A DNA stretch of 64,000 nt, taken from Bacteroidaceae bacterium (lineage in GTDB: Bacteria; Bacteroidota; Bacteroidia; Bacteroidales; Bacteroidaceae). Below the pieces are notes generated by a model, which worked only from the letters and a program-made list of their open reading frames with translations, was not told the origin of the DNA and ran no database searches. This document shows positions 1-64,000 of the stretch, one piece after another. The position numbers and the translations under genes are program-made. The DNA is taken from assembly GCA_017429945.1 (NCBI GenBank), contig JAFRNY010000086.1:23381-87380 (forward strand), written 5' to 3'. How positions within the stretch are numbered: the stretch's first letter is position 1; every line of letters begins with the position of its first letter.

Positions 1-94
1 CGAAGTCGAGGCAGGAGGTGAGGAGGGAGAGGGTGAGGGTTGCTGTGATACAGCAACACACACGACTGAGTTTGATATATTTTGAGAGTGACAT
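1..94 (-). CDS. SusD-like outer-membrane lipoprotein, N-terminal fragment
   Basis: Only the first 31 codons are in the window. Read on the minus strand from the ATG at 94, they give a lipoprotein signal peptide with a hydrophobic core and the lipobox LLTSC, followed by LDF. The start lies 25 bp after the stop of the SusC-like gene on the same strand. That order (SusC then SusD) and the lipobox are standard for Bacteroidota glycan-uptake pairs, so I infer the surface-exposed SusD-like glycan-binding partner. No SusD domain residue is visible here, so the family call rests on position and signal type. Confidence 0.7.
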   Translation of the reverse strand, partial: MSLSKYIKLSRVCCCITATLTLSLLTSCLDF

Positions 95-119
95 ATTATG
101 AAAGAAGAATGTGAAATTG

Positions 120-3100
120 TCAGAAGTTGAGTTTCACGTTGAAACCGAAGGAGCGCGTAGAGGGCGTGTTGAAGAGCTCGAAGCCGCCCAGGCCGTTGCC
201 AGTAGAGAGCGAGACGTCGGGGTCGACGGGCGCATCCTTATAGATGAAGAAGAGGTTGCGGGCGATGAACGAGAGGTTGATGTCCTTGTTCTCTCCGAAG
301 ACGTCCTTGAAGGTGTAGGCCAGTGAGAGCTCGCGCAGGCGGAAGTTGGTGGCGTCGTAGACGTAGAGCGGCGAGTACTGGCTCCCGCGCGCGCCCATGA
401 CCTGGTAGTAGTTTTTCACGCCGATGACGTTACCGCTGCCGTCGGGCAGGTACATGGCGGGCAGGCCGTCGGCGGTGTAGAGGTCGTGGGCGACGGCGTA
501 GTCGCGGGCGTCGGCCGTGCGCTCGGAGAGGCCCATCTCGTCGAGGAAGGCCTCGGTGATCGAGATTACCTTTCCGCCTATGCGCCCGTTGATGAGGAAC
601 GAGAGCTGCAGGTTGCGCCAGTTGATGGTGTTCGACCATCCGAGCTGATAGGGCGAGTTCATATTGCCGATGTACTTGGTGTAGAGGCCCTGCTTCATGA
701 TGTTGCCGTTGGACGAGAGGAAGATTGTGCCGTCATCGTTGTGGCGGATATCGCGCACGAACATATCGCCGAAGGAGTCGCCCTCGGTGTAGCGTACGCG
801 CACGCCGGCGACGTCGGTGTAGACGCGGTTCTTGCGCCCGAGGTCGTCGGTGCCTACGCTCAGGATCTTGTTCTTGTTGTACGAGAAGTTGACGGCTGTG
901 CGCCAGCGCACGTTGCTGCCGAAGCGGAAGTTGTAGCCCAGCGTGGCCTCCACGCCCTGGTTGCGCAGCGAGGCGACGTTGTCCCACACGGTGATGCCGG
1001 CGGTGTTGCCGATGCCCATGTAGAGGTCGTTGATGGTGCTGTTGTAGTAGGTGACGTCGAAGCTCAGGAGGTTGTCCAGGAAGAGCATCTCGAGACCTGT
1101 CTCGAAGGAATGCGTCTCCTCGGGCTTCACGTTCTTGAGCAGCGACGACGACGCTCCGAGGGCTCCCGTGCGGTTGTTGCCGCCCACGGCATAGTAGAGG
1201 CGCGGCGGAATGGCGTTACCGACCTGTGAATATGAGATGCGGTATTTGGCATACGACCACCACTCCGGCAGGCGTATGAGGTCGCTCAGCAGGGCGTTGG
1301 CGCCGAAGCCGAAGTAGTTGTAGGCCTGCGGCTTGTCGGGGAACTGTCGGAACACGCGGTACTGGTCGCGTCGCCACGAGGCATCGACGTAGATGCGCTC
1401 GCGCCATCCGAGCTGTGCCGTGGCGAGCCAAGCGCGGTCCCAGTTGTTGCTCTTGCTTTCAGATGTCACGCCCGAACTGCCCGAGGTGGTGTCGAAGCGG
1501 TTGACGGCGGTGTTGAGCTGTTGGTTGAGCGGGTCGACGTAAGTGGCATTGGCGATGTAGGTGCCGTAGTATTCGTTCTTCATCGTATGACCTGTCCAGC
1601 CTACGTTTGCGCTCACACTCCAGGTGTCGGCGAATGTCTTGTTGTAGTTGAGCATGTAGTCGACGTAGAGCTCCGTCTTGTTGTCGCGACGCTTGTTGTA
1701 GGTTCCGTAGTCATACATAGAGGCGGGCGAGAAGGTTGTGGCGTAGCGCACGCTCTGCTCCTGGTACTTATCGTAGTCGAAATTGAAGCGGGCCTGTGCC
1801 GAGAGGCCGTCCCAGATTTCGAGATTGCCCTGGAAGCTGCCGTAGACGCGGTCCTCCTTGTTGATGCCCCGGTTCTGCTTGAGCAGCCAGTAGGGGTTGT
1901 TCTGGCGCGCGTCCATGTAGGCATAGTTCATCATTGGGCCTGTGAGCTCGGCGCGGTCGTTCTGCCGGATATAGCCCGTCTCGGACTGCACGTAATGGCC
2001 TTGCTCGTCGGAGAGCCAAGAGGCTTCGTCGATGGCATAGTTGTCGCGGTAGTAGCCCATGTCGATATTGCGCGGCGCGGTGTAGAGGTGGTAGATGGGG
2101 TTGCCTACGGTGCCGCCGCCGATGCGGTTTCGCGTGCGCGTCTGCGCATAGTTTAATGAGGCGTTTAGCGTCAAGCGGTCCCAGAGCGTATAGGTCTGTC
2201 GGAAGGCGATGGTGTTGCGGTTGTAGTTGTTCGTCTCGATGAGACCGAGGGCGTGGGTGTTGGCCACAGAGACGTAGCTCTGCACCTTCTCTGTGCCGCC
2301 TGAGACCGAGACGGAGTTGTTCGTCGTTACGCCCGTGCGGTAGAAGTCGGCCACGTCGTCGTTGCCGCTGTTGCGCAGATGAATAGAGCGCTCATACGGG
2401 ATTTTCTCCGTGGCGCGCGAGAGGGCCGACGTCGGCGATTCGCTGATGAGACCGCCCCAGCCGTTGGCTTCGCCGAGGTAGCCCTGCGGGTCGACGGCCG
2501 CTCCGTAGCGGTTCTGGATCTTGGGCGTCGTCAAGGGCACGTCGAATGTGACGTTGCCGGTGTACGTCACGGCCAGCTTGCCGCTCTTGCCCTTCTTGGT
2601 CGTGATCATCAGAACACCGTTGGCAGCGCGCGAGCCGTAGAGGGCTGCGGCGTTGGCGCCCTTGAGCACGTTGATGCTTTCGATATCGTCGGGGTTGATC
2701 ATAGAGAGGGCGTCGCCTCCTTCGGCCGAGACGTACTCGGTCATGTTCTGAGAGTTGTTGGTCTGGTTACGGATGTCGTTGGTCATCGGGATACCGTCGA
2801 TGACAATCAGGGGCGACGAGTCACCGATAATCGACTTGGCACCGCGCAGCACGATCTTCGAGGCGCCGCCCGCACCGCCCGCACTGGGCGTCACGGTGAC
2901 ACCGGCCACCTTGCCCTCGAGCGAGTTGGCAACATTAGACTCCTGCACGCGCATGAGGTCGTCGGCCTTCACTTGTTGAGTCGCGTAGGTCAGAGATTTC
3001 TCCTTGCGGAGAATTCCCATTGCCGTGACCACCACTTCCTGGATGTTGTGGGCATCGGCCGGCACCATCTTCACGCGGATAGCGGTGCGGCCGCCGGTGG

Positions 3101-3407
3101 CTATTTCCTGCGCGTCATAACCCATGTAGGAAACTATGATCACGGGGCTCTTGGTCGCTGTCGTGATGGCGAAGCGCCCGTCGATGTCGGTAAGCATGCC
3201 TTCGGTGGTGCCTTTCACCTTCACGGTGGCGCCGATGAGCGGCTCGTTGAATTCATCGACCACGACGCCGCTCACCGTGGTGCGGTCGTCGGCGGGCCGC
3301 GAGAGTTGCGTCTGCTCGGATGCCAGCGCTGATGCGGGTGCTACGGTCGAAAGCGTCAGTAACAGCACGGCCTTGAGCATCGCAGTTGGTTTGAGTAGAT
3401 TTTTCAT
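120..3407 (-). CDS. SusC/RagA-family TonB-dependent outer-membrane transporter
   Basis: The 1095-residue protein has a signal peptide (about residues 1-30), a carboxypeptidase-regulatory-like beta-sandwich (about 42-120, with GVVVDEFNEPLIGATV and the TDIDGRF strand), a TonB-box-like EVVVTA segment near 125, a plug domain (GVLMITTKKGK ending near 275) and a C-terminal beta-barrel ending in the aromatic-terminated strand FNVKLNF. Length and architecture match SusC transporters, which import oligosaccharides or peptides together with a SusD lipoprotein across the outer membrane. The SusD-like gene follows 25 bp downstream. The substrate cannot be told from sequence. No sigma/anti-sigma or hybrid sensor is next to it inside the window. 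Confidence 0.95.
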   Translation of the reverse strand: MKNLLKPTAMLKAVLLLTLSTVAPASALASEQTQLSRPADDRTTVSGVVVDEFNEPLIGATVKVKGTTEGMLTDIDGRFAITTATKSPVIIVSYMGYDAQEIATGGRTAIRVKMVPADAHNIQEVVVTAMGILRKEKSLTYATQQVKADDLMRVQESNVANSLEGKVAGVTVTPSAGGAGGASKIVLRGAKSIIGDSSPLIVIDGIPMTNDIRNQTNNSQNMTEYVSAEGGDALSMINPDDIESINVLKGANAAALYGSRAANGVLMITTKKGKSGKLAVTYTGNVTFDVPLTTPKIQNRYGAAVDPQGYLGEANGWGGLISESPTSALSRATEKIPYERSIHLRNSGNDDVADFYRTGVTTNNSVSVSGGTEKVQSYVSVANTHALGLIETNNYNRNTIAFRQTYTLWDRLTLNASLNYAQTRTRNRIGGGTVGNPIYHLYTAPRNIDMGYYRDNYAIDEASWLSDEQGHYVQSETGYIRQNDRAELTGPMMNYAYMDARQNNPYWLLKQNRGINKEDRVYGSFQGNLEIWDGLSAQARFNFDYDKYQEQSVRYATTFSPASMYDYGTYNKRRDNKTELYVDYMLNYNKTFADTWSVSANVGWTGHTMKNEYYGTYIANATYVDPLNQQLNTAVNRFDTTSGSSGVTSESKSNNWDRAWLATAQLGWRERIYVDASWRRDQYRVFRQFPDKPQAYNYFGFGANALLSDLIRLPEWWSYAKYRISYSQVGNAIPPRLYYAVGGNNRTGALGASSSLLKNVKPEETHSFETGLEMLFLDNLLSFDVTYYNSTINDLYMGIGNTAGITVWDNVASLRNQGVEATLGYNFRFGSNVRWRTAVNFSYNKNKILSVGTDDLGRKNRVYTDVAGVRVRYTEGDSFGDMFVRDIRHNDDGTIFLSSNGNIMKQGLYTKYIGNMNSPYQLGWSNTINWRNLQLSFLINGRIGGKVISITEAFLDEMGLSERTADARDYAVAHDLYTADGLPAMYLPDGSGNVIGVKNYYQVMGARGSQYSPLYVYDATNFRLRELSLAYTFKDVFGENKDINLSFIARNLFFIYKDAPVDPDVSLSTGNGLGGFELFNTPSTRSFGFNVKLNF

Positions 3408-3437
3408 ATAGGCAGGTAAGTTATTTGAACTAAAAGT

Positions 3438-3464
3438 CCCCCCTGCCCATTGCAGGCAGGAGGG
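3438..3464 (-). terminator. Hairpin between tdh and the SusC-like gene
   Basis: CCTGCC (3442-3447) pairs with GGCAGG (3455-3460), extended by CCC/GGG. On the minus strand it is followed by a short T tract (ACTTTT). It lies after the tdh stop and before the SusC start, so it probably ends tdh transcription and insulates the SusC operon. Confidence 0.6.
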
Positions 3465-3474
3465 TACGGAGAAT

Positions 3475-4434
3475 TTACTTGTTGAGAAGCTTAGCGCTGA
3501 GCTTTTCGAGCATGTCGCGGGTCATGGCACCGATGCCGAAGTTGGGGCGCCAGCCCCATTCCTCGCGGGCGGCGGTGTCGTCGAGGCTGTCAGGCCAGCT
3601 CTCGGCAATAGCTTGCTTGAGCGGGTCAACCTGGTATTCAATCTCGAAATCGGGAACTCGCTTCTTGATCTCGGCATAGATCTTCTCGGGCGGGAAGCTC
3701 ATGGCCGTGACGTTGAAGCCATTGCGGTGGATGAGTTTGGCGGGGTCGGCCTCCATGAGCTCGATGGCTGCGCGCAGGGCATCGGGCATGTACATCATGT
3801 CCATTCGCGTGCCTTCGGCGATGGGGCAGATGAATTTCTCGCCACGCACGGCAGCGTAGAAGATGTCAACTGCATAGTCCGTGGTGCCGCCGCCCGGAGG
3901 CGTGACGTAGCTGATAAGGCCCGGAAATCGCACCGAGCGCGTGTCCACGCCATACTTAGTGTGGTAGTAGTCAGAGAGCAGCTCTGTCGTGACTTTCGAC
4001 ACGCCGTAGATGGTGCGCGGGCGCTGAATAGTATCCTGCGGCGTCAGCTCGTGCGGCGTGTTGGGGCCGAAAGAGCCTATACTTGAGGGCGTAAACACGG
4101 CGCAATTATTCTCACGTGCCACTTCGAGCACATTCCACAGGCCGTCGATGCCGATCTTCCATGCCAGGCGCGGTTTCTGCTCGGCAACGACGCTGAGCAA
4201 GGCCGCCAGATTGTAGATGGCGTCGATGTTGTGTTCTTTCACTATGGCTGCCAGCTGTTCGCCGTTGGTGACGTCGGCCACGGCCGACGGGCCGCCGGCG
4301 GCCAGTTCGCCCTTAGGCTCTGCGCCCAGGATATAGCCTGCTACAACATTGTCGCCACCATAGCGCGCACGGAGTTCAGCGGTCAGCTCAGAGCCTATCT
4401 GCCCTGTGGAGCCGATAACAAGGATTTTCTTCAT
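3475..4434 (-). CDS. tdh: SDR-type L-threonine 3-dehydrogenase (NAD-dependent epimerase family)
   Basis: The 319-residue protein begins with a Rossmann dinucleotide site, GSTGQIG (residues 8-14, GxxGxxG), and has the short-chain dehydrogenase active-site pair YGVSK (YxxxK, near residue 145) with the upstream PSSIGSFGP serine segment. Length and motifs match the epimerase-like threonine dehydrogenases that oxidise L-threonine to 2-amino-3-ketobutyrate with NAD. The divergently transcribed neighbour at 4701 is kbl, which uses exactly that product, and this supports threonine dehydrogenase over a sugar epimerase. The two genes share a 266-bp intergenic region with promoter-like elements facing both ways. 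Confidence 0.88.
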   Translation of the reverse strand: MKKILVIGSTGQIGSELTAELRARYGGDNVVAGYILGAEPKGELAAGGPSAVADVTNGEQLAAIVKEHNIDAIYNLAALLSVVAEQKPRLAWKIGIDGLWNVLEVARENNCAVFTPSSIGSFGPNTPHELTPQDTIQRPRTIYGVSKVTTELLSDYYHTKYGVDTRSVRFPGLISYVTPPGGGTTDYAVDIFYAAVRGEKFICPIAEGTRMDMMYMPDALRAAIELMEADPAKLIHRNGFNVTAMSFPPEKIYAEIKKRVPDFEIEYQVDPLKQAIAESWPDSLDDTAAREEWGWRPNFGIGAMTRDMLEKLSAKLLNK

Positions 4435-4507
4435 TTGTTGCTTTAAGAATTATGATTTTTTGTAGTTAGTTTTATCGAAACAGGCCACTTTTGTAAGCTT
4501 TCGGCCA

Positions 4508-4515
4508 CAAAGATA
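4508..4515 (-). promoter_or_regulatory. Candidate -7 element for tdh
   Basis: CAAAGATA on the plus strand reads TATCTTTG on the minus strand and matches the Bacteroidota -7 consensus TAnnTTTG. It is 74 bp upstream of the tdh start. No -33 TTTG at ideal spacing is evident (the nearest is 25 bp away), so this is tentative. Confidence 0.45.
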
Positions 4516-4622
4516 ATGAAAAGTTGCGTTCTGTTCCTTACAAAAAGGCACTTTTTTTGCTATATAATTCTAAATAATCGAAAAATCTTTGCTCCTTTGT
4601 ATCTCGACTTGGCAAAATAAGC

Positions 4623-4630
4623 TATCTTTG
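4623..4630 (+). promoter_or_regulatory. Candidate -7 element for kbl
   Basis: TATCTTTG matches TAnnTTTG. A TTTG at 4596-4599 lies 23 bp upstream, slightly longer than the usual 19-21. The kbl ATG is 70 bp downstream. Together with 4508-4515 it makes the tdh/kbl spacer a divergent promoter region. Confidence 0.55.
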
Positions 4631-4700
4631 CCACACGAAAACCATAAACTTAACGTAAATCATTAAAAAAGTATCGCGTCACGCGCGCGTGTAAAGAAAA

Positions 4701-5888
4701 ATGTACGGTAAAATTCAAGAACATCTTCAGCAGACGCTGAAGGAGATCCGCGAGGCCGGCCTCTACAAGGAGGAGCGCCTCATCTGCAGCCCGCAGGCTG
4801 CCGCCATCGAGGTAGCCGGCAAGGAAGTGCTCAATTTCTGTGCCAACAACTACCTGGGACTGAGCAACCATCCGCGCCTCATCGAGGGCGCCAAACGAAT
4901 GATGGACCGCCGCGGCTACGGCATGTCGAGCGTCCGCTTCATCTGCGGCACGCAGGACATCCACAAAGAGCTGGAAGCCGCCATCAGCCGATTCTTCAAG
5001 ACTGAGGACACCATCCTCTACGCCGCCTGCTTCGACGCCAACGGTGGCGTCTTCGAACCACTGCTGACCGAGGAGGACGCCATCATCTCCGACGCCCTCA
5101 ACCACGCCAGCATCATCGACGGCGTGCGCCTGTGCAAGGCTAAGCGCTACCGTTATGCCAATGCCGACATGGAAGATCTGGAGCGCCAGCTCGTGGCAGC
5201 CCAGGAGCAGCGCTTCCGCATCATCGTCACCGACGGCGTCTTCTCGATGGACGGCAACGTAGCGCCTATGGACAAGATCTGCGACCTGGCCGAGAAATAC
5301 GATGCCATGGTGATGGTGGACGAGAGTCACTCCGCAGGCGTTGTAGGCCCCACAGGCCGCGGCGTAAGCGAGTTCTTCCAGACCTACGGGCGCGTCGACA
5401 TCTACACCGGCACGCTCGGCAAGGCCTTCGGCGGTGCTATGGGTGGCTTCACCACCGGCCGCAAGGAGATCATCGACCTGTTGCGCCAGCGCTCGCGCCC
5501 CTACCTCTTCTCCAACTCGCTCGCCCCAGGCATCATCGGCGCCTCGCTCGAAGTGTTCAAGATGCTCGATGAGAGCAACGAACTGCACGACCGCCTCGTG
5601 GAGAACGTCAACTACTTCCGCGACCGAATGATGGCCAGTGGCTTTGACATCAAACCCACACAGAGCGCCATCTGCGCCGTCATGCTCTACGATGCGCCGC
5701 TATCGCAGCGCTTCGCAGCCCGCCTGCAGGACGAAGGCATCTACGTCACCGGTTTCTACTACCCCGTCGTGCCGAAAGGCCAGGCCCGCATCCGTGTACA
5801 GATCAGCGCCGGTCACAACCGCGAACAGCTCGACAAGTGCATCGCCGCCTTCGAGAAGGTCGGCAAGGAACTCGGCGTGCTGAAATAG
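4701..5888 (+). CDS. kbl: Glycine C-acetyltransferase (2-amino-3-ketobutyrate CoA ligase)
   Basis: A 395-residue PLP enzyme of the alpha-oxoamine synthase family. Visible features are [14 protein letters not shown] near the N-terminus, the [15 protein letters not shown] segment that holds the cofactor aspartate, and [15 protein letters not shown] with the PLP lysine at about residue 241. It cleaves 2-amino-3-ketobutyrate with CoA to glycine and acetyl-CoA, the second step of threonine catabolism. Length equals the usual 395-400. The divergent tdh supplies the substrate. Cytosolic. AONS/BioF is the main alternative, but the tdh neighbour and close Kbl-like motifs favour Kbl. Confidence 0.95.
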
Positions 5889-5942
5889 AGCCTTTCCGCA
5901 AGCATCGTAAGAGGCGAGCGCAAGCATCGAATGATGTGAGCA

Positions 5943-6117
5943 GACGTGCCGAGACAACGGGCGGACGTGCCGAGCGATTCAAACTGATGAATCGCCAAAT
6001 GCGACCGGATGAATCGTCAAATACGACCGGATAAATCGCCAAATGCGACCGGATGAATCGTCAAATACGACCGGATGAATCGTCAAATGCGACCGGTCGT
6101 ATCACCAAAGTTGACCG
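5943..6117 (+). repeat. 22-bp tandem repeat array 1
   Basis: Six contiguous 22-bp units occupy 5986-6117, preceded by two decayed units (5943-5985). Each good unit reads, in rotated form, GACCGG, two variable bases, GAATCG, four variable bases, AT, a purine and C. The array sits between the convergent kbl and GH127 genes. Arrays with the same period and core are at 24535-24710 and 41852-41978. The period is not a multiple of three and there are no spacers, so it is neither coding nor CRISPR. Confidence 0.9.
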
Positions 6118-6128
6118 GTCGTGTAGAA

Positions 6129-6147
6129 GTAAAACAAGTTGTTTTAC
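6129..6147. other. Short perfect palindrome beside array 1
   Basis: GTAAAACAA and TTGTTTTAC form perfect 9-bp arms around one base. Almost the same sequence (GAAGTAAAACAA-C-TTGTTTT) lies near array 2 at 24772-24791. It could be a protein-binding dyad or part of a repeated element. Between here and 6284 I see nothing else recognisable. Confidence 0.55.
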
Positions 6148-6284
6148 CTCAGAGCACTTGGCCCTTCCGTCAATAGCCCTTGGCTCTTTTGCCCATAGCC
6201 TCTAAGAATGCAGCAGGCGCCACTCGACCATGTGCCGACAAGGCCCTGGGAAATGCGGATAAACCGACTGTTCCGAAAACAAGA

Positions 6285-6323
6285 ATCCCTGCAACTGACG
6301 CGGTCAGTTGCAGGGATTTTTTA
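6285..6323. terminator. Strong intrinsic terminator between kbl and GH127 genes
   Basis: A perfect 16-bp stem (6285-6300 with 6304-6319) closes on a 3-base loop and is followed by TTTTTT on the plus strand. The minus strand also has T-rich sequence after the stem. It sits between converging genes and probably serves both. Confidence 0.9.
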
Positions 6324-6406
6324 TGATACCACCTAAATTGCATGAGGTAAGAAGTTAAGATGTTCGCACTCTAGTTCCTATACAAAAGAGGACGGTGTTG
6401 ACGTCT

Positions 6407-9334
6407 TCAGCGTAGCGCCTCACTCAGTTGGCGTGTGGCACGGGCAATCATGTCGGCGGTGCCGGAGCCGTCGCTGACGTATTTCACCACCATCTCGGCA
6501 TAGTCCACGGCCTCGCGCAGCTTGGCCGACGGCTGCTTCACCTCGCGCCCACGGGCCAGCAGCGGCAACAGCTCATCGAGGTCCTCGAGCTCGGGCAGGT
6601 TGCCGGGGCGCATGGTAGCGATTGCTGCGTTGAGGTCGGTGGCCATCTGGTCTATGGCCGTCTGCGAGTGGCTACGCTCAGCATCGTCGTAGAGGGCACG
6701 GGCACGGTCGAACTGCTCCATAAGGCGGGCATAGCCGTGCGGAGCCCAGGGAGCGTACTCCGGCACCTTCACTTCGAGGGCGTTCCAGGCGTTCTGAGCA
6801 TCGCGGCGGCTGCGAGCCAAGGCCATGGCTTCGCGCAGGCGGCTGTCATCGACGCCCTCACCCGCAGCTGACGCCTCGGCCAATGCAGGCGCAGGCTCGC
6901 CGGGCATTAGGAAGCGGAAATAGTGAGTGCAGTGGCGGTCGGCATCGTAGTCGGGCACGAGGGCACGCGACTTGCCATCTGCCGTTTGCAATCCGCCATT
7001 CGTCAATCGCGCTCCTTCATTCGTCATTTGTAATTCGTCATTCTCCAAGTATGGAGCGCCCCTTCGGGCCGAGCGCGTCATTCTTACCGTGGCTTCGTCC
7101 CACGTCTTGACGCCTTGAGCTGCAAGGACGAGAGGACCGTTCATCACGGCTCCGCACCAAGCGGGTTCGAAGCGGGTGCGCGGCTCGTTCTTGCCCGTGG
7201 CGGCCACCTCCATTTTGTCGGGACCGAAATCTATATGGGGCGTGAAAGGCATCACTACATCGATGCGGTCGGTAGCCTTCCAGCGGCGCGGCGGCAGGGT
7301 GACATAGGAGCCGGGCTGGTAGCGGGCCGACACGCTTTGGCCGTTGACGCGCACGTCGAAGCCTTCCGTGGCCCAATAGGGCGTGCGCAGCTTCACCACG
7401 ATCGGCTTGTCGCACTCAGGGAAGGTTATGGCCGAAGCCTCTGCCGGCCATTCACATTCCTGGCGCACTACCACGCCGCGCTCGTCCCACTGTGCCGTCG
7501 ATGGCATATAAAGGGCCACCCAAATAGTGTCGGCGCCCACGAAATAGGCTGCTTCCTGGTATTTCACGTGGTTCTCCACGCCCGTGCCTCCGCAGCAGGT
7601 CGACTGCGGAGTCTCGTTGCCCCAGGGCTTTGAGGCATCGAGGCCTACGGCATACTGATAGAGCACGGCGTAGTGCCGCGGGTTGAGCGAACCTATGATC
7701 TGATTGTAGAGCACGCGCTCGTAGTAGTCCATATACCGCGCATCGTCGGGGTGGTAGCAGTTGAGGTCCTTGGTGAGCTTGGCCAGGTTGTAGGCGCAGC
7801 AGGTCTCGTTGAGCGTAGGCTCGGGGTAGGTCGAGCGGTCGCGCCAGTCGGTGCCGACATTGGTGCACATCGAGAGAATCTGGGTGTAAGGCTGGCGGAA
7901 CATCTCACCGTTGCCCACGCCGCCCATGGCATAACGATAGCGGCCCTGAATCATCGTCCAGAAATTCTCTGCCACATTATAATAGTAGTCGCCCGCGCCC
8001 GCGCGGAAAGCCTGCAGCGCACCCGTCACCATGGGAATATGCTGGTTGGCATGGCGCGTGCGAATGGCATCGGAGTTCTTCGAGAGGGGGTCGAAGAAGG
8101 CGGGACTGTCGAAGAAGGTGGCAGCCTCCAGCAAGCGCTGGCTCTCGGTCTTGTCCTTAGTCATCTGAGAGAGGCGCGCCAGTGACTCGGCCATACCGCC
8201 TACCTCGCCGGCGATGTACATATTCCACATCTCATAGCGGTTGCCAGGGCGTGAGCGGCGCTCGGCCTGTGTGCCCTCGGACTGCACGAAGGTGCGATGC
8301 GACAGACGGTTCCACACCCACAGGCCCATATCCTTGGCTATGAGCAGAGCCTTGTCGGCAATGGCGCGGTCGTCGACGTAGGTGGCTATGTCGATGAGGC
8401 CGGCCAACTGCTTGTGGACGCTATAATAGGGCGCCCACACCCATTGCTCGTTGTTGTAGGCGCGGTACATCTCTATGAGCACACAATGCTGGGCCGGGAT
8501 GGCGTTGAGGTAGCCATAGCCGTAGTGGGCAAAGTCTTTCTTATACGCGTCGAAATCGGCCCATGTGCCTTTGAGCTCGCGCAGCTCGGCCTCGGGGGCC
8601 AGGTCGCGAGCCTCGCGGTAGCGCCCGAGAGCCTCATCAAACACGAACGTGCGCTCCTGACAAGCCCGCAGCTCATCGACCATCGTGCGCAGGTTCTCCT
8701 TCAGCCGCGCACGTTTGTCGGCATCGGGACACGAGGCATAGGCCATAGCCATAGCGCTCATGTAGTGGCCGCTGCCATGGCCCTTGAGCTTCGTCGTAGG
8801 CGAGTCCCAGCCGTCGGCCTCGGGATAGCCGTCGGTGGGCAGACCGTAGGTGTCGCGATAGTTATAGAGCTGCTGCTTCACATCGAGCGAGAGCAGCTGG
8901 TCGATATCGAGGTCGCGGTTGTGAGTGAGACGGTTGTTGCCGTCGATACTGACTTTGTTCAGCGGCAAGGGCTGTGCCACGGGGACGTTGGAAGGCGTAG
9001 AATAACCGCTGCCGACGACTGTGACGTGAGCTTCAACGGGCAGGCCCTGCGTCGTGGTGTTATCGCCCAAGACATAACCCTTGATGCCATAGCTCTCGCC
9101 CGCAGCACGGCCCATCTGCGACTGTTCGGCAGCGGGCGCAGCGTTCTGCCACTTCACCTGGCGGTATTCCTTGCTGCCGTCGGAGTAAGTCACCCACAGG
9201 CGGTAAGGCAGGCGGGGCACGGTGCCCACGGGAGCGCTTACGCGCACGGCTTCCGTGGCTACTATTGTCTTGTAGTCCTGCGCGAGGACCGGCGTTGCTG
9301 CCATGAGCAACAAGCTGAACACGAGTTTATTCAT
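6407..9334 (-). CDS. Secreted GH127-type (DUF1680) glycosidase, putative beta-L-arabinofuranosidase
   Basis: A 975-residue protein with a signal peptide ending near ALA/QDY (residue 19). The central region shows the zinc/cysteine centre typical of GH127: NETCCAYNLAKL near residue 508 and STCCGGTGVENHVKY near 576, which supply the Glu, Cys and Cys-Cys ligands, one Cys being the nucleophile in characterised family members. The fold is an alpha/alpha barrel. The substrate may be an arabinofuranoside or another furanoside. Near residues 762-788 a low-complexity insert (ENDELQMTNEG...) is encoded by an AT-rich repeat tract at 6974-7045. The C-terminal 200 residues are helical and unassigned. It is monocistronic with a terminator on each side. 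Confidence 0.85.
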   Translation of the reverse strand: MNKLVFSLLLMAATPVLAQDYKTIVATEAVRVSAPVGTVPRLPYRLWVTYSDGSKEYRQVKWQNAAPAAEQSQMGRAAGESYGIKGYVLGDNTTTQGLPVEAHVTVVGSGYSTPSNVPVAQPLPLNKVSIDGNNRLTHNRDLDIDQLLSLDVKQQLYNYRDTYGLPTDGYPEADGWDSPTTKLKGHGSGHYMSAMAMAYASCPDADKRARLKENLRTMVDELRACQERTFVFDEALGRYREARDLAPEAELRELKGTWADFDAYKKDFAHYGYGYLNAIPAQHCVLIEMYRAYNNEQWVWAPYYSVHKQLAGLIDIATYVDDRAIADKALLIAKDMGLWVWNRLSHRTFVQSEGTQAERRSRPGNRYEMWNMYIAGEVGGMAESLARLSQMTKDKTESQRLLEAATFFDSPAFFDPLSKNSDAIRTRHANQHIPMVTGALQAFRAGAGDYYYNVAENFWTMIQGRYRYAMGGVGNGEMFRQPYTQILSMCTNVGTDWRDRSTYPEPTLNETCCAYNLAKLTKDLNCYHPDDARYMDYYERVLYNQIIGSLNPRHYAVLYQYAVGLDASKPWGNETPQSTCCGGTGVENHVKYQEAAYFVGADTIWVALYMPSTAQWDERGVVVRQECEWPAEASAITFPECDKPIVVKLRTPYWATEGFDVRVNGQSVSARYQPGSYVTLPPRRWKATDRIDVVMPFTPHIDFGPDKMEVAATGKNEPRTRFEPAWCGAVMNGPLVLAAQGVKTWDEATVRMTRSARRGAPYLENDELQMTNEGARLTNGGLQTADGKSRALVPDYDADRHCTHYFRFLMPGEPAPALAEASAAGEGVDDSRLREAMALARSRRDAQNAWNALEVKVPEYAPWAPHGYARLMEQFDRARALYDDAERSHSQTAIDQMATDLNAAIATMRPGNLPELEDLDELLPLLARGREVKQPSAKLREAVDYAEMVVKYVSDGSGTADMIARATRQLSEALR
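6974..7045 (-). repeat. AT-rich repeat tract inside the GH127 gene
   Basis: Imperfect ATTCGTCATT/AATCCGCCATTCGTCAAT words are repeated here and read in frame as a polar linker with the motif NDEL-MTN. The same words occur inside queA (40829-40870). Confidence 0.75.
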
Positions 9335-9362
9335 CGATAGGTATTTTTAATGATTTGCGGCA

Positions 9363-9370
9363 CAAAGATA
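9363..9370 (-). promoter_or_regulatory. Candidate -7 element for the GH127 gene
   Basis: CAAAGATA on the plus strand is TATCTTTG on the minus strand, 29 bp upstream of the start codon. No well-spaced -33 TTTG was found. Confidence 0.45.
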
Positions 9371-9432
9371 AACAAAAGTTCATAGCAGAGCCACGAAAAA
9401 GGAAAGTTTTTTCGTCTGGCAGATAAAATAGA

Positions 9433-9464
9433 CGAAAATAGCCCTACACCCGAAGGCGTAGGGC
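9433..9464 (-). terminator. Terminator of the metal permease gene
   Basis: On the minus strand GCCCTACGCC pairs with GGTGTAGGGC around a TTCG tetraloop, followed by TATTTTCG. It lies 73 bp after the permease stop. Confidence 0.8.
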
Positions 9465-9536
9465 TCGGTATTAAAAGGGGAGTTAAAGGGAAGGTAAAGG
9501 GAAGATCTTCATTGAGCGAAGCGGGCAGAGCTCCCT

Positions 9537-11030
9537 TTAACACTCTTCTCTCAGGCTTGCCTCATAACCATAGGCCGCTACGCTGGCAATGAGTGCGGCG
9601 CTGTCATGCTCGCCTTCGACGACGGCCTCACCGGAAGCCAGGTCCACCGTCACTTTCTCTACGCCCTCGACCTTGAGGATGGCCCGCTCTACATTGGCGC
9701 GGCAATGGTTGCAGCTCATGCCCGAGACGCGATAGCGACGGACGTGCTCAGCAGCTTGGATAGCTGAAGACTCATGGTCGGGATGGTCGTGGTCGCAGGA
9801 GCAAGAGTCGGGATCGTGGTCGCAAGAGCAAGAGTCGGCGTCGTGGCCGTGGTGAGAGTCATGGTCGTGACTACCATGGTCGTGGCCGCAAGAGCAGGTG
9901 TGACCGCGATGCATCTGCCAGAAGGCATTCAAGAGAAGGAGCACGAGCAAGGCTATCCAAACCCAGTCCATCACGGAGAGACAGTGGGCGCAATGGTCAG
10001 CCGACACCGCAATTCCACTATGCACGGCAAACCAGTCCTGCGGCAAGAGATAGTCGACGCCTAAGCCAAAGAGAATAGCTCCGATAACGATCGAAAGGAT
10101 GTAGAGCCACAGCGTGCGGCGCCCAAACACCTTGCCGATTACGAGCATCGAAGCCGAATTGACGGCCGGTCCGGCCATCAGTAGCACCAAGGCTGCGCCG
10201 GGCGTCAGACCCTTGGCCATCAGCGACACGGCAATAGGAATGCTCCCCGTGGCACAGACGTACATAGGTATAGCTACGGCCAGGACGATCAGCATGTTAA
10301 GCAGCTTGTAGTCGTGCAGGGCGGCAAGCCACTCATTGGGCACGGCCACAGTGATGAGCGCTGCAATGAGCAAGCCAATGACGAGCCATTTGCCTACGTC
10401 CTGCATCATATCCACAAAGGCATAGTCGAGAGCTCCTTTCAGCTTGTCCCAGAAAGTGGCAGGACGCTCATGCTCGTGAGCGCAGCCGCAATGGTCGTGA
10501 CCGTCATGCTCGTGGCCGCAGCCGCAATGCTCGTGACCGTCATGGTCATGGCCGCAGCCGCAATGGTCGTGCTCGCCTGCCTCTGCTGCTGCGGCAGAGA
10601 GCTTTTCATCTTCGCGCGCATACTTATTTACTAACCATCCGCCGAACATAGCCGTGAAGAGGGCTGCAATGGGACGCACGATGGCGAAGGGCAGACCCAT
10701 CAACGAGTAGGTGGCAGCAATGGAGTCGACACCCGTCTGAGGCGTTGCAATGAGAAAACTGGTGCACGCGCCATGGCTCGCGCCTTCCTTGCGCAGACCC
10801 ACAGCCGTAGGAATCACACCGCATGAGCACAACGGCAAGGGCACACCGATGGCGGCGGCTTTGACAACGCTTTTCATGTTGCGCGGTGCAAGGTGTTTAG
10901 AATAGACTGTTCGAGGCACAAACGTGCGCAGAATTCCTGCTATGAAGAAACCGAGCAGGAGATAGGGAGCCATCTCGGCTGTCATCATCACGAGGGCGTC
11001 CCAATAGTGTTCTAGTAGTTCGAGTAGCAT
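9537..11030 (-). CDS. SO_0444-type Cu/Zn efflux permease with His/Cys-rich loops and C-terminal HMA domain
   Basis: A 497-residue membrane protein of the DUF318/ArsP-like permease group. It has hydrophobic segments at about residues 15-130 and 215-380, a metal-binding loop of repeated HDHCGCGHEHDG-like units (about 150-192), a second Cys/His-rich stretch (about 385-430, HTCSCGHDHG and SCSCDHD units) and a C-terminal heavy-metal-associated domain with GMSCNHC (about 440-497). In the family such proteins export soft metals such as copper or zinc across the inner membrane; the metal here is inferred. No ArsR-, CueR- or Fur-type regulator is adjacent. The gene ends in its own terminator. Confidence 0.85.
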   Translation of the reverse strand: MLLELLEHYWDALVMMTAEMAPYLLLGFFIAGILRTFVPRTVYSKHLAPRNMKSVVKAAAIGVPLPLCSCGVIPTAVGLRKEGASHGACTSFLIATPQTGVDSIAATYSLMGLPFAIVRPIAALFTAMFGGWLVNKYAREDEKLSAAAAEAGEHDHCGCGHDHDGHEHCGCGHEHDGHDHCGCAHEHERPATFWDKLKGALDYAFVDMMQDVGKWLVIGLLIAALITVAVPNEWLAALHDYKLLNMLIVLAVAIPMYVCATGSIPIAVSLMAKGLTPGAALVLLMAGPAVNSASMLVIGKVFGRRTLWLYILSIVIGAILFGLGVDYLLPQDWFAVHSGIAVSADHCAHCLSVMDWVWIALLVLLLLNAFWQMHRGHTCSCGHDHGSHDHDSHHGHDADSCSCDHDPDSCSCDHDHPDHESSAIQAAEHVRRYRVSGMSCNHCRANVERAILKVEGVEKVTVDLASGEAVVEGEHDSAALIASVAAYGYEASLREEC

Positions 11031-11064
11031 ATTATTTTGGATTTACTTTTTTAGTTTGACGCTG

Positions 11065-11072
11065 CAAAGGTA
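11065..11072 (-). promoter_or_regulatory. Candidate -7 element for the metal permease
   Basis: CAAAGGTA on the plus strand reads TACCTTTG on the minus strand, 35 bp upstream of the permease start. No well-placed -33 element was found. Confidence 0.45.
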
Positions 11073-11209
11073 CACCTTTCTGCCTGCAACTCGGTTGCAA
11101 AGTGCAGGTTTAGCCACAAAAAGTCAGGGAAAGAGGGGCTTAAGAATGAAAAAAGTGGTGCAGAAAGAAAATTTTTCTCTTTTCATTTCTCTCTTTTCAT
11201 TTATTTACT

Positions 11210-11217
11210 TACCTTTG
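11210..11217 (+). promoter_or_regulatory. -7 element of the tRNA-Ser promoter
   Basis: TACCTTTG matches TAnnTTTG and lies 29 bp before the first base of the tRNA. The upstream region is a T/C-rich tract without a clear TTTG. Confidence 0.65.
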
Positions 11218-11246
11218 CAACCGCTTTCGTAAAAGGAAGCCTTAGA

Positions 11247-11334
11247 GGAGAGATGCCAGAGTGACCGATTGGGCCGGACTCGAAATCCGGTGAACGGCTC
11301 GTCCGTTCCGGGGGTTTGAATCCCTCTCTCTCCG
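11247..11334 (+). tRNA. tRNA-Ser (anticodon CGA)
   Basis: An 88-nt cloverleaf can be folded by eye. The acceptor stem GGAGAGA pairs with TCTCTCC (11327-11333), the discriminator is G, the anticodon stem CCGGA/TCCGG encloses CTCGAAA with anticodon CGA, there is a long variable arm (GAACGGCTCGTCCGTTC), and the T-arm GGGGG/CCCTC holds loop TTTGAAT. The long variable arm fits the serine type II class. CCA is not encoded. It is followed at once by a terminator hairpin. Confidence 0.96.
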
Positions 11335-11458
11335 CGTCAGAAGGAAGCCACAAGGCTTCCTTCTTTGCGTCTGGGTGGGCTTCTGCACCCCGGCGTTCTT
11401 TCGTCTGCGCGAAAGCGTCACCCTTCGGGATGCCGAGCGTGAATCCCTCTCTCTCCGC
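11317..11458 (+). repeat. Direct duplication of the tRNA-Ser 3' end
   Basis: The 19 bases TGAATCCCTCTCTCTCCGC at the 3' end of the tRNA (11317-11335) recur exactly at 11440-11458. Just before the second copy, GGATGCCGAGCGTG resembles the 5' part of the tRNA (GATGCCAGAGTG). The second copy may be a collapsed tRNA relic or an old attachment-site half. Confidence 0.75.
11340..11366 (+). terminator. Terminator after tRNA-Ser
   Basis: GAAGGAAGCC pairs with GGCTTCCTTC around ACAA, followed by TTT. It begins six bases after the tRNA. Confidence 0.8.
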
Positions 11459-11463
11459 AACAA

Positions 11464-11493
11464 AAAAAGAGCACCCACGAAGGTGCTCTTTTT
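11464..11493. terminator. Bidirectional terminator between tRNA-Ser region and CotH gene
   Basis: AAAAAGAGCACC (11464-11475) pairs with GGTGCTCTTTTT (11482-11493), with A and T tracts on either side, so it can act on both strands. It lies 20 bp after the stop of the minus-strand CotH-like gene. Confidence 0.9.
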
Positions 11494-11513
11494 CTATTTC
11501 TGTCAACCGGTGC

Positions 11514-14500
11514 TCACTTACGCAGGAACATCTTGCGGGCACTGCCGTCGGAGAGACGCTGAATATAGAAACCAGGACGGAGGTGCGAATCACTGGCGCC
11601 CATATAAGTACCACTAAGGCTATAGTAGCCTATCGGAACGACTGACGTAGTTGCAATGGCAGGCGCACCGATGCCGACATTGCCGGCAGGCCCAATATGC
11701 CAGACGACGGGTCGCTCACGCGTACCCTTCAGGTCGGAAGCGAGCGTCACCTCCTCCGTGATCGGATGTTCCTCGCCCTGCTCATCAACGGCACGAAGGG
11801 TCATCGCCTCACCAGCGATGCCATAGAGCGTCATAAAGACACGCCCGTCGACACACTCACTTACGCCACGGCACACGCCGTCTGTATAGGCTACGACAGT
11901 GAACTCTTCTGCTGACACAGGCTGATCATCGACCTGCAACGAAGCGATGACACCCATGACATCAGGATAGGCATAGGGATTGAGGTCAAAGCCCTGGACA
12001 CTCTGTGTCTGCTTGGGGCGACGAAGACGAACGCCGTTGCGCACTGTGGCTACGCCAATTTTCTTTTTGCTGCCCGACTTGAACATATAACCTGCGCCTG
12101 GCATGAGCGAGCTGAGAGTGCCAACCCATCCGTCGGCAGCGCTATAGACGGCGAAGCCGGCCTGCCCGATGATGGCATCACCATCCTGAAGGGCTGCGCT
12201 GTCGAAGGCCTTTGTCAGCGGCTGCGCATCGAACGAAGGGAAGCCAATCCAGTTCCAGCCTTTCTCCACAGACAGGGTGGTGGGCGTAGAGAGGGTGAGG
12301 CCATCGAGGGCATAACTGCGGGCCTCGCTCATCTCAATCTTATAAAGCTGGTTAGGCAACAGCGCACGCAGCGAACCGATGAAGGCTGCAGCCGAGGGGC
12401 TGTAAGTGGCCTCCTCCGAGCGACCCCGAACGACGTCGGCATAGCGGTTGAAACGGCTGACAGGCAAAGCCTTGGCAAAGGGGTGCGACGCCCAGTTCCA
12501 ACCCTCGACGAGCTCGAGGTTGAGCTGCGAACCGCTATTGTCCATGATGCCTTCGTCGGGGCCGACGTAGCTGTCGGCCGTCAGACGGGCATTGGCACGC
12601 TCTATTGTGGGGAGCACAAAACGGTAGATCTCATTGCTGCCATCAGGGTAGCGGCCCAACGACTCATCGCCGTCGTGCGACGGGTAGGTAATGGCATCGG
12701 CAAACTCCGTGAGCGCAGGATGAGCATCAAAGAAAGAGGCGTTGTTATGCACGAAGTCGTCCGACGAGATTATGCAGGCGCTCTCACCGTCCACGTTGCT
12801 GAGTTTGAAAGGAGCGTGGAGCTGGGTGGTAGGCTCGAGGCCGTCGGCCCAGACGACCAGATGGCCGTGGGGCGCCACGCGAGTGTTGATTGCCGAGGAT
12901 GTCGGGATCTGATATTTAAAGGGATTATTGAGGTTGTCGGAGACGTAAAGGCCTGCCACGTCCAGTTCGGTGTCAGTAGGGTTATAGATCTCGAGCCAAT
13001 CGTTCTTCTTGAAATGATCATTAACGAACACCGAGTTGCCGGCACTGACTTCGTTCAGCTTCAGGGGTGTGGCTATATTTGCCAGCAGGTCAGCGTCGGG
13101 CAGCGGCTCGTAAGTGGCGGTGAGACGGCCCGAGGTGAAATCGGCGAGGGTGCTGAGGTCCAGCTCTTCAGTCGTCGCCACGACAGGATCTTCGGCCCTG
13201 GTGCTATGAGTCAGCTCGGCCGCCCAATAGATGTCCGAAGAGCTGCCACTGGTGTTGTGCACCTCTACCGAGATGACGTTGCGCCCCTTCTGGAGCATGG
13301 TATTGTCGATGACGATAGAATAGCGCCCGGCAGTGGAGCCTGCATACGAGGTGGCGTACTGATCATAGCTCACCGCGCCCTCAGCCATGAGATAGCGCCC
13401 TGCCTCGCGACCATTGACATAGATGACGCAGCCGTCGTCGACGTAGGCCGTCAGTTCAAACACATCGTCGGCCGCAGGAGCCTCAGCAAGCTGGAACGAC
13501 TTGCGGAAATAATACGTAGGCCGCTTATTGCTGGCATCGCCGCCATAGTCGAGTGTTGTGTTGTAGTCGCGCGAGCCGTTGACGCCTATCTCGCCATAGC
13601 CGAAAGGCGCCTTCCCCGACGACCAACCGGTGGTGGTGTAAGCCACAGCAACCCAGTACTTGCTGTTGACAGCTCCTTTGTCGTAGTAGTCCCAAGTGTC
13701 GGAGAGGCTGATTAGGGGGGTAGAAAGGTACTCGCCATTGCCAACTCGCAGGCGCCAGCCGGCAAACCTATAGCCCGCCGCACCTTGAGCCTTGAGCGTC
13801 ATAGGCGCATAAAGGGTGCCTTTGAAGCGGCCCGTGGGCACCTCTTGTCCGTTGGCCAGAATCGACGCCCCAGCGACATTACTGCTCAGTTCCACATTTA
13901 AGCCACCGTCCAGACCTAGGTAGCTGCGGAAATTATTCATTCGTGAAGTCCTATAGCTGGTAATGCGGTAGAGGAGGTCGGCCGCCGAGGCATAGAGGTC
14001 GTCGGAACGGCCTTCGAAGGCTAACGCCTCGGCCGTGAGGTCGCGCATGCCGTTGATTATCTCTGCCGACCGCTGATCTTCGAAGACGCTGCCGTCGACG
14101 AGGCAGAAAGCATCGATGAAGCGCTTGCGGAAAGGCGGATACTTCATCATTTTCAAGAAAATATCAATGAGGAAGTTGCGGCCGGTGCTGTAGCGCGAAT
14201 CCGAGAGTTTGCCGGCTAGACTGCCCAGCATATTGGTGTTGCTAAAGCCGGCATCAAGATCCATAAAAACAAGATGGAACTTGCCGTCGGCCCACGAGCG
14301 GTAGCCCTTGACGTTGTTGCTGTTGGTAAGCCAGTCGGAACATCCGACGTAACACTCCGCAGCCATATAATTACAATATTCGTCAATATCTACGAGCTGG
14401 CATATTTGCTCATAGATGCCGTCGTCATCAGGGTTGCTTGCGAGCTGACCGGCCAACGTCATCCATTGCTTGAAGGCCTTGTCGTCGCCCACCTTCTGTA

Positions 14501-15911
14501 AGTAGCCATCAACACTGTTGATCTCAAACTGGTCCATCTCATCGTTGTCGATACCATAGTTGCTGTATCCATGGTTCTTGTTATTGGCCTCGCGCAGGTT
14601 GAAAGTGAAATAGAACTTACCGTTGATGAACACATGGGCCGGCTGAGTCTCCTGGCAATCGAGGTAGAAGCCGCTGCGCAGAATGATCTGATGAATGGCG
14701 GCGTCCTTGATGCGGGCGTAGCCGTCGTTGCCGCCGTTGCGCACCGTCAGGGTCTTGGTCTTGGTGTAGGGTTTGCCTTTGAAGAAAGGATAGGGCAAGA
14801 AATTCTGGCCCAGATAGTACTTGCCGCCCTTTAGACGGAACGACGCATTGGGCGCATAGAGGTTGCGGCTCCAGCCGCCCATGACCTCGAAATCGCACTC
14901 CTGCGAGAGAGCCATGAGGAACGAGCCTCCGTCGTCCTCGGGCACGAGGTATTCAAAGTTGACAGGACGCTCCCAACTGCGGTTTTTGTTCGTAGCATAA
15001 CTCACTCCATTGCCCGTGATGCCGTTGGTCCCGACGGTGTAAGCGCCTATTCTGTCGTCGAAGAGGTTCTTGTCGTCGGTGACTACTGAAACGATAGGCA
15101 GGTAGTACTCACGATCCTTGTAGATATATGACCGCGTGACGACGGCGCTCGGCAGAAAGCCGTCGCGGAAGAGGCGGAAGCGATAGATGGCGGTGCTGCC
15201 GCCGACGTTGAAGAGGCCGTCGGCACTCACCGAGCCATTCGTCAGGGTGGGCGTGCTGCCGTCGGTGGTATAGCGGAGCGTGGCGCCCTCGGGCACCTGA
15301 ACGTGCACGGTGAAAGGAGCAGTGAATAAGCAAGCGTCAGCATCTACTACAGGCGCTGGCAACTGCACATCGGCAAAGGTACTGCCGGCGTTGCTCTCGG
15401 CCGGAGTGGGCGTAGAGCACATGCGCCATTCGCTGCCGCCGTCGATGGTGCGGGCGTAGCTGCAACGTTGAATGGCGGGCGGATAGCTCTGCGTGTGCAG
15501 CAGATTGCCGTCGGCATCACTGATGTAAATGGTGCCTCCCTCGTAGTCCAGCTTGAAGTTGACTTGCTTGCGGGCCTGAGTACTATATTTATCACCTGTG
15601 TCGTAGTGGTCGAACCAGATAGCCCTGAAGTCGTGCGCCTGCACCGTTCCGGACGTGATTGGCAGCTGAAACATTTTGAGGTTCGACGGGTCGTTGCTCA
15701 CATAGAGCTTTCCTAAGCTGATCTTCTCATCTGTAGGATTATAGAATTCCAACCACCCGCCATAGTTGTACGACGGGTCGATGAAGCCATCGATATTGGC
15801 CACCTGAATCTCATTGATGATGAGCTGCGAGGCATCAGCGACGGCCTTTACACTATGGGTCGTCAGCGCTAAGGTCAGTGCAAGCAGGATGTAAGTTCTT
15901 AGGTTGTTCAT
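11514..15911 (-). CDS. Very large secreted CotH-kinase-like protein with two lamin-tail domains
   Basis: The preferred start is ATG 15911, giving 1465 residues with a clear signal peptide; the open frame continues upstream to 16172 but would then overlap cobS antigenically unlike any secreted N-terminus. Domains in order: lamin-tail domain (about 30-135, ends in GGWLEFYNPTDEKISL), chitobiase-like beta domain (about 185-250, LRYTTDGSTPT), CotH kinase-like domain (about 330-690, NLREANNKNHGYSNYGIDNDEMDQ and FHLVFMDLDAGF), a jelly-roll-like segment (about 850-930, DDGCVIYVNG), a second lamin-tail domain (about 990-1130) and a C-terminal sorting-like tail (GYYSLSGTYMG ... GFYIQRLSDG). CotH proteins in spore formers are protein kinases; the role in Bacteroidota is unknown. 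It follows cobS by 20 bp. Confidence 0.85.
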   Translation of the reverse strand: MNNLRTYILLALTLALTTHSVKAVADASQLIINEIQVANIDGFIDPSYNYGGWLEFYNPTDEKISLGKLYVSNDPSNLKMFQLPITSGTVQAHDFRAIWFDHYDTGDKYSTQARKQVNFKLDYEGGTIYISDADGNLLHTQSYPPAIQRCSYARTIDGGSEWRMCSTPTPAESNAGSTFADVQLPAPVVDADACLFTAPFTVHVQVPEGATLRYTTDGSTPTLTNGSVSADGLFNVGGSTAIYRFRLFRDGFLPSAVVTRSYIYKDREYYLPIVSVVTDDKNLFDDRIGAYTVGTNGITGNGVSYATNKNRSWERPVNFEYLVPEDDGGSFLMALSQECDFEVMGGWSRNLYAPNASFRLKGGKYYLGQNFLPYPFFKGKPYTKTKTLTVRNGGNDGYARIKDAAIHQIILRSGFYLDCQETQPAHVFINGKFYFTFNLREANNKNHGYSNYGIDNDEMDQFEINSVDGYLQKVGDDKAFKQWMTLAGQLASNPDDDGIYEQICQLVDIDEYCNYMAAECYVGCSDWLTNSNNVKGYRSWADGKFHLVFMDLDAGFSNTNMLGSLAGKLSDSRYSTGRNFLIDIFLKMMKYPPFRKRFIDAFCLVDGSVFEDQRSAEIINGMRDLTAEALAFEGRSDDLYASAADLLYRITSYRTSRMNNFRSYLGLDGGLNVELSSNVAGASILANGQEVPTGRFKGTLYAPMTLKAQGAAGYRFAGWRLRVGNGEYLSTPLISLSDTWDYYDKGAVNSKYWVAVAYTTTGWSSGKAPFGYGEIGVNGSRDYNTTLDYGGDASNKRPTYYFRKSFQLAEAPAADDVFELTAYVDDGCVIYVNGREAGRYLMAEGAVSYDQYATSYAGSTAGRYSIVIDNTMLQKGRNVISVEVHNTSGSSSDIYWAAELTHSTRAEDPVVATTEELDLSTLADFTSGRLTATYEPLPDADLLANIATPLKLNEVSAGNSVFVNDHFKKNDWLEIYNPTDTELDVAGLYVSDNLNNPFKYQIPTSSAINTRVAPHGHLVVWADGLEPTTQLHAPFKLSNVDGESACIISSDDFVHNNASFFDAHPALTEFADAITYPSHDGDESLGRYPDGSNEIYRFVLPTIERANARLTADSYVGPDEGIMDNSGSQLNLELVEGWNWASHPFAKALPVSRFNRYADVVRGRSEEATYSPSAAAFIGSLRALLPNQLYKIEMSEARSYALDGLTLSTPTTLSVEKGWNWIGFPSFDAQPLTKAFDSAALQDGDAIIGQAGFAVYSAADGWVGTLSSLMPGAGYMFKSGSKKKIGVATVRNGVRLRRPKQTQSVQGFDLNPYAYPDVMGVIASLQVDDQPVSAEEFTVVAYTDGVCRGVSECVDGRVFMTLYGIAGEAMTLRAVDEQGEEHPITEEVTLASDLKGTRERPVVWHIGPAGNVGIGAPAIATTSVVPIGYYSLSGTYMGASDSHLRPGFYIQRLSDGSARKMFLRK

Positions 15912-15931
15912 ATTCTTGGAGAAAGATGCAT

Positions 15932-16684
15932 TCAGGTTAAGAATTGGGCTGCGAGGTAGAGCGACAGTTCTGAAAGCAGGAACAGGGCTCCGCAGCAGTC
16001 TCCGGTATATCCGCCCAGACGGCGCCGCATCCACAGCATCAGCAGCAGTTCCACCACGAACGGAATGGGCAGAAGATATACGGCGTAGCTCAGCCCAACA
16101 TAGACACACAACGCCAGAGGCAGGGCCAAAGCCAAGGCACAGCGCAAGGAGTGAAGCAACCAACTTTGCCACGAGCGCCCTACGTAAACGACGCCGTTCT
16201 TAGCCGCAGCGGCCGTTCGTGCATAGGGCAGCTGTCCGGTGATGAGCGAAGCCGCACATTTAGCCGTCACGTCAAAGAGCACTACCAGAGCCACGGGGAC
16301 AGTGAGCATGCTTGTCCACAGCAGGGCGAGGTAAAGAATCAGGCCCAACACGCCAAAGGTGCCGATGTGGGAGTCCTTCATTATTTCTAATGTTCGCGTG
16401 CGCGATGTGCCGCCACCGAAGCCGTCGCAGAAATCAGCCAAGCCATCCTCATGCAAGGCGCCTGTCAGCAGCAGACGGGAGGCGATGGCCAACAGCGCCG
16501 CCACCGTCAGCGGACAACCCAGCTGTGTGGTGCCCCAGAGAACGAGGGCCATAGTGCCGCCTGTGAGCCAACCCACTAAGGGCCAGTAGTCCACCACGTG
16601 CTCAAAGGCTTCCTTTGGCGAATCATACAGCCGCCACCAAGGCAGACGCGTGAAGAAGATGAGTGAGGCGAAGAGAGAAGACAT
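15932..16684 (-). CDS. cobS: Adenosylcobinamide-GDP ribazoletransferase (cobalamin synthase)
   Basis: A 250-residue integral membrane protein with several hydrophobic helices. The family signatures GALHEDGLADFCDGFGGG (about residues 76-93) and MKDSHIGTFGVLGLIL (about 101-117) are present; these hold the acidic residues used for metal and substrate binding. It joins adenosylcobinamide-GDP to alpha-ribazole (or its phosphate) at the inner membrane. Length matches the family. It follows cobT on the same strand after 165 bp of repeat-like DNA. The CotH gene begins 20 bp downstream, so read-through is likely. Confidence 0.93.
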   Translation of the reverse strand: MSSLFASLIFFTRLPWWRLYDSPKEAFEHVVDYWPLVGWLTGGTMALVLWGTTQLGCPLTVAALLAIASRLLLTGALHEDGLADFCDGFGGGTSRTRTLEIMKDSHIGTFGVLGLILYLALLWTSMLTVPVALVVLFDVTAKCAASLITGQLPYARTAAAAKNGVVYVGRSWQSWLLHSLRCALALALPLALCVYVGLSYAVYLLPIPFVVELLLMLWMRRRLGGYTGDCCGALFLLSELSLYLAAQFLT

Positions 16685-16689
16685 TGAAT

Positions 16690-16790
16690 TTGAATGTTCG
16701 TTGAGGGGTGAGCGTTGAGGGGTGAGCGTTGAGCGTTCTTCGCAGAGCGAAGCGGCAAAGCCGAGCGAAACGTTTATGGTTGAGGGTTTA
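16690..16790. repeat. GTTGAGGGGTGAGC-type repeats between cobT and cobS
   Basis: Tandem and dispersed copies of GAGCGTTGAGGGGT with a short palindrome TTCGCagaGCGAA. The same words occur upstream of nrdD (20714-20773) and upstream of recG (63908-64000). A related AGCGAAGCGGC palindrome is at 34982-35000 and near 9512. Confidence 0.7.
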
Positions 16791-16849
16791 TAGAGCGGGA
16801 AGGAGAGTTAATTATGAATTGTAAATCGCAAATGATAAATGCTGAATTG

Positions 16850-17983
16850 CTAAAAGTATTTGGTAATCTTGTTGTCGTCGAAGTTGCCCATCTCATTGAT
16901 CATCCTGACGGCAGACTCGATGATAGGATAGGCACAGAGGGCTCCGGTGCCTTCGCCCAGGCGCAGGCCGAGATTGAGCAAGGGCTTCACGCCCATACGC
17001 TCGAGCATCAGCTTGTGGCCGCTCTCATCTCCGCAATGGCAGAATATGGCGAAATCGAGGAATGAGGGCTCCATACGGCTGGCCATGAGTGCACAAGCCG
17101 TCATGATGAAACCATCCACAAGGACCACCATCCGCCGCTCGGCAGCACACAGCATGGCACCTACAGCAGCCACCATCTCGAAGCCACCGAAGTAAGAGAG
17201 GACTGACGGTCCGTTTGCCAGCTGCTCCACCAGAGAATTGACATCGGGCAGTCTCTGGGAATGGTCTGCCTCGGAAGGCCTACGGAAGGGACTATTCTGG
17301 ATACTGCGCCGCAGCACGTCGAGCTTATGGTGTACGCCCTCGCCGTTGAGCCCGGCGCCGGCACCTACGCATTGTTCCAGCGGCAGGTCGAGCAGCAGAC
17401 TCATCCAGACACTCGACGGCGAGGTGTTGGCAATGCCCATCTCGCCTATACATATAATATTACAGCCTCTATCGAAGGCCGCATCTACTTGTTCGCGGCC
17501 AACGTCGAGGGCCTGCTCACACTGTTCTTCGGTCATCGCAGGGCCGTAGAGGAAGTTGGCCGTGCCATGGGGCGCTACCTTGCGGTTGAGGATCTGCGGA
17601 TAGTCGCTCAGGTCATAGTCCACGCCAACGTCGATGAGGCGCAGGTCAAAGCCGTGCTGGCGACAGAACATATTCACTCCGCCACCGCCGCGCGTGAAGT
17701 TCTGCATCTGCTGCCACGTGATACAGCGGGGCGACACGCTGACGCCCTCATGCTCGATGCCATGGTCGGCGCCGAAAAGCAAATGGGTCGGACACCGAAG
17801 CTCGGGCGAGAGCGTCTGTTGTATCATCCCTATCTGATATGCCAGTTCCTCCAACCGCCCCAGCGAACCCTTGGGTTTGTTGAGGTTGTCAATCTTTGCA
17901 CGTAAAGACCCACCCCCTACCCCTCCCGTGAGGGAGGGGAGCGTGGAATGTATCTGACCGCTTGTACTTATTCCTTTCTCCAT
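16850..17983 (-). CDS. cobT: Nicotinate-nucleotide-dimethylbenzimidazole phosphoribosyltransferase
   Basis: A 377-residue protein with the CobT features KIDNLNKPKGSLGRLEELAYQIG (about 30-52), GADHGIEHEGVS, ICIGEMGIANTSPSS and, near the C-terminus, GLRLGEGTGALCAYPI with the catalytic glutamate. It makes alpha-ribazole phosphate for the lower ligand of cobalamin. It is longer at the N-terminus than usual: residues 13-28 (including LPSLTGGVGGGS) are encoded by a GC-rich palindromic repeat at 17903-17940, and the true family N-terminus starts at LRAKID. No in-frame ATG lies after the repeat, so the repeat appears to be translated. Confidence 0.93.
   Translation of the reverse strand: MEKGISTSGQIHSTLPSLTGGVGGGSLRAKIDNLNKPKGSLGRLEELAYQIGMIQQTLSPELRCPTHLLFGADHGIEHEGVSVSPRCITWQQMQNFTRGGGGVNMFCRQHGFDLRLIDVGVDYDLSDYPQILNRKVAPHGTANFLYGPAMTEEQCEQALDVGREQVDAAFDRGCNIICIGEMGIANTSPSSVWMSLLLDLPLEQCVGAGAGLNGEGVHHKLDVLRRSIQNSPFRRPSEADHSQRLPDVNSLVEQLANGPSVLSYFGGFEMVAAVGAMLCAAERRMVVLVDGFIMTACALMASRMEPSFLDFAIFCHCGDESGHKLMLERMGVKPLLNLGLRLGEGTGALCAYPIIESAVRMINEMGNFDDNKITKYF
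17903..17940 (+). repeat. REPIN-like palindromic repeat A, left copy
   Basis: A 38-bp element with the palindromic core CCCTCCCGTGAGGGAGGGG. The inverse complement at 18030-18067 matches 37 of 38 bases. The left copy codes for part of the CobT N-terminus. Confidence 0.9.
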
Positions 17984-18029
17984 CTTTTATTGGTTTTCAT
18001 TCGCAACCATTCTTGGAAGGTAACTTACC

Positions 18030-18067
18030 TCCCCTCCCTCACGGGAGGGGTTGGGGGTGGGTCTTTA
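18030..18067 (-). repeat. REPIN-like palindromic repeat A, right copy
   Basis: Inverted partner of 17903-17940. It encodes the last residues of CobU (KTHPQPLP) and its stop. The 89 bp between the copies contains the cobT start codon, so the pair straddles the cobU/cobT junction. Confidence 0.9.
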
Positions 18068-18572
18068 CCTTCACCGCAATCCCACTCACCATCAGCACTA
18101 CCTCGTCGGCCTTTTGTGCCACATATTGGTTGAGCCAGCCCAGCAGGTCGGTGAAGCGGCGCTGGACGTCGTTGACAGGTGTGCCGCCAGAACCTATCTC
18201 GTTGGTCACAACAATGAAGGTGGCGTCCTGCGCGGTGAAGCGCTCGAACTCGGTCTTCAGCTCATTCAACGCGCTGTCGACGTCTGTCTCAGCCCCGTCG
18301 GCGAAGAAGAAATTGGTGGCCCATAGCGTCAGGCAGTCAACCAGCACTACCCTCCCCCGCACGTCATGGCGGCTGAGCCAGCGCTCCTCCTCGATGTTTG
18401 TCCATTCGGGCCCGCGCCGTTGTTGGTGGCGCAGCACGCGCTCATGGAACTCATCGTCCCAGACGTGGGCCGTGGCCATATAAACGGGATTCGGCGAAAG
18501 CGAGAGAGCCAGCTTTTCCGCATACATGCTCTTACCCGAGCGCTGGCCGCCAGTTATGAGACTAATTGACAC
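18039..18572 (-). CDS. cobU: Bifunctional adenosylcobinamide kinase / adenosylcobinamide-phosphate guanylyltransferase
   Basis: A 177-residue nucleotide-binding protein with the P-loop GGQRSGKS (residues 7-14), the HQQRRGPEW guanylylation segment with its histidine, and VLVDCLTLWATN. It phosphorylates adenosylcobinamide and adds GMP. Length fits the family. The last eight residues (KTHPQPLP) come from the palindromic repeat at 18030-18067 and differ from usual CobU tails. It is 34 bp downstream of the HAD gene and 55 bp upstream of cobT, so the three are probably one operon. Confidence 0.94.
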   Translation of the reverse strand: MSISLITGGQRSGKSMYAEKLALSLSPNPVYMATAHVWDDEFHERVLRHQQRRGPEWTNIEEERWLSRHDVRGRVVLVDCLTLWATNFFFADGAETDVDSALNELKTEFERFTAQDATFIVVTNEIGSGGTPVNDVQRRFTDLLGWLNQYVAQKADEVVLMVSGIAVKVKTHPQPLP

Positions 18573-18606
18573 CTTATTTATTTACGATTTATAGATTTAC
18601 GATTGA

Positions 18607-19278
18607 CTATTCCTCACCCTGCTGATTAAGCAGACTCACTATTTCAGCAGGCCGCTCCACCATGCAGGTTGCGCCGTGCTCCACGAGGAAGTCGCGGTCG
18701 CGGAAGCCCCAGAGTACACTGATGCACGCGAGGCCGCTGTTGCGGGCCGTCTGTAGGTCGACATCCGAGTCGCCGACATATATGGCCTCATCGGCTGCCG
18801 CACCCAGCTCCTTCAGGGCCGTCACAACCATGTCTGGTGCAGGTTTGCGGCGAACGCCCTCGCGCTCGCCGATGGCCACATCTATGGTCTCACGGAAGTA
18901 GAGTTCATAGAGCTCGTCGACACCGGCTTGCAGTTTGTTGCTCACGATGGCCATCTTATAGCCACCGCCTTTCAGCCTCTCAAGCATCTCAGGGATGCCG
19001 TCGTAGAGACGGGTGCGGTCCTGACAGTGGCTCACATAGTAAGTCTTGAAATCTGCAAAGACCTTTTCCAACAGTGCCGCATCGGTGTCGGCAGGCACTG
19101 CACGCTCAATGAGGCGCCGCACTCCGTTGCCCACGAAACGCCGCACCTCATCTATCGTCCGCTCGGGAAGCCCGCTGTGGCGCAAAGCCCAGTTTGTGGC
19201 GCTGGCCAGGTCCTCAAGCGTATTCAGTAATGTGCCGTCGAGATCAAAGACAACGGCCCTTATATTATTCACTTGCAA
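18607..19278 (-). CDS. HAD-superfamily phosphatase, phosphoglycolate-phosphatase-like
   Basis: A 223-residue protein with HAD motif I DLDGTLLNT (residues 12-20), a helical cap, SNK as motif II, KPAPDMV (motif III lysine) and GDSDVDLQTARNSG (motif IV). These fit the phosphoglycolate phosphatase/beta-phosphoglucomutase subfamily. It opens the cobU-cobT-cobS gene string, where the alpha-ribazole phosphatase cobC is expected but absent. It could therefore do that dephosphorylation, but the motifs alone cannot separate this from a general sugar-phosphate phosphatase. Confidence 0.85.
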   Translation of the reverse strand: MQVNNIRAVVFDLDGTLLNTLEDLASATNWALRHSGLPERTIDEVRRFVGNGVRRLIERAVPADTDAALLEKVFADFKTYYVSHCQDRTRLYDGIPEMLERLKGGGYKMAIVSNKLQAGVDELYELYFRETIDVAIGEREGVRRKPAPDMVVTALKELGAAADEAIYVGDSDVDLQTARNSGLACISVLWGFRDRDFLVEHGATCMVERPAEIVSLLNQQGEE

Positions 19279-19378
19279 TTATTCAGTCTGTTAGCCGGGT
19301 GTCGCGACGAACGTCGCATACCACAACAAGAGTCTGTCTATGGGTTAATTTGTCTATGTATCAACTTGCCAACCTGTT

Positions 19379-20281
19379 CTATCCAATCTTAAAGCCAGTG
19401 CCCTTCTTTGTTGAAGCAGTAGCGGCTTTCTTGGTAGTGGTTTTTGTGGCTGTCGTCGTTGCCGGCTGCGAGACATTTCCGTACTCAGCCTTCACCTTGG
19501 GAATAGCCTTCTGCAGCTCACTGATGCGCTTGGTGCTGCTGGGGTGGGTGCTCATGAAGGGCGCGGGATTGGCACCGCCGCTTGCGGCCTCCATCTTCTG
19601 CCACAGCGTGATGGCAGCGTCTGCGTCATAGCCGGCTATGGTGGCCAGCACGATACCTATGTAGTCAGCCTCCAGCTCATGCTTGCGCGAGAAGGGGAGC
19701 AGGGCGCCATACTGCGTGCCCATGCCGTAGGCCGTGGCAATGGCCTGCTGCGTCTGAGCGCTGGCACCGCCCATGACAGCTCCGAGCACCGAGCCGCCCA
19801 TCTGCTGCAGCAGCTGCTGGCTGGCGCGCTCCTGGCCGTGCTTGGCTATGGCGTGGCCCACCTCATGACCTATCACGGCGGCCAGTTCATCATCGCGGTC
19901 GGCGCCGTTGCCTATGAGTTTCAGCATACCCGAATATACCACGATCTTGCCGCCAGGCATACAGAAAGCGTTGAGGTTGTCGTCCTGCGTGAGGTTGAAC
20001 TCCCAGGCGTAGTTCTGGAGGTCGGCCGTCTGACCTGTCACGGTGAGGTACGCCTCAGCTGCGGCAGCTATGCGCTGCGCCACATTCTTGACGATCGCCG
20101 TGGCATTGGCGTCGGTCGACACCTTGGCCGTCTTCATATAACTCTGATACTCTGTCAGACTGGCCGAGAGAATCTCAGACTCCGACACGAGGTTCAGCTG
20201 CTTGCGACCGGTCATGCTGACCGTTGAGCATGCCGTCAGCACTGCTGCCACCACGGCACACGAGATGATTTTCTTAATCAT
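19379..20281 (-). CDS. M48-family zinc metallopeptidase lipoprotein
   Basis: Starting at ATG 20281 (300 residues) gives a lipoprotein signal with lipobox LTAC (Cys18). An earlier in-frame start at 20323 would put 14 poorly fitting residues in front. The peptidase site HEVGHAIAKHG lies near residue 138 and the third ligand in HELEADYIG near 190. This architecture fits periplasmic M48 lipoproteins (LoiP/BepA-like) that take part in envelope protein quality control. The C-terminus ends in a Lys/Thr-rich tail (TATKTTTKKAATASTKKG). It is monocistronic with its own promoter. Confidence 0.9.
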   Translation of the reverse strand: MIKKIISCAVVAAVLTACSTVSMTGRKQLNLVSESEILSASLTEYQSYMKTAKVSTDANATAIVKNVAQRIAAAAEAYLTVTGQTADLQNYAWEFNLTQDDNLNAFCMPGGKIVVYSGMLKLIGNGADRDDELAAVIGHEVGHAIAKHGQERASQQLLQQMGGSVLGAVMGGASAQTQQAIATAYGMGTQYGALLPFSRKHELEADYIGIVLATIAGYDADAAITLWQKMEAASGGANPAPFMSTHPSSTKRISELQKAIPKVKAEYGNVSQPATTTATKTTTKKAATASTKKGTGFKIG

Positions 20282-20344
20282 AATTGTATTCTGCTTTAAA
20301 GTTTTGAATATTATCTGCAACACTTATCTTGCTTTTTCCGTCTG

Positions 20345-20375
20345 CAAAAATAATGTAAGTTTGCTGTACGACCAA
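20345..20375 (-). promoter_or_regulatory. Promoter of the M48 gene
   Basis: On the minus strand TTG (20373-20375) is followed after 20 bp by TATTTTTG (20345-20352), a match to the Bacteroidota pattern with TAnnTTTG. The start codon is 63 bp downstream. Confidence 0.6.
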
Positions 20376-20621
20376 GAAAAGTGACAGAAAAGAATGTTTT
20401 CATCCCACTTTTTTATCTCCCTTCCGCCCTCCATAAGAGCTTAAAATAGAGTTTTTTTCGCATAAATACCGCACACCGCATTCAACCTTTCGCGCCTATC
20501 AAAAGTACCGCAAGATTTCCATTTTGGAAAACTTTCGGCAGACTTAATTCTGCTATCTGCTTGATTATCAAGTGTAGTTTAAAAAGTTTTGGAAAACTTT
20601 TAAAAATATTCTTTAATTTAC

Positions 20622-20652
20622 TTGCACCTTTCAGACAAACTATATACCTTTG
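20622..20652 (+). promoter_or_regulatory. Promoter of nrdD
   Basis: TTG (20622-20624), 20 bp, then TACCTTTG (20645-20652) matches the Bacteroidota promoter. The leader to the nrdD ATG is about 130 nt and ends in GCTAAACGCTAAAC repeats. The rest of the 502-bp divergent spacer (20282-20783) is AT-rich and holds two TTTGGAAAACTTT words (20523, 20588); I see no gene in it. Confidence 0.7.
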
Positions 20653-20713
20653 CAGCGGCTTCCGATTTATGGAGTAGGAAGAACCGTCCAATCTGATTTA
20701 ACTTATTCTTTAA

Positions 20714-20773
20714 CCTATAAACCCTAAACGTTCAACGCTAAGCGCTAAACACTAAACGCTAAACGCTAAACGA
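20714..20773. repeat. GCTAAACGCTAAAC repeats in the nrdD leader
   Basis: About seven imperfect copies of AACGCTAA directly before the nrdD start codon. On the minus strand they read GTTTAGCGTT, the same words found at 63908-64000 upstream of recG. Confidence 0.8.
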
Positions 20774-20783
20774 CGCACGAACT

Positions 20784-23012
20784 ATGATACAGACAGTAGT
20801 CAAGCGCGACGGACGCATCGTGGGCTTCAACGAAGAGAAGATCGTTGCAGCCATCCGTAAGGCCATGCTTCGCACCGACGAAGGCGAAGACGAGCACCTT
20901 GTCCATCAGATTGCCGACCGCATCAGCATGCGCGGCAAGGCACAGATGACCGTCGAGGAAATCCAGGACCTCGTGGAGCTCGAACTCATGAAGAGCGCCC
21001 GCAAGGACGTAGCCAAGATCTACATCCAGTACCGCAACCAGCGCTCTATCGCCCGCAAAGCCAAGACACGCGAGATGTTCCTCGAGATCATCAACATCAA
21101 GAGCAACGATGTCACACGCGAGAACGCCAACATGAATGCCGACACGCCCGCCGGCATGATGATGAAGTTCGCCAGCGAGACAACCAAGCCCTTCGTCGAT
21201 GACTACCTCCTGAGCGACGACATCCGCGAAGCCGTGCAGAAAAACTACCTCCACATCCACGACAAGGACTACTACCCCACCAAGTCGCTGACGTGCGTGC
21301 AGCACCCGCTCGACCACGTCCTCGAGGGCGGATATATGGCAGGCCACGGCGAGAGCCGCCCGGCCAAGCGCATCGAGACAGCCAGCGTGCTCGCATGCAT
21401 CAGCATGGAGACGGCACAGAACGAGATGCACGGCGGACAAGCCATCCCTGCCTTCGACTTCTATCTCGCGCCCTACGTGCGCATGACTTTCGTCGAGGAA
21501 GTGAAGAAGCTCGAAGAGCTTTTCGCAGCCGACTACAGCCACCTCTATGAGGCCGCCCTCGACGACTACATCACCAAGCCCCTAGAAGGACTCGAAGGCG
21601 AAGCTCGCGTCATCCAGCACGCCATCAACAAGACCGTCAGCCGCGTGCATCAGGCCATGGAGGCGTTCATCCACAACATGAACACCATCCACAGCCGCGG
21701 GGGCAACCAGGTGGTATTCTCCTCTATTAACTATGGCACGGACACGAGCGCCGAAGGACGCTGCATCATACGCGAGATCCTCAACTCCACCTACGAGGGC
21801 GTAGGATCCGGCGTCACCGCCATCTTCCCCATTCAAATCTGGAAGAAGAAGCGCGGCGTCTCGTACCTCCCCACCGACCCCAACTACGACCTCTACTGCC
21901 TCGCTTGCAAGGTCACGGCACGCCGCTTCTTCCCCAACTTCCTCAACCTCGACGCCTCCTACAACCAAGACCCCGACTGGCGCGCCGACGACCCCAAGCG
22001 CTACCTCCACGAGGTGGCCACGATGGGCTGCCGCACCCGCGTCTTCGAGAACCGCTTCGGACCGCGCACCAGCATAGGCCGTGGCAACCTCTCGTTCTCC
22101 ACCATCAACATCGTCAAGCTGGCCATCGAGTGCATGGACATCAAGGACGAGGAGCAGCGCATAGCAGCCTTCTTCGCCAAGCTCGACAACCTGCTCGAGC
22201 TGACGGCGCGCCAGCTCCACGAACGCTTTGAGTTCCAGAAGACGGCCTTCGCCAAGCAGTTCCCCCTGCTCATGCACAGCCTCTGGGTCGGTTGCGAAAA
22301 GCTCGGCCCCAACGACACCATCGAGAGCGTCATCAACCAGGGCACACTCGGCATCGGCTTCATCGGTCTGGCCGAATGTCTCGTGGCCCTCACCGGCAAG
22401 CACCACGGCGAGAGCGCCAAGTCGCAGGAGCTCGGACTGAAGATTGTCACCTACATGCGCGACCGCATCAACGACTTCAGCGAGCGCTACCAGCACAACT
22501 ACTCCGTCCTCGCCACGCCGGCTGAAGGCCTCAGCGGACGCTTCACGCGCGGCGACCAGAAGGAGTTCGGCCGCATCCCCGGCATCACCGACCGCGAGTA
22601 CTACACCAACTCCAACCACGTGCCCGTCTACTATAAATGCTCGGCACGCCACAAGGCTGAGGTCGAGGCGCCCTACCACAACCTCACACGCGGCGGACAT
22701 ATCTTCTACGTCGAGATCGACGGCGACGCCACCCACAACCCAGAGGCCATCATGAACATCGTAGATATGATGGACGCAATGGACATGGGCTACGGCAGCG
22801 TCAACCACACCCGCGTACGCTGCATGGACTGCGGCTACGAGACGGCCGACCACATCGAGGAGTGCCCCCATTGCCACAGCACCAACCTCGACCGCCTGCA
22901 GCGCATCACCGGCTACCTCGTAGGCACCACCGAGCGCTGGAACCGCGCCAAACTCGCCGAACTCAACGACCGTGTCATCCATAACACGGAGTATCTGGAG
23001 TTTAGGGATTAG
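20784..23012 (+). CDS. nrdD: Anaerobic ribonucleoside-triphosphate reductase, class III
   Basis: A 742-residue enzyme. The N-terminus is an ATP-cone allosteric domain (about 1-95, VVKRDGRIVGFNEEKI). The barrel follows, then the C-terminal zinc site CMDCGYETADHIEECPHC (near 680-697) and the glycyl-radical loop RITGYLVGT with the radical glycine at about residue 710, 32 residues from the end as in E. coli NrdD. It reduces NTPs to dNTPs without oxygen and needs NrdG. nrdG is 489 bp downstream, separated by a repeat-bounded DUF559 gene. Confidence 0.96.
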   Translation: MIQTVVKRDGRIVGFNEEKIVAAIRKAMLRTDEGEDEHLVHQIADRISMRGKAQMTVEEIQDLVELELMKSARKDVAKIYIQYRNQRSIARKAKTREMFLEIINIKSNDVTRENANMNADTPAGMMMKFASETTKPFVDDYLLSDDIREAVQKNYLHIHDKDYYPTKSLTCVQHPLDHVLEGGYMAGHGESRPAKRIETASVLACISMETAQNEMHGGQAIPAFDFYLAPYVRMTFVEEVKKLEELFAADYSHLYEAALDDYITKPLEGLEGEARVIQHAINKTVSRVHQAMEAFIHNMNTIHSRGGNQVVFSSINYGTDTSAEGRCIIREILNSTYEGVGSGVTAIFPIQIWKKKRGVSYLPTDPNYDLYCLACKVTARRFFPNFLNLDASYNQDPDWRADDPKRYLHEVATMGCRTRVFENRFGPRTSIGRGNLSFSTINIVKLAIECMDIKDEEQRIAAFFAKLDNLLELTARQLHERFEFQKTAFAKQFPLLMHSLWVGCEKLGPNDTIESVINQGTLGIGFIGLAECLVALTGKHHGESAKSQELGLKIVTYMRDRINDFSERYQHNYSVLATPAEGLSGRFTRGDQKEFGRIPGITDREYYTNSNHVPVYYKCSARHKAEVEAPYHNLTRGGHIFYVEIDGDATHNPEAIMNIVDMMDAMDMGYGSVNHTRVRCMDCGYETADHIEECPHCHSTNLDRLQRITGYLVGTTERWNRAKLAELNDRVIHNTEYLEFRD

Positions 23013-23019
23013 AAGACCA

Positions 23020-23056
23020 AGACCCCCCTCCCGTCCCCCCTCAAGGGGGGAAGTGG
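23020..23056 (+). repeat. REPIN-like palindromic repeat B, left copy
   Basis: AGACCCCCCTCCCG followed by the palindrome CCCCCCTCAAGGGGGG and AAGTGG. It starts 8 bp after the nrdD stop and is the inverse of 23534-23571. Confidence 0.88.
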
Positions 23057-23111
23057 TCACATTTCAAGAAGGGTATTCTAGCTTAAAGCAATTCTTCAAA
23101 GATTAAAGAAG

Positions 23112-23477
23112 ATGGACTATCGCACAGCTTCGCCTGACAGGTATGAAATTCTAAAGGCTTTTGCACAAGAAAACAGGAAGAATCCTACGCTTGCGGAGCA
23201 AGAGCTTTGGAAATCAATCGACAGGAAGCAGCTGGGCGTGAGATTCCTACGCCAACACATCATCGGAGATTATATTGTCGACTTCGTATCCAGAGAGCAA
23301 GGCTTAATCATTGAGGTTGATGGTGCTTACCACGCTGAGCTTGAACAGCAAGAACGTGATGAGCTTAGAGCTCAAGAGCTTGAACGCATGGGCTTTCACA
23401 TCCTCCGTTTCACCAACAAAGAAGTTCTCTTCGACATCGATAACGTCCTCCAACAAATAGAAGACTATTTCAAATAA
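23112..23477 (+). CDS. DUF559 (REase-like/Vsr-like) endonuclease-domain protein
   Basis: A 121-residue protein matching the DUF559 pattern: NPTLAEQELWKSI, RFLRQHIIGDYIVDFVS, GLIIEVDGAYH, then RAQELERMGFHILRFTNKEV. The D ... EVDG spacing fits the PD-(D/E)xK-type nuclease core of Vsr-like enzymes. Function is not established for the family. Codon use is more AT-rich than in nrdD and nrdG. The gene lies wholly between two inverted GC-rich palindromes (23020-23056 and 23534-23571) and interrupts an nrdD-nrdG pair that is normally adjacent, so the unit looks inserted. Confidence 0.88.
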   Translation: MDYRTASPDRYEILKAFAQENRKNPTLAEQELWKSIDRKQLGVRFLRQHIIGDYIVDFVSREQGLIIEVDGAYHAELEQQERDELRAQELERMGFHILRFTNKEVLFDIDNVLQQIEDYFK

Positions 23478-23500
23478 TCCTTTCACACTACTGCATCCCA

Positions 23501-24082
23501 ATGCCCAACAATTCCCCCCATCATCAAAACATTCCACTCCCCCCCTCTGAGGGGGGGCGGGGAGGGGGTCTGGGTTTGGGCCTGGACCCGACTCTTTACG
23601 TTTTAAGTGTAGTGGACGACACCACCGTCGACGGCCCCGGCTTCCGCACCAGCATCTACTGCGCCGGCTGCACGCACCACTGCCCCGGCTGCCACAACCC
23701 GCAGTCGTGGGCCCAGGACGGCGGCCGTGAGATGAGCGTCGAGGAGCTGATGGAGGTCATCGAGGCCGACCCCTTCGCACCCGGCGTCACCTTCACCGGC
23801 GGCGACCCGATGCAGCAGGCCGAAGGCTTTACGGCGCTGGCCCGAGCCATACGCGCACGAACAAATAAGAATATATGGTGCTACACGGGCTACACTTTCG
23901 AGGCACTCCTCCACATGCCCGCCCAGCGCCGGCTGCTGGAGCTCGTCGATGTCCTCGTGGATGGGCCCTATATCGAAGCCCAACGCTCCACCGACCTCCT
24001 CTTCCGCGGCTCTGCCAACCAACGCCTCATCGACGTACCCCGCTCACTGGCCGAAGGCCGCATCGTCCTGTGGCAACGATGA
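23501..24082 (+). CDS. nrdG: Anaerobic ribonucleotide reductase activating protein (radical SAM)
   Basis: The 193-residue frame contains the radical-SAM cluster motif C57-THH-C61-PG-C64 and VVDDTTVDGPGFRTSIYC directly before it, as in NrdG. GGDPMQQ is the SAM-binding segment. It puts the glycyl radical on NrdD. The usual N-terminus begins near LYVLSVVDD, but no ATG lies there: the open frame runs back through the palindromic repeat (coding PLPPSEGGRGGGLGLGLDP) to ATG 23501. The true start may be that ATG or a TTG/CTG near 23575. The first 30 residues are therefore repeat-derived. Confidence 0.9.
   Translation: MPNNSPHHQNIPLPPSEGGRGGGLGLGLDPTLYVLSVVDDTTVDGPGFRTSIYCAGCTHHCPGCHNPQSWAQDGGREMSVEELMEVIEADPFAPGVTFTGGDPMQQAEGFTALARAIRARTNKNIWCYTGYTFEALLHMPAQRRLLELVDVLVDGPYIEAQRSTDLLFRGSANQRLIDVPRSLAEGRIVLWQR
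23534..23571 (-). repeat. REPIN-like palindromic repeat B, right copy
   Basis: Read on the minus strand it gives AGACCCCCTCCCCG, CCCCCCTCAGAGGGGGG and AGTGG, matching the left copy. It lies inside the 5' end of the nrdG open frame. Confidence 0.88.
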
Positions 24083-24152
24083 AGAAACGTATTGTTGGAC
24101 AAACGCCTTGCTTCCACTGTTCGGACCGAAGAGGTTCCTTTCGAATTACATT

Positions 24153-24194
24153 CAACCGCCCTGCCACTCACACGCTGGAGTAGCAGGGCGGTTG
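24153..24194. other. Stable hairpin after nrdG
   Basis: CAACCGCCCTGC (24153-24164) pairs perfectly with GCAGGGCGGTTG (24183-24194) around an 18-base loop. No T tract follows, so it may be an RNA-stabilising or rho-independent-like end structure. Confidence 0.6.
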
Positions 24195-24389
24195 CAGTTA
24201 TCGCCCCCTCGCATTCCTCCACTCTCCCGGAAGGCGGCTAGGGCTTTGGGTATAGTTCTTGCGTAGGATGATGTTGACGAGGGCTGTCACGTCGGCGATG
24301 AAATGAAAAGTGAAGAATGAATAATGAGTTTTGGTTTAGAGCATTGGGTTATGAGTTTATGGAAGTGAAGGAAGACTCCTCATGGCTGT

Positions 24390-24432
24390 TTTTTCAAAAG
24401 TTTTTCAAAAAAGGGTTCATCCTACATTGCAA
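24390..24432 (+). repeat. 43-bp perfect inverted repeat, left copy
   Basis: Begins TTTTTCAAAAGTTTTTC and ends CCTACATTGCAA. Its exact reverse complement is at 27853-27895, on the other side of two secreted-protein genes. Confidence 0.92.
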
Positions 24433-24534
24433 GTGATTGATTCTCAATGATGACTTATAAACATTGTTCTTACCGAGCAGCTTATGATTCACGAAAGCGA
24501 GGCGGATCTCACGCGCAGGGTAACTAACAACGCT

Positions 24535-24710
24535 GGGCGTATAGGACGATACATACGGGCGAATCGGGCTACACGACCGGCCGTATCGGGCGATACATAC
24601 GGGCGAATCGGGCGATACATACGGGCGAATCGGGCTACACGACCGGCCGAATCGGGCGATACATACGGGCGTATCAGGCGACACAACAGGACGAACGAGG
24701 GTCTCGGGCA
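24535..24710 (+). repeat. 22-bp tandem repeat array 2
   Basis: Seven 22-bp units (24535-24688) plus one decayed unit (to 24710). Units alternate between GGGCGAATCGGGCGATACATAC-like and GGCTACACGACC-containing forms (each shown here only in part). In the rotated frame the core is again GACCGG, two bases, GAATCG, four bases, AT, purine, C. It lies between the convergent nrdG and metallopeptidase-like genes. The remainder of 24083-24939 holds a hairpin, one 43-bp repeat copy and a long palindrome, but no gene I can support. Confidence 0.9.
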
Positions 24711-24839
24711 AAAGGCCTAAGGGTTATGGGCTGAACCCTTATGGGTTTCGGGCAAAATGATAAAGGGTTTTGAAGTAAAACAACTTGTTTTGGTCTGAAA
24801 GGCTTAACTGAATTATTCTCACTAATGGAGACGAATGAG

Positions 24840-24902
24840 AGAGCCCCGACGGTTCGACAGAACACAATGCTTGAGGCTGTTCTGTCGCCACGCCGGGGCT
24901 CT
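24840..24902. other. Long imperfect palindrome downstream of the HExxH gene
   Basis: AGAGCCCCG ... CGACAGAACA pairs with TGTTCTGTCG ... CGGGGCTCT around a 13-base loop, with small internal bulges. It is 37 bp past the stop of the minus-strand gene at 24940. No T tract is present, so termination is possible but not certain. Confidence 0.65.
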
Positions 24903-24939
24903 AATCCCTAATCCCTTATCCAAAATGGCTTGCCATTTT

Positions 24940-26589
24940 TCACTTCCCCAGCAGGTTGGTGTTCTCGAAGCGTACGCGGAAGGGCCATTGCTCGCCGTTC
25001 TGTGCCCAAGAGTCGGCGGAGCGGTTGCGATCCCAGGGGTGCTGCCAATGCTGTGTGGGCGCTCCCATTACTACGAAGAATAGGCGCGTGCATTTCTCGG
25101 GCACAACGAGTTCGGCCGTGCCCTCACGGGCGCTCTGCACCTCGCCGTAGAGGCGCTCGCCGGCGCTGGTGTAGGCCACGAAGGCATAGCGCCAGCCGGC
25201 GCGCTCGGGATAGATGTATTTGTAGCCTGCGGCATCGGTAAGGCCAGTGAAATGGGCTCTCACGGTGTTGCCGGCCTTGCCCACGTTCATATTTATGATG
25301 GCATAGCCGTAGTTCTGTATGCAGTGTGCGACGTCGCTCTGCCACGTGTCCTTAGTGCCGCTGACCTGCGTGAGGAAGGTCTTGTGCTGACCTATGCGCT
25401 GCTTGGCGCGGTCGCGCACGCCGTCGATGTCCCATGTGGCCATGCGCATGTAGCCCTCCATCATCTCGTCGCAGAACTGATCCTGATTGAGTCCGAGCAT
25501 ACGTTTGTAAGTCTCCACAGGGTCTTCGGGCTTCTTACTTTCGCGCCAGAGGCGTCCGATGAAGTCGGCACCGTGCTTCATCACCCACCAGTCCTGGATG
25601 AAGCAGTTGGCATAGCGCCAATCTTCGTGGAGGAAATTGAGGTGGTGGGCGTTGAGGTGCTGCTCGAAGTATTCGCCGTCGGTGAACTGTCGCTCGGGGA
25701 AGATCTTGTAAGCCTGCCAGTCGGCACAGCTCTCCCACCAGCCGCAGTCGCCCCAGCCGTCGCCGTTGAAACCCCATTTGTAGCCGTGCTGCTCGCCGAG
25801 GTCGGCCGATACGAGGTACTGGAAGGTGTGGCCCACCTCATGTGCCACGGTGTGACCTCCGCGCGCTGCTGCCGCCCAAGGGTTGAAGTGGCCTATGCCC
25901 GTCTTGCCGCCCGAGACGCCGTCGGTGCCGGAGGCGTCGGCGCGCCAGTCGCTCTGGTAAGGTATGTAGAGCTGGATCTTATACTTATCGGTAGTGGACT
26001 TGCCGGGCACGATGAAACCGAGGGCCACGTAAGTCGTCCAGCAGCGTTCGCATATATTAAGTACGGTGTTGGCATTGGCCACGTTTCCGTCGCCGGGGTA
26101 CTGTATGCGGGTGGGGTTGTCGCCGTAGCGTGCATCCCAGAAGAGGGCGTAGTGCTCGCTCTCCTGCATGTGGGCGAAGTTGTAGCCCGACGTGGCGGCA
26201 GCGTTGGTGTAGTTGGTGCCGGCGTAGGTGTTGGGCTTGAGGAGGTAGCGCCCGGGGTCGGTGAAGGTCATCTCGGCTGCGTCGGTAGGCACGAGCGTCG
26301 AGGTCTGCACGTTGCGATAGCCCAAGGTGGCCTCAGGCGTGAAGAGGCGCAGCTGGTTGGGGCGCACCTCCACGGAGTCGACGCCTTCGATGGAAATGAT
26401 GCCGTTGGGCTGGAAGCGGTCGTCGTAGCGCACGAAGAGGGTGTCCTGAGCGACTGCGTTGCCAATTGTAAATTGACAATCGAATATTGACAATTGAATA
26501 TTGAATATTGAGAATTGAATATTGAACGCTGAAAAGTCGGCCACTCCGACGAGGAGGGCGAGAGTGAGTGCGAGTCTGATGTTTCTCAT
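24940..26589 (-). CDS. Secreted HExxH protein, putative zinc metallopeptidase (DUF6055-like)
   Basis: A 549-residue protein with an N-terminal signal-like helix. The central region has SEHYALFWDARYGDNPT, then GHTVAHEVGHTFQYLVSADLG with an HEVGH motif near residue 245, and GWWESCADWQAY about 35 residues later, which could give the third ligand. This layout resembles the secreted metallopeptidase-like proteins annotated DUF6055 in Bacteroidota; I recognise the general type, not the substrate. Residues 22-43 (FNIQFSIFNIQLSIFD) are encoded by an AT-rich ATTGAATATTGA repeat tract (26464-26527) that lengthens the signal region. It is 14 bp downstream of the next gene and probably in an operon with it. 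Confidence 0.7.
   Translation of the reverse strand: MRNIRLALTLALLVGVADFSAFNIQFSIFNIQLSIFDCQFTIGNAVAQDTLFVRYDDRFQPNGIISIEGVDSVEVRPNQLRLFTPEATLGYRNVQTSTLVPTDAAEMTFTDPGRYLLKPNTYAGTNYTNAAATSGYNFAHMQESEHYALFWDARYGDNPTRIQYPGDGNVANANTVLNICERCWTTYVALGFIVPGKSTTDKYKIQLYIPYQSDWRADASGTDGVSGGKTGIGHFNPWAAAARGGHTVAHEVGHTFQYLVSADLGEQHGYKWGFNGDGWGDCGWWESCADWQAYKIFPERQFTDGEYFEQHLNAHHLNFLHEDWRYANCFIQDWWVMKHGADFIGRLWRESKKPEDPVETYKRMLGLNQDQFCDEMMEGYMRMATWDIDGVRDRAKQRIGQHKTFLTQVSGTKDTWQSDVAHCIQNYGYAIINMNVGKAGNTVRAHFTGLTDAAGYKYIYPERAGWRYAFVAYTSAGERLYGEVQSAREGTAELVVPEKCTRLFFVVMGAPTQHWQHPWDRNRSADSWAQNGEQWPFRVRFENTNLLGK
26464..26527 (-). repeat. AT-rich repeat tract inside the HExxH gene
   Basis: Repeated AATTGAATATTGA and AATTGACAAT words, read in frame as alternating FNIQFSI units just after the signal helix. 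Confidence 0.8.
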
Positions 26590-26603
26590 TGCTATGGTCC
26601 TCC

Positions 26604-27725
26604 TTACTTTATGGCTACTTTCTGGCCGTTAATGATATAGATACCCTTAGGCAGCGAGGCCCGACGTGAGCGTGTGGCGTCGCCGAGGCGCTGTCCGCTG
26701 AGCGTGTAGATGCCGGAGGCTGAGTCGTCCGACGTCAGGCCGAGAGCCTCGGGAATGGAGTGTACGGCATCGGCCCCGGCGGTGATGTCCTCGCCTATGC
26801 CGTCGATGTAGAAGCGCAGGGGCACAGGATCGGAACTGACATCCTGAATCCATGAGCGGAAGGCCTGCACGGTGAGCGAGTCGTCGGAGAAGGCCATGCG
26901 CCCTTCGGCGTTGAGGTAATACATGCCCGGTGCCACCTTCTTATTGCGCACGACTGTGCCCGAGCGATCGGTGCCGTCGAGGCGGAGGAAGGTGCCGTGG
27001 AAGCGCACCTTGCGCGAGGCGTCGCTGTTCTGCACGGTCTGCAGGCGTGCCGTCTGGTTAGCGGATTTCGTCACGTTGGGGATGAAATAGATGGGACCGT
27101 AGGGGCGCTCGTCGAGGAAACTGTACATGCGGGCTGAGGCTGCCACGTCGGGCTCACGCGTGGGGCGCAGCAGATAGTGGTAGCCGGCGCGCAGGACGAC
27201 GTCGTCGGTAGCGAGGTCGAGGGTGGTGAATTCGAGCGTCACCTCGCCGTCGTCGGTGATGGCGCGGGGCTGTGCCAGCTCGGCATCGTCGCCGAAGGCA
27301 TAGCACAGCTGGGCTCCCGTGAGGTCGAAGGGCAGCACGAGGCTGTTCCAGCGGCCAAGGTCGAGCGTGCGGCGCAGGGCAAGTGCGGCGTGGTCGAAAG
27401 AGCCGGCACGATAGAAGGTGGTGCTGTCCTCATCAAAGAACACATGCGGCAGCGAGCGGAAACGTATGCCGGTGATGGCCGAGCGCTCAAACTCGTCGGC
27501 GCCGATGGTGACGGTGCCGGAGCCTAGGTGCATAACGGGCGCGACATCGTTCGACACGAGATAGTAGTAGGTGGCTTTAGCCGTGCGAACCACCATGTTC
27601 TTGGCTCCGGTCACGACCTGCTGTCGTGTGGCCTTGCGCACGGGAGCTGCCTCTTGTGCGGCGGCGCCAAAGGCCGAGCATGCAAGCATCAGGCTTGCGC
27701 ATACGAAACAATTAAAAAATCTCAT
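26604..27725 (-). CDS. Secreted protein of unknown function with C-terminal sorting-like tail
   Basis: A 373-residue protein with a signal peptide cut near GAAAQ (residue 24). The body shows beta-rich segments with no motif I recognise (for example GRWNSLVLPFDLTGAQL and AGYHYLLRP, phrases common in Prevotella secreted proteins of unknown role). The C-terminus, SGIYTLSGQRL ... LPKGIYIINGQKVAIK, has the layout of a type IX-like sorting or attachment domain, also seen on the CotH-like protein here. It is transcribed first in a two-gene unit with the HExxH protein; the pair lies between 43-bp inverted repeats. Confidence 0.75.
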   Translation of the reverse strand: MRFFNCFVCASLMLACSAFGAAAQEAAPVRKATRQQVVTGAKNMVVRTAKATYYYLVSNDVAPVMHLGSGTVTIGADEFERSAITGIRFRSLPHVFFDEDSTTFYRAGSFDHAALALRRTLDLGRWNSLVLPFDLTGAQLCYAFGDDAELAQPRAITDDGEVTLEFTTLDLATDDVVLRAGYHYLLRPTREPDVAASARMYSFLDERPYGPIYFIPNVTKSANQTARLQTVQNSDASRKVRFHGTFLRLDGTDRSGTVVRNKKVAPGMYYLNAEGRMAFSDDSLTVQAFRSWIQDVSSDPVPLRFYIDGIGEDITAGADAVHSIPEALGLTSDDSASGIYTLSGQRLGDATRSRRASLPKGIYIINGQKVAIK

Positions 27726-27766
27726 AAAAGCGTTTGACTGTTTTTTCGGTTTTCGTTTTTCAGCCG

Positions 27767-27795
27767 CAAAGGTAGCAAAAAAAACGTCGTGACAA
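27767..27795 (-). promoter_or_regulatory. Promoter of the two secreted-protein genes
   Basis: On the minus strand TTG (27793-27795), 18 bp, then TACCTTTG (27767-27774). The start codon of the 26604-27725 gene is 42 bp downstream. Confidence 0.6.
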
Positions 27796-27852
27796 GCGCT
27801 TCTATGAGATTTATTTTGGCAAATAACAATGCCTTTTTTGATTATCAGGCGG

Positions 27853-27895
27853 TTGCAATGTAGGATGAACCCTTTTTTGAAAAACTTTTGAAAAA
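27853..27895 (-). repeat. 43-bp perfect inverted repeat, right copy
   Basis: Exact reverse complement of 24390-24432. The two copies bracket 3.4 kb. Confidence 0.92.
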
Positions 27896-28002
27896 TCTGG
27901 GCTATGATATAACTGTTGGCTCAGGAAGTCCCAAAGGGATGACAGGGTGCAGGCCAGTGGCTCCTTCACTCTTCATTCTTCAATTTTCAATCTTCTTCAT
28001 TC

Positions 28003-28038
28003 CCTCTGTGTCCTCTGTCTCCTCTGTGCCCTCTGTGA
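28003..28038 (+). repeat. 9-bp CCTCTGTGN tandem repeat
   Basis: Four copies of CTCTGTG/C at a period of nine bases, just downstream of the tyrA stop. The rest of 27896-28053 is repeat-like TTCATTCTTCAATTTTC sequence; no gene seen. Confidence 0.7.
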
Positions 28039-28053
28039 CTGCGCAGCAGTTAC

Positions 28054-28830
28054 TCAGTTTTCAATGTTTTTCCTAATGCGTGTGAGGTAAGCCGTCATAG
28101 CATCCTCATCGCGGTTGTCGATGATTTGCAGGAGCGTCTTGAGCTCGGTGCGGATGCCTTCCACCTTGGGTTTGGTGTGTGGGTTGAAAAGAATCTCGCG
28201 CAGGAGCGTGTCGTCCTCCGAGAGCACACCGCGGGCTATCTTCATGTGACGCTTGAAGGTGGTGCCCGGGGTGTCCTGATGCTTCATCAGGGCTGAGAAA
28301 ACGAATGTTGAGACGAAGGGAATAGAGAGCGAGTAGGCCATAGTCTCGTCGTGCTCGGCGAACGAGAGCTCTTTGAGGTTGAGGCCGAGGCGTGTGTAGA
28401 GGTCGCGGAAGAAGATGCGCCCCATGTAGTCGCCCTCGTTGATGAGGATGGCATTCTCACGCGAAAGGTCGCCCAGGTTGGCGAAGGTGGGGCCGAACAT
28501 GGGATGGGAGGAGACGTAGCGGTGGCCCGTCCCTTCGTAGTACTCGCGGAAGCCGGTCTTCACGCTGCTGATGTCCGAGAGGATGCAGTCGCGGCCGATG
28601 TGTGGCAAAAGATCGTCGAAGGCCTGGAGTGTGTATTTCAGCGACACGGCATTGATGACCAGTTCGGGGTCGAAAGCATCGACCTCGTCGAGCGCTGTGA
28701 AGCGCTGTGTGTTGTAGAGGAAGCGCATGCGGCGAAGGTCGGTCTCATAGACTGCCACCTCGTGATCAAACGAGAGCAGGTCGACGAAGAACGAGCCCAT
28801 CTTGCCGGCGCCAAGAATAAGAATACGCAT
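28054..28830 (-). CDS. tyrA: Prephenate dehydrogenase
   Basis: A 258-residue Rossmann protein with LGAGKMGSFF at residues 6-15, the ISSVKTGF segment and HPMFGPTFANLGDLS, all typical of TyrA. It oxidises and decarboxylates prephenate to 4-hydroxyphenylpyruvate on the way to tyrosine. It lacks an ACT or chorismate-mutase domain. It is the last gene of a pheA - aminotransferase - DAHP synthase - tyrA operon. A palindromic repeat pair lies in the 167-bp gap before it. Confidence 0.92.
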   Translation of the reverse strand: MRILILGAGKMGSFFVDLLSFDHEVAVYETDLRRMRFLYNTQRFTALDEVDAFDPELVINAVSLKYTLQAFDDLLPHIGRDCILSDISSVKTGFREYYEGTGHRYVSSHPMFGPTFANLGDLSRENAILINEGDYMGRIFFRDLYTRLGLNLKELSFAEHDETMAYSLSIPFVSTFVFSALMKHQDTPGTTFKRHMKIARGVLSEDDTLLREILFNPHTKPKVEGIRTELKTLLQIIDNRDEDAMTAYLTRIRKNIEN

Positions 28831-28834
28831 AGGC

Positions 28835-28868
28835 AGACCCCCATCCCATCCCCCTCAGGGGAAAGTGG
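28835..28868 (+). repeat. REPIN-like palindromic repeat C, left copy
   Basis: AGACCCCCATCCCATCCCCCTCAGGGG followed by AAAGTGG (given in two parts: AGACCCCCATCCCATC, then CCCCTCAGGGG). It aligns with repeat B left copy and begins 4 bp before the tyrA start. Confidence 0.8.
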
Positions 28869-28954
28869 TATGTATCTGAGAGGGCGTAGGGAGTTGGAGG
28901 CGTGTTAAAGGGTTATTTTTTCTGAAGTTAAAATAAAAGATTCCTATCCGCAGG

Positions 28955-28980
28955 CCCTTCCCTTACGGGAGGGGGGGCCT
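28955..28980 (-). repeat. REPIN-like palindromic repeat C, right copy
   Basis: On the minus strand AGGCCCCCCCTCCCG then TAAGGGAAGGG. A weaker match to the family, in inverse orientation to 28835-28868; the pair spans 146 bp between tyrA and the DAHP synthase gene. Confidence 0.65.
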
Positions 28981-28997
28981 ATATGGCGGGGCGGTCA

Positions 28998-30086
28998 TTA
29001 ATTTTTCATGACCTCCAGCTGCTGCCGCACGCTCTCTTCGTGGATGTGCTCGTAGATATCGCGCACGAACTGAGGGCTCATGCCGCAGAGCGACCCTTGG
29101 GCAGCACGCTTGTCGAGAATCTCGCTGTAGCGGGTGGTCTGCACGACGGTCATATTGTGGAGCTTCTTGTACTCAGCAATCTCACGCGAGATGCGCATGC
29201 GCTTGGTGAGGAGGTCCATGAGGTTGTTGTCGAGTTCATCGATCTGCTTGCGCAGCTGGCTGATGCTCTCGGTGACCTCCACGCTGTCGCGCACGACGAG
29301 GCGGTCGAGGATGAAGTCGAGCACCTCGGGCAGCACCTGCTGTTTGGCATCGCTCCAGGCACAGTCGGGGTTGCAGTGGCTCTCAATCATCAGGCCGTCC
29401 ATGCCCAGGTCCATGGCCTGCTGCGAGATTGGCGCTATGAGGTCGCGCCGTCCGCCCATATGGCTGGGGTCGGTGATGAGAGGCAGCGCCGGGAAGCGGC
29501 GCTTGAGCTCGATGGGGATGTGCCACATGGGCGGGTTGCGGTAGATCTTCTGATCTACGCTCGAGAAGCCACGGTGGATGGCTCCGAGGCGGGTGATGCC
29601 GGCGCTGTTGATACGCAGGAGAGCACCCGTCCACAGCTCGATGTCGGGGTTCACGGGGTTTTTCACTAACACAGGCACATCGACGCCGCGCAGGGCATCG
29701 GCAATAGCCTGCACCGAGAAGGGGTTGGCCGAGGTGCGAGCGCCCACCCACAGGATATCGACACCGGCGGCAAGGGCTGCCTCGACGTGCTCGGGCGTGG
29801 CCACTTCGGTGGCCAGGAGCATACCCGTCTCGGCTTTCACGCGCTGCAGCCAAGGCAGCGCCTCGACGCCTTTGCCTTCGAAGCCACCGGGCTTCGTGCG
29901 CGGTTTCCATACACCCGCGCGGAAAATCTTGACGCCATTGTCGGCCAGCTGGCGCGCGGTGTCCATCACTTGCTCCTCTGTCTCAGCCGAGCAAGGGCCG
30001 GCGATGACGAGAGGGCGTTTCTGTTCTACGCCCGGAAGGGCAAGGGGAGAAAGTGTTAAATCAAGTTCCATATTTTCATTATTCAT
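28998..30086 (-). CDS. DAHP synthase fused to chorismate mutase (type II)
   Basis: A 362-residue bifunctional enzyme. Residues about 25-265 are the KDO8P/DAHP synthase barrel of type I-beta (LVIAGPCSAE, FRAGVWKPRTKPGGFEG, WVGARTSANPF, VKNPVNPD, LPLITDPSHMGGRRDL, ESHCNPD). Residues about 272-355 are an AroQ chorismate mutase (ISQLRKQIDELDNNLMDLLTKRMRISREIAEYKK). This fusion is known in Bacteroidales, where the mutase domain also carries feedback control. It opens and continues the shikimate pathway to prephenate. Start 30086 or the ATG five codons later are both possible. Confidence 0.94.
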   Translation of the reverse strand: MNNENMELDLTLSPLALPGVEQKRPLVIAGPCSAETEEQVMDTARQLADNGVKIFRAGVWKPRTKPGGFEGKGVEALPWLQRVKAETGMLLATEVATPEHVEAALAAGVDILWVGARTSANPFSVQAIADALRGVDVPVLVKNPVNPDIELWTGALLRINSAGITRLGAIHRGFSSVDQKIYRNPPMWHIPIELKRRFPALPLITDPSHMGGRRDLIAPISQQAMDLGMDGLMIESHCNPDCAWSDAKQQVLPEVLDFILDRLVVRDSVEVTESISQLRKQIDELDNNLMDLLTKRMRISREIAEYKKLHNMTVVQTTRYSEILDKRAAQGSLCGMSPQFVRDIYEHIHEESVRQQLEVMKN

Positions 30087-30103
30087 TATTCACTTTTCAT
30101 TTT

Positions 30104-31291
30104 TCACTTTTCATTTTTCACTTTAACAATCCTCTCCAGGGCCTCGCGCATGCGCTCCTCCTTGGCACATAGCGAGATGCGTATGTAGCGCTCGCCATTG
30201 GAACCGAAGATGAAGCCGGGGGTGATGAAGACGCGGGCCTCGTGGAGCACACGCTCGGTGAGCTCTTCGACCGTGGCGTAGCTGTCGGGGATGCGCCCCC
30301 AGAGGAACATTCCCGTCTGGCGCGCATCGAAGGTACAGCCAAGCACCTGCATGATCTGCTCGGCAATGGCACGCCGAGGAGCATAAGTGCGGACGTTGGC
30401 CTGGAGGTGCCACTCGTCGGTGTTCGTGGTCAGAGCCTCGGCGGCTGCCAATTGGAGGGCGCGGAATGTGCCGCTGTCGATGTTGGTCTTGACCTTGAGA
30501 ATCCACGTGATGAACTCGGCATTCGTGGCCAGCATGCCTACACGCCAGCCCGGCATATTGAAACTCTTAGACATAGAGTTGAACTCAATGCAGCAGTTCT
30601 TGGCGCCGGGCACCTGGAGGATGCTGAGCAACTCGCCCTCGTTAAGGATGAAGCTGTAAGGGTTGTCGTTGACTATGACGATGCCGTGCTTCTGGGCGAA
30701 AGCCACAAGTCGCTCGTAGGTCTCGCGACGGGCTCGCGCGCCGGTCGGCATATGCGGATAGTTGGTCCACATGAGTTTGACGCGCGAGAGGTCCATGCGC
30801 TCCAGCTGCTCGAAATCGGGCTGCCAGCCGCCAGCCTCCGTGAGGTCGTAGTTCACCACCTCGGCGCCCAACAGGCGCGAGAGAGCAGTGTAAGTGGGAT
30901 AACCGGGATTGGGCACCAGCACGCGGTCGCCGGGGTTGCAGAAGGCGAGCGTCACGTGGAGGATGCCTTCCTTGGAACCTATGAGAGGCTGAATCTCCGT
31001 AGCGGCATCAAGTTCTACGCCATACCAGCGGCGATAGAACGCCGCCATGGCCTTGCGCAGCTCGGGCGTGCCGATGGTGGGCTGATAGCCGTGGCCATCG
31101 GCCTTGACAGCCTCGCGGCAGAGCGTCTCAATGGTCTGGGGGCTCGGGGGCATATCCGGACTGCCGATGGCCAGCGAGATAATGTCGCGTCCCTCAGCAT
31201 TCAGCCGTGCCACCTCTTTGAGTTTGCGGCTGAAGTAGTATTCCTGCACCGATGCCAGACGATCGGCGGGCTTAAATAGATTCTTTTCCAT
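30104..31291 (-). CDS. PLP-dependent aromatic aminotransferase (class I/II fold)
   Basis: A 395-residue aminotransferase with SLAIGSPDMPPSPQ near the N-terminus, NPGYPTY, VNDNPYSF and the PLP lysine in NSMSKSFNMPGWRVGM (about residues 236-251), then RYIRISLCAKEERM at the end. It belongs to the AspC/DapL-like fold group. Position between pheA and DAHP synthase-chorismate mutase makes it the likely transaminase of phenylpyruvate and hydroxyphenylpyruvate. Its start overlaps the end of pheA by 20 bp, which suggests translational coupling. Confidence 0.9.
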   Translation of the reverse strand: MEKNLFKPADRLASVQEYYFSRKLKEVARLNAEGRDIISLAIGSPDMPPSPQTIETLCREAVKADGHGYQPTIGTPELRKAMAAFYRRWYGVELDAATEIQPLIGSKEGILHVTLAFCNPGDRVLVPNPGYPTYTALSRLLGAEVVNYDLTEAGGWQPDFEQLERMDLSRVKLMWTNYPHMPTGARARRETYERLVAFAQKHGIVIVNDNPYSFILNEGELLSILQVPGAKNCCIEFNSMSKSFNMPGWRVGMLATNAEFITWILKVKTNIDSGTFRALQLAAAEALTTNTDEWHLQANVRTYAPRRAIAEQIMQVLGCTFDARQTGMFLWGRIPDSYATVEELTERVLHEARVFITPGFIFGSNGERYIRISLCAKEERMREALERIVKVKNEK

Positions 31292-32114
31292 CTTTGTATT
31301 CTCCCAGAATTTTAAGGTCGGACGTCAGCGGACGAATGGCATCGATGCCTTGAGTGTAGTGAGTATAGTCGCTGTACATTATATCTACGTAGAAAAGATA
31401 TTCCCACTCACGCCCTATGATGGGCAACGACTGTATCTTCGTGAGATTAAGCTTGTAGAACGAGAGCACGGAGAGCACCTGCGAGAGTGTGCCTTCGGCG
31501 TGCTGCAGCGAGAAGACGATGCTGGCCTTGTTGGTCTGACCGATGTCGCGCAGCAGATTGGCCCGCTTGGGCGACGCCACGACGAGGAAGCGCGTGAAGT
31601 TGTGTTTGTTGGTCTCGATGCCTTGCTCCAGCACTTTCATGCCATAGATGGGAGCGGCATCCTTGGAGCAGATGGCTGCTACGCCCCGCATGCCCTGCCG
31701 GCTGATCTCTTCTGCTGCGCCTGCCGTGTCCTCAGCCTCGACGACTTTGATTTCAGGGTGACGGCTGAGGAACTCGCGGCACTGCATGAGGGCCACGGGA
31801 TGTGAGTGTACCTCCCGAATATCGGCCCAGTCGTCGTCGGGCAGGCATACGAACGAATGCTTGATGCGCAGTTTGTGCTCGCCCACGATCGTCACCGGGG
31901 CCTCGCGCAAGAGTTCGTAGTTGTGGAGCAGCGAGCCGGCTATGGTATTCTCGATGGCCGCCAAGCCTATCATCGTAGGGTCTGCAGCCAGCTGCCCGAA
32001 CAGCTGCTCGAAAGTCTGACAGCAGACGAGCTCGATGTCCTCACCCTCGAAATATTCGTGGGCTGCGATGTCGTGGAAGCTGCCTTCAATACCTTGTATT
32101 GCTACATGTTTCAT
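31272..32114 (-). CDS. pheA: Prephenate dehydratase with ACT domain
   Basis: A 280-residue protein with the prephenate dehydratase signatures IQGIEGSFHDIAA (residues 4-16) and the NFTRFLVV loop (TRF) near 185, followed by an ACT domain (about 198-275). The usual ACT motif ESRP, which binds phenylalanine, reads QSLP here, so feedback inhibition may be weak or different. It converts prephenate to phenylpyruvate and is the first structural gene of the aromatic operon, directly behind the attenuator at 32131-32295. Confidence 0.93.
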   Translation of the reverse strand: MKHVAIQGIEGSFHDIAAHEYFEGEDIELVCCQTFEQLFGQLAADPTMIGLAAIENTIAGSLLHNYELLREAPVTIVGEHKLRIKHSFVCLPDDDWADIREVHSHPVALMQCREFLSRHPEIKVVEAEDTAGAAEEISRQGMRGVAAICSKDAAPIYGMKVLEQGIETNKHNFTRFLVVASPKRANLLRDIGQTNKASIVFSLQHAEGTLSQVLSVLSFYKLNLTKIQSLPIIGREWEYLFYVDIMYSDYTHYTQGIDAIRPLTSDLKILGEYKDGKESI

Positions 32115-32130
32115 TGTGGATGTGTTATTA

Positions 32131-32162
32131 AAAGAAAATCCCGCTTCCTTTCGGCAGCGGGA
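32131..32162 (-). terminator. Attenuator terminator before pheA
   Basis: On the minus strand TCCCGCT pairs with AGCGGGA (7 bp, plus an inner CC/GG pair), followed by TTTTCTTT. It lies 16 bp upstream of the pheA start and downstream of the leader peptide. The 5' arm (32156-32166) can instead pair with 32222-32232. Confidence 0.92.
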
Positions 32163-32232
32163 CTTGTATGTTAAGCTTTACTTGTTTCAATTCTCAATCT
32201 TGCAATCTTAAATTGACGCGCCAACTCCCGCT
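32156..32232 (-). promoter_or_regulatory. Antiterminator of the aromatic attenuator
   Basis: AGCGGGAGTTG (32222-32232), directly after the leader stop codon, pairs at 10 of 11 positions with CAAGTCCCGCT (32156-32166). That helix uses the same bases as the terminator 5' arm, so the two structures exclude each other. A ribosome sitting at the leader stop would cover 32222-32232 and favour the terminator. Confidence 0.88.
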
Positions 32233-32295
32233 CTACCTTGTCTGGGTAAAGTAAAAATAAAAATAGGAGTAATAACGGGCAGCGTTGGTTTGCAT
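32233..32295 (-). CDS. Tyr/Phe-rich leader peptide of the aromatic operon
   Basis: ATG 32295 to TAG 32233 encodes MQTNAARYYSYFYFYFTQTR, 20 residues. Residues 8, 9, 11, 13 and 15 are Tyr and 12, 14 and 16 are Phe, so 8 of 9 consecutive residues from 8 to 16 are aromatic. It sits 25 bp downstream of a promoter -7 element and ahead of mutually exclusive hairpins and pheA. This is the layout of a ribosome-stalling attenuation leader. It is too short to appear in normal gene finding. Confidence 0.93.
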   Translation of the reverse strand: MQTNAARYYSYFYFYFTQTR

Positions 32296-32320
32296 GACGT
32301 TTCTTTTGATGTTGCGGGTG

Positions 32321-32352
32321 CAAAAGTAATAGTTTTCGGCGTAACAGCCAAA
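32321..32352 (-). promoter_or_regulatory. Promoter of the aromatic operon
   Basis: On the minus strand TTTG (32349-32352), 20 bp, TACTTTTG (32321-32328): a full match to the Bacteroidota -33/-7 pattern with ideal spacing. The leader ATG is 25 bp downstream. The promoter begins just past the stop of the upstream glycosidase gene. Confidence 0.85.
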
Positions 32353-32359
32353 CAAAGTG

Positions 32360-33958
32360 TTACTTTTTTCGTTTCCTACCAGACTTTTTGTTGTTTTTAC
32401 TCTTCACCACGGGCCTTACGACGAGTCCGCGCACGTGGCCGTCGGCATCGAGTTTCAGGCGCTGGCGCGTGGTAGCGGCGGCACTCTCGCTGACTTGCAC
32501 GGCAGCGCTCTCGTTGCCAAAGCGGTCCATGGCAGTCACTGCGAAGTAGAGTCCCAGGGCCTCGAAGCGGTCGTAGCGGTAGCTGCTGCCATAGAGACTT
32601 GAGGCCAGGAGATTCCCTGCCAGGCTGACGTCGACGGGCCACTGGCGTGAGGCATAAACGTTGTAGCGCATATTCGGAGCGGCGTCCCAGGCTATCTCCT
32701 CGACGGCATCGCTGACGACTGCCGCACGAACATTAGAAGGCGCGAGAGGCGTCTCGTCACGGAGCCATGGGCTCGGAGGCACTAGGGCGGGATAAGCGTA
32801 GAAATCATCGCGCAGGAAATTGTAGAGCCCCTTGACATTGTCGGTAAGGAACTTTGAGCGGAAATAGCATTGACCGGCAGTGCCCACATGGCGGAGGTAG
32901 TAGAGCTGACGCTTAATAGCCGAGAGGGGCCAGTTCTTCTCCTGAGGGTGCAGGAAATAGATGCCGAGGCCGGGAGCCACCTGGCGCCCTGCGGTCTGCT
33001 CCTGCCAGTCGGCAGCGAAGGGATAGAAGTGGTTGCCGTCGAAGTACATCATCGGGAAGAGGATGTCATGGATGCCGGCGCGCAGCCACCCTATAGCATC
33101 CTGGTACACGGCATCGCGGGCGTTCCAGCCGCGCGAGCTGTAGCGAGGCAGGTCGGCATATTTGCCCACAGGCGAGCTGCTGACCTTGACCCACGGCTTG
33201 GCGGCGTGCGTCTCGTTGTAGATACGCCTTACTATGCGCGTGATGTTGTCGCGTCGCCACTGTGCCTTCGACTGTCCGCCTACGGCATAACGCTTATAAG
33301 TCTTGGCGTCGGCAAACGAAGATGCGTTCTCGGGATAACGGATGTAATCGAAATGGATGCCATCGACATCATAGTTCTGCACTATCTCCTTGCAGACCTC
33401 TGAGAGGTAATCGGCAGTGCCGGGCAGACCAGGGTCGAGATAATACTGGTCGCCATGGCGCACGCAAAGTTCGGGATGGCGGCGCAGCACCGTGCGGTTG
33501 CCCATCTGCTTAGCCACGGCTATTTTGAAACAAGGTATGGTGACGACCCAAGCATGGAGCTCCAAGCCACGTTTGTGGGCTTCGTCGATGGCAAAGGCCA
33601 GTGGGTCGTAGCCTGGATCGGTACCGTATTGCCCCGTAAGGCAGATGTCCCAGGGCTCGATCTTCGAAGGATAAATGACCGATCCGCGGACGCGCGTCTG
33701 CAGAAGTACGGTATTGATATTGGCAGCCTTGAGCTGGTCGAACAGCTGGCACAGTTCCTGTTGCTGAAGCTGGCGGGTAAAATGCGATGTGGCACGAGTG
33801 CGAGGCCAGTCGAGGCCATTCAAGGTCGTGACCCACACGGCGCGCAGCTCATGCTTGGGTGCCGCCTGCCACAGCACGGGCACGGCATCTTCTGCAGCTG
33901 CCATGCACGGCAGCAGCAAGAGTAAGAGTGTATATATATAATAATGTATAGTCTTCAT
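32360..33958 (-). CDS. GHL10-type (DUF187, YngK-like) glycosyl hydrolase, secreted
   Basis: A 532-residue protein with a signal peptide (about 1-22). The family 10-like barrel begins ELRAVWVTTLNGLDWPRT (about residue 37), with NINTVLLQTRVRGSVIYPSKIEPW, ELHAWVV and VDGIHFDYIRYP (DYIRYP is the DUF187 active-site strand). A fibronectin-III-like domain follows (about 400-495). The tail is Lys/Arg-rich. DUF187 proteins have been linked to cell-wall glycan cleavage; the substrate here is not known. manA is 12 bp upstream on the same strand, so the two may be co-transcribed. Confidence 0.88.
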   Translation of the reverse strand: MKTIHYYIYTLLLLLLPCMAAAEDAVPVLWQAAPKHELRAVWVTTLNGLDWPRTRATSHFTRQLQQQELCQLFDQLKAANINTVLLQTRVRGSVIYPSKIEPWDICLTGQYGTDPGYDPLAFAIDEAHKRGLELHAWVVTIPCFKIAVAKQMGNRTVLRRHPELCVRHGDQYYLDPGLPGTADYLSEVCKEIVQNYDVDGIHFDYIRYPENASSFADAKTYKRYAVGGQSKAQWRRDNITRIVRRIYNETHAAKPWVKVSSSPVGKYADLPRYSSRGWNARDAVYQDAIGWLRAGIHDILFPMMYFDGNHFYPFAADWQEQTAGRQVAPGLGIYFLHPQEKNWPLSAIKRQLYYLRHVGTAGQCYFRSKFLTDNVKGLYNFLRDDFYAYPALVPPSPWLRDETPLAPSNVRAAVVSDAVEEIAWDAAPNMRYNVYASRQWPVDVSLAGNLLASSLYGSSYRYDRFEALGLYFAVTAMDRFGNESAAVQVSESAAATTRQRLKLDADGHVRGLVVRPVVKSKNNKKSGRKRKK

Positions 33959-33970
33959 CGCTGGTGGAGA

Positions 33971-34948
33971 CTAACGGGCAAAGGCTTCGAGAAGGCGAAG
34001 CTCGGAACCATCAGCCGACGCCACGGTGAAGTCGGCGAGCACAGCCGGAATGAGGCATGAGAAACCTGCATTGAGCGTCACGCTATTGCCTTCGCAGTCG
34101 GTGATGACGGCCGAGCCCTGCAGGCATGAGAGCGTTACGAAGCTGTCTTCGCCGAGCAGCTGACGATGCAGCTTTGAGCGCGTAGAGAGCACGCTGACGA
34201 CGAATTTATCGCAGTCGACCACCGTCACGGCTCCCTCTGAGGGAGTCTCGTAATGAGTGCGGTAGTCGGGATAGACAGTGAAATCAATGGCATCGAGAGC
34301 CTCCTGCGTGTGCAGCTGGCGTGGCTTGCCGTCGAGGCCGAGGCGGTGGTAGTCGAAAATACGGTAGGTGATATCAGAGCTCTGCTGAATCTCGCATACC
34401 ATGATGCCCTTGCAGATGGCGTGGACACGACCGGCAGGGATGAAGAAGACGTCGCCGGCCTTCACCTCGTGGCGCGCCAGGACATCGACAATCGTACCAT
34501 CCTCTACACGACGCTCATACTCTTCACGACTCACTTCTTCCTTGAAACCGCAGAGCAGAGCAGCGCCCGGCTCAGCACGCAGAACGTACCACATTTCGGT
34601 CTTGCCGAGGGAGTCGTGGCGACGGCGTGCCAAATCATCGTCGGGGTGGACTTGAATCGAGAGGTCGTTGGCGGCATCAATGAACTTTACGAGCAACGGG
34701 AGTTCTGCGCCATAGCGCTCGAGCACCTTATTGCCAAGCAAAACGGCACCGTATTCTGCCACCAGACTGTGGACGCTACGGCCTGAGAGACTGCCGTTGC
34801 GCACGTGCGATTCGCTCGAGGGCACATCGCTGATTTCCCAACTCTCGCCAATCGGCTCATTGGTTGGCGCGAGGCCCTTGAGCGCCTGTAGGCGATGGCC
34901 TCCCCAGACAAGCTCGTGCAGATTATTATGAAAGAGCAGCGGATACAT
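33971..34948 (-). CDS. manA: Mannose-6-phosphate isomerase, class I
   Basis: A 325-residue cupin enzyme of the short Bacteroidota/Firmicutes form. It shows the zinc-site segments SIQVHPDD (about 100-107) and GKTEMWYVL, and AGDVFFIPAGRVHAIC with a further ligand near 178. It interconverts mannose 6-phosphate and fructose 6-phosphate and so feeds GDP-mannose and GDP-fucose synthesis. Cytosolic. It lies 12 bp upstream of the GHL10-type gene. Confidence 0.94.
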   Translation of the reverse strand: MYPLLFHNNLHELVWGGHRLQALKGLAPTNEPIGESWEISDVPSSESHVRNGSLSGRSVHSLVAEYGAVLLGNKVLERYGAELPLLVKFIDAANDLSIQVHPDDDLARRRHDSLGKTEMWYVLRAEPGAALLCGFKEEVSREEYERRVEDGTIVDVLARHEVKAGDVFFIPAGRVHAICKGIMVCEIQQSSDITYRIFDYHRLGLDGKPRQLHTQEALDAIDFTVYPDYRTHYETPSEGAVTVVDCDKFVVSVLSTRSKLHRQLLGEDSFVTLSCLQGSAVITDCEGNSVTLNAGFSCLIPAVLADFTVASADGSELRLLEAFAR

Positions 34949-35067
34949 AAGTTGAGAGTTTAGAGTTGAGAGTATAGAGTTCTTTGCAAGCGAAGCGGCC
35001 GGAGGTCGAGCGGAGAGTGGACGACCGGAGGCTGTTGTGAAGAATGAAGAGTGAAGAATAAGGTCAA
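34949..35067. repeat. Repeat-rich spacer between manA and folE
   Basis: Contains GAGAGTTTAGAGTTGAGAGTATAGAG direct words (given as GAGTTTAGAGTTGAGAG), the palindrome TTTGCAAGCGAAGCGG also seen near 16740, and GAAGAATGAAGAGTGAAGAAT words. No promoter or gene is evident. Confidence 0.55.
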
Positions 35068-35676
35068 TTATTCTTCTTCGTGGTTTTCACTTGAGACGTA
35101 GCGAACCTCGCCACGGAGCTGACTAAGGAAATCCGCACGGATGGCTGGGTCATCGAAAGCGCCGATATGGTGCATCGTCACCGTCTGGGCGTTCTGCTTG
35201 GCCACGCCTCGCATCTGCATGCAGAGATGGCGACCTTCGACTACGACCATCACGCCCAGCGGATGCAAGGCTTCCTCTATGCATTCGGCAATCTGCTCGG
35301 TCATACGCTCCTGCACCTGCAGACGATGGCTGAACGTGTTGACGATGCGTGCCAGTTTCGACAGGCCCGTGATCTCGCCGTTGGGAATATAGGCGATGTG
35401 GGCATGACCGAAGAAGGGCAGCATGTGATGCTCGCAGAGCGAATAGAACTCGATGTCCTTCACTACGACCATATTATGATAAGTCTCCCTGAAGAGCGCC
35501 GAGCGCAAAATAGCTATGGGGTCTTCATAGTAGCCGCGAGTGAGCTCCATCATAGCGCGAGCTACGCGTATAGGAGTTTTCACAAGTCCCTCGCGCTCTG
35601 GGTCTTCACCTAAGAGCGGGAGTATTGCAGCATAGTGGGCGGCAAGTTCATCCTGTCGCTCTTGAAACGATTTCAT
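35068..35676 (-). CDS. folE: GTP cyclohydrolase I
   Basis: A 202-residue enzyme with the zinc and active-site segments [20 protein letters not shown] (about 110-129) and [17 protein letters not shown] (about 155-171). It converts GTP to dihydroneopterin triphosphate, the first step to folate. Length fits the family. The SPOR gene lies 4 bp upstream on the same strand, and tpiA, DoxX and DUF1599 genes follow in a row in the same direction, a gene order I recall from other Bacteroidales. Confidence 0.96.
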
Positions 35677-35680
35677 GGTG

Positions 35681-36271
35681 CTAATAAAGAGCTATGATTT
35701 TTGTTTTCACGATGAATGCTTCGCGGAAAGCTCCCGTCTGACGAATATTAGAGAGCATCTGCGCTGCTTCCTCGCGTGTCTTGAAGTCTCCGATGCGGCA
35801 AACCCATCGGGGGCTGATGAAATTGGTATAGACCGTGACGTCGTCGAAGTAGTTGCGAATGGCAGCTGCTGCGGCATAAGCTTCAGCTTTCGACTTGCGA
35901 TTGTCGCCTCCTGCATAGATTTGAATGCGATAACCGTTCATGCGCACACGCCGTCCCGTAAGCAGAGGCAGGTCGGTCCACGCGCTGCTGTCGGCCACGG
36001 CAACGGTGTCGGCTGCGAGAGCTGCCAACGGGCGTACCGTGCGTTTTGGAGCCGTGGTGCGCCCCGGAGCATAGGACACGAGTCCGTTGACGAGGGCGTC
36101 GATCTCCTCGTCTTGATGCAAGCTCACCGTGGCCTCACCCGCACGTATGCGGGTGAGGTATTCGGTGAACGTCTGCGCCCCCGCGGGTGAGGGCTGCAGC
36201 ATTATACAATAAATAAAAAATAATAAATGTGCGGCCACTATATTAAGGCCTCTGCTGATGTCTCGTTTCAT
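35681..36271 (-). CDS. SPOR-domain protein
   Basis: A 196-residue protein with a hydrophobic N-terminal segment (about 10-30, signal or membrane anchor) and a C-terminal SPOR repeat (about 115-190, [26 protein letters not shown] and [18 protein letters not shown]). SPOR domains bind denuded septal peptidoglycan, so a role in cell division or envelope maintenance is likely. It ends 4 bp before folE. Confidence 0.88.
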
Positions 36272-36356
36272 TTAAGAAGAGAGATTTATTATTTCTTATT
36301 TCGGGTTACGTTTGTCAGAAGAGGAGAAGCTTGTCTCCTCCGGGTGAAAGAACTTA

Positions 36357-37115
36357 TTACTTCCAAGCATCGATAATGCCGCAGAAGTCAGCGCACTTGA
36401 GTGCAGCGCCGCCAATGAGGCCACCATCAACGTCGGGCTTCGAGAAGATCTCGCGAGCGTTGGAGGGCTTGCAGCTGCCGCCGTAGAGGATGCTGACGTT
36501 CTCTGCTGCAGCCTCGCCGAAGCGACCTGCGATGACGCCACGGATGAAGGCGTGCATGTCCTCAGCCTGCTCAGCAGTAGCGGTCTTGCCGGTGCCGATA
36601 GCCCACACGGGCTCGTAGGCCAGGATGATGTTTGCGAACTGCTCCTCGGTAAGGTCGAAGAGGCTGTCGGCGAGCTGTGCGCCCACCACTTCGTTCTGCT
36701 TGCCAGCCTCGCGCTCCTCGAGCACTTCGCCGATGCAGAAGATCACCTTGAGGCCGTTGGCCAGTGCGAGGTTGACTTTCTCTTTCAGGATCTCAGCTGT
36801 CTCGCCATAGTAGGCACGACGCTCGCTGTGGCCGAGGATGACGTACTGTGCGCCAGTGCTCTTTACCTGAGCAGCGCTCACTTCGCCCGTGAAAGCGCCC
36901 TTCTCCTTGTCGGCGCAGTTCTCAGCGCCAAGACCGATGACGGTGCCTTCGACCACGTCGGCCACCTTAGCAAGATGTATGAACGGCGTGCAGATGACAA
37001 CGTCGCAGTTGGGGGTATTCTCAGCAAGAGCTGCCTTCAGTTCGTTGGCCAGTGCGAGGCCTTCCTGCAGGTTGAGGTTCATTTTCCAGTTGCCTGCAAC
37101 AATTTTCTTACGCAT
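36357..37115 (-). CDS. tpiA: Triosephosphate isomerase
   Basis: A 252-residue barrel enzyme with all landmarks: NWKMN (residues 8-12), ILGHSERR (catalytic His, about 95-102), [14 protein letters not shown] (catalytic Glu near 168) and [15 protein letters not shown]. It interconverts dihydroxyacetone phosphate and glyceraldehyde 3-phosphate in glycolysis. A promoter -7 element sits at 37169-37176. Confidence 0.97.
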
Positions 37116-37168
37116 AATCTTATGTTTTTTATAATGATTGAGTTATATAAAGTGCTTATTTTCGGCTG

Positions 37169-37176
37169 CAAAGATA
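37169..37176 (-). promoter_or_regulatory. Candidate -7 element for tpiA
   Basis: CAAAGATA (plus) reads TATCTTTG (minus), 54 bp upstream of the tpiA start. No -33 at ideal spacing. Confidence 0.45.
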
Positions 37177-37212
37177 GATAATAATTCACAATTAGGGGGT
37201 CAATACGCGGAA

Positions 37213-38373
37213 TTATTTCTGTGATTCATGTATTTTTTCGTTTTCTGCCGCCTGTTTTCTTCTTTGCAACCAGCGGAAGCTTGCATAAGCCCTGTCGAGG
37301 AAGGTGATGATGAAGAGCGGCACGAGATACCACAGGAGCAGTTGCAGAAGCATGCGCTTATAGCTTTCGGGCTGGGGATGCGCCAGCGGCAGCTGGTGGA
37401 GCGGCGCTGTCAACTGTTCTTTCTTAGGCAGCTGCCTATGCCCCCACTTAGCCACTATGGTGCCATTGTGCAGAAGAGTCAGTGCGGGGTTACTACGCGC
37501 TATGGTCTTGAGCGTCAGTTCATCGGCAAAGTCGAAGGTGTACTGTGCCCCTGTCAGGTCTTGCCAACGGGTGATAGCGTTGTCGTCGGACGGCGTAAGG
37601 CCCTGGAAGCGATAGCCATAGTGGCGTGCATAGTCGTAGATGGCATTGATCTCCTCGAAGTTGCCGTCGTCGGCCATCTCGAGGTAAGGGCTGGTGAGAA
37701 TGAATACGTATGACGTATCTTCGACGAGCGACGGGTCGACATCGAAATCGAGTATCTCGGGCAACTGAGTCGGGTCCTCGGGCCATTCCATGGCTTTAGG
37801 AATATTCTGTCCGATGTGGAAGGGTCTGAAGTCGATTATCGGTTCGCCATAGATACAGATGAACGCGATGAACAGCGCATAGGCGAGCGAATAGAGCGAT
37901 ATGATCCATTGCGTGGACTCCGATATCACTCGCGTAAGCAGGTTGCCCTTCCAGAACACGACTACCGAAGCCGTCAGAAGAACTACATTCTTCCAGAAGG
38001 TCTGCCAGTTGGTCAGTCGGACGGCATCGCCGAAGCAGCCGCAGTCGGCCACGGCATCGGTCAGCGCGAGCCAGAGGGTCAACGGCGTGTAGAAGAGCAT
38101 GAAGGCGAGGATTGTGTAGGTGGTGAAACGGCGCCTTATGCCAAAGAAGAGGTAAATGCCGAGGGTGAACTCAAGCACCGCCATAGCCACAGACAGGACT
38201 ATGGGCAGCGGCGGCTGTGACAAGAAGGAGATATGGAGCGCTGCGGCGTAATCGATTATTTTGTAGGATGTGCCTGCAGGGTCAATCAGCTTTACGAGTC
38301 CTGAAAAAATAAAAGTGGCGGACACGAGCAGTCGGCAAGTGTTCACCACAGTCCATAGTATTTTCTTTGTCAT
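37213..38373 (-). CDS. DoxX-family membrane protein of the BT_3928 type
   Basis: A 386-residue inner-membrane protein. The N-terminal 150 residues are a four-helix DoxX-like domain (ATFIFSGLVKLIDPAGTSYK, DCGCFGDAVRLTNWQTF with a Cys pair). A soluble part (about 205-320) has a thioredoxin-like layout (YVFILTSPYLEMAD, NPALTLLHNGTIVAKWGHRQL) but no CxxC. A last transmembrane helix lies near 350. The fold of the soluble part suggests a redox or thiol role without proof. Its start overlaps the DUF1599 stop by 4 bp. Confidence 0.85.
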   Translation of the reverse strand: MTKKILWTVVNTCRLLVSATFIFSGLVKLIDPAGTSYKIIDYAAALHISFLSQPPLPIVLSVAMAVLEFTLGIYLFFGIRRRFTTYTILAFMLFYTPLTLWLALTDAVADCGCFGDAVRLTNWQTFWKNVVLLTASVVVFWKGNLLTRVISESTQWIISLYSLAYALFIAFICIYGEPIIDFRPFHIGQNIPKAMEWPEDPTQLPEILDFDVDPSLVEDTSYVFILTSPYLEMADDGNFEEINAIYDYARHYGYRFQGLTPSDDNAITRWQDLTGAQYTFDFADELTLKTIARSNPALTLLHNGTIVAKWGHRQLPKKEQLTAPLHQLPLAHPQPESYKRMLLQLLLWYLVPLFIITFLDRAYASFRWLQRRKQAAENEKIHESQK

Positions 38374-38930
38374 TCGTCGAATGTAAGTTTTATGAGGGCG
38401 AAGACAGCGTAGTTCATCATATCCGAATAGTTGGCATCGATGCCTTCGCTGATGAGCGTGGCTCCTCCGAGTTCTTCGATCTGCTTAGTGCGGAAGATTT
38501 TCTGAAGGATTATGTCGGTGTAGCTGCTCACGCGCATGCCCCGCCACGCTTCGTCGTAGTCGTGATTCTTGCGCAGCATGAGCTGCAGGGCGTCCTCTGA
38601 GAGACGGTCATATTCGGCAATGGCCTCATCGGGCGTCATATCATCGGGCTTCTCTGCTATTCCGTGCTCCAGTTGTATGAGCCCTATGACGGAGTAGTTG
38701 ACAATGCCGATGAACTCGGGACGTATGCCCTCCCCCACCAGCGTCTGCCCTTTCATCTCGAGCGAGCGAATGCGGTTGGCCTTGATGTAGAGTTGGTCGG
38801 TCAGCGAGGGTATTCGCAGTATTCTCCACGCCGCTCCGTAGTCGTGCAGTTTCTTCACGAAAACGTCGCGACACTCCTTAAGCACGGCGCGGAACTGCTG
38901 CTCGGTGTTGTTTGCGCTGTTCGTGCACAT
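38370..38930 (-). CDS. DUF1599-domain protein, tandem duplication
   Basis: A 186-residue protein built from two copies of one module: KKLHDYGAAWRILRIPSLTDQL ... EFIGIVNYSVIGLIQLE (about 25-95) and RKNHDYDEAWRGMRVSSYTDII ... SDMMNYAVFALIKLTF (about 115-183; both motifs quoted in pieces). DUF1599 has been grouped with nucleotide-modification domains; its function here is not known. It overlaps the DoxX gene by 4 bp and follows the M23/LysM gene by 4 bp, so it is part of a tight operon. Confidence 0.85.
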   Translation of the reverse strand: MCTNSANNTEQQFRAVLKECRDVFVKKLHDYGAAWRILRIPSLTDQLYIKANRIRSLEMKGQTLVGEGIRPEFIGIVNYSVIGLIQLEHGIAEKPDDMTPDEAIAEYDRLSEDALQLMLRKNHDYDEAWRGMRVSSYTDIILQKIFRTKQIEELGGATLISEGIDANYSDMMNYAVFALIKLTFDE

Positions 38931-38934
38931 TACG

Positions 38935-39894
38935 TTACGAGTATTTCAGAATCTGGCCAGGACGTATTTTCGACGACTTGCGCAGTCCGTTTATGCGGCG
39001 GAGCTTGGCGACCGTGGTGCCATGGCGGCGTGCAATACTGCTGAGCGTCTCGCCCCTCTTAACTTTATGAATGCGCGTGCGGGCAGACTGCTGCGCATCG
39101 CGCTTGGCCTGAGCTTTTGCGGCAGCGCTCTCGCTGCTGTTGTAGCGCACCTCTTCGTTGGCGTCGGCCTCGCCCTTGCCGTCGTGCTTGCCCAGAAGTG
39201 TGCCACGGCCACGGCCTTTGAAGACGTAAAAGTCGCCCGTAACATCCTGATTGGCAAAATCAAAGAGCTTTGCGGGGTCGATGTATTCGCCGAGCAGGCG
39301 TGTCTCGAAGTGGAGGTGTGTACCGAAGCTGAACCCAGTGTCGCCAGCCAATCCGATGGGGTCGCCGGCCTTGACGACCTTGTCGCGCTTGGTGAGGTGT
39401 TTTGAGAGGTGGCCGTAAACGGTCTCGAGACCGTTGGGGTGGCGAATTACTACCACGTTGCCGTAGCCCGAGGGCTGATAGTCGACAACGCGCACCTTGC
39501 CGTCGAATGCGGCGCGGATGGTGTCGCCCTTGTTGGCATTAATGTCGATGCCTTTATGCTGGCGGCGGAAGCGTGGGCGGTAGCCGTAGTTGGAGGTGAC
39601 GATGCGGTTTGTCGTCGGCATGCAGAAACCGCGGAGGTCTATTTTGTACTCGCTGGGCAGCGCCACTCCTCCGTAGAGGTTGATCTGGTCGTCGTTCCAA
39701 TTGGGATAGAGTTCTGCTGCAGGGTCTTCGAGTTCTTCTGTTTGCAAGAGTTTTTGGATTGCAATACTGTCAACAGCTCTCATTTTCTTGTCGACGGGTG
39801 CCTGGCGGGCCAGGAGGTCCTGTGCTGAGGCATTAGGTGCTGCCAATGCTATACATGCTGCGAAGGCTGTGGTCTTCAGGAGGTTTTTAAGCAT
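38935..39894 (-). CDS. M23-family peptidoglycan peptidase with C-terminal LysM domain
   Basis: A 319-residue secreted protein with a signal peptide ending ASAQ (about 25). The LytM/M23 domain (about 85-200) shows HKGIDINANKGD, HPNGLETVYGHLSKH and GTHLHFET, which give the zinc ligands HxxxD and HxH. A LysM domain follows at the end (KVKRGETLSSIARRHGTTVAKLRRINGL, quoted in part). It is likely a periplasmic DD-endopeptidase or amidase activator acting in cell separation. Metal ligands are intact, so catalytic activity is expected. Confidence 0.92.
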   Translation of the reverse strand: MLKNLLKTTAFAACIALAAPNASAQDLLARQAPVDKKMRAVDSIAIQKLLQTEELEDPAAELYPNWNDDQINLYGGVALPSEYKIDLRGFCMPTTNRIVTSNYGYRPRFRRQHKGIDINANKGDTIRAAFDGKVRVVDYQPSGYGNVVVIRHPNGLETVYGHLSKHLTKRDKVVKAGDPIGLAGDTGFSFGTHLHFETRLLGEYIDPAKLFDFANQDVTGDFYVFKGRGRGTLLGKHDGKGEADANEEVRYNSSESAAAKAQAKRDAQQSARTRIHKVKRGETLSSIARRHGTTVAKLRRINGLRKSSKIRPGQILKYS

Positions 39895-39946
39895 CTTGTA
39901 AGGTAAAGATCTTTATTCGTTAAACTTAAGGCGTCGGGACTGTTGC

Positions 39947-40408
39947 TCAACGCTCGTTTGTAGCATAAATGAAGCCGAACGTTGCGCTCTCGTACTCGAA
40001 GATTTCTTCGGGGCGGAAGAAGCGGGCCAGTTCTATGGCAGCGTTCTCGAGCGAGTCGGAAGCGTGAACGATATTCTGTTGGTTGCTCATCGAATAGTCG
40101 CCACGGATGGTGCCGGGGTCGGCAACGCGACCGTTGGTATAGCCCGTCATGGCTCTGACTACGGACACAGCCTCCACGCCGCTTATTGCCATTGCCACGA
40201 TGGGCGATGCCATCATCGAGGCTGCGAGTGCGGGGAAGAAGGGTCGGTCGACAAGATGAGCGTAGTGCTCGCGTAAGATGGCTTCGTCAAGTTGCATTAT
40301 TTTCATGCCGGCAATGCGCAGGCCACGACGCTCGAAGCGGTGCACAATCTCTCCTATGAGCTGGCGCTGCACGCAGCTGGGCTTGAGGAGGACGAGGGTT
40401 GTTTCCAT
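39947..40408 (-). CDS. ndk: Nucleoside diphosphate kinase
   Basis: A 153-residue enzyme with TLVLLKPSCVQR at the start (the usual KPD here KPS), an RAMTGYTNGRVADPGTIRGDY segment, and the active-site NIVHASDS with the phosphorylated His near residue 117. It balances NTP pools by moving gamma-phosphates. Length fits. TAACTTTG (40474-40481, minus strand) lies 66 bp upstream and may be its -7 element. Confidence 0.96.
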   Translation of the reverse strand: METTLVLLKPSCVQRQLIGEIVHRFERRGLRIAGMKIMQLDEAILREHYAHLVDRPFFPALAASMMASPIVAMAISGVEAVSVVRAMTGYTNGRVADPGTIRGDYSMSNQQNIVHASDSLENAAIELARFFRPEEIFEYESATFGFIYATNER

Positions 40409-40539
40409 TCTTATTTTGAGTGTAATCTTTAGCGTTTAATTTGAGAAATGTGGCAAACCACATATTCCGAGCGCAAAGTTAGACAAAAATATGGAAACAG
40501 CCGAATCTGTTAACTCTTTTTATAAATTTATTTCTATTT

Positions 40540-41835
40540 CTAAGGTTCCAAGAGCGACGAGTCGCCATAACTGAGGAAGCGGAAATCGTTGGCGAGGGCG
40601 TAGCGATAGATGTCCTTCCAACGGTCGTCACCGACAAATGCCGAGACTAACAGCAGAAGTGTCGACTGCGGCTGGTGGAAGTTGGTAATCATACGTTTAA
40701 CGATATGATAGCGATAGCCGGGAGCTATGATAATCTGCGTGGCAGTGTGTAAGGCATCGACGTGGCGGCGATTCATCCAGTCAACGATGGCTTGCAGGGC
40801 ACGAATCGTCATTTCCGAATCCTCACCTGTCATTCGCAATTCGTCATTCGTCATTCGTAATTCGTCATTCCCATAAGGCTCCCACTGCCCTACCTTCATT
40901 TCGTCCTCAGTGATATTGGGATTGGCAAGAATTTTCATACCGATATAGTAGAGCGACTCGAGGGTGCGGACGCTTGTTGTGCCCACTGCAGTGCATTCAC
41001 CGCCATGGCGGAGGAGTGCTTCTACGGCAGCGCGAGGCACGTAGATCCATTCGGAGTGCATCTCATGCCCTTCAATGCGCTCGCTCTTCACGGGCTTAAA
41101 CGTTCCGGCACCCACGTGCAGCGTCAGTTCGGCGCGCTCGACGCCTCGGCTGTCTATGGCCTCGAGCACGGCGGGCGTGAAATGAAGGCCGGCCGTCGGC
41201 GCTGCCACACTACCTTTGATTTTTGAGTAGACGGTCTGATAGGTCTTGAGGTCGCTGGCTTCGGTCGGGCGGTTGAGATAAGGCGGAATGGGCAGTTCGC
41301 CACAGGCATCGAGCACTTGAGCCCACGTCACTTCGGCATCATCCCAGCTGAAAGTGACGAACGACTCGCCACGCTGAGCAGCCTGTGCGTCAGCGTTCTC
41401 GGGCGAGCCAGGCTGCGTGCGTTCTACGCTCAGTGTCAGAGTTTTGCCTTCCACCTCAATAGTCCTCTGCAGTGCCCCTTCCTTCCATTTCTTAGCGTTA
41501 CCGATGAGGCAGTGCCACGAACAGCGGGCCGTCTGCTGAAACATCAAGACGTAGTCGTGCGGCACGGCGGGTTCGAGGCAGAACACCTCGATGAGTGCGC
41601 CCGTCTCTTTACGGAAATGCAGGCGTGCCTGAATGACACGCGTATTGTTCATCACCAAAAGCGAGCCTTCGGGCAACAGCGACGGGAGGTCGCGGAAATG
41701 GCAGTGGCTGATGGCGCCCTGCTTGTAAACAAGAAGCTTCGACGAATCGCGCTCGGCCAACGGATATTTTGCTATCCGCTCGTCAGGCAGGTCGTAGGCG
41801 TAGTCTGATATATGTATGTCTCTGGGATTCTGCAC
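40540..41835 (-). CDS. queA: S-adenosylmethionine:tRNA ribosyltransferase-isomerase (queuosine synthesis)
   Basis: A 431-residue protein with the QueA segments LVMNNTRVIQARLHF, SVAAPTAGLHFT, ELTLHVGAGTFKPV and MITNFHQPQSTLLLLVSAF. It transfers ribose from SAM to preQ1 in tRNA. It carries a short extra loop near residues 323-337 (NDELRMTNDELRMTGED) encoded by an AT-rich repeat tract at 40829-40870. The loop is between conserved blocks and the frame is kept, so it is probably a tolerated surface insert. The 22-bp repeat array 3 lies 17 bp upstream of the start. Confidence 0.95.
   Translation of the reverse strand: MQNPRDIHISDYAYDLPDERIAKYPLAERDSSKLLVYKQGAISHCHFRDLPSLLPEGSLLVMNNTRVIQARLHFRKETGALIEVFCLEPAVPHDYVLMFQQTARCSWHCLIGNAKKWKEGALQRTIEVEGKTLTLSVERTQPGSPENADAQAAQRGESFVTFSWDDAEVTWAQVLDACGELPIPPYLNRPTEASDLKTYQTVYSKIKGSVAAPTAGLHFTPAVLEAIDSRGVERAELTLHVGAGTFKPVKSERIEGHEMHSEWIYVPRAAVEALLRHGGECTAVGTTSVRTLESLYYIGMKILANPNITEDEMKVGQWEPYGNDELRMTNDELRMTGEDSEMTIRALQAIVDWMNRRHVDALHTATQIIIAPGYRYHIVKRMITNFHQPQSTLLLLVSAFVGDDRWKDIYRYALANDFRFLSYGDSSLLEP
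40829..40870 (-). repeat. AT-rich repeat tract inside queA
   Basis: Four copies of ATTCGTCATTCGTAATTC-type words, the same as in the GH127 gene at 6974-7045. Read in frame it gives NDELRMT twice. Confidence 0.82.
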
Positions 41836-41851
41836 TTATGATTATTGAGTT

Positions 41852-41978
41852 TTATGCGACCGGTTGTATCGGCTTATACAACCGGTTGAATCGGCTTATG
41901 CGACCGGTTGAATCGGCTTATGCGACCGGTTGAATCGGCTCGTGCGACCGGTTGAATCGGCTCGTGCAACCGGTCGTG
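41852..41978 (+). repeat. 22-bp tandem repeat array 3
   Basis: Five 22-bp units (41852-41961) plus a partial sixth. The rotated unit is GACCGGTTGAATCGGC plus six more bases ending ATGC. The array fills almost all of the spacer between queA and the DUF2027-Smr gene. The core GACCGG..GAATCG is shared with arrays 1 and 2 on the same strand. Confidence 0.9.
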
Positions 41979-41988
41979 AAATTTCAGT

Positions 41989-43308
41989 CTAAAGTATTGT
42001 CACCAAAGTTGCTCCGAATCCATATTTCTGGAAGGGAGCATCCTCGTAGGTGCATGTGCGATAGCGGCGATTCAGTTCTTTGAGGATGGCCTCGCGAAGG
42101 ACTTCGTTGTCCTTGCCATGAATGAACACAATCTTCTGTCCCTTGCGACGGATATTGCGCTCCATCATGATTCGGAATTCCGTCATCTGCGTGTTGAGGA
42201 GCACCGTTGGCGAGAGGCCTTCGGTATGGTCGAGAAGGGCGTTGATGTGGAGGTCCACCTCTATGACATCCTTCATGCCCTGTGGCGCTGTGCGCGAGCG
42301 CCGCTGCTGCTCGGCCATGGCCGCCAGTTCCTTGGCTTTCAGTGCCTGCTGTTCGGCCTTGGCCGCCATCTCTTTTGCACGAGCCTGTTGCTCGGCTTTG
42401 AGCTGCCGTTTGGCAGCCTTCAAGGCCTCGCGTTCTTCCTCGCGCGTAAGCTGTCGGGCCACGGGTGCCGGTTCGAAAGCGTCCTCCTCGAAGCGCGTTG
42501 CGGGCGCAGCAGGCAGAGCATCGCCTGCTGATGCGTCCTCGATGTCAGAGGGTTGACTGTCGGCGCCGCGGAGGGCCTCAATGACTTCTGCAGCCTCCAC
42601 AAAGACCTGCTTCACAGGACGGTCGTCGCGGACGATGTCATAGAGCAATGCAGGCTCGCGGAAGAAAGGCGTGTTCTGGAAGACGTGCAGCTTGTAGAAC
42701 TTCACAACATTGAGCCTCAGCTCGACGCCTACGGCCGGCTTCATCATATAGGGCTTATCACGTTTCCAGGCAATCAGCTGCACGCTCAGGCGCTCGAGGT
42801 CGTTTAGTTCAGAGCGGTCGAAAGTGTCGACAAGTTGCTTGGTGTTGGGCTCCAGCTCGCCCTGCCAACGCAGGTGCCACGAAGCGCCCTGGTTGTTGGC
42901 GAAGACAGCGTTGACGAAGTAGTTGGAGTCGTTGACGAGGTAGGCCTCGAAGCGCGTCGAGGAGAGCTCGCGCGAGTTCTCGGGCACGAAGGCCAGGCAC
43001 ACGTTCATGAGGTCGCCGCCCTTACGCTCCTGTGGCTTGGGCTGGAAGGTCACGGGGCGCTCCGAGGGGTCATCGTCGACATTATCTTCCACGTAACGCA
43101 CGCGCGGAGGTGCCTGCGGTTCTTCTTTCTTCTTCACTACAAAGTTGTTGGCATTAGTCTCTATGACGACCACCTGTGAGCGCAACATCGGTATATCAAA
43201 ACCGTCGGCATCCTCGATGAGCACGATGTCTTTGCCTTGAAATCCTCTCACTATTCCGCCGCCAACTTCGTTCAGGAATCTTACTTTATCACCTATTTTC
43301 ATTGTCAC
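41989..43308 (-). CDS. DUF2027 protein with C-terminal Smr domain
   Basis: A 439-residue protein. N-terminal beta-rich DUF2027 region with KIGDKVRFLNEVGGGIVRGF (residues 3-22), a middle jelly-roll part (about 95-230), an Ala/Lys/Gln-rich coiled coil (about 285-335) and a C-terminal Smr domain (about 345-438) with VIEVDLHINALLDHTEG and KIVFIHGKDNEVLREAIL. Smr domains in MutS2 and others cut DNA or RNA; family function here is unknown. A -7 element is upstream at 43348-43355. Confidence 0.88.
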   Translation of the reverse strand: MTMKIGDKVRFLNEVGGGIVRGFQGKDIVLIEDADGFDIPMLRSQVVVIETNANNFVVKKKEEPQAPPRVRYVEDNVDDDPSERPVTFQPKPQERKGGDLMNVCLAFVPENSRELSSTRFEAYLVNDSNYFVNAVFANNQGASWHLRWQGELEPNTKQLVDTFDRSELNDLERLSVQLIAWKRDKPYMMKPAVGVELRLNVVKFYKLHVFQNTPFFREPALLYDIVRDDRPVKQVFVEAAEVIEALRGADSQPSDIEDASAGDALPAAPATRFEEDAFEPAPVARQLTREEEREALKAAKRQLKAEQQARAKEMAAKAEQQALKAKELAAMAEQQRRSRTAPQGMKDVIEVDLHINALLDHTEGLSPTVLLNTQMTEFRIMMERNIRRKGQKIVFIHGKDNEVLREAILKELNRRYRTCTYEDAPFQKYGFGATLVTIL

Positions 43309-43347
43309 TTTTCCTGTTTATTTTGTCACTATTCTTAAAATTTGGCG

Positions 43348-43355
43348 CAAAGATA
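43348..43355 (-). promoter_or_regulatory. Candidate -7 element for the DUF2027-Smr gene
   Basis: CAAAGATA (plus) reads TATCTTTG (minus), 39 bp upstream of the start. Confidence 0.5.
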
Positions 43356-43399
43356 GTCATTTTTTGTGTAACAACAGCTATCCATTAGCAAAAAAGCCT

Positions 43400-43407
43400 T
43401 ATCTTTG
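43400..43407 (+). promoter_or_regulatory. Candidate -7 element for the sugar locus
   Basis: TATCTTTG, 31 bp upstream of the aldo-keto reductase ATG. No TTTG at ideal distance. It and 43348-43355 form a divergent promoter region. Confidence 0.5.
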
Positions 43408-43438
43408 TCAACAAATAAGTTTCTTAAATCTCTTATTG

Positions 43439-44386
43439 ATGGAATATCGTATACTTGGAAAGACTGGACTGAAGGTGTCTGCGCTCAGTTTCGGAGCCTC
43501 GTCGCTCGGCGGCGTCTTCCACGACATCGACGAAGGGCGCGCCGTAGAGACCGTCGGCGTGGCTCTCGACGGGGGTATGAACCTGATCGACGTCTCGCCC
43601 TACTACGGGCATTACCGTGCCGAACGCGTGCTGGGACGTGCCCTGCGCCAGCTGCCTCGCGAACGCTATATCCTATCGACGAAGGTGGGCCGATACGGCA
43701 AGGACGGCGTCAACACGTGGGACTACAGCGGCCGGCGAGCCCAGGAGAGCGTCTATGAGAGCATGGACCGTCTCGGAGTGGACCACATCGACCTCATCCA
43801 CGTCCACGACATTGAATTCCAGACCGCCCTGCCCGGAGGCCTGCAGAAAGTGGTCGACGAAACACTACCTGCCCTCGTGGAACTTAAGGAGAAAGGCGTG
43901 GTGGGCCATGTCGGTATCACCGACCTGCAGATAGCCAACCTCCGCTGGGTCATCGACCACAGCCCTGAAGGCACTGTCGAGACCGTGCTCAACTTCTGTC
44001 ATTACTGCCTCTGCGACGACGCCCTTGCCGACCACCTCGATTACTTTGAGGCCCATGGCATCGGACTCATCAACGCTTCGCCATTGTCGATGGGCCTGCT
44101 GTCGCAACGCGGCGTACCCGCTTGGCATCCAGCGCCTAAACCGTTGGTCGAGGCCTGCCGTCGCGCCGCTGAACACTGCACCGCCAAAGGTTATCCGATC
44201 GAGAAACTGGCCATGCAGTTTGCCGTCAGCAACCCACGCATACCCTCTACGCTCTTCTCGTCGGCCAACCCCGACAACGTGCGTCGCAACCTCCAATACA
44301 TCAGTGAGCCCATCGATTGGCAACTGGTCAATGAAGTGCAAGAGATTATCGGCAATCAAAAACGAGTAACATGGGCCAACACATAA
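43439..44386 (+). CDS. Aldo-keto reductase, putative L-fucose/L-galactose dehydrogenase
   Basis: Start ATG 43439 (315 residues) gives MEYRILGKTGLKVSALSFGASSLGG, the normal N-terminus; an upstream start at 43364 would add unrelated residues. DVSPYYGHYRAERVLGRAL holds the catalytic Tyr of the family (aspartate just before), KVGRYG the Lys, and HVHDIEF the His. It resembles the L-galactose/D-threo-aldose dehydrogenase branch, which oxidises aldoses to lactones. The next gene, overlapping by 16 bp, is a lactonase-type amidohydrolase, which makes this the likely first step of sugar oxidation. Confidence 0.88.
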   Translation: MEYRILGKTGLKVSALSFGASSLGGVFHDIDEGRAVETVGVALDGGMNLIDVSPYYGHYRAERVLGRALRQLPRERYILSTKVGRYGKDGVNTWDYSGRRAQESVYESMDRLGVDHIDLIHVHDIEFQTALPGGLQKVVDETLPALVELKEKGVVGHVGITDLQIANLRWVIDHSPEGTVETVLNFCHYCLCDDALADHLDYFEAHGIGLINASPLSMGLLSQRGVPAWHPAPKPLVEACRRAAEHCTAKGYPIEKLAMQFAVSNPRIPSTLFSSANPDNVRRNLQYISEPIDWQLVNEVQEIIGNQKRVTWANT

Positions 44387-45315
44387 TCGACGCGCACAGC
44401 CACCTATGGCTCCACCAAGACACACAGTGGAACGGCCTCGCCATCCGCACCAAGGACGGGAACGGCAGCCGCTCGGAGTTCCTCGGTGAGGAGCGGCAGA
44501 TGCTGCCGCCCTTCATGATCGACGGGCGCAACACGGCCGAGGTCTTCCTATCGAATATGGACTACGCGCAAGTGGGAGCCGCAGTGGTCGTGCAGGAGTT
44601 CATCGACGGCCTGCAAAACGACTACCTGCAGAGCGTACAGCGCCGCTACCCCGGCCGTTTCTTCTGCTTTGCGATGGCCGATTATCTTAAGGACGGATTC
44701 TATGAGCAGGCATTACATCTACTGGCCGTCGACGGCTTCCGTGGTATGGCCATCCCCGGCCATCGGCTGCTGGGCCGCAAGCTGACCAACAATGAGATGA
44801 TGAAGATGTTCAAGCTGATGGAGGCCAACGACAAATACCTCAGCATTACCCTAGCCGACAGCGACGAACAGGTGGGCGAACTGCGCGAGGTCATCGAGGA
44901 GTGTCCGCAGCTGAAGGTGGCCATCGGTCACCTCGGCATGGCAGACCCACCTCTCACGCCACCGTGGGAGAACGAGACGTGGCGTCGACAGATCCTGTTA
45001 GGCCGCAACCCGAACGTTATGATTGAGAGCGGCGGCATCACATGGCTCTACAACAGCGAGTTCTACCCCTTCCCCTCGGCCGTCCGCGCTATTCGCGAGG
45101 CAGCCGACCTCGTGGGCATCGACAGACTGATGTGGGGCTCGGACTATCCCCGCACCATCACCGCCATCACCTACCGCATGAGCTACGACTTCGTCCGTCG
45201 CAGCCCGCTGCTCAGCGCCGATGAGCAAGAAGCTTTCCTCGGCGACAATGCAAGGCGCTTCTACGGCTTCACTAACTTGCCCGAGCTACCTTATATTAAA
45301 AATATGTCAGAATAA
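44371..45315 (+). CDS. Amidohydrolase-2 family lactonase, putative L-fuconolactonase
   Basis: A 314-residue metal-dependent TIM-barrel protein. It begins [11 protein letters not shown] with the HxH ligands near residue 8, has [13 protein letters not shown] and ends the barrel with [11 protein letters not shown] (catalytic Asp). This layout fits the fuconolactonase branch of amidohydrolase 2. It overlaps the aldo-keto reductase by 16 bp, which argues for a shared substrate: a sugar lactone opened to the aldonate. Confidence 0.87.
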
Positions 45316-45346
45316 GATCAACTTACATAATAAACTAACTACCACT

Positions 45347-47167
45347 ATGAAAACTTACCCTAAGATCGGGATTCGTCCTACTATCGACGGTCGCCAGGGT
45401 GGCGTCCGCGAAAGCCTTGAAGAGAAGACCATGGCTCTGGCCAAGGCCGTGAAAGAACTTATAGAATCTAACCTCCGCAATGGCGACGGCTCGCCCGTGG
45501 AATGCGTCATCGCCGACACGACCATCGGTCGCGTGGCTGAGAGCGCCGCCTGCGCCGAGAAGTTCGAGCGTGAAGGCGTTGGCGCCACCATCACCGTGAC
45601 CTCCTGCTGGTGTTACGGCAGCGAGACGATGGACATGGACCCTCACCACCCCAAAGCCGTATGGGGCTTCAACGGCACAGAGCGACCGGGAGCCGTCTAT
45701 CTGGCTGCCGTGCTGGCCGCCCACGCCCAGAAGGGTCTGCCCGCTTTCGGCATCTATGGCCACGACGTGCAGGACCTCGACGACAACACTATCCCCGCCG
45801 ACGTGGCAGAGAAGCTGCTGCGCTTCGCACGTGCCGCACAAGCGGTGGCCACTATGCGCGGCCGCAGCTACCTCTCGATGGGCAACACGTGCATGGGCAT
45901 TGCCGGCTCAATCGTCAATGCCGACTTCCTGCAGCACTATCTGGGCATGCGCACAGAGTATGTCTCACTCGTTGAGATCCTCCGCCGCGTCGATTTCGGC
46001 ATCTTCGACCACGAGGAGTTCAGCAAAGCCATGGCGTGGGTAGAGAAATACTGCAAGCCGCAGGAAGGGCACGACTACAACGAGGACCGTCCGCTCTTCC
46101 CCGGCACGCCCATGACCACCTTCAACGGCCGCGGCAAAGGCAAGAACCGTGAAGAGAAAGATCAGGACTGGGAGTTCACCGTCAAGACAATGATGATCAT
46201 CCGCGACCTCATGCAGGGCAACCCGCGCCTGCTGGAGATGGGCTACAAGGAAGAGGCCCTCGGACACAACGCCATAGCCGGCGGCGTGCAGGGCCAGCGC
46301 CAATGGACAGACTACAAGCCCAACTTCGACTTCCCCGAGTCGATGCTCTGCACCTCTTTCGATTGGAACGGACCGCGCGAGGCCGACGTGCTGGCCACCG
46401 AGAACGATTTCCTCAACGGTATCACGATGCTTTTCGGGCATCTGCTGACAAACCGCGGCGTGATGTTCTCCGACATCCGCACCTACTGGAGCCCCGAGGC
46501 CGTGGAGCGCGTGGCAGGCAAGCGGCCCGAGGGAGCTGCCGCCGGCGGATTCATCCACCTCATCAACAGCGGCGCCACGACGCTCGATGCAACCGGAGCC
46601 GCCAGCGACAAGGATGGCCGCCCGACAATGAAGCCTCATTGGGAACTAACCAACGCCGACGTGGAGGCCTGCCTCAAGGCCACCTCGTGGATGCCTGCCG
46701 ACCGCGACTACTTCCGTGGCGGAGGCTACAGCTCACACTTCGTCACCCGCGGCGGTATGCCTATGACGATGATGCGCCTGAACATGGTCGAAGGCCTCGG
46801 ACCTGTACTGCAGCTGGCCGAAGGCTGGACCGTAGAACTCGACCCCGCGACGCACGACATACTCGACCGACGCACCGACCCGACGTGGCCCACGACATGG
46901 TTCGTGCCTCGCCTCGACCCGACGAAGGACTGCTTCAAGGACGTTTACAGCGTCATGAACTCGTGGGGAGCCAACCACGGCGCTATAGCCTACGGACACA
47001 TAGGAGCCGACGTCGTCACGCTCTGCAGCATCCTTCGCATACCCGTCTGTATGCACAACCTGCCCGACGCCGATATCTTCCGGCCCGCCGCCTGGAACGC
47101 CTTTGGCATGGACAAGGAAGGTGCAGACTACCGTGCTTGCCAAAACTTCGGACCCATCTATAAATAA
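45347..47167 (+). CDS. fucI: L-fucose isomerase
   Basis: ATG 45347 starts [25 protein letters not shown] (quoted in part), the typical FucI N-terminus; an earlier frame start would overlap the previous gene. The 606-residue protein has [30 protein letters not shown] and the metal region [19 protein letters not shown]. It converts L-fucose to L-fuculose and can also act on D-arabinose or L-galactose. Length is normal (590-610). fucP is 9 bp downstream. No fuculokinase or fuculose-phosphate aldolase is in the window. Confidence 0.95.
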
Positions 47168-47176
47168 ATAGGTATA

Positions 47177-48493
47177 ATGGAAACACCCAGTCGAAATCAT
47201 TCCAGTCTCATCCCCCGCAAATATCTGCTGCCCTTCATTCTCGTGACGCTGTGCTTCGCCCTTTGGGGCTTCGCCAACGACATCACGAATCCTATGGTGA
47301 AGGCCTTCTCAAAGATCTTCCGTATGAGCGTTACCGACGGTGCGCTCGTGCAGGTGGCGTTCTACGGCGGTTATTTTGCCATGGCCTTCCCCGCAGCGAT
47401 GTTCATCCGTCGTTTCTCGTATAAATCAGGTGTGCTCATGGGCCTCGGCCTTTACGCCACGGGTGCACTGCTGTTCTTCCCTGCCAAACTTATCGGCGTC
47501 TATGGTTGCTTTCTCATTGCTTACTTCATCATGACGTGCGGCCTCTCGTTCCTTGAGACGAGTTGCAACCCGTATATCCTCTCGATGGGCGACGAGCAGA
47601 CGGCCACCCGGCGCTTGAACATGGCACAGTGCTTCAATCCCTGTGGCAGCATTATCGGCATGTTCGTAGCGATGAACTTCATTCAGGCACGTCTGAATCC
47701 GCTCAGCAGCGAGGAGCGTGAACTGCTGCCCCCTGAGGAATTTGAGGCGTTGAAGGCCTCCGACCTCAGCGTGCTCGTCTCGCCCTACTTGCTCATCGGA
47801 GCGGTGATTGTGCTGATGTTCTTCGTCATCCTCTTTACAAAGATGCCTAAGAATGGCGACCAGAACCATTCCTTGGACCTTGGCCCCACGATGCGCCGAT
47901 TGCTTCGTCTGCCGCGCTACTGGGAAGGCGTCATCGCGCAGTTCTTCTACGTCGGTGCGCAGATTATGTGCTGGACGTTCATCATCCAATATGGTACGCG
48001 TGTGTTCATGGCCGAAGGCATGAGCGAGCAGGCCGCCGAGGTGCTGTCGCAGCGCTTCAACATCGCAGCGATGCTCCTGTTCATCTGCTCACGCTTCATC
48101 GCCACCTACCTGATGAAATGGTTGCGGCCCGCCACGCTGTTGGTCATCTTCGGCGTGCTGGCGATGGCCTTCACGGCAGGCGTCATCGGCTTCCAGGGTC
48201 GCTTGGGCATATACTGTCTGGTGGCTGTAAGCGGATGTATGTCGTTGATGTTCCCGACGATCTACGGCATCGCTCTCGACGGCCTCGGCGACGATGCCAA
48301 GTTCGGCGCAGCAGGCCTGATTATGGCCATCCTCGGAGGCTCCGTACTGCCTCCCCTGCAAGCCATGATTATCGACCGCGGCACCTTCTTCGGCGATTTC
48401 CCCGCCACCAACGCATCCTTCATCCTGCCTTTCATCTGCTTCCTCGTCGTGGCAGTCTTTGGAAGGAGAATGGGAAGTGCTAGAATTGAATAA
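47177..48493 (+). CDS. fucP: L-fucose:H+ symporter
   Basis: A 438-residue major-facilitator protein with about twelve hydrophobic helices. The first helix region FALWGFANDITNPMVKAFSKIF and the stretch LSFLETSCNPYILSMG are typical of the FucP/GluP sugar:proton symporters. It would carry L-fucose or a related hexose across the inner membrane. It is 9 bp behind fucI and 9 bp ahead of the zinc dehydrogenase, so it is in the same operon. Confidence 0.93.
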   Translation: METPSRNHSSLIPRKYLLPFILVTLCFALWGFANDITNPMVKAFSKIFRMSVTDGALVQVAFYGGYFAMAFPAAMFIRRFSYKSGVLMGLGLYATGALLFFPAKLIGVYGCFLIAYFIMTCGLSFLETSCNPYILSMGDEQTATRRLNMAQCFNPCGSIIGMFVAMNFIQARLNPLSSEERELLPPEEFEALKASDLSVLVSPYLLIGAVIVLMFFVILFTKMPKNGDQNHSLDLGPTMRRLLRLPRYWEGVIAQFFYVGAQIMCWTFIIQYGTRVFMAEGMSEQAAEVLSQRFNIAAMLLFICSRFIATYLMKWLRPATLLVIFGVLAMAFTAGVIGFQGRLGIYCLVAVSGCMSLMFPTIYGIALDGLGDDAKFGAAGLIMAILGGSVLPPLQAMIIDRGTFFGDFPATNASFILPFICFLVVAVFGRRMGSARIE

Positions 48494-48502
48494 TAATTTA
48501 AT

Positions 48503-49519
48503 ATGAAAGCATTACAAATCACATCTTTACGTCAATTAGACATCATAGAGCTTCCCAAGCCCCAACCGGCAGCAGGCGAAGTGCTGCTGCGCATCGCCTT
48601 CGTCGGTTTCTGCGGTTCAGATCTTAACACTTACCGCGGGCGCAACGCGTTGGCGCTCAGCCCCGTGATTCCCGGCCACGAGATCAGCGCCATCGTGGAG
48701 GCGGTCGGCGAAAACGTACCCGGTGGTTTGCACGCCGGTCAGCGCGTGACCGTCGACCCCTATACGGCTTGCGGGGCTTGCCCCAGCTGCCGGCGCCGCC
48801 GCTTCAATGCCTGTCAGCACAACGAGACGCTCGGCGTGCAGCGCCACGGAGCCATGCGCGAATTCATCTGTGTGCCATGGCAGAAGGTCATTCCTGCCGA
48901 AGGCCTTGCGCCGCAGGACATCGCGCTGATTGAGCCTATGAGCGTAGGCTTCCACGCCGTGGACCGCGGCGCGGTGACCGACGCCGACACGGTGCTGGTC
49001 ATCGGCTGCGGCATGATTGGCGTGGGTGCTATCGTCCGAGCCAGCCTGCGCGGCGCTACGGTCATCGCCATGGACCTCGACGACGAGAAGCTGGCATTGG
49101 CGCGTGAGCTTGGCGCTGCTGCTACCGTCAACAGCGGCACAGAGGATGTACATGATCGCCTGCAGGAACTGACCGACGGTGCTGGTCCCGATGTGGTCAT
49201 CGAGGCCGTTGGCTCAGCAGTGACTTACGCCACGGCCGTCAACGAGGTAGCTTTCACCGGACGCCTCGTCTGCATCGGCTACGCCCCCGGCGACGTAGCT
49301 CTTCCCACTCGTTTCTTTGTACAGAAAGAACTCGACATACGCGGTTCGCGCAACGCCCTGCCCGACGACTTCCGGGCCGTCATCCGCTACCTGCGTCGCG
49401 GCCAATGCCCTACAGCCCGTCTCATCTCTGGCATCGTCAGCCCCGAAGAAGCATCCGGAGCCATGTCCTCGTGGGACGCCGCGCCTGGCAAAGTGTTCCG
49501 TATCTTGGTTAAATTCTGA
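48503..49519 (+). CDS. Zinc-dependent alcohol dehydrogenase (MDR family)
   Basis: A 338-residue medium-chain dehydrogenase. Catalytic-zinc residues are seen in FCGSDLN and PGHEISA; the structural-zinc lobe is CGACPSCRRRRFNAC (four Cys). The NAD site is VIGCGMIGVGAI. Within this locus it may act on a sugar acid or polyol from the fucose route, for example 2-keto-3-deoxy-fuconate, or reduce an aldehyde product. It resembles the L-galactonate/L-idonate type dehydrogenases. Substrate is inferred only. Confidence 0.88.
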   Translation: MKALQITSLRQLDIIELPKPQPAAGEVLLRIAFVGFCGSDLNTYRGRNALALSPVIPGHEISAIVEAVGENVPGGLHAGQRVTVDPYTACGACPSCRRRRFNACQHNETLGVQRHGAMREFICVPWQKVIPAEGLAPQDIALIEPMSVGFHAVDRGAVTDADTVLVIGCGMIGVGAIVRASLRGATVIAMDLDDEKLALARELGAAATVNSGTEDVHDRLQELTDGAGPDVVIEAVGSAVTYATAVNEVAFTGRLVCIGYAPGDVALPTRFFVQKELDIRGSRNALPDDFRAVIRYLRRGQCPTARLISGIVSPEEASGAMSSWDAAPGKVFRILVKF

Positions 49520-49524
49520 CTTTT

Positions 49525-50964
49525 ATGACGCTTATCATTCAGTTCGGCGAAGGCAATTTCCTGCGCGGTTTCGTGGAATGGATTATGCAGCAGATGAACC
49601 AGCGCCTTGGCTTCGACGCTTCAGTTGCGATTGTCAAGCCACGCCCAGGCAACGGCCTCGACGCCCTGCGACGTCAGCGGTGCCGCTACCACCTCAACCT
49701 GCGCGGACGCCTTGGCGGACAAGTCGTCGACAGCCTCGAGGCCATCGACTGCATCGGCGAGGCCATTAACCCCTACACCGAGCATGACGCCTTCCTCGCC
49801 CTGGCCGCACGGCCCGAAGCACGCTTCGTAGTTTCCAACACTACCGAGGCCGGCATCGCCTTCGACTCCACCTGCAAGCTCAGCGATGCGCCGCCCGCCA
49901 GCTTCCCAGCCAAGCTGACGCAGTTGCTCTACCATCGTTTCAAGGCTTTCAACGGCGACCGGTCGAAAGGACTTATAATCCTGCCATGCGAGCTCATCTT
50001 CGGCAATGGTCACTGTCTGCTCGACTGCATTCAACGCTACATTCACTTGTGGCGCGATGAGCTGGGCACTGACGCCGAGCCCTTCGCCCGCTGGTTCGAC
50101 GAAGCCTGCTTCGTCTGCTCTACGCTCGTCGACCGCATAGTGCCCGGTTTCCCCCGTGAAGATGCCACACAACTGCAGCAACGTATTGGGTGGGAAGACA
50201 GGTTTATCGTACAAGCCGAGCCCTACCACCTCTGGGTCATAGAGACAGCCCGGAACCTATCCATCGGGCAGCTGGCACAGGAGTTCCCTGCCGACAAGGC
50301 TGGCCTCAACGTCGTCTTCACCCTCGACGAACGACCTTACCACGAGCGCAAGGTGACACTCTTGAACGGGCCTCACACCGTGCTCTCGCCCGTAGCCTTC
50401 CTGGCTGGGCTCGACATCGTCCGCGATGCTTGTCAGCACGAGGTCGTCGGGCCGTTTGTGCGCCGCGTGATGTACGAAGAGCTGTTGCCGACGCTCAACT
50501 TGCCCGAGGACGAGTTGCGCCGCTTTGCCGACGATGTGATGGAGCGCTTCTGCAACCCCTTCGTCGACCATCAACTGACGAGCATTATGCTCAACAGCTT
50601 CCCCAAGTTCCAGACACGCGACCTGCCCGGGCTGAAGACCTATCTCGAGCGTCGGGGTGCTTTGCCCAAAGGCATCGTCCTCGGCCTCGCAGCCATCTGC
50701 GTTTACTATCGCGGCGGAGAGCGGGCCGACGGCACAGCCTTTCAGCCGAACGACGACCCGCGCATCATACAACTGCTCACCGAATTATGGCAGACGGGCG
50801 ACGTGCGCAATGTGGCCGAAGGAGTCCTTGCCGCCAAGGACCTCATCTGGCACGAGCACGGCGACCTCAATACTATTCCGGGTCTGACCGACCTCCTGGC
50901 CGAGAACATCCGCAACATCCTCGAACGAGGAATAATAGATTTCTTTTACACTTCCACAAAATGA
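49525..50964 (+). CDS. uxaB: Mannitol-dehydrogenase-family oxidoreductase, tagaturonate reductase-like
   Basis: A 479-residue protein of the polyol/mannitol dehydrogenase family with the nucleotide-binding start IIQFGEGNFLRGF, VVSNTTEAGI, the NGPHTVLSPVAFLAG segment holding the catalytic Lys region, and a helical C-terminal half. Best match is altronate oxidoreductase (UxaB), which reduces tagaturonate to altronate. Its gene overlaps the GH31 start by 4 bp. Given the fucose genes upstream and UxaA-like gene downstream, it may act on galacturonate-derived tagaturonate or on a fucose-derived ketose acid. Confidence 0.88.
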   Translation: MTLIIQFGEGNFLRGFVEWIMQQMNQRLGFDASVAIVKPRPGNGLDALRRQRCRYHLNLRGRLGGQVVDSLEAIDCIGEAINPYTEHDAFLALAARPEARFVVSNTTEAGIAFDSTCKLSDAPPASFPAKLTQLLYHRFKAFNGDRSKGLIILPCELIFGNGHCLLDCIQRYIHLWRDELGTDAEPFARWFDEACFVCSTLVDRIVPGFPREDATQLQQRIGWEDRFIVQAEPYHLWVIETARNLSIGQLAQEFPADKAGLNVVFTLDERPYHERKVTLLNGPHTVLSPVAFLAGLDIVRDACQHEVVGPFVRRVMYEELLPTLNLPEDELRRFADDVMERFCNPFVDHQLTSIMLNSFPKFQTRDLPGLKTYLERRGALPKGIVLGLAAICVYYRGGERADGTAFQPNDDPRIIQLLTELWQTGDVRNVAEGVLAAKDLIWHEHGDLNTIPGLTDLLAENIRNILERGIIDFFYTSTK

Positions 50965-53927
50965 AAAGCTTAAAATCATTAGTTATTTACGCTATCCTCT
51001 TATGCAGTATGCCGATAGCGGCCAAAGTAGCCTATCAGGATGCCAACGTCCGCTTTACGATTATCGACGAAGGAACTATTCGCCTGGAATACGCCCCCGA
51101 CGGGAAGTTCGTCGACAACAAGAGCTTTATGGCCGTCATTCGCGAGTACCCCGACGTACCATATACGATAAAAGACAACAGCAAGCAGGTCGTCATAGCA
51201 ACATCTAAGTTTAAGCTGGTATATAAGAAGACGGGCGGTCCCCTCAGCGCCGACAACCTTACCATCAGCAGCACGAAGGCTATCACCACCCCCTTCGTGT
51301 GGAAACCCGGGACTCAGCAGAAAGGCAACCTGAAAGGCACCTATCGCACGCTCGACGGCTATGATGGCGCTGAATATCAGTACGCAAGCCCCAAATACGA
51401 AATGCCCATCGAAGACGGCATACTTGCCACTGAAGGCTGGACGCTCATCGACGACAGCCAACGCCTGCTCTTCGATGGCGACAAGGACTGGGAGTGGGTG
51501 ACCGAGCGCACGAGCGCCGAAGGAGCTCAGGACTGGTATTTCATGGCCTACGGCCACGACTACAAGAGTGCACTGCTCTCCTACACCAAATTCGCGGGCA
51601 AGGTTCCCCTGCCGCCCCGCTACACCTTCGGCTACTGGTGGAGCCGCTACTGGAGCTATAGCGACCAGGATTTCCGCAACCTCATCGCAGGCTTCCGCCA
51701 GCTCGACCTGCCGCTCGACGTGCTCGTGATAGATATGGATTGGCACCCTCTCACCCATTCGGCCGGCGGCGGTTGGACAGGCTGGGATTGGAACGAGCGC
51801 CTGTTCCCCGACTACAAGAAGTTCCTCGCTTTTCTCGACGAGCAGGGCGTGAAGGCCACGATGAACCTGCATCCGGCCGAGGGCGTCCGTCCCTTCGAGA
51901 AGAAATACAAGGAATTTATTCAGCGCTATGGCAAGGAGGCTGGCAAAGCCTACGAATGGATAGGCTCCGACAAACGCTACGTCAAAGCTCTTTTCGACAC
52001 CTATCTGCACCCTTACATGGACGAGGGCGTCGACTTTTGGTGGCTCGATTGGCAGCAGTGGGAGAAAGACCGCACCATCGCGAGTCTGGACAACGTATTC
52101 TGGTGCAACTACATCTGGTTCTCCGACATGGAGCGCCACGGCCAAAAGCGCCCCCTACTCTACCACCGCTGGGGCGGGCTCGGCAACCATCGCTATCAGA
52201 TAGGCTTCTCCGGTGATTCCTACATCACGTGGAAGAGCCTTAAGTTCCTGCCTTATTTCAACTCCACAGCCTCCAACGTGCTCTATGGCTATTGGAGCCA
52301 CGACATCGGCGGCCACCAAAGCCTTAAACACGGCACACCCGTGGAACCACAGCTCTACACACGCGCCATGCAGATGGGACAGTACCTGCCCATCATACGC
52401 TCTCACAGCACCAAGGACCCCAGCCTTAACAAGGAGCCGTGGGCTTTCGACCAGACGACGCAGCGACGGCTAGCCAACGTCATCAATGGCCGCTATGCCC
52501 TCGTACCATATATTTACACCATGGCGCGCAAGACCTACGAGACAGGCATTGCACTCTGTCGCCCGCTCTACTACGACAACCCCGAGGACGAGGAGGCCTA
52601 CGAGTACAAGGAAGAATATATGTTTGGCGACAATATGCTCATCGCGCCCGTCACCCAAGAGGTGGATGAGGAGAGCGGTTACGCCTCCGTAAAGCTATGG
52701 CTCCCGGCTGGCGAATGGCTGGAATATGAGACCGGCACGATGCTTCAGGGCGCTAAGACCTACGAGCGTCGCTTCACGATGGACGAATACCCCGTCTACG
52801 TGAAAGCAGGCAGCATCCTCCCCTACTACGGCAAACTGAAGAACCTCTCCGGCACGGAGCAGGCCGTGACCGTTCGCGTCTTCCCGGGCGCCGACAGCGG
52901 TGAATTCATTCTCTACGAGGACAACGGTGAGGACAAGAACTACGTCACCGAGTATGCCACGACCCCGCTCTCTTATACCCGACAAGGCGGCAAGCTGACG
53001 GTGACCATAGGATCACGAAAGGGCCTGTATAAGGGTATGCCTGCACAACGCCATTACTACGTGGCGCTGCCTTGCCAGAAGGCGCCCGTGAGCGTCGCGT
53101 CGCAAGGTCAGTCGCTCGCCTTCAGCTACGACGGCATGGCTCTTGAGACAACCATAGACCTCGGCATGGTCGACTGCACTGCCGGCACAACCGTTGAGAT
53201 CAATATGCCTGAAGAGTTTGCGCTGACGGATGGCACGAAGGCACAGTTCCGCCACATTCAGGATGCCGTTCACGACTTCAAACAGCGCGATGCCGGCATG
53301 GTCTACACCGAGGACTTCGGCTATCTGGAGGCCACGCCGCTGCGCCTCTCCTATCACCCTGAGACGCAGGAGCAGACGCTACGCCTTTTCCGCGAGAAAC
53401 AAGCCAATATCTCCAAGGTGTTCATCGAGCAGATGGGCGTCGGCGACAACTACAAGCATGCACTGAAGCTAATGAACATGAGCGATGCGCTCGCTGACGC
53501 AGACGCCACAGCATTCCAAGCTGACGGCCGTCCGGGCTTCAGCATCAGCTACTTCAACAACAAGACACTGAGCGGCGAGGCCGTGGCCACGGCTCACACG
53601 GACGTGCTGGATGCCTTCTGGAGCCAAAGCCCCTGCGAGGGCGTAGCGCCCGACGGCTGGAGCCTGCGTGCCCAGAGCGAGTTCACGTCGCCGGCGACAG
53701 GCGAAGTCGTATTCAACATTACGGGCGACGACGGCTATCGTCTCTTCGTCGACGGCAAGGAAGTTTGCGCCGATTGGGGCGACCATGCCGAGACCTCACG
53801 CGTCGCCATCGTCAAGACCTCAAAAGGCCAGAAGCATTCGGTTCGCATAGAATACTACGACAACGAACACAACGGCATTCTGAAGCTGAAAGCTATGACC
53901 TTGGCTGCTGGTTCAACCGTAGAGTAA
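50961..53927 (+). CDS. GH31 glycosidase with C-terminal PA14-like domain, secreted
   Basis: ATG 50961 overlaps the uxaB stop (ATGA) and gives a signal peptide (MKSLKSLVIYAILLCSMPIAA); the open frame upstream is a shadow. The 988-residue protein has the GH31 barrel with LDVLVIDMDWH, the nucleophile Asp in WWLDWQQ (about residue 363), the acid/base Asp in GFSGDSYITW (near 418) and YWSHDIGGH. A PA14-like domain closes the protein (about 845-985, TGDDGYRLFVDGKEV). GH31 members are alpha-glucosidases, alpha-xylosidases or alpha-galactosidases; specificity is open. Confidence 0.93.
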   Translation: MKSLKSLVIYAILLCSMPIAAKVAYQDANVRFTIIDEGTIRLEYAPDGKFVDNKSFMAVIREYPDVPYTIKDNSKQVVIATSKFKLVYKKTGGPLSADNLTISSTKAITTPFVWKPGTQQKGNLKGTYRTLDGYDGAEYQYASPKYEMPIEDGILATEGWTLIDDSQRLLFDGDKDWEWVTERTSAEGAQDWYFMAYGHDYKSALLSYTKFAGKVPLPPRYTFGYWWSRYWSYSDQDFRNLIAGFRQLDLPLDVLVIDMDWHPLTHSAGGGWTGWDWNERLFPDYKKFLAFLDEQGVKATMNLHPAEGVRPFEKKYKEFIQRYGKEAGKAYEWIGSDKRYVKALFDTYLHPYMDEGVDFWWLDWQQWEKDRTIASLDNVFWCNYIWFSDMERHGQKRPLLYHRWGGLGNHRYQIGFSGDSYITWKSLKFLPYFNSTASNVLYGYWSHDIGGHQSLKHGTPVEPQLYTRAMQMGQYLPIIRSHSTKDPSLNKEPWAFDQTTQRRLANVINGRYALVPYIYTMARKTYETGIALCRPLYYDNPEDEEAYEYKEEYMFGDNMLIAPVTQEVDEESGYASVKLWLPAGEWLEYETGTMLQGAKTYERRFTMDEYPVYVKAGSILPYYGKLKNLSGTEQAVTVRVFPGADSGEFILYEDNGEDKNYVTEYATTPLSYTRQGGKLTVTIGSRKGLYKGMPAQRHYYVALPCQKAPVSVASQGQSLAFSYDGMALETTIDLGMVDCTAGTTVEINMPEEFALTDGTKAQFRHIQDAVHDFKQRDAGMVYTEDFGYLEATPLRLSYHPETQEQTLRLFREKQANISKVFIEQMGVGDNYKHALKLMNMSDALADADATAFQADGRPGFSISYFNNKTLSGEAVATAHTDVLDAFWSQSPCEGVAPDGWSLRAQSEFTSPATGEVVFNITGDDGYRLFVDGKEVCADWGDHAETSRVAIVKTSKGQKHSVRIEYYDNEHNGILKLKAMTLAAGSTVE

Positions 53928-53936
53928 GCCTTTAGC

Positions 53937-55427
53937 ATGAAAGAGTTTCTGCACATAAATCCGGCCGACAGCGTAGCAGTGGCACTCCGTGAGTTCCATG
54001 GCGTCCCTGCAGGTCATAAGTTTGCCCTTCGCGATATTGCCGAGGGCGAAGACGTCATAAAATATGGCAATCCTATAGGTCATGCCACTCGCCACATCTG
54101 CAAAGGCGAACTTGTAGATCACCACAACCTCGCCACGAATCTCGGCGGGACGCTGGACTATAGCGACATCACGCCCGGGCAGCTCTCGTCTGCAAGGAAA
54201 CGGTCTGCTCCGCGGAGCGAGTCTGAAAGGGCCACCTTTCTCGGCTACCTACGCCCTGACGGGCAGGCAGGCATACGCAACGACGTCTGGGTAATCCCCA
54301 CCGTAGGTTGTGTCAACGGCATCTGCAGGCAGATTGTGGAGCGCGCTCAGCAAGAAATCATGACGGCCTCGACACCAGAAGGCGGTAGCGAAACGAAACT
54401 CCTGTGTTTCCCTCACAACTATGGCTGTTCGCAGCTTGGCGAAGACCATGAGAACACGCGTAAGATCCTTCGCGATATGGTCCTACATCCCAATGCGGGC
54501 GGCGTGCTTATCGTTGGCCTCGGATGCGAGAACAATCAGCCGCACGAGTTCGAACAGTTGTTGGGCAACTACGACCGCAACCGCATCCGTTTCCTCATAT
54601 GCCAGGAAGTCGAAGGCGACGAGGTCGAGGCCGGCGTGGCGATTGTCAAGGAACTCTACGGGCAGGCACAAGCCCTCGCGCGCGTGCGCGTACCTATATC
54701 TTCTCTGCGCGTAGGCCTCAAGTGTGGAGGGTCCGATGGTTTCTCGGGCATCACCGCCAACCCTTTGCTCGGCGCTTTCACCGATTGGCTCTGCATGGAG
54801 CAAGGCGGGTCGGCCATCCTCACCGAGGTGCCTGAGATGTTCGGCGCCGAGACCATCTTGATGCGCCGTGCCGTCTCTGCAGAGGTGTTGCAACAGACCA
54901 AAGACCTGATCAACGATTTCAAGGAATACTATCTCAGCCACGGCCAGCCCGTCGGCGAGAACCCTTCGCCGGGGAATAAGGCGGGAGGAATCTCTACGCT
55001 CGAAGAGAAAGCGCTCGGCTGCACACAGAAAGCAGGTTCTGCGCCCGTTTGCGGCGTGCTGAAGTATGCAGAGAGGGTGACCTCCCCAGGCCTCCACCTC
55101 CTATCGGCCCCCGGCAACGACCTCGTCGCTTCTACCGCTCTCGCTGCTGCCGGTTGTCAGCTCGTTCTGTTCACCACCGGGCGCGGCACACCTTTTTCCA
55201 CATTTGTGCCGACCCTAAAGGTCAGTTCCAACAGTAGCCTCGCCCGCCGCAAGCCTCAATGGATAGACTTCGATGCCGGAGTGCTGCTCGACGATGTTCC
55301 GATGGAAGAGTTACTAAAGCGCTTTGTAGCCTTCGTCATCGAAACCGCATCGGGCCGTCGGCTGACTGCTGCCGAGAATCACAACAACACCGAGTTTGCC
55401 ATTTGGAAAAATGGCGTTACACTATAA
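53937..55427 (+). CDS. uxaA: UxaA-family altronate dehydratase-like enzyme
   Basis: A 496-residue dehydratase with an N-terminal SAF-like domain (about 1-95, DSVAVALREFHGVPAGHKFALRDIAEG quoted in part) and a large C-terminal dehydratase domain (FLGYLRPDGQAGIRND, GCSQLGEDHENT, GLKCGGSDGFSG). UxaA removes water from D-altronate; in Campylobacter jejuni a split UxaA-like protein lies in the fucose utilisation locus. Together with the lactonase and dehydrogenase here it could dehydrate L-fuconate. It follows GH31 by 9 bp and ends the operon. Confidence 0.9.
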   Translation: MKEFLHINPADSVAVALREFHGVPAGHKFALRDIAEGEDVIKYGNPIGHATRHICKGELVDHHNLATNLGGTLDYSDITPGQLSSARKRSAPRSESERATFLGYLRPDGQAGIRNDVWVIPTVGCVNGICRQIVERAQQEIMTASTPEGGSETKLLCFPHNYGCSQLGEDHENTRKILRDMVLHPNAGGVLIVGLGCENNQPHEFEQLLGNYDRNRIRFLICQEVEGDEVEAGVAIVKELYGQAQALARVRVPISSLRVGLKCGGSDGFSGITANPLLGAFTDWLCMEQGGSAILTEVPEMFGAETILMRRAVSAEVLQQTKDLINDFKEYYLSHGQPVGENPSPGNKAGGISTLEEKALGCTQKAGSAPVCGVLKYAERVTSPGLHLLSAPGNDLVASTALAAAGCQLVLFTTGRGTPFSTFVPTLKVSSNSSLARRKPQWIDFDAGVLLDDVPMEELLKRFVAFVIETASGRRLTAAENHNNTEFAIWKNGVTL

Positions 55428-55489
55428 TGGACAATGGATAATGGATAATGGATAATGGATAATTGACAATGGATAATTGATAATGGATA
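55428..55489 (+). repeat. ATGGATA-type repeat tract before tex
   Basis: About eight imperfect copies of AATGGATA / AATTGATA directly after the uxaA stop. The last copy supplies the ATG of tex. Confidence 0.85.
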
Positions 55490-57676
55490 ATGGATACTAA
55501 AGAAACAAGCATATTTGCCAAGCTCATAGCTGAACGCACGGGGCTGCGCGAACGGCAGGTGGAGGGCACACTCAGCCTCCTCGACGACGGCGCCACAATC
55601 CCCTTCATAGCACGCTACCGCAAGGAGCGCACCGGATCGCTCGACGAGGTGCAGATAGCTGCCATTGCCGAGCAGAACGACCGCCTCAAGGATATTGCCA
55701 AACGCAAGGAGACGATTATCAAAACCATAGGCGAGCAGGAGCGCCTGACTCCAGAACTCGAAGCACGCATCGCAGCCTGTTGGGACGCCACCGAGCTCGA
55801 GGACCTCTATCTTCCCTTCAAGCCCAAACGGCGCACGCGCGCTCAGGTGGCTCGCGAGCATGGCCTTGAGCCGCTGGCCGACCTGCTTCTCATGCAGCGT
55901 GAGAGCGACCCTGCCAAGGCCGCCGCGCGCTTCGTCACGCCCGACGTGCCTACGGCCGCCGACGCCCTGCAGGGCGCTCAGGACATCATCGCAGAGAGAG
56001 TCAGCGAGGACGAACGCTCACGCCAAGCCATCCGCGGTATCTTCCGTCGCACGGCAGTAATCTCGTCGAAAGTCGTCAAAGCCAAGGCCGAGACCGACGA
56101 GGCAGCTAAGTTCTCCGACTATTTTGATTGGAGCGAGCCCTTGAAGCGCTGTTCCAGCCACCGCCTGCTGGCCATGCGCCGTGGCGAGGCCGAAGGCGTG
56201 CTGCGCGTAGGCATTAGCATCGACGACGACGAAGCCACCGAACGCCTGAAACGCTACTTCGTACGCGGCCACGGAGCTGCCTCAGTCCTCGTGGCCGATG
56301 CTGTGGCCGACGGCTACAAACGTCTGCTCTGCCCGTCTATCGAGACTGAGTTTGCAGCCTCGAGCAAGGAGCGCGCCGACGATGAGGCCATACGTGTCTT
56401 CGTCGACAACCTGCGCCAGCTGCTCCTCGGAGCACCGCTCGGGCAGAAGCGTGTAATGGGCATCGACCCCGGCTTCCGCACCGGCTGCAAGGTGGTCTGC
56501 CTCGATGAGCAAGGCAATCTGCAGCACCACGAAGCCATATTCCCCCACCCTCCCGTGCGCAAGCCTGCCGAGGCTGCCGACGCGCTGGCCTCGATGATTC
56601 GGAAATACCATATTGAGGCCATAGCCATAGGCAACGGCACCGCCAGCCGCGAGACGAAGTCGTTTGTAGAGATGGTGTTGGGGGCCACTCCCACCACTAA
56701 CGGACAAGGAACGAGGGTAGGTCTCTACGTCGTCTCTGAGGACGGTGCCTCGGTTTATTCTGCTTCTAAAGTGGCTCGCGAGGAGTTCCCCGACGAGGAC
56801 GTAACGGTTCGCGGCGCCGTCAGCATCGGCCGCCGCCTGATGGATCCCCTGGCCGAGCTCGTCAAGATCGACCCCAAGAGCATCGGCGTGGGACAATACC
56901 AACACGATGTCGACCAAGCTAAACTCCGCCGAAGCCTCGACCAGACGGTGGAGAGCTGTGTCAACAGCGTGGGCGTGAACCTCAACACCGCCTCGGTCCA
57001 CCTGCTGACCTACGTCAGCGGCCTCGGACCGGCATTGGCAAAGAATATCGTGGACTATCGACGCGAGAACGGAGCCTTCACCTCACGTGCCCAACTGAAG
57101 AAAGTGCCGCGCCTGGGCCCGGCAGCCTTCGAGCAATGCGCCGGGTTCCTGCGCATCAGTGGAGCACGCAACCCACTCGACGCGAGCGCCGTACACCCCG
57201 AGCGATATGCCCTCGTCGAACAGATGGCCAAGGACGAGGGGTGCAGCGTCGCCGACCTCATCGCCGACAAAGAAGCACGTACACGCATTGACATCAATAA
57301 ATATGTCAGCGCCGAGGTCGGCCTGCCCACCCTCACCGACATCATGCGCGAGCTGGAGAAACCAGGCCGCGACCCGCGCGAGCAGGTCGAAGAGTTCGAG
57401 TTCGACAGCCGCGTCAGCACCATCGACGACCTCCTTCCGGGCATGGAGCTGCCCGGCATCGTGACGAACATCACCAACTTCGGAGCCTTCGTCGACATCG
57501 GGGTGCATCAGGATGGACTCGTACACATCTCGCAGCTGGCCAACCGCTACGTCAGCCATCCCACCGACGTAGTCAAACTCCATCAGCATGTCCGCGTACG
57601 TGTCACCGATGTCGACCGACGTCGTGGCCGCATATCGTTGTCGATGAAAGGGATGAAAGCAGACAGTTGCGGATAA
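55490..57676 (+). CDS. tex: Tex-type RNA-binding transcription accessory protein
   Basis: A 728-residue protein with all Tex parts: helical N-terminus (GLRERQVEGTLSLLDDGATIPFIARYRKE), YqgF-like domain (about 320-450, MGIDPGFRTGCKVV), helix-hairpin-helix pair (about 495-560, VNLNTASVHLLTYVSGLG) and C-terminal S1 domain (about 645-720, GIVTNITNFGAFVDIG). Long motifs are quoted in part. It binds RNA and affects transcription. The start ATG is inside the repeat tract. A partial copy of its S1 end recurs at 61682-61759. Confidence 0.95.
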   Translation: MDTKETSIFAKLIAERTGLRERQVEGTLSLLDDGATIPFIARYRKERTGSLDEVQIAAIAEQNDRLKDIAKRKETIIKTIGEQERLTPELEARIAACWDATELEDLYLPFKPKRRTRAQVAREHGLEPLADLLLMQRESDPAKAAARFVTPDVPTAADALQGAQDIIAERVSEDERSRQAIRGIFRRTAVISSKVVKAKAETDEAAKFSDYFDWSEPLKRCSSHRLLAMRRGEAEGVLRVGISIDDDEATERLKRYFVRGHGAASVLVADAVADGYKRLLCPSIETEFAASSKERADDEAIRVFVDNLRQLLLGAPLGQKRVMGIDPGFRTGCKVVCLDEQGNLQHHEAIFPHPPVRKPAEAADALASMIRKYHIEAIAIGNGTASRETKSFVEMVLGATPTTNGQGTRVGLYVVSEDGASVYSASKVAREEFPDEDVTVRGAVSIGRRLMDPLAELVKIDPKSIGVGQYQHDVDQAKLRRSLDQTVESCVNSVGVNLNTASVHLLTYVSGLGPALAKNIVDYRRENGAFTSRAQLKKVPRLGPAAFEQCAGFLRISGARNPLDASAVHPERYALVEQMAKDEGCSVADLIADKEARTRIDINKYVSAEVGLPTLTDIMRELEKPGRDPREQVEEFEFDSRVSTIDDLLPGMELPGIVTNITNFGAFVDIGVHQDGLVHISQLANRYVSHPTDVVKLHQHVRVRVTDVDRRRGRISLSMKGMKADSCG

Positions 57677-57812
57677 ATCTTTATTTTCTGTTTATCATTG
57701 ACGGTAATCCTGTAGGCTTGCGAGCGTGCGACATGAATGGCTTTCGCGATGCCTTCCATGTGTTGTACACAGACTTCTTCTGTCTGCAGGAAACGAGAAT
57801 GCATAAGGAACG

Positions 57813-57849
57813 GACTATTGTTCATTCTGGATGATAGTCCGCGTTTTTA
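57813..57849 (+). terminator. Terminator of tex
   Basis: CGGACTAT pairs with ATAGTCCG around a 15-base loop, followed by CGTTTTTAT. The region 57677-57812 before it shows no gene. Confidence 0.8.
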
Positions 57850-57895
57850 TACAGAGTATTCAACGTTATTTTACGTTAAATACTTTGAATTTATT

Positions 57896-57925
57896 TGTGC
57901 ATATCATCAAATATTCCTATGTTTG
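57896..57925 (+). promoter_or_regulatory. Promoter of the BlaI-BlaR1-like operon
   Basis: TTTG (57896-57899), 18 bp, TATGTTTG (57918-57925). The blaI-like ATG is 53 bp downstream. The region around it is AT-rich and may hold the repressor operator, but I see no clear dyad. Confidence 0.7.
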
Positions 57926-57978
57926 CAGCGTAATTCATCAAACTTTATAGTTGAAACAAGCAAATAATAACGAATGAA

Positions 57979-58377
57979 ATGACTACACAGGCAAAACTCA
58001 CAGAGAAGGAAGAAGAGGTGATGACGCTGATTTGGCAGCTCGGGGCGTGCGCTCCTAAGGAGGTGCAAGCCCTTTACGATGAGCCGCGTCCTCACATCAA
58101 CACCGTGGCAATGGTCTTTCAGTCCTTGGAGAAGAAAGGCTACCTCAGTCATCGCCCGCAAGGACGAGGCTACATCTACGAACCTATCGTGCGTCGCGAG
58201 GACTATGGCTCACGACGCATCAGTCATGTCATCGACGCTTTCTTCGGTCAATCCTACATGAGTGTCGTCTCGGCCCTCGTGCGCGACAAGAAAGTCGATG
58301 AGGCCGACCTCCTGCAGTTTCTGGCCGACTTGCGCAAACAAAAAGACAAGGGCGAGCAAACCGAAGAGACCGTCTAA
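57979..58377 (+). CDS. BlaI/MecI-type transcriptional repressor
   Basis: A 132-residue winged-helix protein: LTEKEEEVMTLIWQLGACAPKEVQALYD (about 7-34, quoted in part), recognition helix in HINTVAMVFQSLEKKGYL, wing in RPQGRGYIYEPIV, and a C-terminal helical dimerisation part. BlaI proteins repress their own operon until cleaved by a BlaR1-type protease, which is the next gene (18 bp downstream). It has no beta-lactamase neighbour, so the regulated genes are probably the operon itself and unknown targets. Confidence 0.92.
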   Translation: MTTQAKLTEKEEEVMTLIWQLGACAPKEVQALYDEPRPHINTVAMVFQSLEKKGYLSHRPQGRGYIYEPIVRREDYGSRRISHVIDAFFGQSYMSVVSALVRDKKVDEADLLQFLADLRKQKDKGEQTEETV

Positions 58378-58395
58378 CGAAAAGAACCGTTCATC

Positions 58396-60129
58396 ATGAC
58401 CATCTTACTTTATCTTATCAAATGGGCAATTGCCCTTTCATCGCTCTTCGTGCTCTACGCGCTGACCCTGCGGCGTGAGACTTTCCATTCGCTGAAGCGG
58501 GCTGTGCTGCTGGGCGTTCTCGTGGTCAGCGCCGTGCTGCCGTTTGTGCAGTTGCAAGTGGTATCTCCTTTGGGAGCCTTAACGCGCGGCGCGAGGCCTG
58601 TCAGTCTGGACAATGTCTTCCTTTCGGGAGGTCAAAGCGTCGAGGTTGTGCGTGAAGCCGAACCAGCTGTCAGGGCTTCGTTTGATGGCGGGGAAGTCAA
58701 AGGCCAGGGCAAGAATGTGCAAAATGTCGAAGTGACGGGCGTGCAAGCGAAGCAACCTTCTGAGTGGATTCCCTTCAGTCTCATTCTGCTTTGGGGTGGC
58801 GGAGCGCTCGTCCTCTTGGTCCTCTATGCTCGTTCGTTGTTGGCGACGAGTTGGATGATTCATCGCAGTCGGCGCGTTAGGCTGGATGGCGTGTCGAAAG
58901 ACATCTATGTGCTGGTGAGTGAGCGCATAGCCTCGCCGTGCTCATGGATGCGTTGGATTCTGTTGCCCGAAGAGACGTTAGCGCAGCCGCAAGAGTTGAG
59001 GACGGTCTTGCTGCACGAGCAGGCGCACGTGCGCCTCGGTCATTCCTGGGACATGATTTTGGCCGAGGTGACGGCTCGCCTGTTGTGGTTCGTTCCTTTA
59101 GCCTGGATGGTGCGTCGCGAGCTTGCTGACGTACATGAGTTCGAGGCTGACCAAGCGGTGCTGCAGGCGGGTGTGGCACAGACGGCGTATGATGCGGTGC
59201 TCGTAGCGCATGCTGTAGGTACACAGTTGCAGCCCGTGGTCAATGCTTTCAATCAAACGCAGGTGAAGGCGCGATTGGCCATGATGTATGCCAAAGCCAG
59301 TAGCCGACGGTCGCGGTTGAAGGCGCTTTGGTTGTTGCCGCTCGTGGGCATTGTCGTCATGCTCTTTGCCTGCTATCGGGCGAAGCCGTCGCCGCTCGTG
59401 GGCACGTGGATGCTGTATGGCGTGCGCTATGGGGAAGATGCTAAGGTGGAAGAATGGCACAAGGACCCTGCGCATCTATACCGCATCTTCGAGGCGGACA
59501 GTACGTTGTGGGAGGTCGTCACCTTCGCCGACACAGAGGATACGCGCACTCAGGCCGTAGGGACATGGACACAGCCGAGAGCGAACCGTTTCATGGAACA
59601 CATCCTATATGCCAACAGGGACTTGCGTGGTTTGAGATTTCCCATGGACCACAGTTCACGCAAACGCCGCTATGACGCACGCTCGTTCAGTCTTGGCGAG
59701 AAAGGTGATACGCTTTACATATACGATCAGGAGCACGAAGTGGAGCTATGGGTGCGTGTGCCCGACGGGAGTGTGCTGCGCAGTGAGCCCGATGTGCAAC
59801 GGACGAGCATCGCTCTGGCTGTGACGAGGGTGAGACAGAAGGATTTGCCCAGACAGGTACGTGAACAGCCGGAGACGGCAGCGCTCTACGCCATGATAGA
59901 TTTGATTAAAAAGAACCGTGGACCGAAAGATATTCTTTCCTACAAACTGACAAGTGTTGTGCGAACGGGGGAGAGCGTCCTCGTGTCGACGGAGATGTAT
60001 GATGAGCACGTCTATATCACCATGAAACAGCATGAGGGCCAATGGATTATGGATCATTTCTATCCTGAGAACGTATTTGTAAAGGAGTTATTACGGAAGT
60101 GTGTCAATCAAAACCGTACGGAATCATGA
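58396..60129 (+). CDS. BlaR1/M56-type membrane metallopeptidase with unusual sensor domain
   Basis: A 577-residue protein. Transmembrane helices near 1-20, 33-52 and 127-148, then the cytoplasmic M56 protease with HEQAH (residues 207-211) and ADVHEFEADQAVL as third ligand, and a further helix near 318-336. The outer part has two modules: a lipocalin-like LVGTWMLYG ... GDTLYIYD (about 340-455) and a module ending HEGQWIMDHFYPE (about 470-560). There is no penicillin-binding domain, so it senses something other than a beta-lactam. Its stop overlaps the next start (ATGA). Confidence 0.88.
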   Translation: MTILLYLIKWAIALSSLFVLYALTLRRETFHSLKRAVLLGVLVVSAVLPFVQLQVVSPLGALTRGARPVSLDNVFLSGGQSVEVVREAEPAVRASFDGGEVKGQGKNVQNVEVTGVQAKQPSEWIPFSLILLWGGGALVLLVLYARSLLATSWMIHRSRRVRLDGVSKDIYVLVSERIASPCSWMRWILLPEETLAQPQELRTVLLHEQAHVRLGHSWDMILAEVTARLLWFVPLAWMVRRELADVHEFEADQAVLQAGVAQTAYDAVLVAHAVGTQLQPVVNAFNQTQVKARLAMMYAKASSRRSRLKALWLLPLVGIVVMLFACYRAKPSPLVGTWMLYGVRYGEDAKVEEWHKDPAHLYRIFEADSTLWEVVTFADTEDTRTQAVGTWTQPRANRFMEHILYANRDLRGLRFPMDHSSRKRRYDARSFSLGEKGDTLYIYDQEHEVELWVRVPDGSVLRSEPDVQRTSIALAVTRVRQKDLPRQVREQPETAALYAMIDLIKKNRGPKDILSYKLTSVVRTGESVLVSTEMYDEHVYITMKQHEGQWIMDHFYPENVFVKELLRKCVNQNRTES

Positions 60130-61514
60130 ATATTAGAATAGTGACAAGGATGCGCGTTGCAACAGTTCTTCTTACTGCTCTTTTGCTTGTCGCCTGCAGA
60201 CAGGATGGCGCTCTCACGATGGAAGAGCGCGACGCGATAGAGATGGAAGTGGGGGCTCGTGTGACCGAGATTTACGACGAGGTGTGCAGCTGGTACAGTG
60301 CCTATATGGCCGATGTCGGCAAGAACGACTTCGACGCTCGTTTCCTTACCACGGGATTTCGGCAACTTTATGACGAGGCGGCGAGTATCGGCCAAGAGAA
60401 GAATGAAGTGCCAGCAGGTCAAGACTATGACCATTGGATTCAAGCGCAGGATTGGGGTGCTTTCGAAGCCGTTATCGATTCCATCAATGTGTTGACGCGA
60501 GACACAGCTGCAGTGTTCATAGCCCTCAGCAACCATCGCGGTGCATACATACCTTTCGCTCTCATGATGGCCAAAGAGAAACCTGGCTGCCATGCCTCGG
60601 ATGGCGTGTGGCTCATCGATGATTTCATCGGATGTGATGCCGCAGGTCATTTCTATGCGACATCAGATAGGGCGTTGATGGAAGAATACATCCGCGAGAA
60701 CGGTCCGTCGGATAAAAATGATGTCCTCAAACGTCAGGTCAAAGCCCGCGTTCTGGAAATATATGGCGAGATGATTGCTGCTTGTCAGGCGGCGAAGGCC
60801 AAGGGCAAGGTGCAGAGTCTATATGACTTCAACACCGACCGCTTTCTCACGAGGGATTACTTTAGATGGTACGAGCGCGTAGATTCCATCGATCATGGGA
60901 AGGACGTCGGCGAAAAGTTCTTTTTCGATACCGAGCATTGGGGACTTAACTTAGACCAGGACGGCATTCGCGAGGCGAAGGTCATGCGTGTCGGTATATC
61001 CAACGTGCCCTCACGCATTCCTGCCTTGCAGGCCGACGTCGTGTTGCGCTTGACATGCGAGACCTATTATTTGAACAGTGACACGCTTGTCACTCACTCT
61101 GATGTCCACTTGCGGATGGCCTTCGAGCGTGGCAATTGGTATGTAGACGACTACCTCAATGGCTATTCGCCCTATTCGGAGAAGGACATGATGAAGGCGT
61201 ATGTCCATCATGAATGGCTGCAAGGTGTGTGGGACTACGAACCCAATGACGGAGAGGTGGCTTCGCATTACATCATTCGCGGTGATACACTCATCTATCC
61301 CAAGCGTTGCGACCCCGTCGAGTTTGCGACTTATACGTTCCAACTCGCAGGTGATACGCTCTACTTGCGCGATGCGAAAAGCAATGACGAATGGAAGATG
61401 TTCTTCTCGTTCTCCGGCGGCAAGCTATGGACCACGGAAGTGTGGCCAGACTCCACGAGGAAAGGTAATAGCGAAGCGCAGGAGTTCGTCAGCGTGAAGA
61501 GGGATGAACGATGA
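60126..61514 (+). CDS. Lipoprotein sharing modules with the BlaR1-like sensor
   Basis: ATG 60126 overlaps the stop of the BlaR1-like gene; the 462-residue product has a lipoprotein signal with LLLVAC. It contains two related modules (about 40-170, ending SDGVWLIDDFIG; about 200-350, ending ERGNWYVDDYLNG) and a C-terminal lipocalin-like part (LQGVWDYE ... AGDTLYLRD). The same two module types make up the outer part of the BlaR1-like protein, in the other order. It may be the ligand-binding partner of that sensor. I do not recognise a named family with certainty; DUF3828-like is possible. Confidence 0.75.
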   Translation: MNIRIVTRMRVATVLLTALLLVACRQDGALTMEERDAIEMEVGARVTEIYDEVCSWYSAYMADVGKNDFDARFLTTGFRQLYDEAASIGQEKNEVPAGQDYDHWIQAQDWGAFEAVIDSINVLTRDTAAVFIALSNHRGAYIPFALMMAKEKPGCHASDGVWLIDDFIGCDAAGHFYATSDRALMEEYIRENGPSDKNDVLKRQVKARVLEIYGEMIAACQAAKAKGKVQSLYDFNTDRFLTRDYFRWYERVDSIDHGKDVGEKFFFDTEHWGLNLDQDGIREAKVMRVGISNVPSRIPALQADVVLRLTCETYYLNSDTLVTHSDVHLRMAFERGNWYVDDYLNGYSPYSEKDMMKAYVHHEWLQGVWDYEPNDGEVASHYIIRGDTLIYPKRCDPVEFATYTFQLAGDTLYLRDAKSNDEWKMFFSFSGGKLWTTEVWPDSTRKGNSEAQEFVSVKRDER

Positions 61515-61614
61515 ACTCAAAAATGCATCTTTAGGCTCCGATGTCAACCGCGACGGCAAGATTATCATCGCCGACGTGACGGCGCTCGTCAACAAAATCC
61601 TCGGCAAGAAATAG
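61504..61614 (+). pseudogene. Remnant of a dockerin-like C-terminal tail
   Basis: An open stretch in another frame, overlapping the end of the lipoprotein gene, reads LGSDVNRDGKIIIADVTALV and NKILGKK then stop. This is the calcium-loop (DVNxDG) and helix of a dockerin-type repeat commonly found at the end of large secreted proteins of Bacteroidales. No such protein precedes it in frame, so it is a leftover or a frameshifted extension. Confidence 0.6.
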
Positions 61615-61632
61615 ATTGTCCTAAAATGGTTT

Positions 61633-61671
61633 GCGGGCTGTACACTTCACATGGGAATGTGTTCAGCCCGC
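61633..61671. other. Long hairpin, possible terminator
   Basis: GCGGGCTG pairs with CAGCCCGC, extended by ACAC/GTGT, around a 13-base loop. T tract is absent on the plus strand. Confidence 0.5.
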
Positions 61672-61681
61672 AGATTATATT

Positions 61682-61759
61682 CTCGAAGTCCGCGTGCGCG
61701 TCGTCGATATCGACCGCCGCCGCTCGCGCATCTCGCTCTCGATGAAAGGAATGAATTAA
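61682..61759 (+). pseudogene. Remnant of a second tex gene (S1-domain end)
   Basis: The frame reads LEVRVRVVDIDRRRSRISLSMKGMN and stop (25 residues, here given as LEVRVRVVDIDRRRSR then ISLSMKGMN). It matches the Tex C-terminus at 57590-57660 (VRVRVTDVDRRRGRISLSMKGM) at most positions, but the nucleotide sequence has diverged. Its stop overlaps the recG stop in a shared TTAA. It is likely what remains of a tex paralogue, since no start or upstream part exists. Confidence 0.65.
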
Positions 61760-63861
61760 GAGATATTGCTCCAGTCCACATTGTCGCGGTTGAGCTCGCG
61801 CAGGCGTCTCCACATCGGGGCGTTCTCGGGCAGGTTTTGCCCAGGGTCTGCGTCGAGCACCTCGCCAGCGATGTCGCGTGCGAGCTGCACAAGTTGTCCG
61901 TCGCGCGCGATGTTGGCAATATGCAGGTCAAAAGCCATGCCGCTCTGCTGTGTGCCTTCGAGGTCGCCGGGCCCGCGGAAGCGCAGGTCGGCTTCGGCTA
62001 TCTCAAAGCCGTCGGTGGTCTCGCACATGATCTGTATGCGTTGCCTCGTCTCTTGCGAAAGCTTATACTTCGTCACGAGAATACAATAGCTCTGGTCGGC
62101 ACCACGACCTACGCGACCTCGCAGCTGGTGGAGCTGTGCCAGGCCGAAGCGCTCGGCGTTCATGATCACCATGACCGATGCATTCGGCACGTTCACGCCC
62201 ACCTCGATGACCGTCGTAGCCACCAGAATCTGCGTCTCACCCTTGACAAAGCGCTCCATCTCGGCATCCTTCTCGGCACTCTTCATGCGGCCGTGCACTT
62301 TGGAAATCTTAAGGTCGGGGAAGGCGCGGCAAAATACTTCGTAGCCATTCTCGAGGTCCTGAATATCCATCTTCTCGCTCTCCTGTATAAGGGGATAAAC
62401 GATATAGACCTGGCGCCCTTTCTCTATCTCGCTGCGTATGCCGCGATAGAGGCTTTCAGAGCGTTCCTCCCAGAAGTGGCGCGTCTCGATGGGCTTGCGG
62501 CCCGGCGGCAGTTGGTCGATGACCGATACATCGAGGTCGCCATAGAGAGTCATCGCCAGCGTGCGGGGAATAGGCGTGGCCGTCATCACCAACACATGGG
62601 GCGGCACCGTGCCTTCGAAAGTGCCCGGGGCGCCATAGGCCGCCGACGGCCCTTTTTTCCAGAGACGCGCGCGCTGTGCCACGCCAAAGCGATGCTGTTC
62701 ATCAATGACTACGAGTCCGAGATTCTTGAACTGTACATTATCCTCGAGCACAGCGTGTGTGCCAATGAGGATGCCTATCTCCCCGGAGCTCAACCCCTGT
62801 AAGATTCCTGCCCTGCGCTTCTTGCCCTTGACGGCTCCGGTGAGCAGTTCCACCCTCACGGGCAAGTCTTTGAGAAACTCCTTGAAGGTCACAAAATGCT
62901 GCTCGGCCAGGATTTCCGTAGGTGCCATCAGACAGGCCTGATAATTATTGTCGAGGGCTATGAGCATCGTCATCAGCGCCACCAGCGTCTTACCCGACCC
63001 GACGTCGCCCTGTAGCAGGCGGTTCATCTGTCGGCCACTGCACATATCTCGATGCATCTCGCGAATCACGCGTTTCTGCGCCTCGGTGAGGCTGAAAGGC
63101 AAGTGGTGCTGATAGAAGGTATTGAAGAGGCTGCCGACGCGGGCGAACACATGACCGCGAACCTGCTGCTGTCGCAGGCGAGCATAACGGAGTATGCCAA
63201 GCTGTATGAAGAATAGTTCTTCGAACTTCTGGCGATAGGTGGCGCGTCGCAGCGCGTCGGCCGAAGCGGGATAATGGAGGTCGTGCAACGACTGCGGCAG
63301 CGGCACCAGCAGCAGGCGGTCAATAATACTCTGCGGCAGCGTCTCGGGCATCGTCGTGCCCTGCAGCTTCTCGAAGAGTGTGCGGGTGAAGCGCTCCAGG
63401 CTACGACTGTTCAGTCCTCCGCGCTTCATCTTCTCGGTGGTGTTGTAGTAAGGCTGCAGGCCCATAGCGCCAAGCTGCAGGCTGTCGGCCGGGTCAATGT
63501 CGGGGTGCGCGATGTTTATTCGTCCGTTAAAGACGCCCGGACGCCCGAAAACAATAAACTGCTTACCGGCGGGATAACTCCTTCGCACCCATTTGAATGT
63601 GCCGGCCTGAAACCATACGAGGTCCACAACGCCATGGCCGTCGGTGAAATGGGCAATAAGGCGACGCTTGCGCCCAGTGCCCTCCTCCTCAAAGCTCAGT
63701 ATCTGCCCCTTGATCTGCACAAAAGGCATATCTGCCGTCAGTTCATGAATATAATAGAGCCGCGAGCGGTCAATGTGCTTGTAAGGGAAATAGTATAAGA
63801 GGTCGCGGAAGGTCGTGATGCCGACTTCCGATTCCAAGAGCTTAGCGCGCTGAGGCCCCAC
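61756..63861 (-). CDS. recG: ATP-dependent DNA helicase RecG, start not ATG
   Basis: The frame from GTG 63861 gives 701 residues with the wedge domain (about 50-150), Walker A GDVGSGKT near 288, DEQH near 390, and the helicase C-terminal motifs (VVIEVGVNVPNA, QLRGRVGRG). RecG unwinds branched DNA during repair. Family members start some 10-15 residues earlier (here LSTPITYLPGVG is in frame upstream to about 63900), but no ATG lies between the upstream stop and 63861. A C7/A8 homopolymer and GTTTAGCGTT repeats sit there, so the 5' end may be shifted or rebuilt. Confidence 0.93.
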   Translation of the reverse strand: MGPQRAKLLESEVGITTFRDLLYYFPYKHIDRSRLYYIHELTADMPFVQIKGQILSFEEEGTGRKRRLIAHFTDGHGVVDLVWFQAGTFKWVRRSYPAGKQFIVFGRPGVFNGRINIAHPDIDPADSLQLGAMGLQPYYNTTEKMKRGGLNSRSLERFTRTLFEKLQGTTMPETLPQSIIDRLLLVPLPQSLHDLHYPASADALRRATYRQKFEELFFIQLGILRYARLRQQQVRGHVFARVGSLFNTFYQHHLPFSLTEAQKRVIREMHRDMCSGRQMNRLLQGDVGSGKTLVALMTMLIALDNNYQACLMAPTEILAEQHFVTFKEFLKDLPVRVELLTGAVKGKKRRAGILQGLSSGEIGILIGTHAVLEDNVQFKNLGLVVIDEQHRFGVAQRARLWKKGPSAAYGAPGTFEGTVPPHVLVMTATPIPRTLAMTLYGDLDVSVIDQLPPGRKPIETRHFWEERSESLYRGIRSEIEKGRQVYIVYPLIQESEKMDIQDLENGYEVFCRAFPDLKISKVHGRMKSAEKDAEMERFVKGETQILVATTVIEVGVNVPNASVMVIMNAERFGLAQLHQLRGRVGRGADQSYCILVTKYKLSQETRQRIQIMCETTDGFEIAEADLRFRGPGDLEGTQQSGMAFDLHIANIARDGQLVQLARDIAGEVLDADPGQNLPENAPMWRRLRELNRDNVDWSNIS

Positions 63862-63907
63862 GCCTGGCAGATAGGTTATGGGAGTTGAGAGGTCCGTTTT
63901 TTTTGGG

Positions 63908-64000
63908 GGGGAGTTGAGGGGTTAGCGTTGAGGGTTTAGCGTTGAGGGTTTAGCGTTTAGGGTTTAGCGTTTAGGGGTGAGGGGTGAGGGTTTAGCGTTG
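63908..64000. repeat. GTTTAGCGTTGAGGG tandem repeats
   Basis: About seven copies of GGGTTTAGCGTTGA and variants up to the end of the window, upstream of recG. The same words precede nrdD (20714-20773) and lie between cobT and cobS (16690-16790). Confidence 0.85.

Follow-up and report, generated by a model that had tools for sequence, protein, structure and literature searches.

The window, by which we mean the whole stretch of 64,000 nt that was analysed (contig JAFRNY010000086.1 of the Bacteroidaceae assembly GCA_017429945.1), carries on its minus strand a pheA gene followed by further genes of aromatic amino acid synthesis, as listed below with the Pfam matches on which the assignments rest.

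31272-32114, minus strand: pheA, prephenate dehydratase, with QSLP in place of ESRP (PF00800, 1.3e-55)
30104-31291, minus strand: class I/II aminotransferase, overlapping the end of pheA (PF00155, 1.3e-62)
28998-30086, minus strand: DAHP synthase fused to chorismate mutase (PF00793 and PF01817)
28054-28830, minus strand: prephenate dehydrogenase-like protein of the tyrosine branch (PF02153, 1.8e-08, residues 49-116 only)

Since pheA, the aminotransferase, the DAHP synthase-chorismate mutase and the dehydrogenase-like gene stand together, the operon covers both the Phe and the Tyr branches. Upstream of pheA the following elements were assigned from the sequence, from RNA folding or from covariation among relatives (basis in parentheses).

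32349-32352, minus strand: promoter -33 element TTTG, 20 nt from the -7 box (sequence)
32321-32328, minus strand: promoter -7 element TACTTTTG, of the form TAnnTTTG (sequence)
32233-32295, minus strand: leader ORF MQTNAARYYSYFYFYFTQTR, 20 codons, with the stop codon TAG at 32235-32233 (sequence)
32248-32274, minus strand: regulatory codon run YYSYFYFYF, with Tyr or Phe at 8 of 9 codons (sequence)
32245-32285, minus strand: region 1, leader coding strand pairing with region 2 in a predicted 1:2 hairpin (fold)
32216-32237, minus strand: region 2, its extent within the predicted 1:2 hairpin (fold)
32222-32232, minus strand: region 2, antiterminator 5' arm AGCGGGAGTTG, beginning directly 3' of the leader stop (sequence, covariation)
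32156-32166, minus strand: region 3, CAAGTCCCGCT, the arm common to antiterminator and terminator (sequence, covariation)
32137-32148, minus strand: region 4, terminator 3' arm GGAAGCGGGATT (sequence, covariation)
32130-32136, minus strand: T-run TTCTTTT of the intrinsic terminator (sequence)

The preliminary description of this DNA had placed a promoter, a Tyr/Phe leader, an antiterminator arm at its stop codon and a terminator sharing an arm with the antiterminator before pheA, and each of these is present at the coordinates listed. The T-run does lie close to the pheA start (ATG at 32114), at a distance of 15 nt by our count and not of 16 bp as first given. In the window, 10 of 11 positions pair between AGCGGGAGTTG and CAAGTCCCGCT, which is located 55 nt downstream, and the terminator hairpin (32164-32137) consists of CCCGCT of region 3 and GGAAGCGGG; the antiterminator would exclude the terminator through the common arm, as expected of a leader attenuator. 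The combination of TTTG and TAnnTTTG fits the consensus of a Bacteroidota-type promoter; among 147 leaders, 108 have TAnnTTTG in the 70 nt preceding the leader start, versus 7 of 147 shuffled controls, and a -33 TTTG was located 17-22 nt 5' of a -7 motif in 55 of the 147. An intrinsic terminator was present between the leader and the first gene in 146 of the 147 leader loci by the script criteria.

For the comparison with near relatives, the best 80 of 583 confirmed PheA relatives from genome contigs were combined with the window (81 loci). From the loci at large, L112-L116 (taken as contigs of L020, L006, L014, L028 and L030) and two loci at contig ends (L134 and L139) were dropped before the counts. 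The check proposed in the preliminary description, that is, a search for a short Tyr/Phe ORF with covarying arms upstream of the pheA genes of relatives, showed conservation: a Tyr/Phe-rich leader was present within 450 nt 5' of pheA in 77 of the 81 near loci (window included), and the named loci include Phocaeicola, Paraprevotella, Prevotella and Alloprevotella. The leader is present in L045, from Phocaeicola vulgatus ATCC 8482. A scan for ORFs that start with ATG, are 10-45 aa long and have 6 or more F/Y in 12 codons found them within 450 nt before pheA in 76 of the 80 fetched near loci versus 24 elsewhere in 525 kb (both strands), and one of these 24 (in L011) was itself a second leader. 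The Tyr/Phe leader before pheA is, as far as these sequence comparisons go, far above chance and deeply conserved. L020 has the leader and the hairpins but no T-run after the terminator stem; its attenuator may be broken or may work differently.

Of the 80 loci, 74 have the aminotransferase downstream of pheA (L011 is counted here, with the gene 3.4 kb away), 71 have DAHP synthase there and 64 have the dehydrogenase; contig or stretch ends cut some of the loci that lack downstream operon genes. In the four near exceptions with no leader at pheA (L005, L007, L019 and L022), no aminotransferase gene followed pheA in the stretch examined, from which it was predicted that the aminotransferase half would bear the leader elsewhere. 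Together with L011, L014 and L017, the other near loci that lack the aminotransferase or have it at a distance from pheA, this gave seven genomes, and all seven had a Tyr/Phe leader, an antiterminator and a terminator before the aminotransferase; in L011, L014 and L017 the attenuator precedes both operon halves. The second complete Tyr/Phe attenuator of L011 (positions 6139-6390) lies about 3.1 kb 3' of the pheA start, before the split-operon aminotransferase.

The pairings were evaluated by shuffling and by covariation. With the terminator arm fixed and the preceding stretch dinucleotide-shuffled (60 shuffles per locus, 146 loci), the observed antiterminator score was reached by 106 of 8760 shuffles (1 of 60 for the window); by locus, the count was 0 of 60 in 122 loci and exceeded 3 in five (L028, L057, L120, L159 and L164). 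For covariation, 49 near loci were aligned, 13 of the 62 non-redundant near loci offered being left out. In the antiterminator (2:3), both-side changes were observed in 7 of 11 pairs (shuffle mean, 3.7), and in the terminator (3:4) in 5 of 9 (shuffle mean, 3.2; 4 of 500 shuffles as high); standard pairs made up 83.8% of the cells in 2:3 and 95.2% in 3:4, and any slide of the partner lowered the count of paired cells. Two further measures of 2:3 did not exceed the control: for additional pair types, 456 of 500 shuffles were as high, and the covariation score was 0.127, compared with 0.129 when the partner was slid by -2. The near group hardly varies in the core GCGG, so that its double changes are mostly found at the helix ends. 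Between families, the core itself changes together on three arms, as in L150 (GCCGGGACT / AGTCCCGGC / GCCGGGACT) and L102 (AGGATTGTG / TACAATCCT / ATCAGGATT); the far-family arms were chosen by the script for complementarity, and thus the shuffle test serves as their control. The antiterminator and the terminator are both conserved and covarying in relatives, apart from the two 2:3 measures given above.

The earlier view that no separate region-1 hairpin exists was not borne out. When the leader and region 2 were folded, at least 5 leader:region-2 pairs were obtained in 145 of 145 loci (a count that has no control of its own), and the 1:2 fold had a median z of -2.35 over the 145 loci, with 109 below -1.5; the window is unexceptional (-20.1 kcal/mol, z -0.9). 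When region 2 was swapped between loci, the own partner did better than the average swap in 139 of 145, and in only 57 of 145 were no more than 2 of 40 swaps as good as the own partner (5 of 40 for the window); from these results, the 1:2 effect is partly generic, with pyrimidine-rich codons set against a purine-rich arm. A search for an ungapped 1:2 helix gave p of 0.05 or below in 16 of 77 loci (0.77 for the window), a less clear picture than that from the thermodynamic fold. We take the 1:2 protector or pause hairpin overlapping the codon run to be real class-wide; for the window it is moderately supported as a predicted structure, and weakly when the window is taken alone.

The behaviour expected with a translating ribosome was modelled by hiding 29 nt in a transcript truncated after the 5' arm of the terminator. 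For the window, a ribosome stalled at any of the eight Tyr/Phe codons is predicted to leave 9-10 pairs of 2:3, and one at the stop codon, masking region 2, is predicted to leave 2 pairs, the full transcript then forming 11 terminator pairs. The 2:3 pairing was formed at half or more of the stall positions in 144 of 145 loci. With no ribosome, 2:3 was the fold of the truncated transcript in 96 of 145 loci, among them the window, so that the order of synthesis must matter; for the genes to be off by default, 1:2 has to form first while the RNA is being made. The leader stop of 89 of the 145 loci is placed more than 8 nt beyond the start of region 2, and with a ribosome parked at the stop in those loci, 2:3 is still possible in 39 (12-nt upstream footprint) or 10 (22-nt footprint); at least 5 pairs of 2:3 were kept in 0 of 56 short-ORF loci versus 39 of 89 long-ORF loci. 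L008, L012, L032 and L045 are examples in which the leader stop lies past region 2, as in many clades. Since such stops occur in many clades, the textbook picture of a parked ribosome does not simply fit them, and in the long-ORF loci region 2 may be masked by a moving ribosome and not by a parked one.

From these data, the following course of events may be proposed. Transcription would start just 3' of the TACTTTTG box. A ribosome stalled in the Tyr/Phe run would open 1:2 and leave region 2 free, and the free region 2 would pair with region 3, by which the terminator would be blocked. A ribosome reaching the stop codon would cover region 2, allowing 3:4 to form and transcription to end at the T-run before pheA, and without translation 1:2 would form first and then 3:4, giving termination by default. 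We consider it very probable that the element is a ribosome-mediated leader-peptide transcription attenuator that senses charged tRNA-Tyr and tRNA-Phe jointly, and a shortage of Phe or Tyr probably switches the aromatic genes on through it. The core of the preliminary description, Tyr/Phe leader-peptide attenuation of the aromatic operon, is in this respect supported by the conserved codons, the pairings and the masking folds.

As for what is sensed, the runs of 134 distinct leaders contain 594 Phe and 542 Tyr codons, both amino acids occurring in 133 of the 134. A Trp codon is present in 22 of the 134 distinct runs, as might be expected if the attenuator sensed all three aromatic amino acids, which DAHP synthase feeds; however, the runs have far fewer Trp codons (22) than Phe or Tyr codons, the window leader has none, and the 1:2 pairing may be what keeps some other codons in place, so that we regard sensing of all three as improbable. 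The Trp codons that do occur may mean that Trp is sensed as well, or may be kept by RNA pairing. Joint sensing of Tyr and Phe is also to be distinguished from two roles of the peptide itself, as a functional small product or as an arrest peptide sensing free Tyr/Phe instead of the codon supply. The Tyr/Phe-rich core is indeed conserved, in far families too, but Y and F interchange, synonymous codons vary within the runs (TTT 443, TTC 151, TAT 237, TAC 305), and the C-terminal end depends on the frame in which region 2 is read; in an arrest peptide, specific residues should be retained. Of the near leaders, about 34 end upstream of the GCGG core or at it, and in about 43 translation continues through it, in different frames (counts good to about one; L006 was misplaced by the script pattern), the same RNA motif being read as different peptide ends (e.g., KVKREFVCVR and CEAVGRM), and the Tyr/Phe codons are conserved while the remaining peptide changes. 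Because the region-2 motif is kept across reading frames, the conserved thing is the RNA and not the peptide end, and a peptide function of either kind is, in our estimation, very improbable. That the hairpin is a plain terminator of the upstream glycoside-hydrolase-like gene (GHL10) with a small ORF arising by chance was rejected with hardly any doubt, for although an intrinsic terminator does sit between that gene and pheA, a promoter-like site is located between the GHL10 gene and the leader, a same-strand GHL10 homologue was found upstream (within up to 3 kb) in only 4 of 80 near loci while the leader is found in 76 of those 80, the leader and arms thus being conserved beside other upstream genes, and the arm complementary to the terminator arm is itself conserved.

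Joint Tyr/Phe attenuators of this kind are widespread in the class. In the phylum-wide sample, pheA was found in 206 of 238 genomes. A pheA match was present in 55 genomes of the same class (own genome included), and 50 of these besides the window were examined upstream; weak in-class matches (G012, G095, G190 and G210) stand outside the upstream count. The leader adjoins pheA in 47 of the 50, among which L159 has no proper antiterminator arm by the script. In the other three (G111, G076 and G194), the leader lies 3.5-3.6 kb upstream of pheA and heads a DAHP-synthase-first operon, with an antiterminator of 9/9 pairs and a terminator, after which comes a homologue of DAHP synthase-chorismate mutase (45-47% identity). 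In G111 (L238), a second, partial match to DAHP synthase-chorismate mutase is located upstream of the leader. The attenuator is thus located before whichever aromatic gene comes first (pheA, the aminotransferase or DAHP synthase).

Within the same genus, the leader was found in 13 of 16 further loci; in L117 it lies about 1.05 kb upstream of pheA, beyond another gene, in the genome of L123 it precedes the aminotransferase, and in G241 (L130) a search of up to 4.7 kb from pheA gave no leader, while a promoter-like motif stands directly before the gene. At the order level, the leader was present in all six loci with upstream sequence (L131-L133 and L135-L137). One assembly, G252, has two pheA genes on different contigs (L128 and L138), each with its own Tyr/Phe leader; the pair reflects either duplication or contamination.

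Outside the class, 39 of the 151 matches were examined, drawn from the better-scoring of those listed (the remaining 112 stand outside the upstream count), and four of them have the leader (L086, L092, L163 and L164). In the PheA tree (59 rows), all four fall among the class members, L163 with L084 (96/88), L092 with L164 (97/87) and L086 with only 82/75, and 17 leaderless out-of-class PheA form one clade (100/98). Transfer of the operon together with its leader would explain this placement, other histories being possible.

The substitution of QSLP for ESRP in PheA, pointed out in the preliminary description, is correct and holds in 81 of 81 near PheA. The first letter is Q (QSxP) in all 49 further distinct PheA of L082-L138, all 11 of L245-L255, all three PheA with a distant leader and all four out-of-class leader-bearers; among the 17 leaderless out-of-class PheA, 16 have ESRP and one has DSIP. 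On the PheA tree, the change between Q and E is a single split. The association is imperfect, in that QSLP also occurs in G241, where no leader was found, and in the PheA of the four split near loci, which have the leader elsewhere. As to the suggestion that attenuation may replace feedback inhibition, QSxP does mark the leader-bearing clade, but the correlation is at the clade level only and G241 has a leaderless QSLP enzyme. In enteric bacteria, attenuation and feedback are both present, and hence the replacement of feedback is not implied. That the joint Tyr and Phe attenuator is the ancestral and main aromatic control throughout this class of gut and environmental bacteria, moving with the first gene of the operon, and that its PheA gave up classical Phe feedback (ESRP to QSxP) is a tentative proposal, which we consider rather unlikely as a whole.

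A covariance model of the element gave a single strong copy in the own genome (E 8.9e-11), the next match being partial (1.4e-3). At E 0.001, matches were found in at least 44 of the 148 genomes of the order, which is a lower bound because the model was built from near relatives and misses leader-bearers such as G268 and G271. Nine of the nine best model loci besides the window have a Tyr/Phe leader, followed by pheA in six, by the aminotransferase in two and by the contig end in one. Four genomes of the same order (G285, G290, G350 and G406) have two or three matches each, and the second copies may control other genes. In the own genome, no His-rich short ORF was found in about 450 nt 5' of the hisG ATG, and there was no match to PF00425 (chorismate-binding) or PF00920 (IlvD) in the assembly, which is 82% complete; auxotrophies or missing contigs are possible reasons.

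No Rfam leader family matched this site at the gathering score. In a relaxed search, the best match was Trp_leader (RF00513; 18.8 bits against a gathering score of 41, E 0.17), and L10_leader reached 17.5 bits (threshold, 44). A T-box riboswitch was considered and rejected, with no covariance-model match at the gathering score or at E up to 1.

Clues to leader-peptide attenuation before amino-acid operons have been given for Flavobacterium psychrophilum, in the accessible sections of PMC9723704, where a structured 5' element with no Rfam match is described before pheA and in other Flavobacteriaceae too; Tyr/Phe codons, the arms, a class-wide spread and the split-operon pattern are absent from those sections. 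For Bacteroides thetaiotaomicron, PMC7366714 reports short ORFs resembling leader peptides in long 5' UTRs (e.g., BT_4401), and shares with our case the suggestion of leader-peptide attenuation, but its main text does not contain the word pheA. Within the accessible parts of the open-licence literature beyond PMC9723704, no Tyr/Phe attenuator before pheA in Bacteroidota was recognised, and an earlier description is possible. The remark that leader attenuation is little described in Bacteroidota is therefore broadly fair, with the reservation that PMC9723704 and PMC7366714 already give leader-peptide clues.

In common gut bacteria, the element would be a concrete and testable point at which Phe and Tyr synthesis is controlled, and it suggests that attenuation of the classical type has long been a stable trait of the class. 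The natural series of leaders, with stops at or well past region 2, should be useful for determining where the ribosome must sit for termination.

The mechanism of attenuation is classical, and the Tyr/Phe pheA attenuator of this class is, on comparative grounds, a well-supported addition to it. A close likeness is to the enteric pheA (pheL) attenuator, which shares a leader rich in the product amino acid, alternative hairpins and a position before pheA. The enteric pheL leader is Phe-rich and is not known to have a Tyr run, whereas the window leader mixes Tyr and Phe, matching a two-branch operon. In the ilvGMEDA and thr leaders, one leader reads several amino acids made by the operon; the attenuator described here resembles them in this reading of more than one amino acid and differs from them in the amino acids read and in the operons governed.
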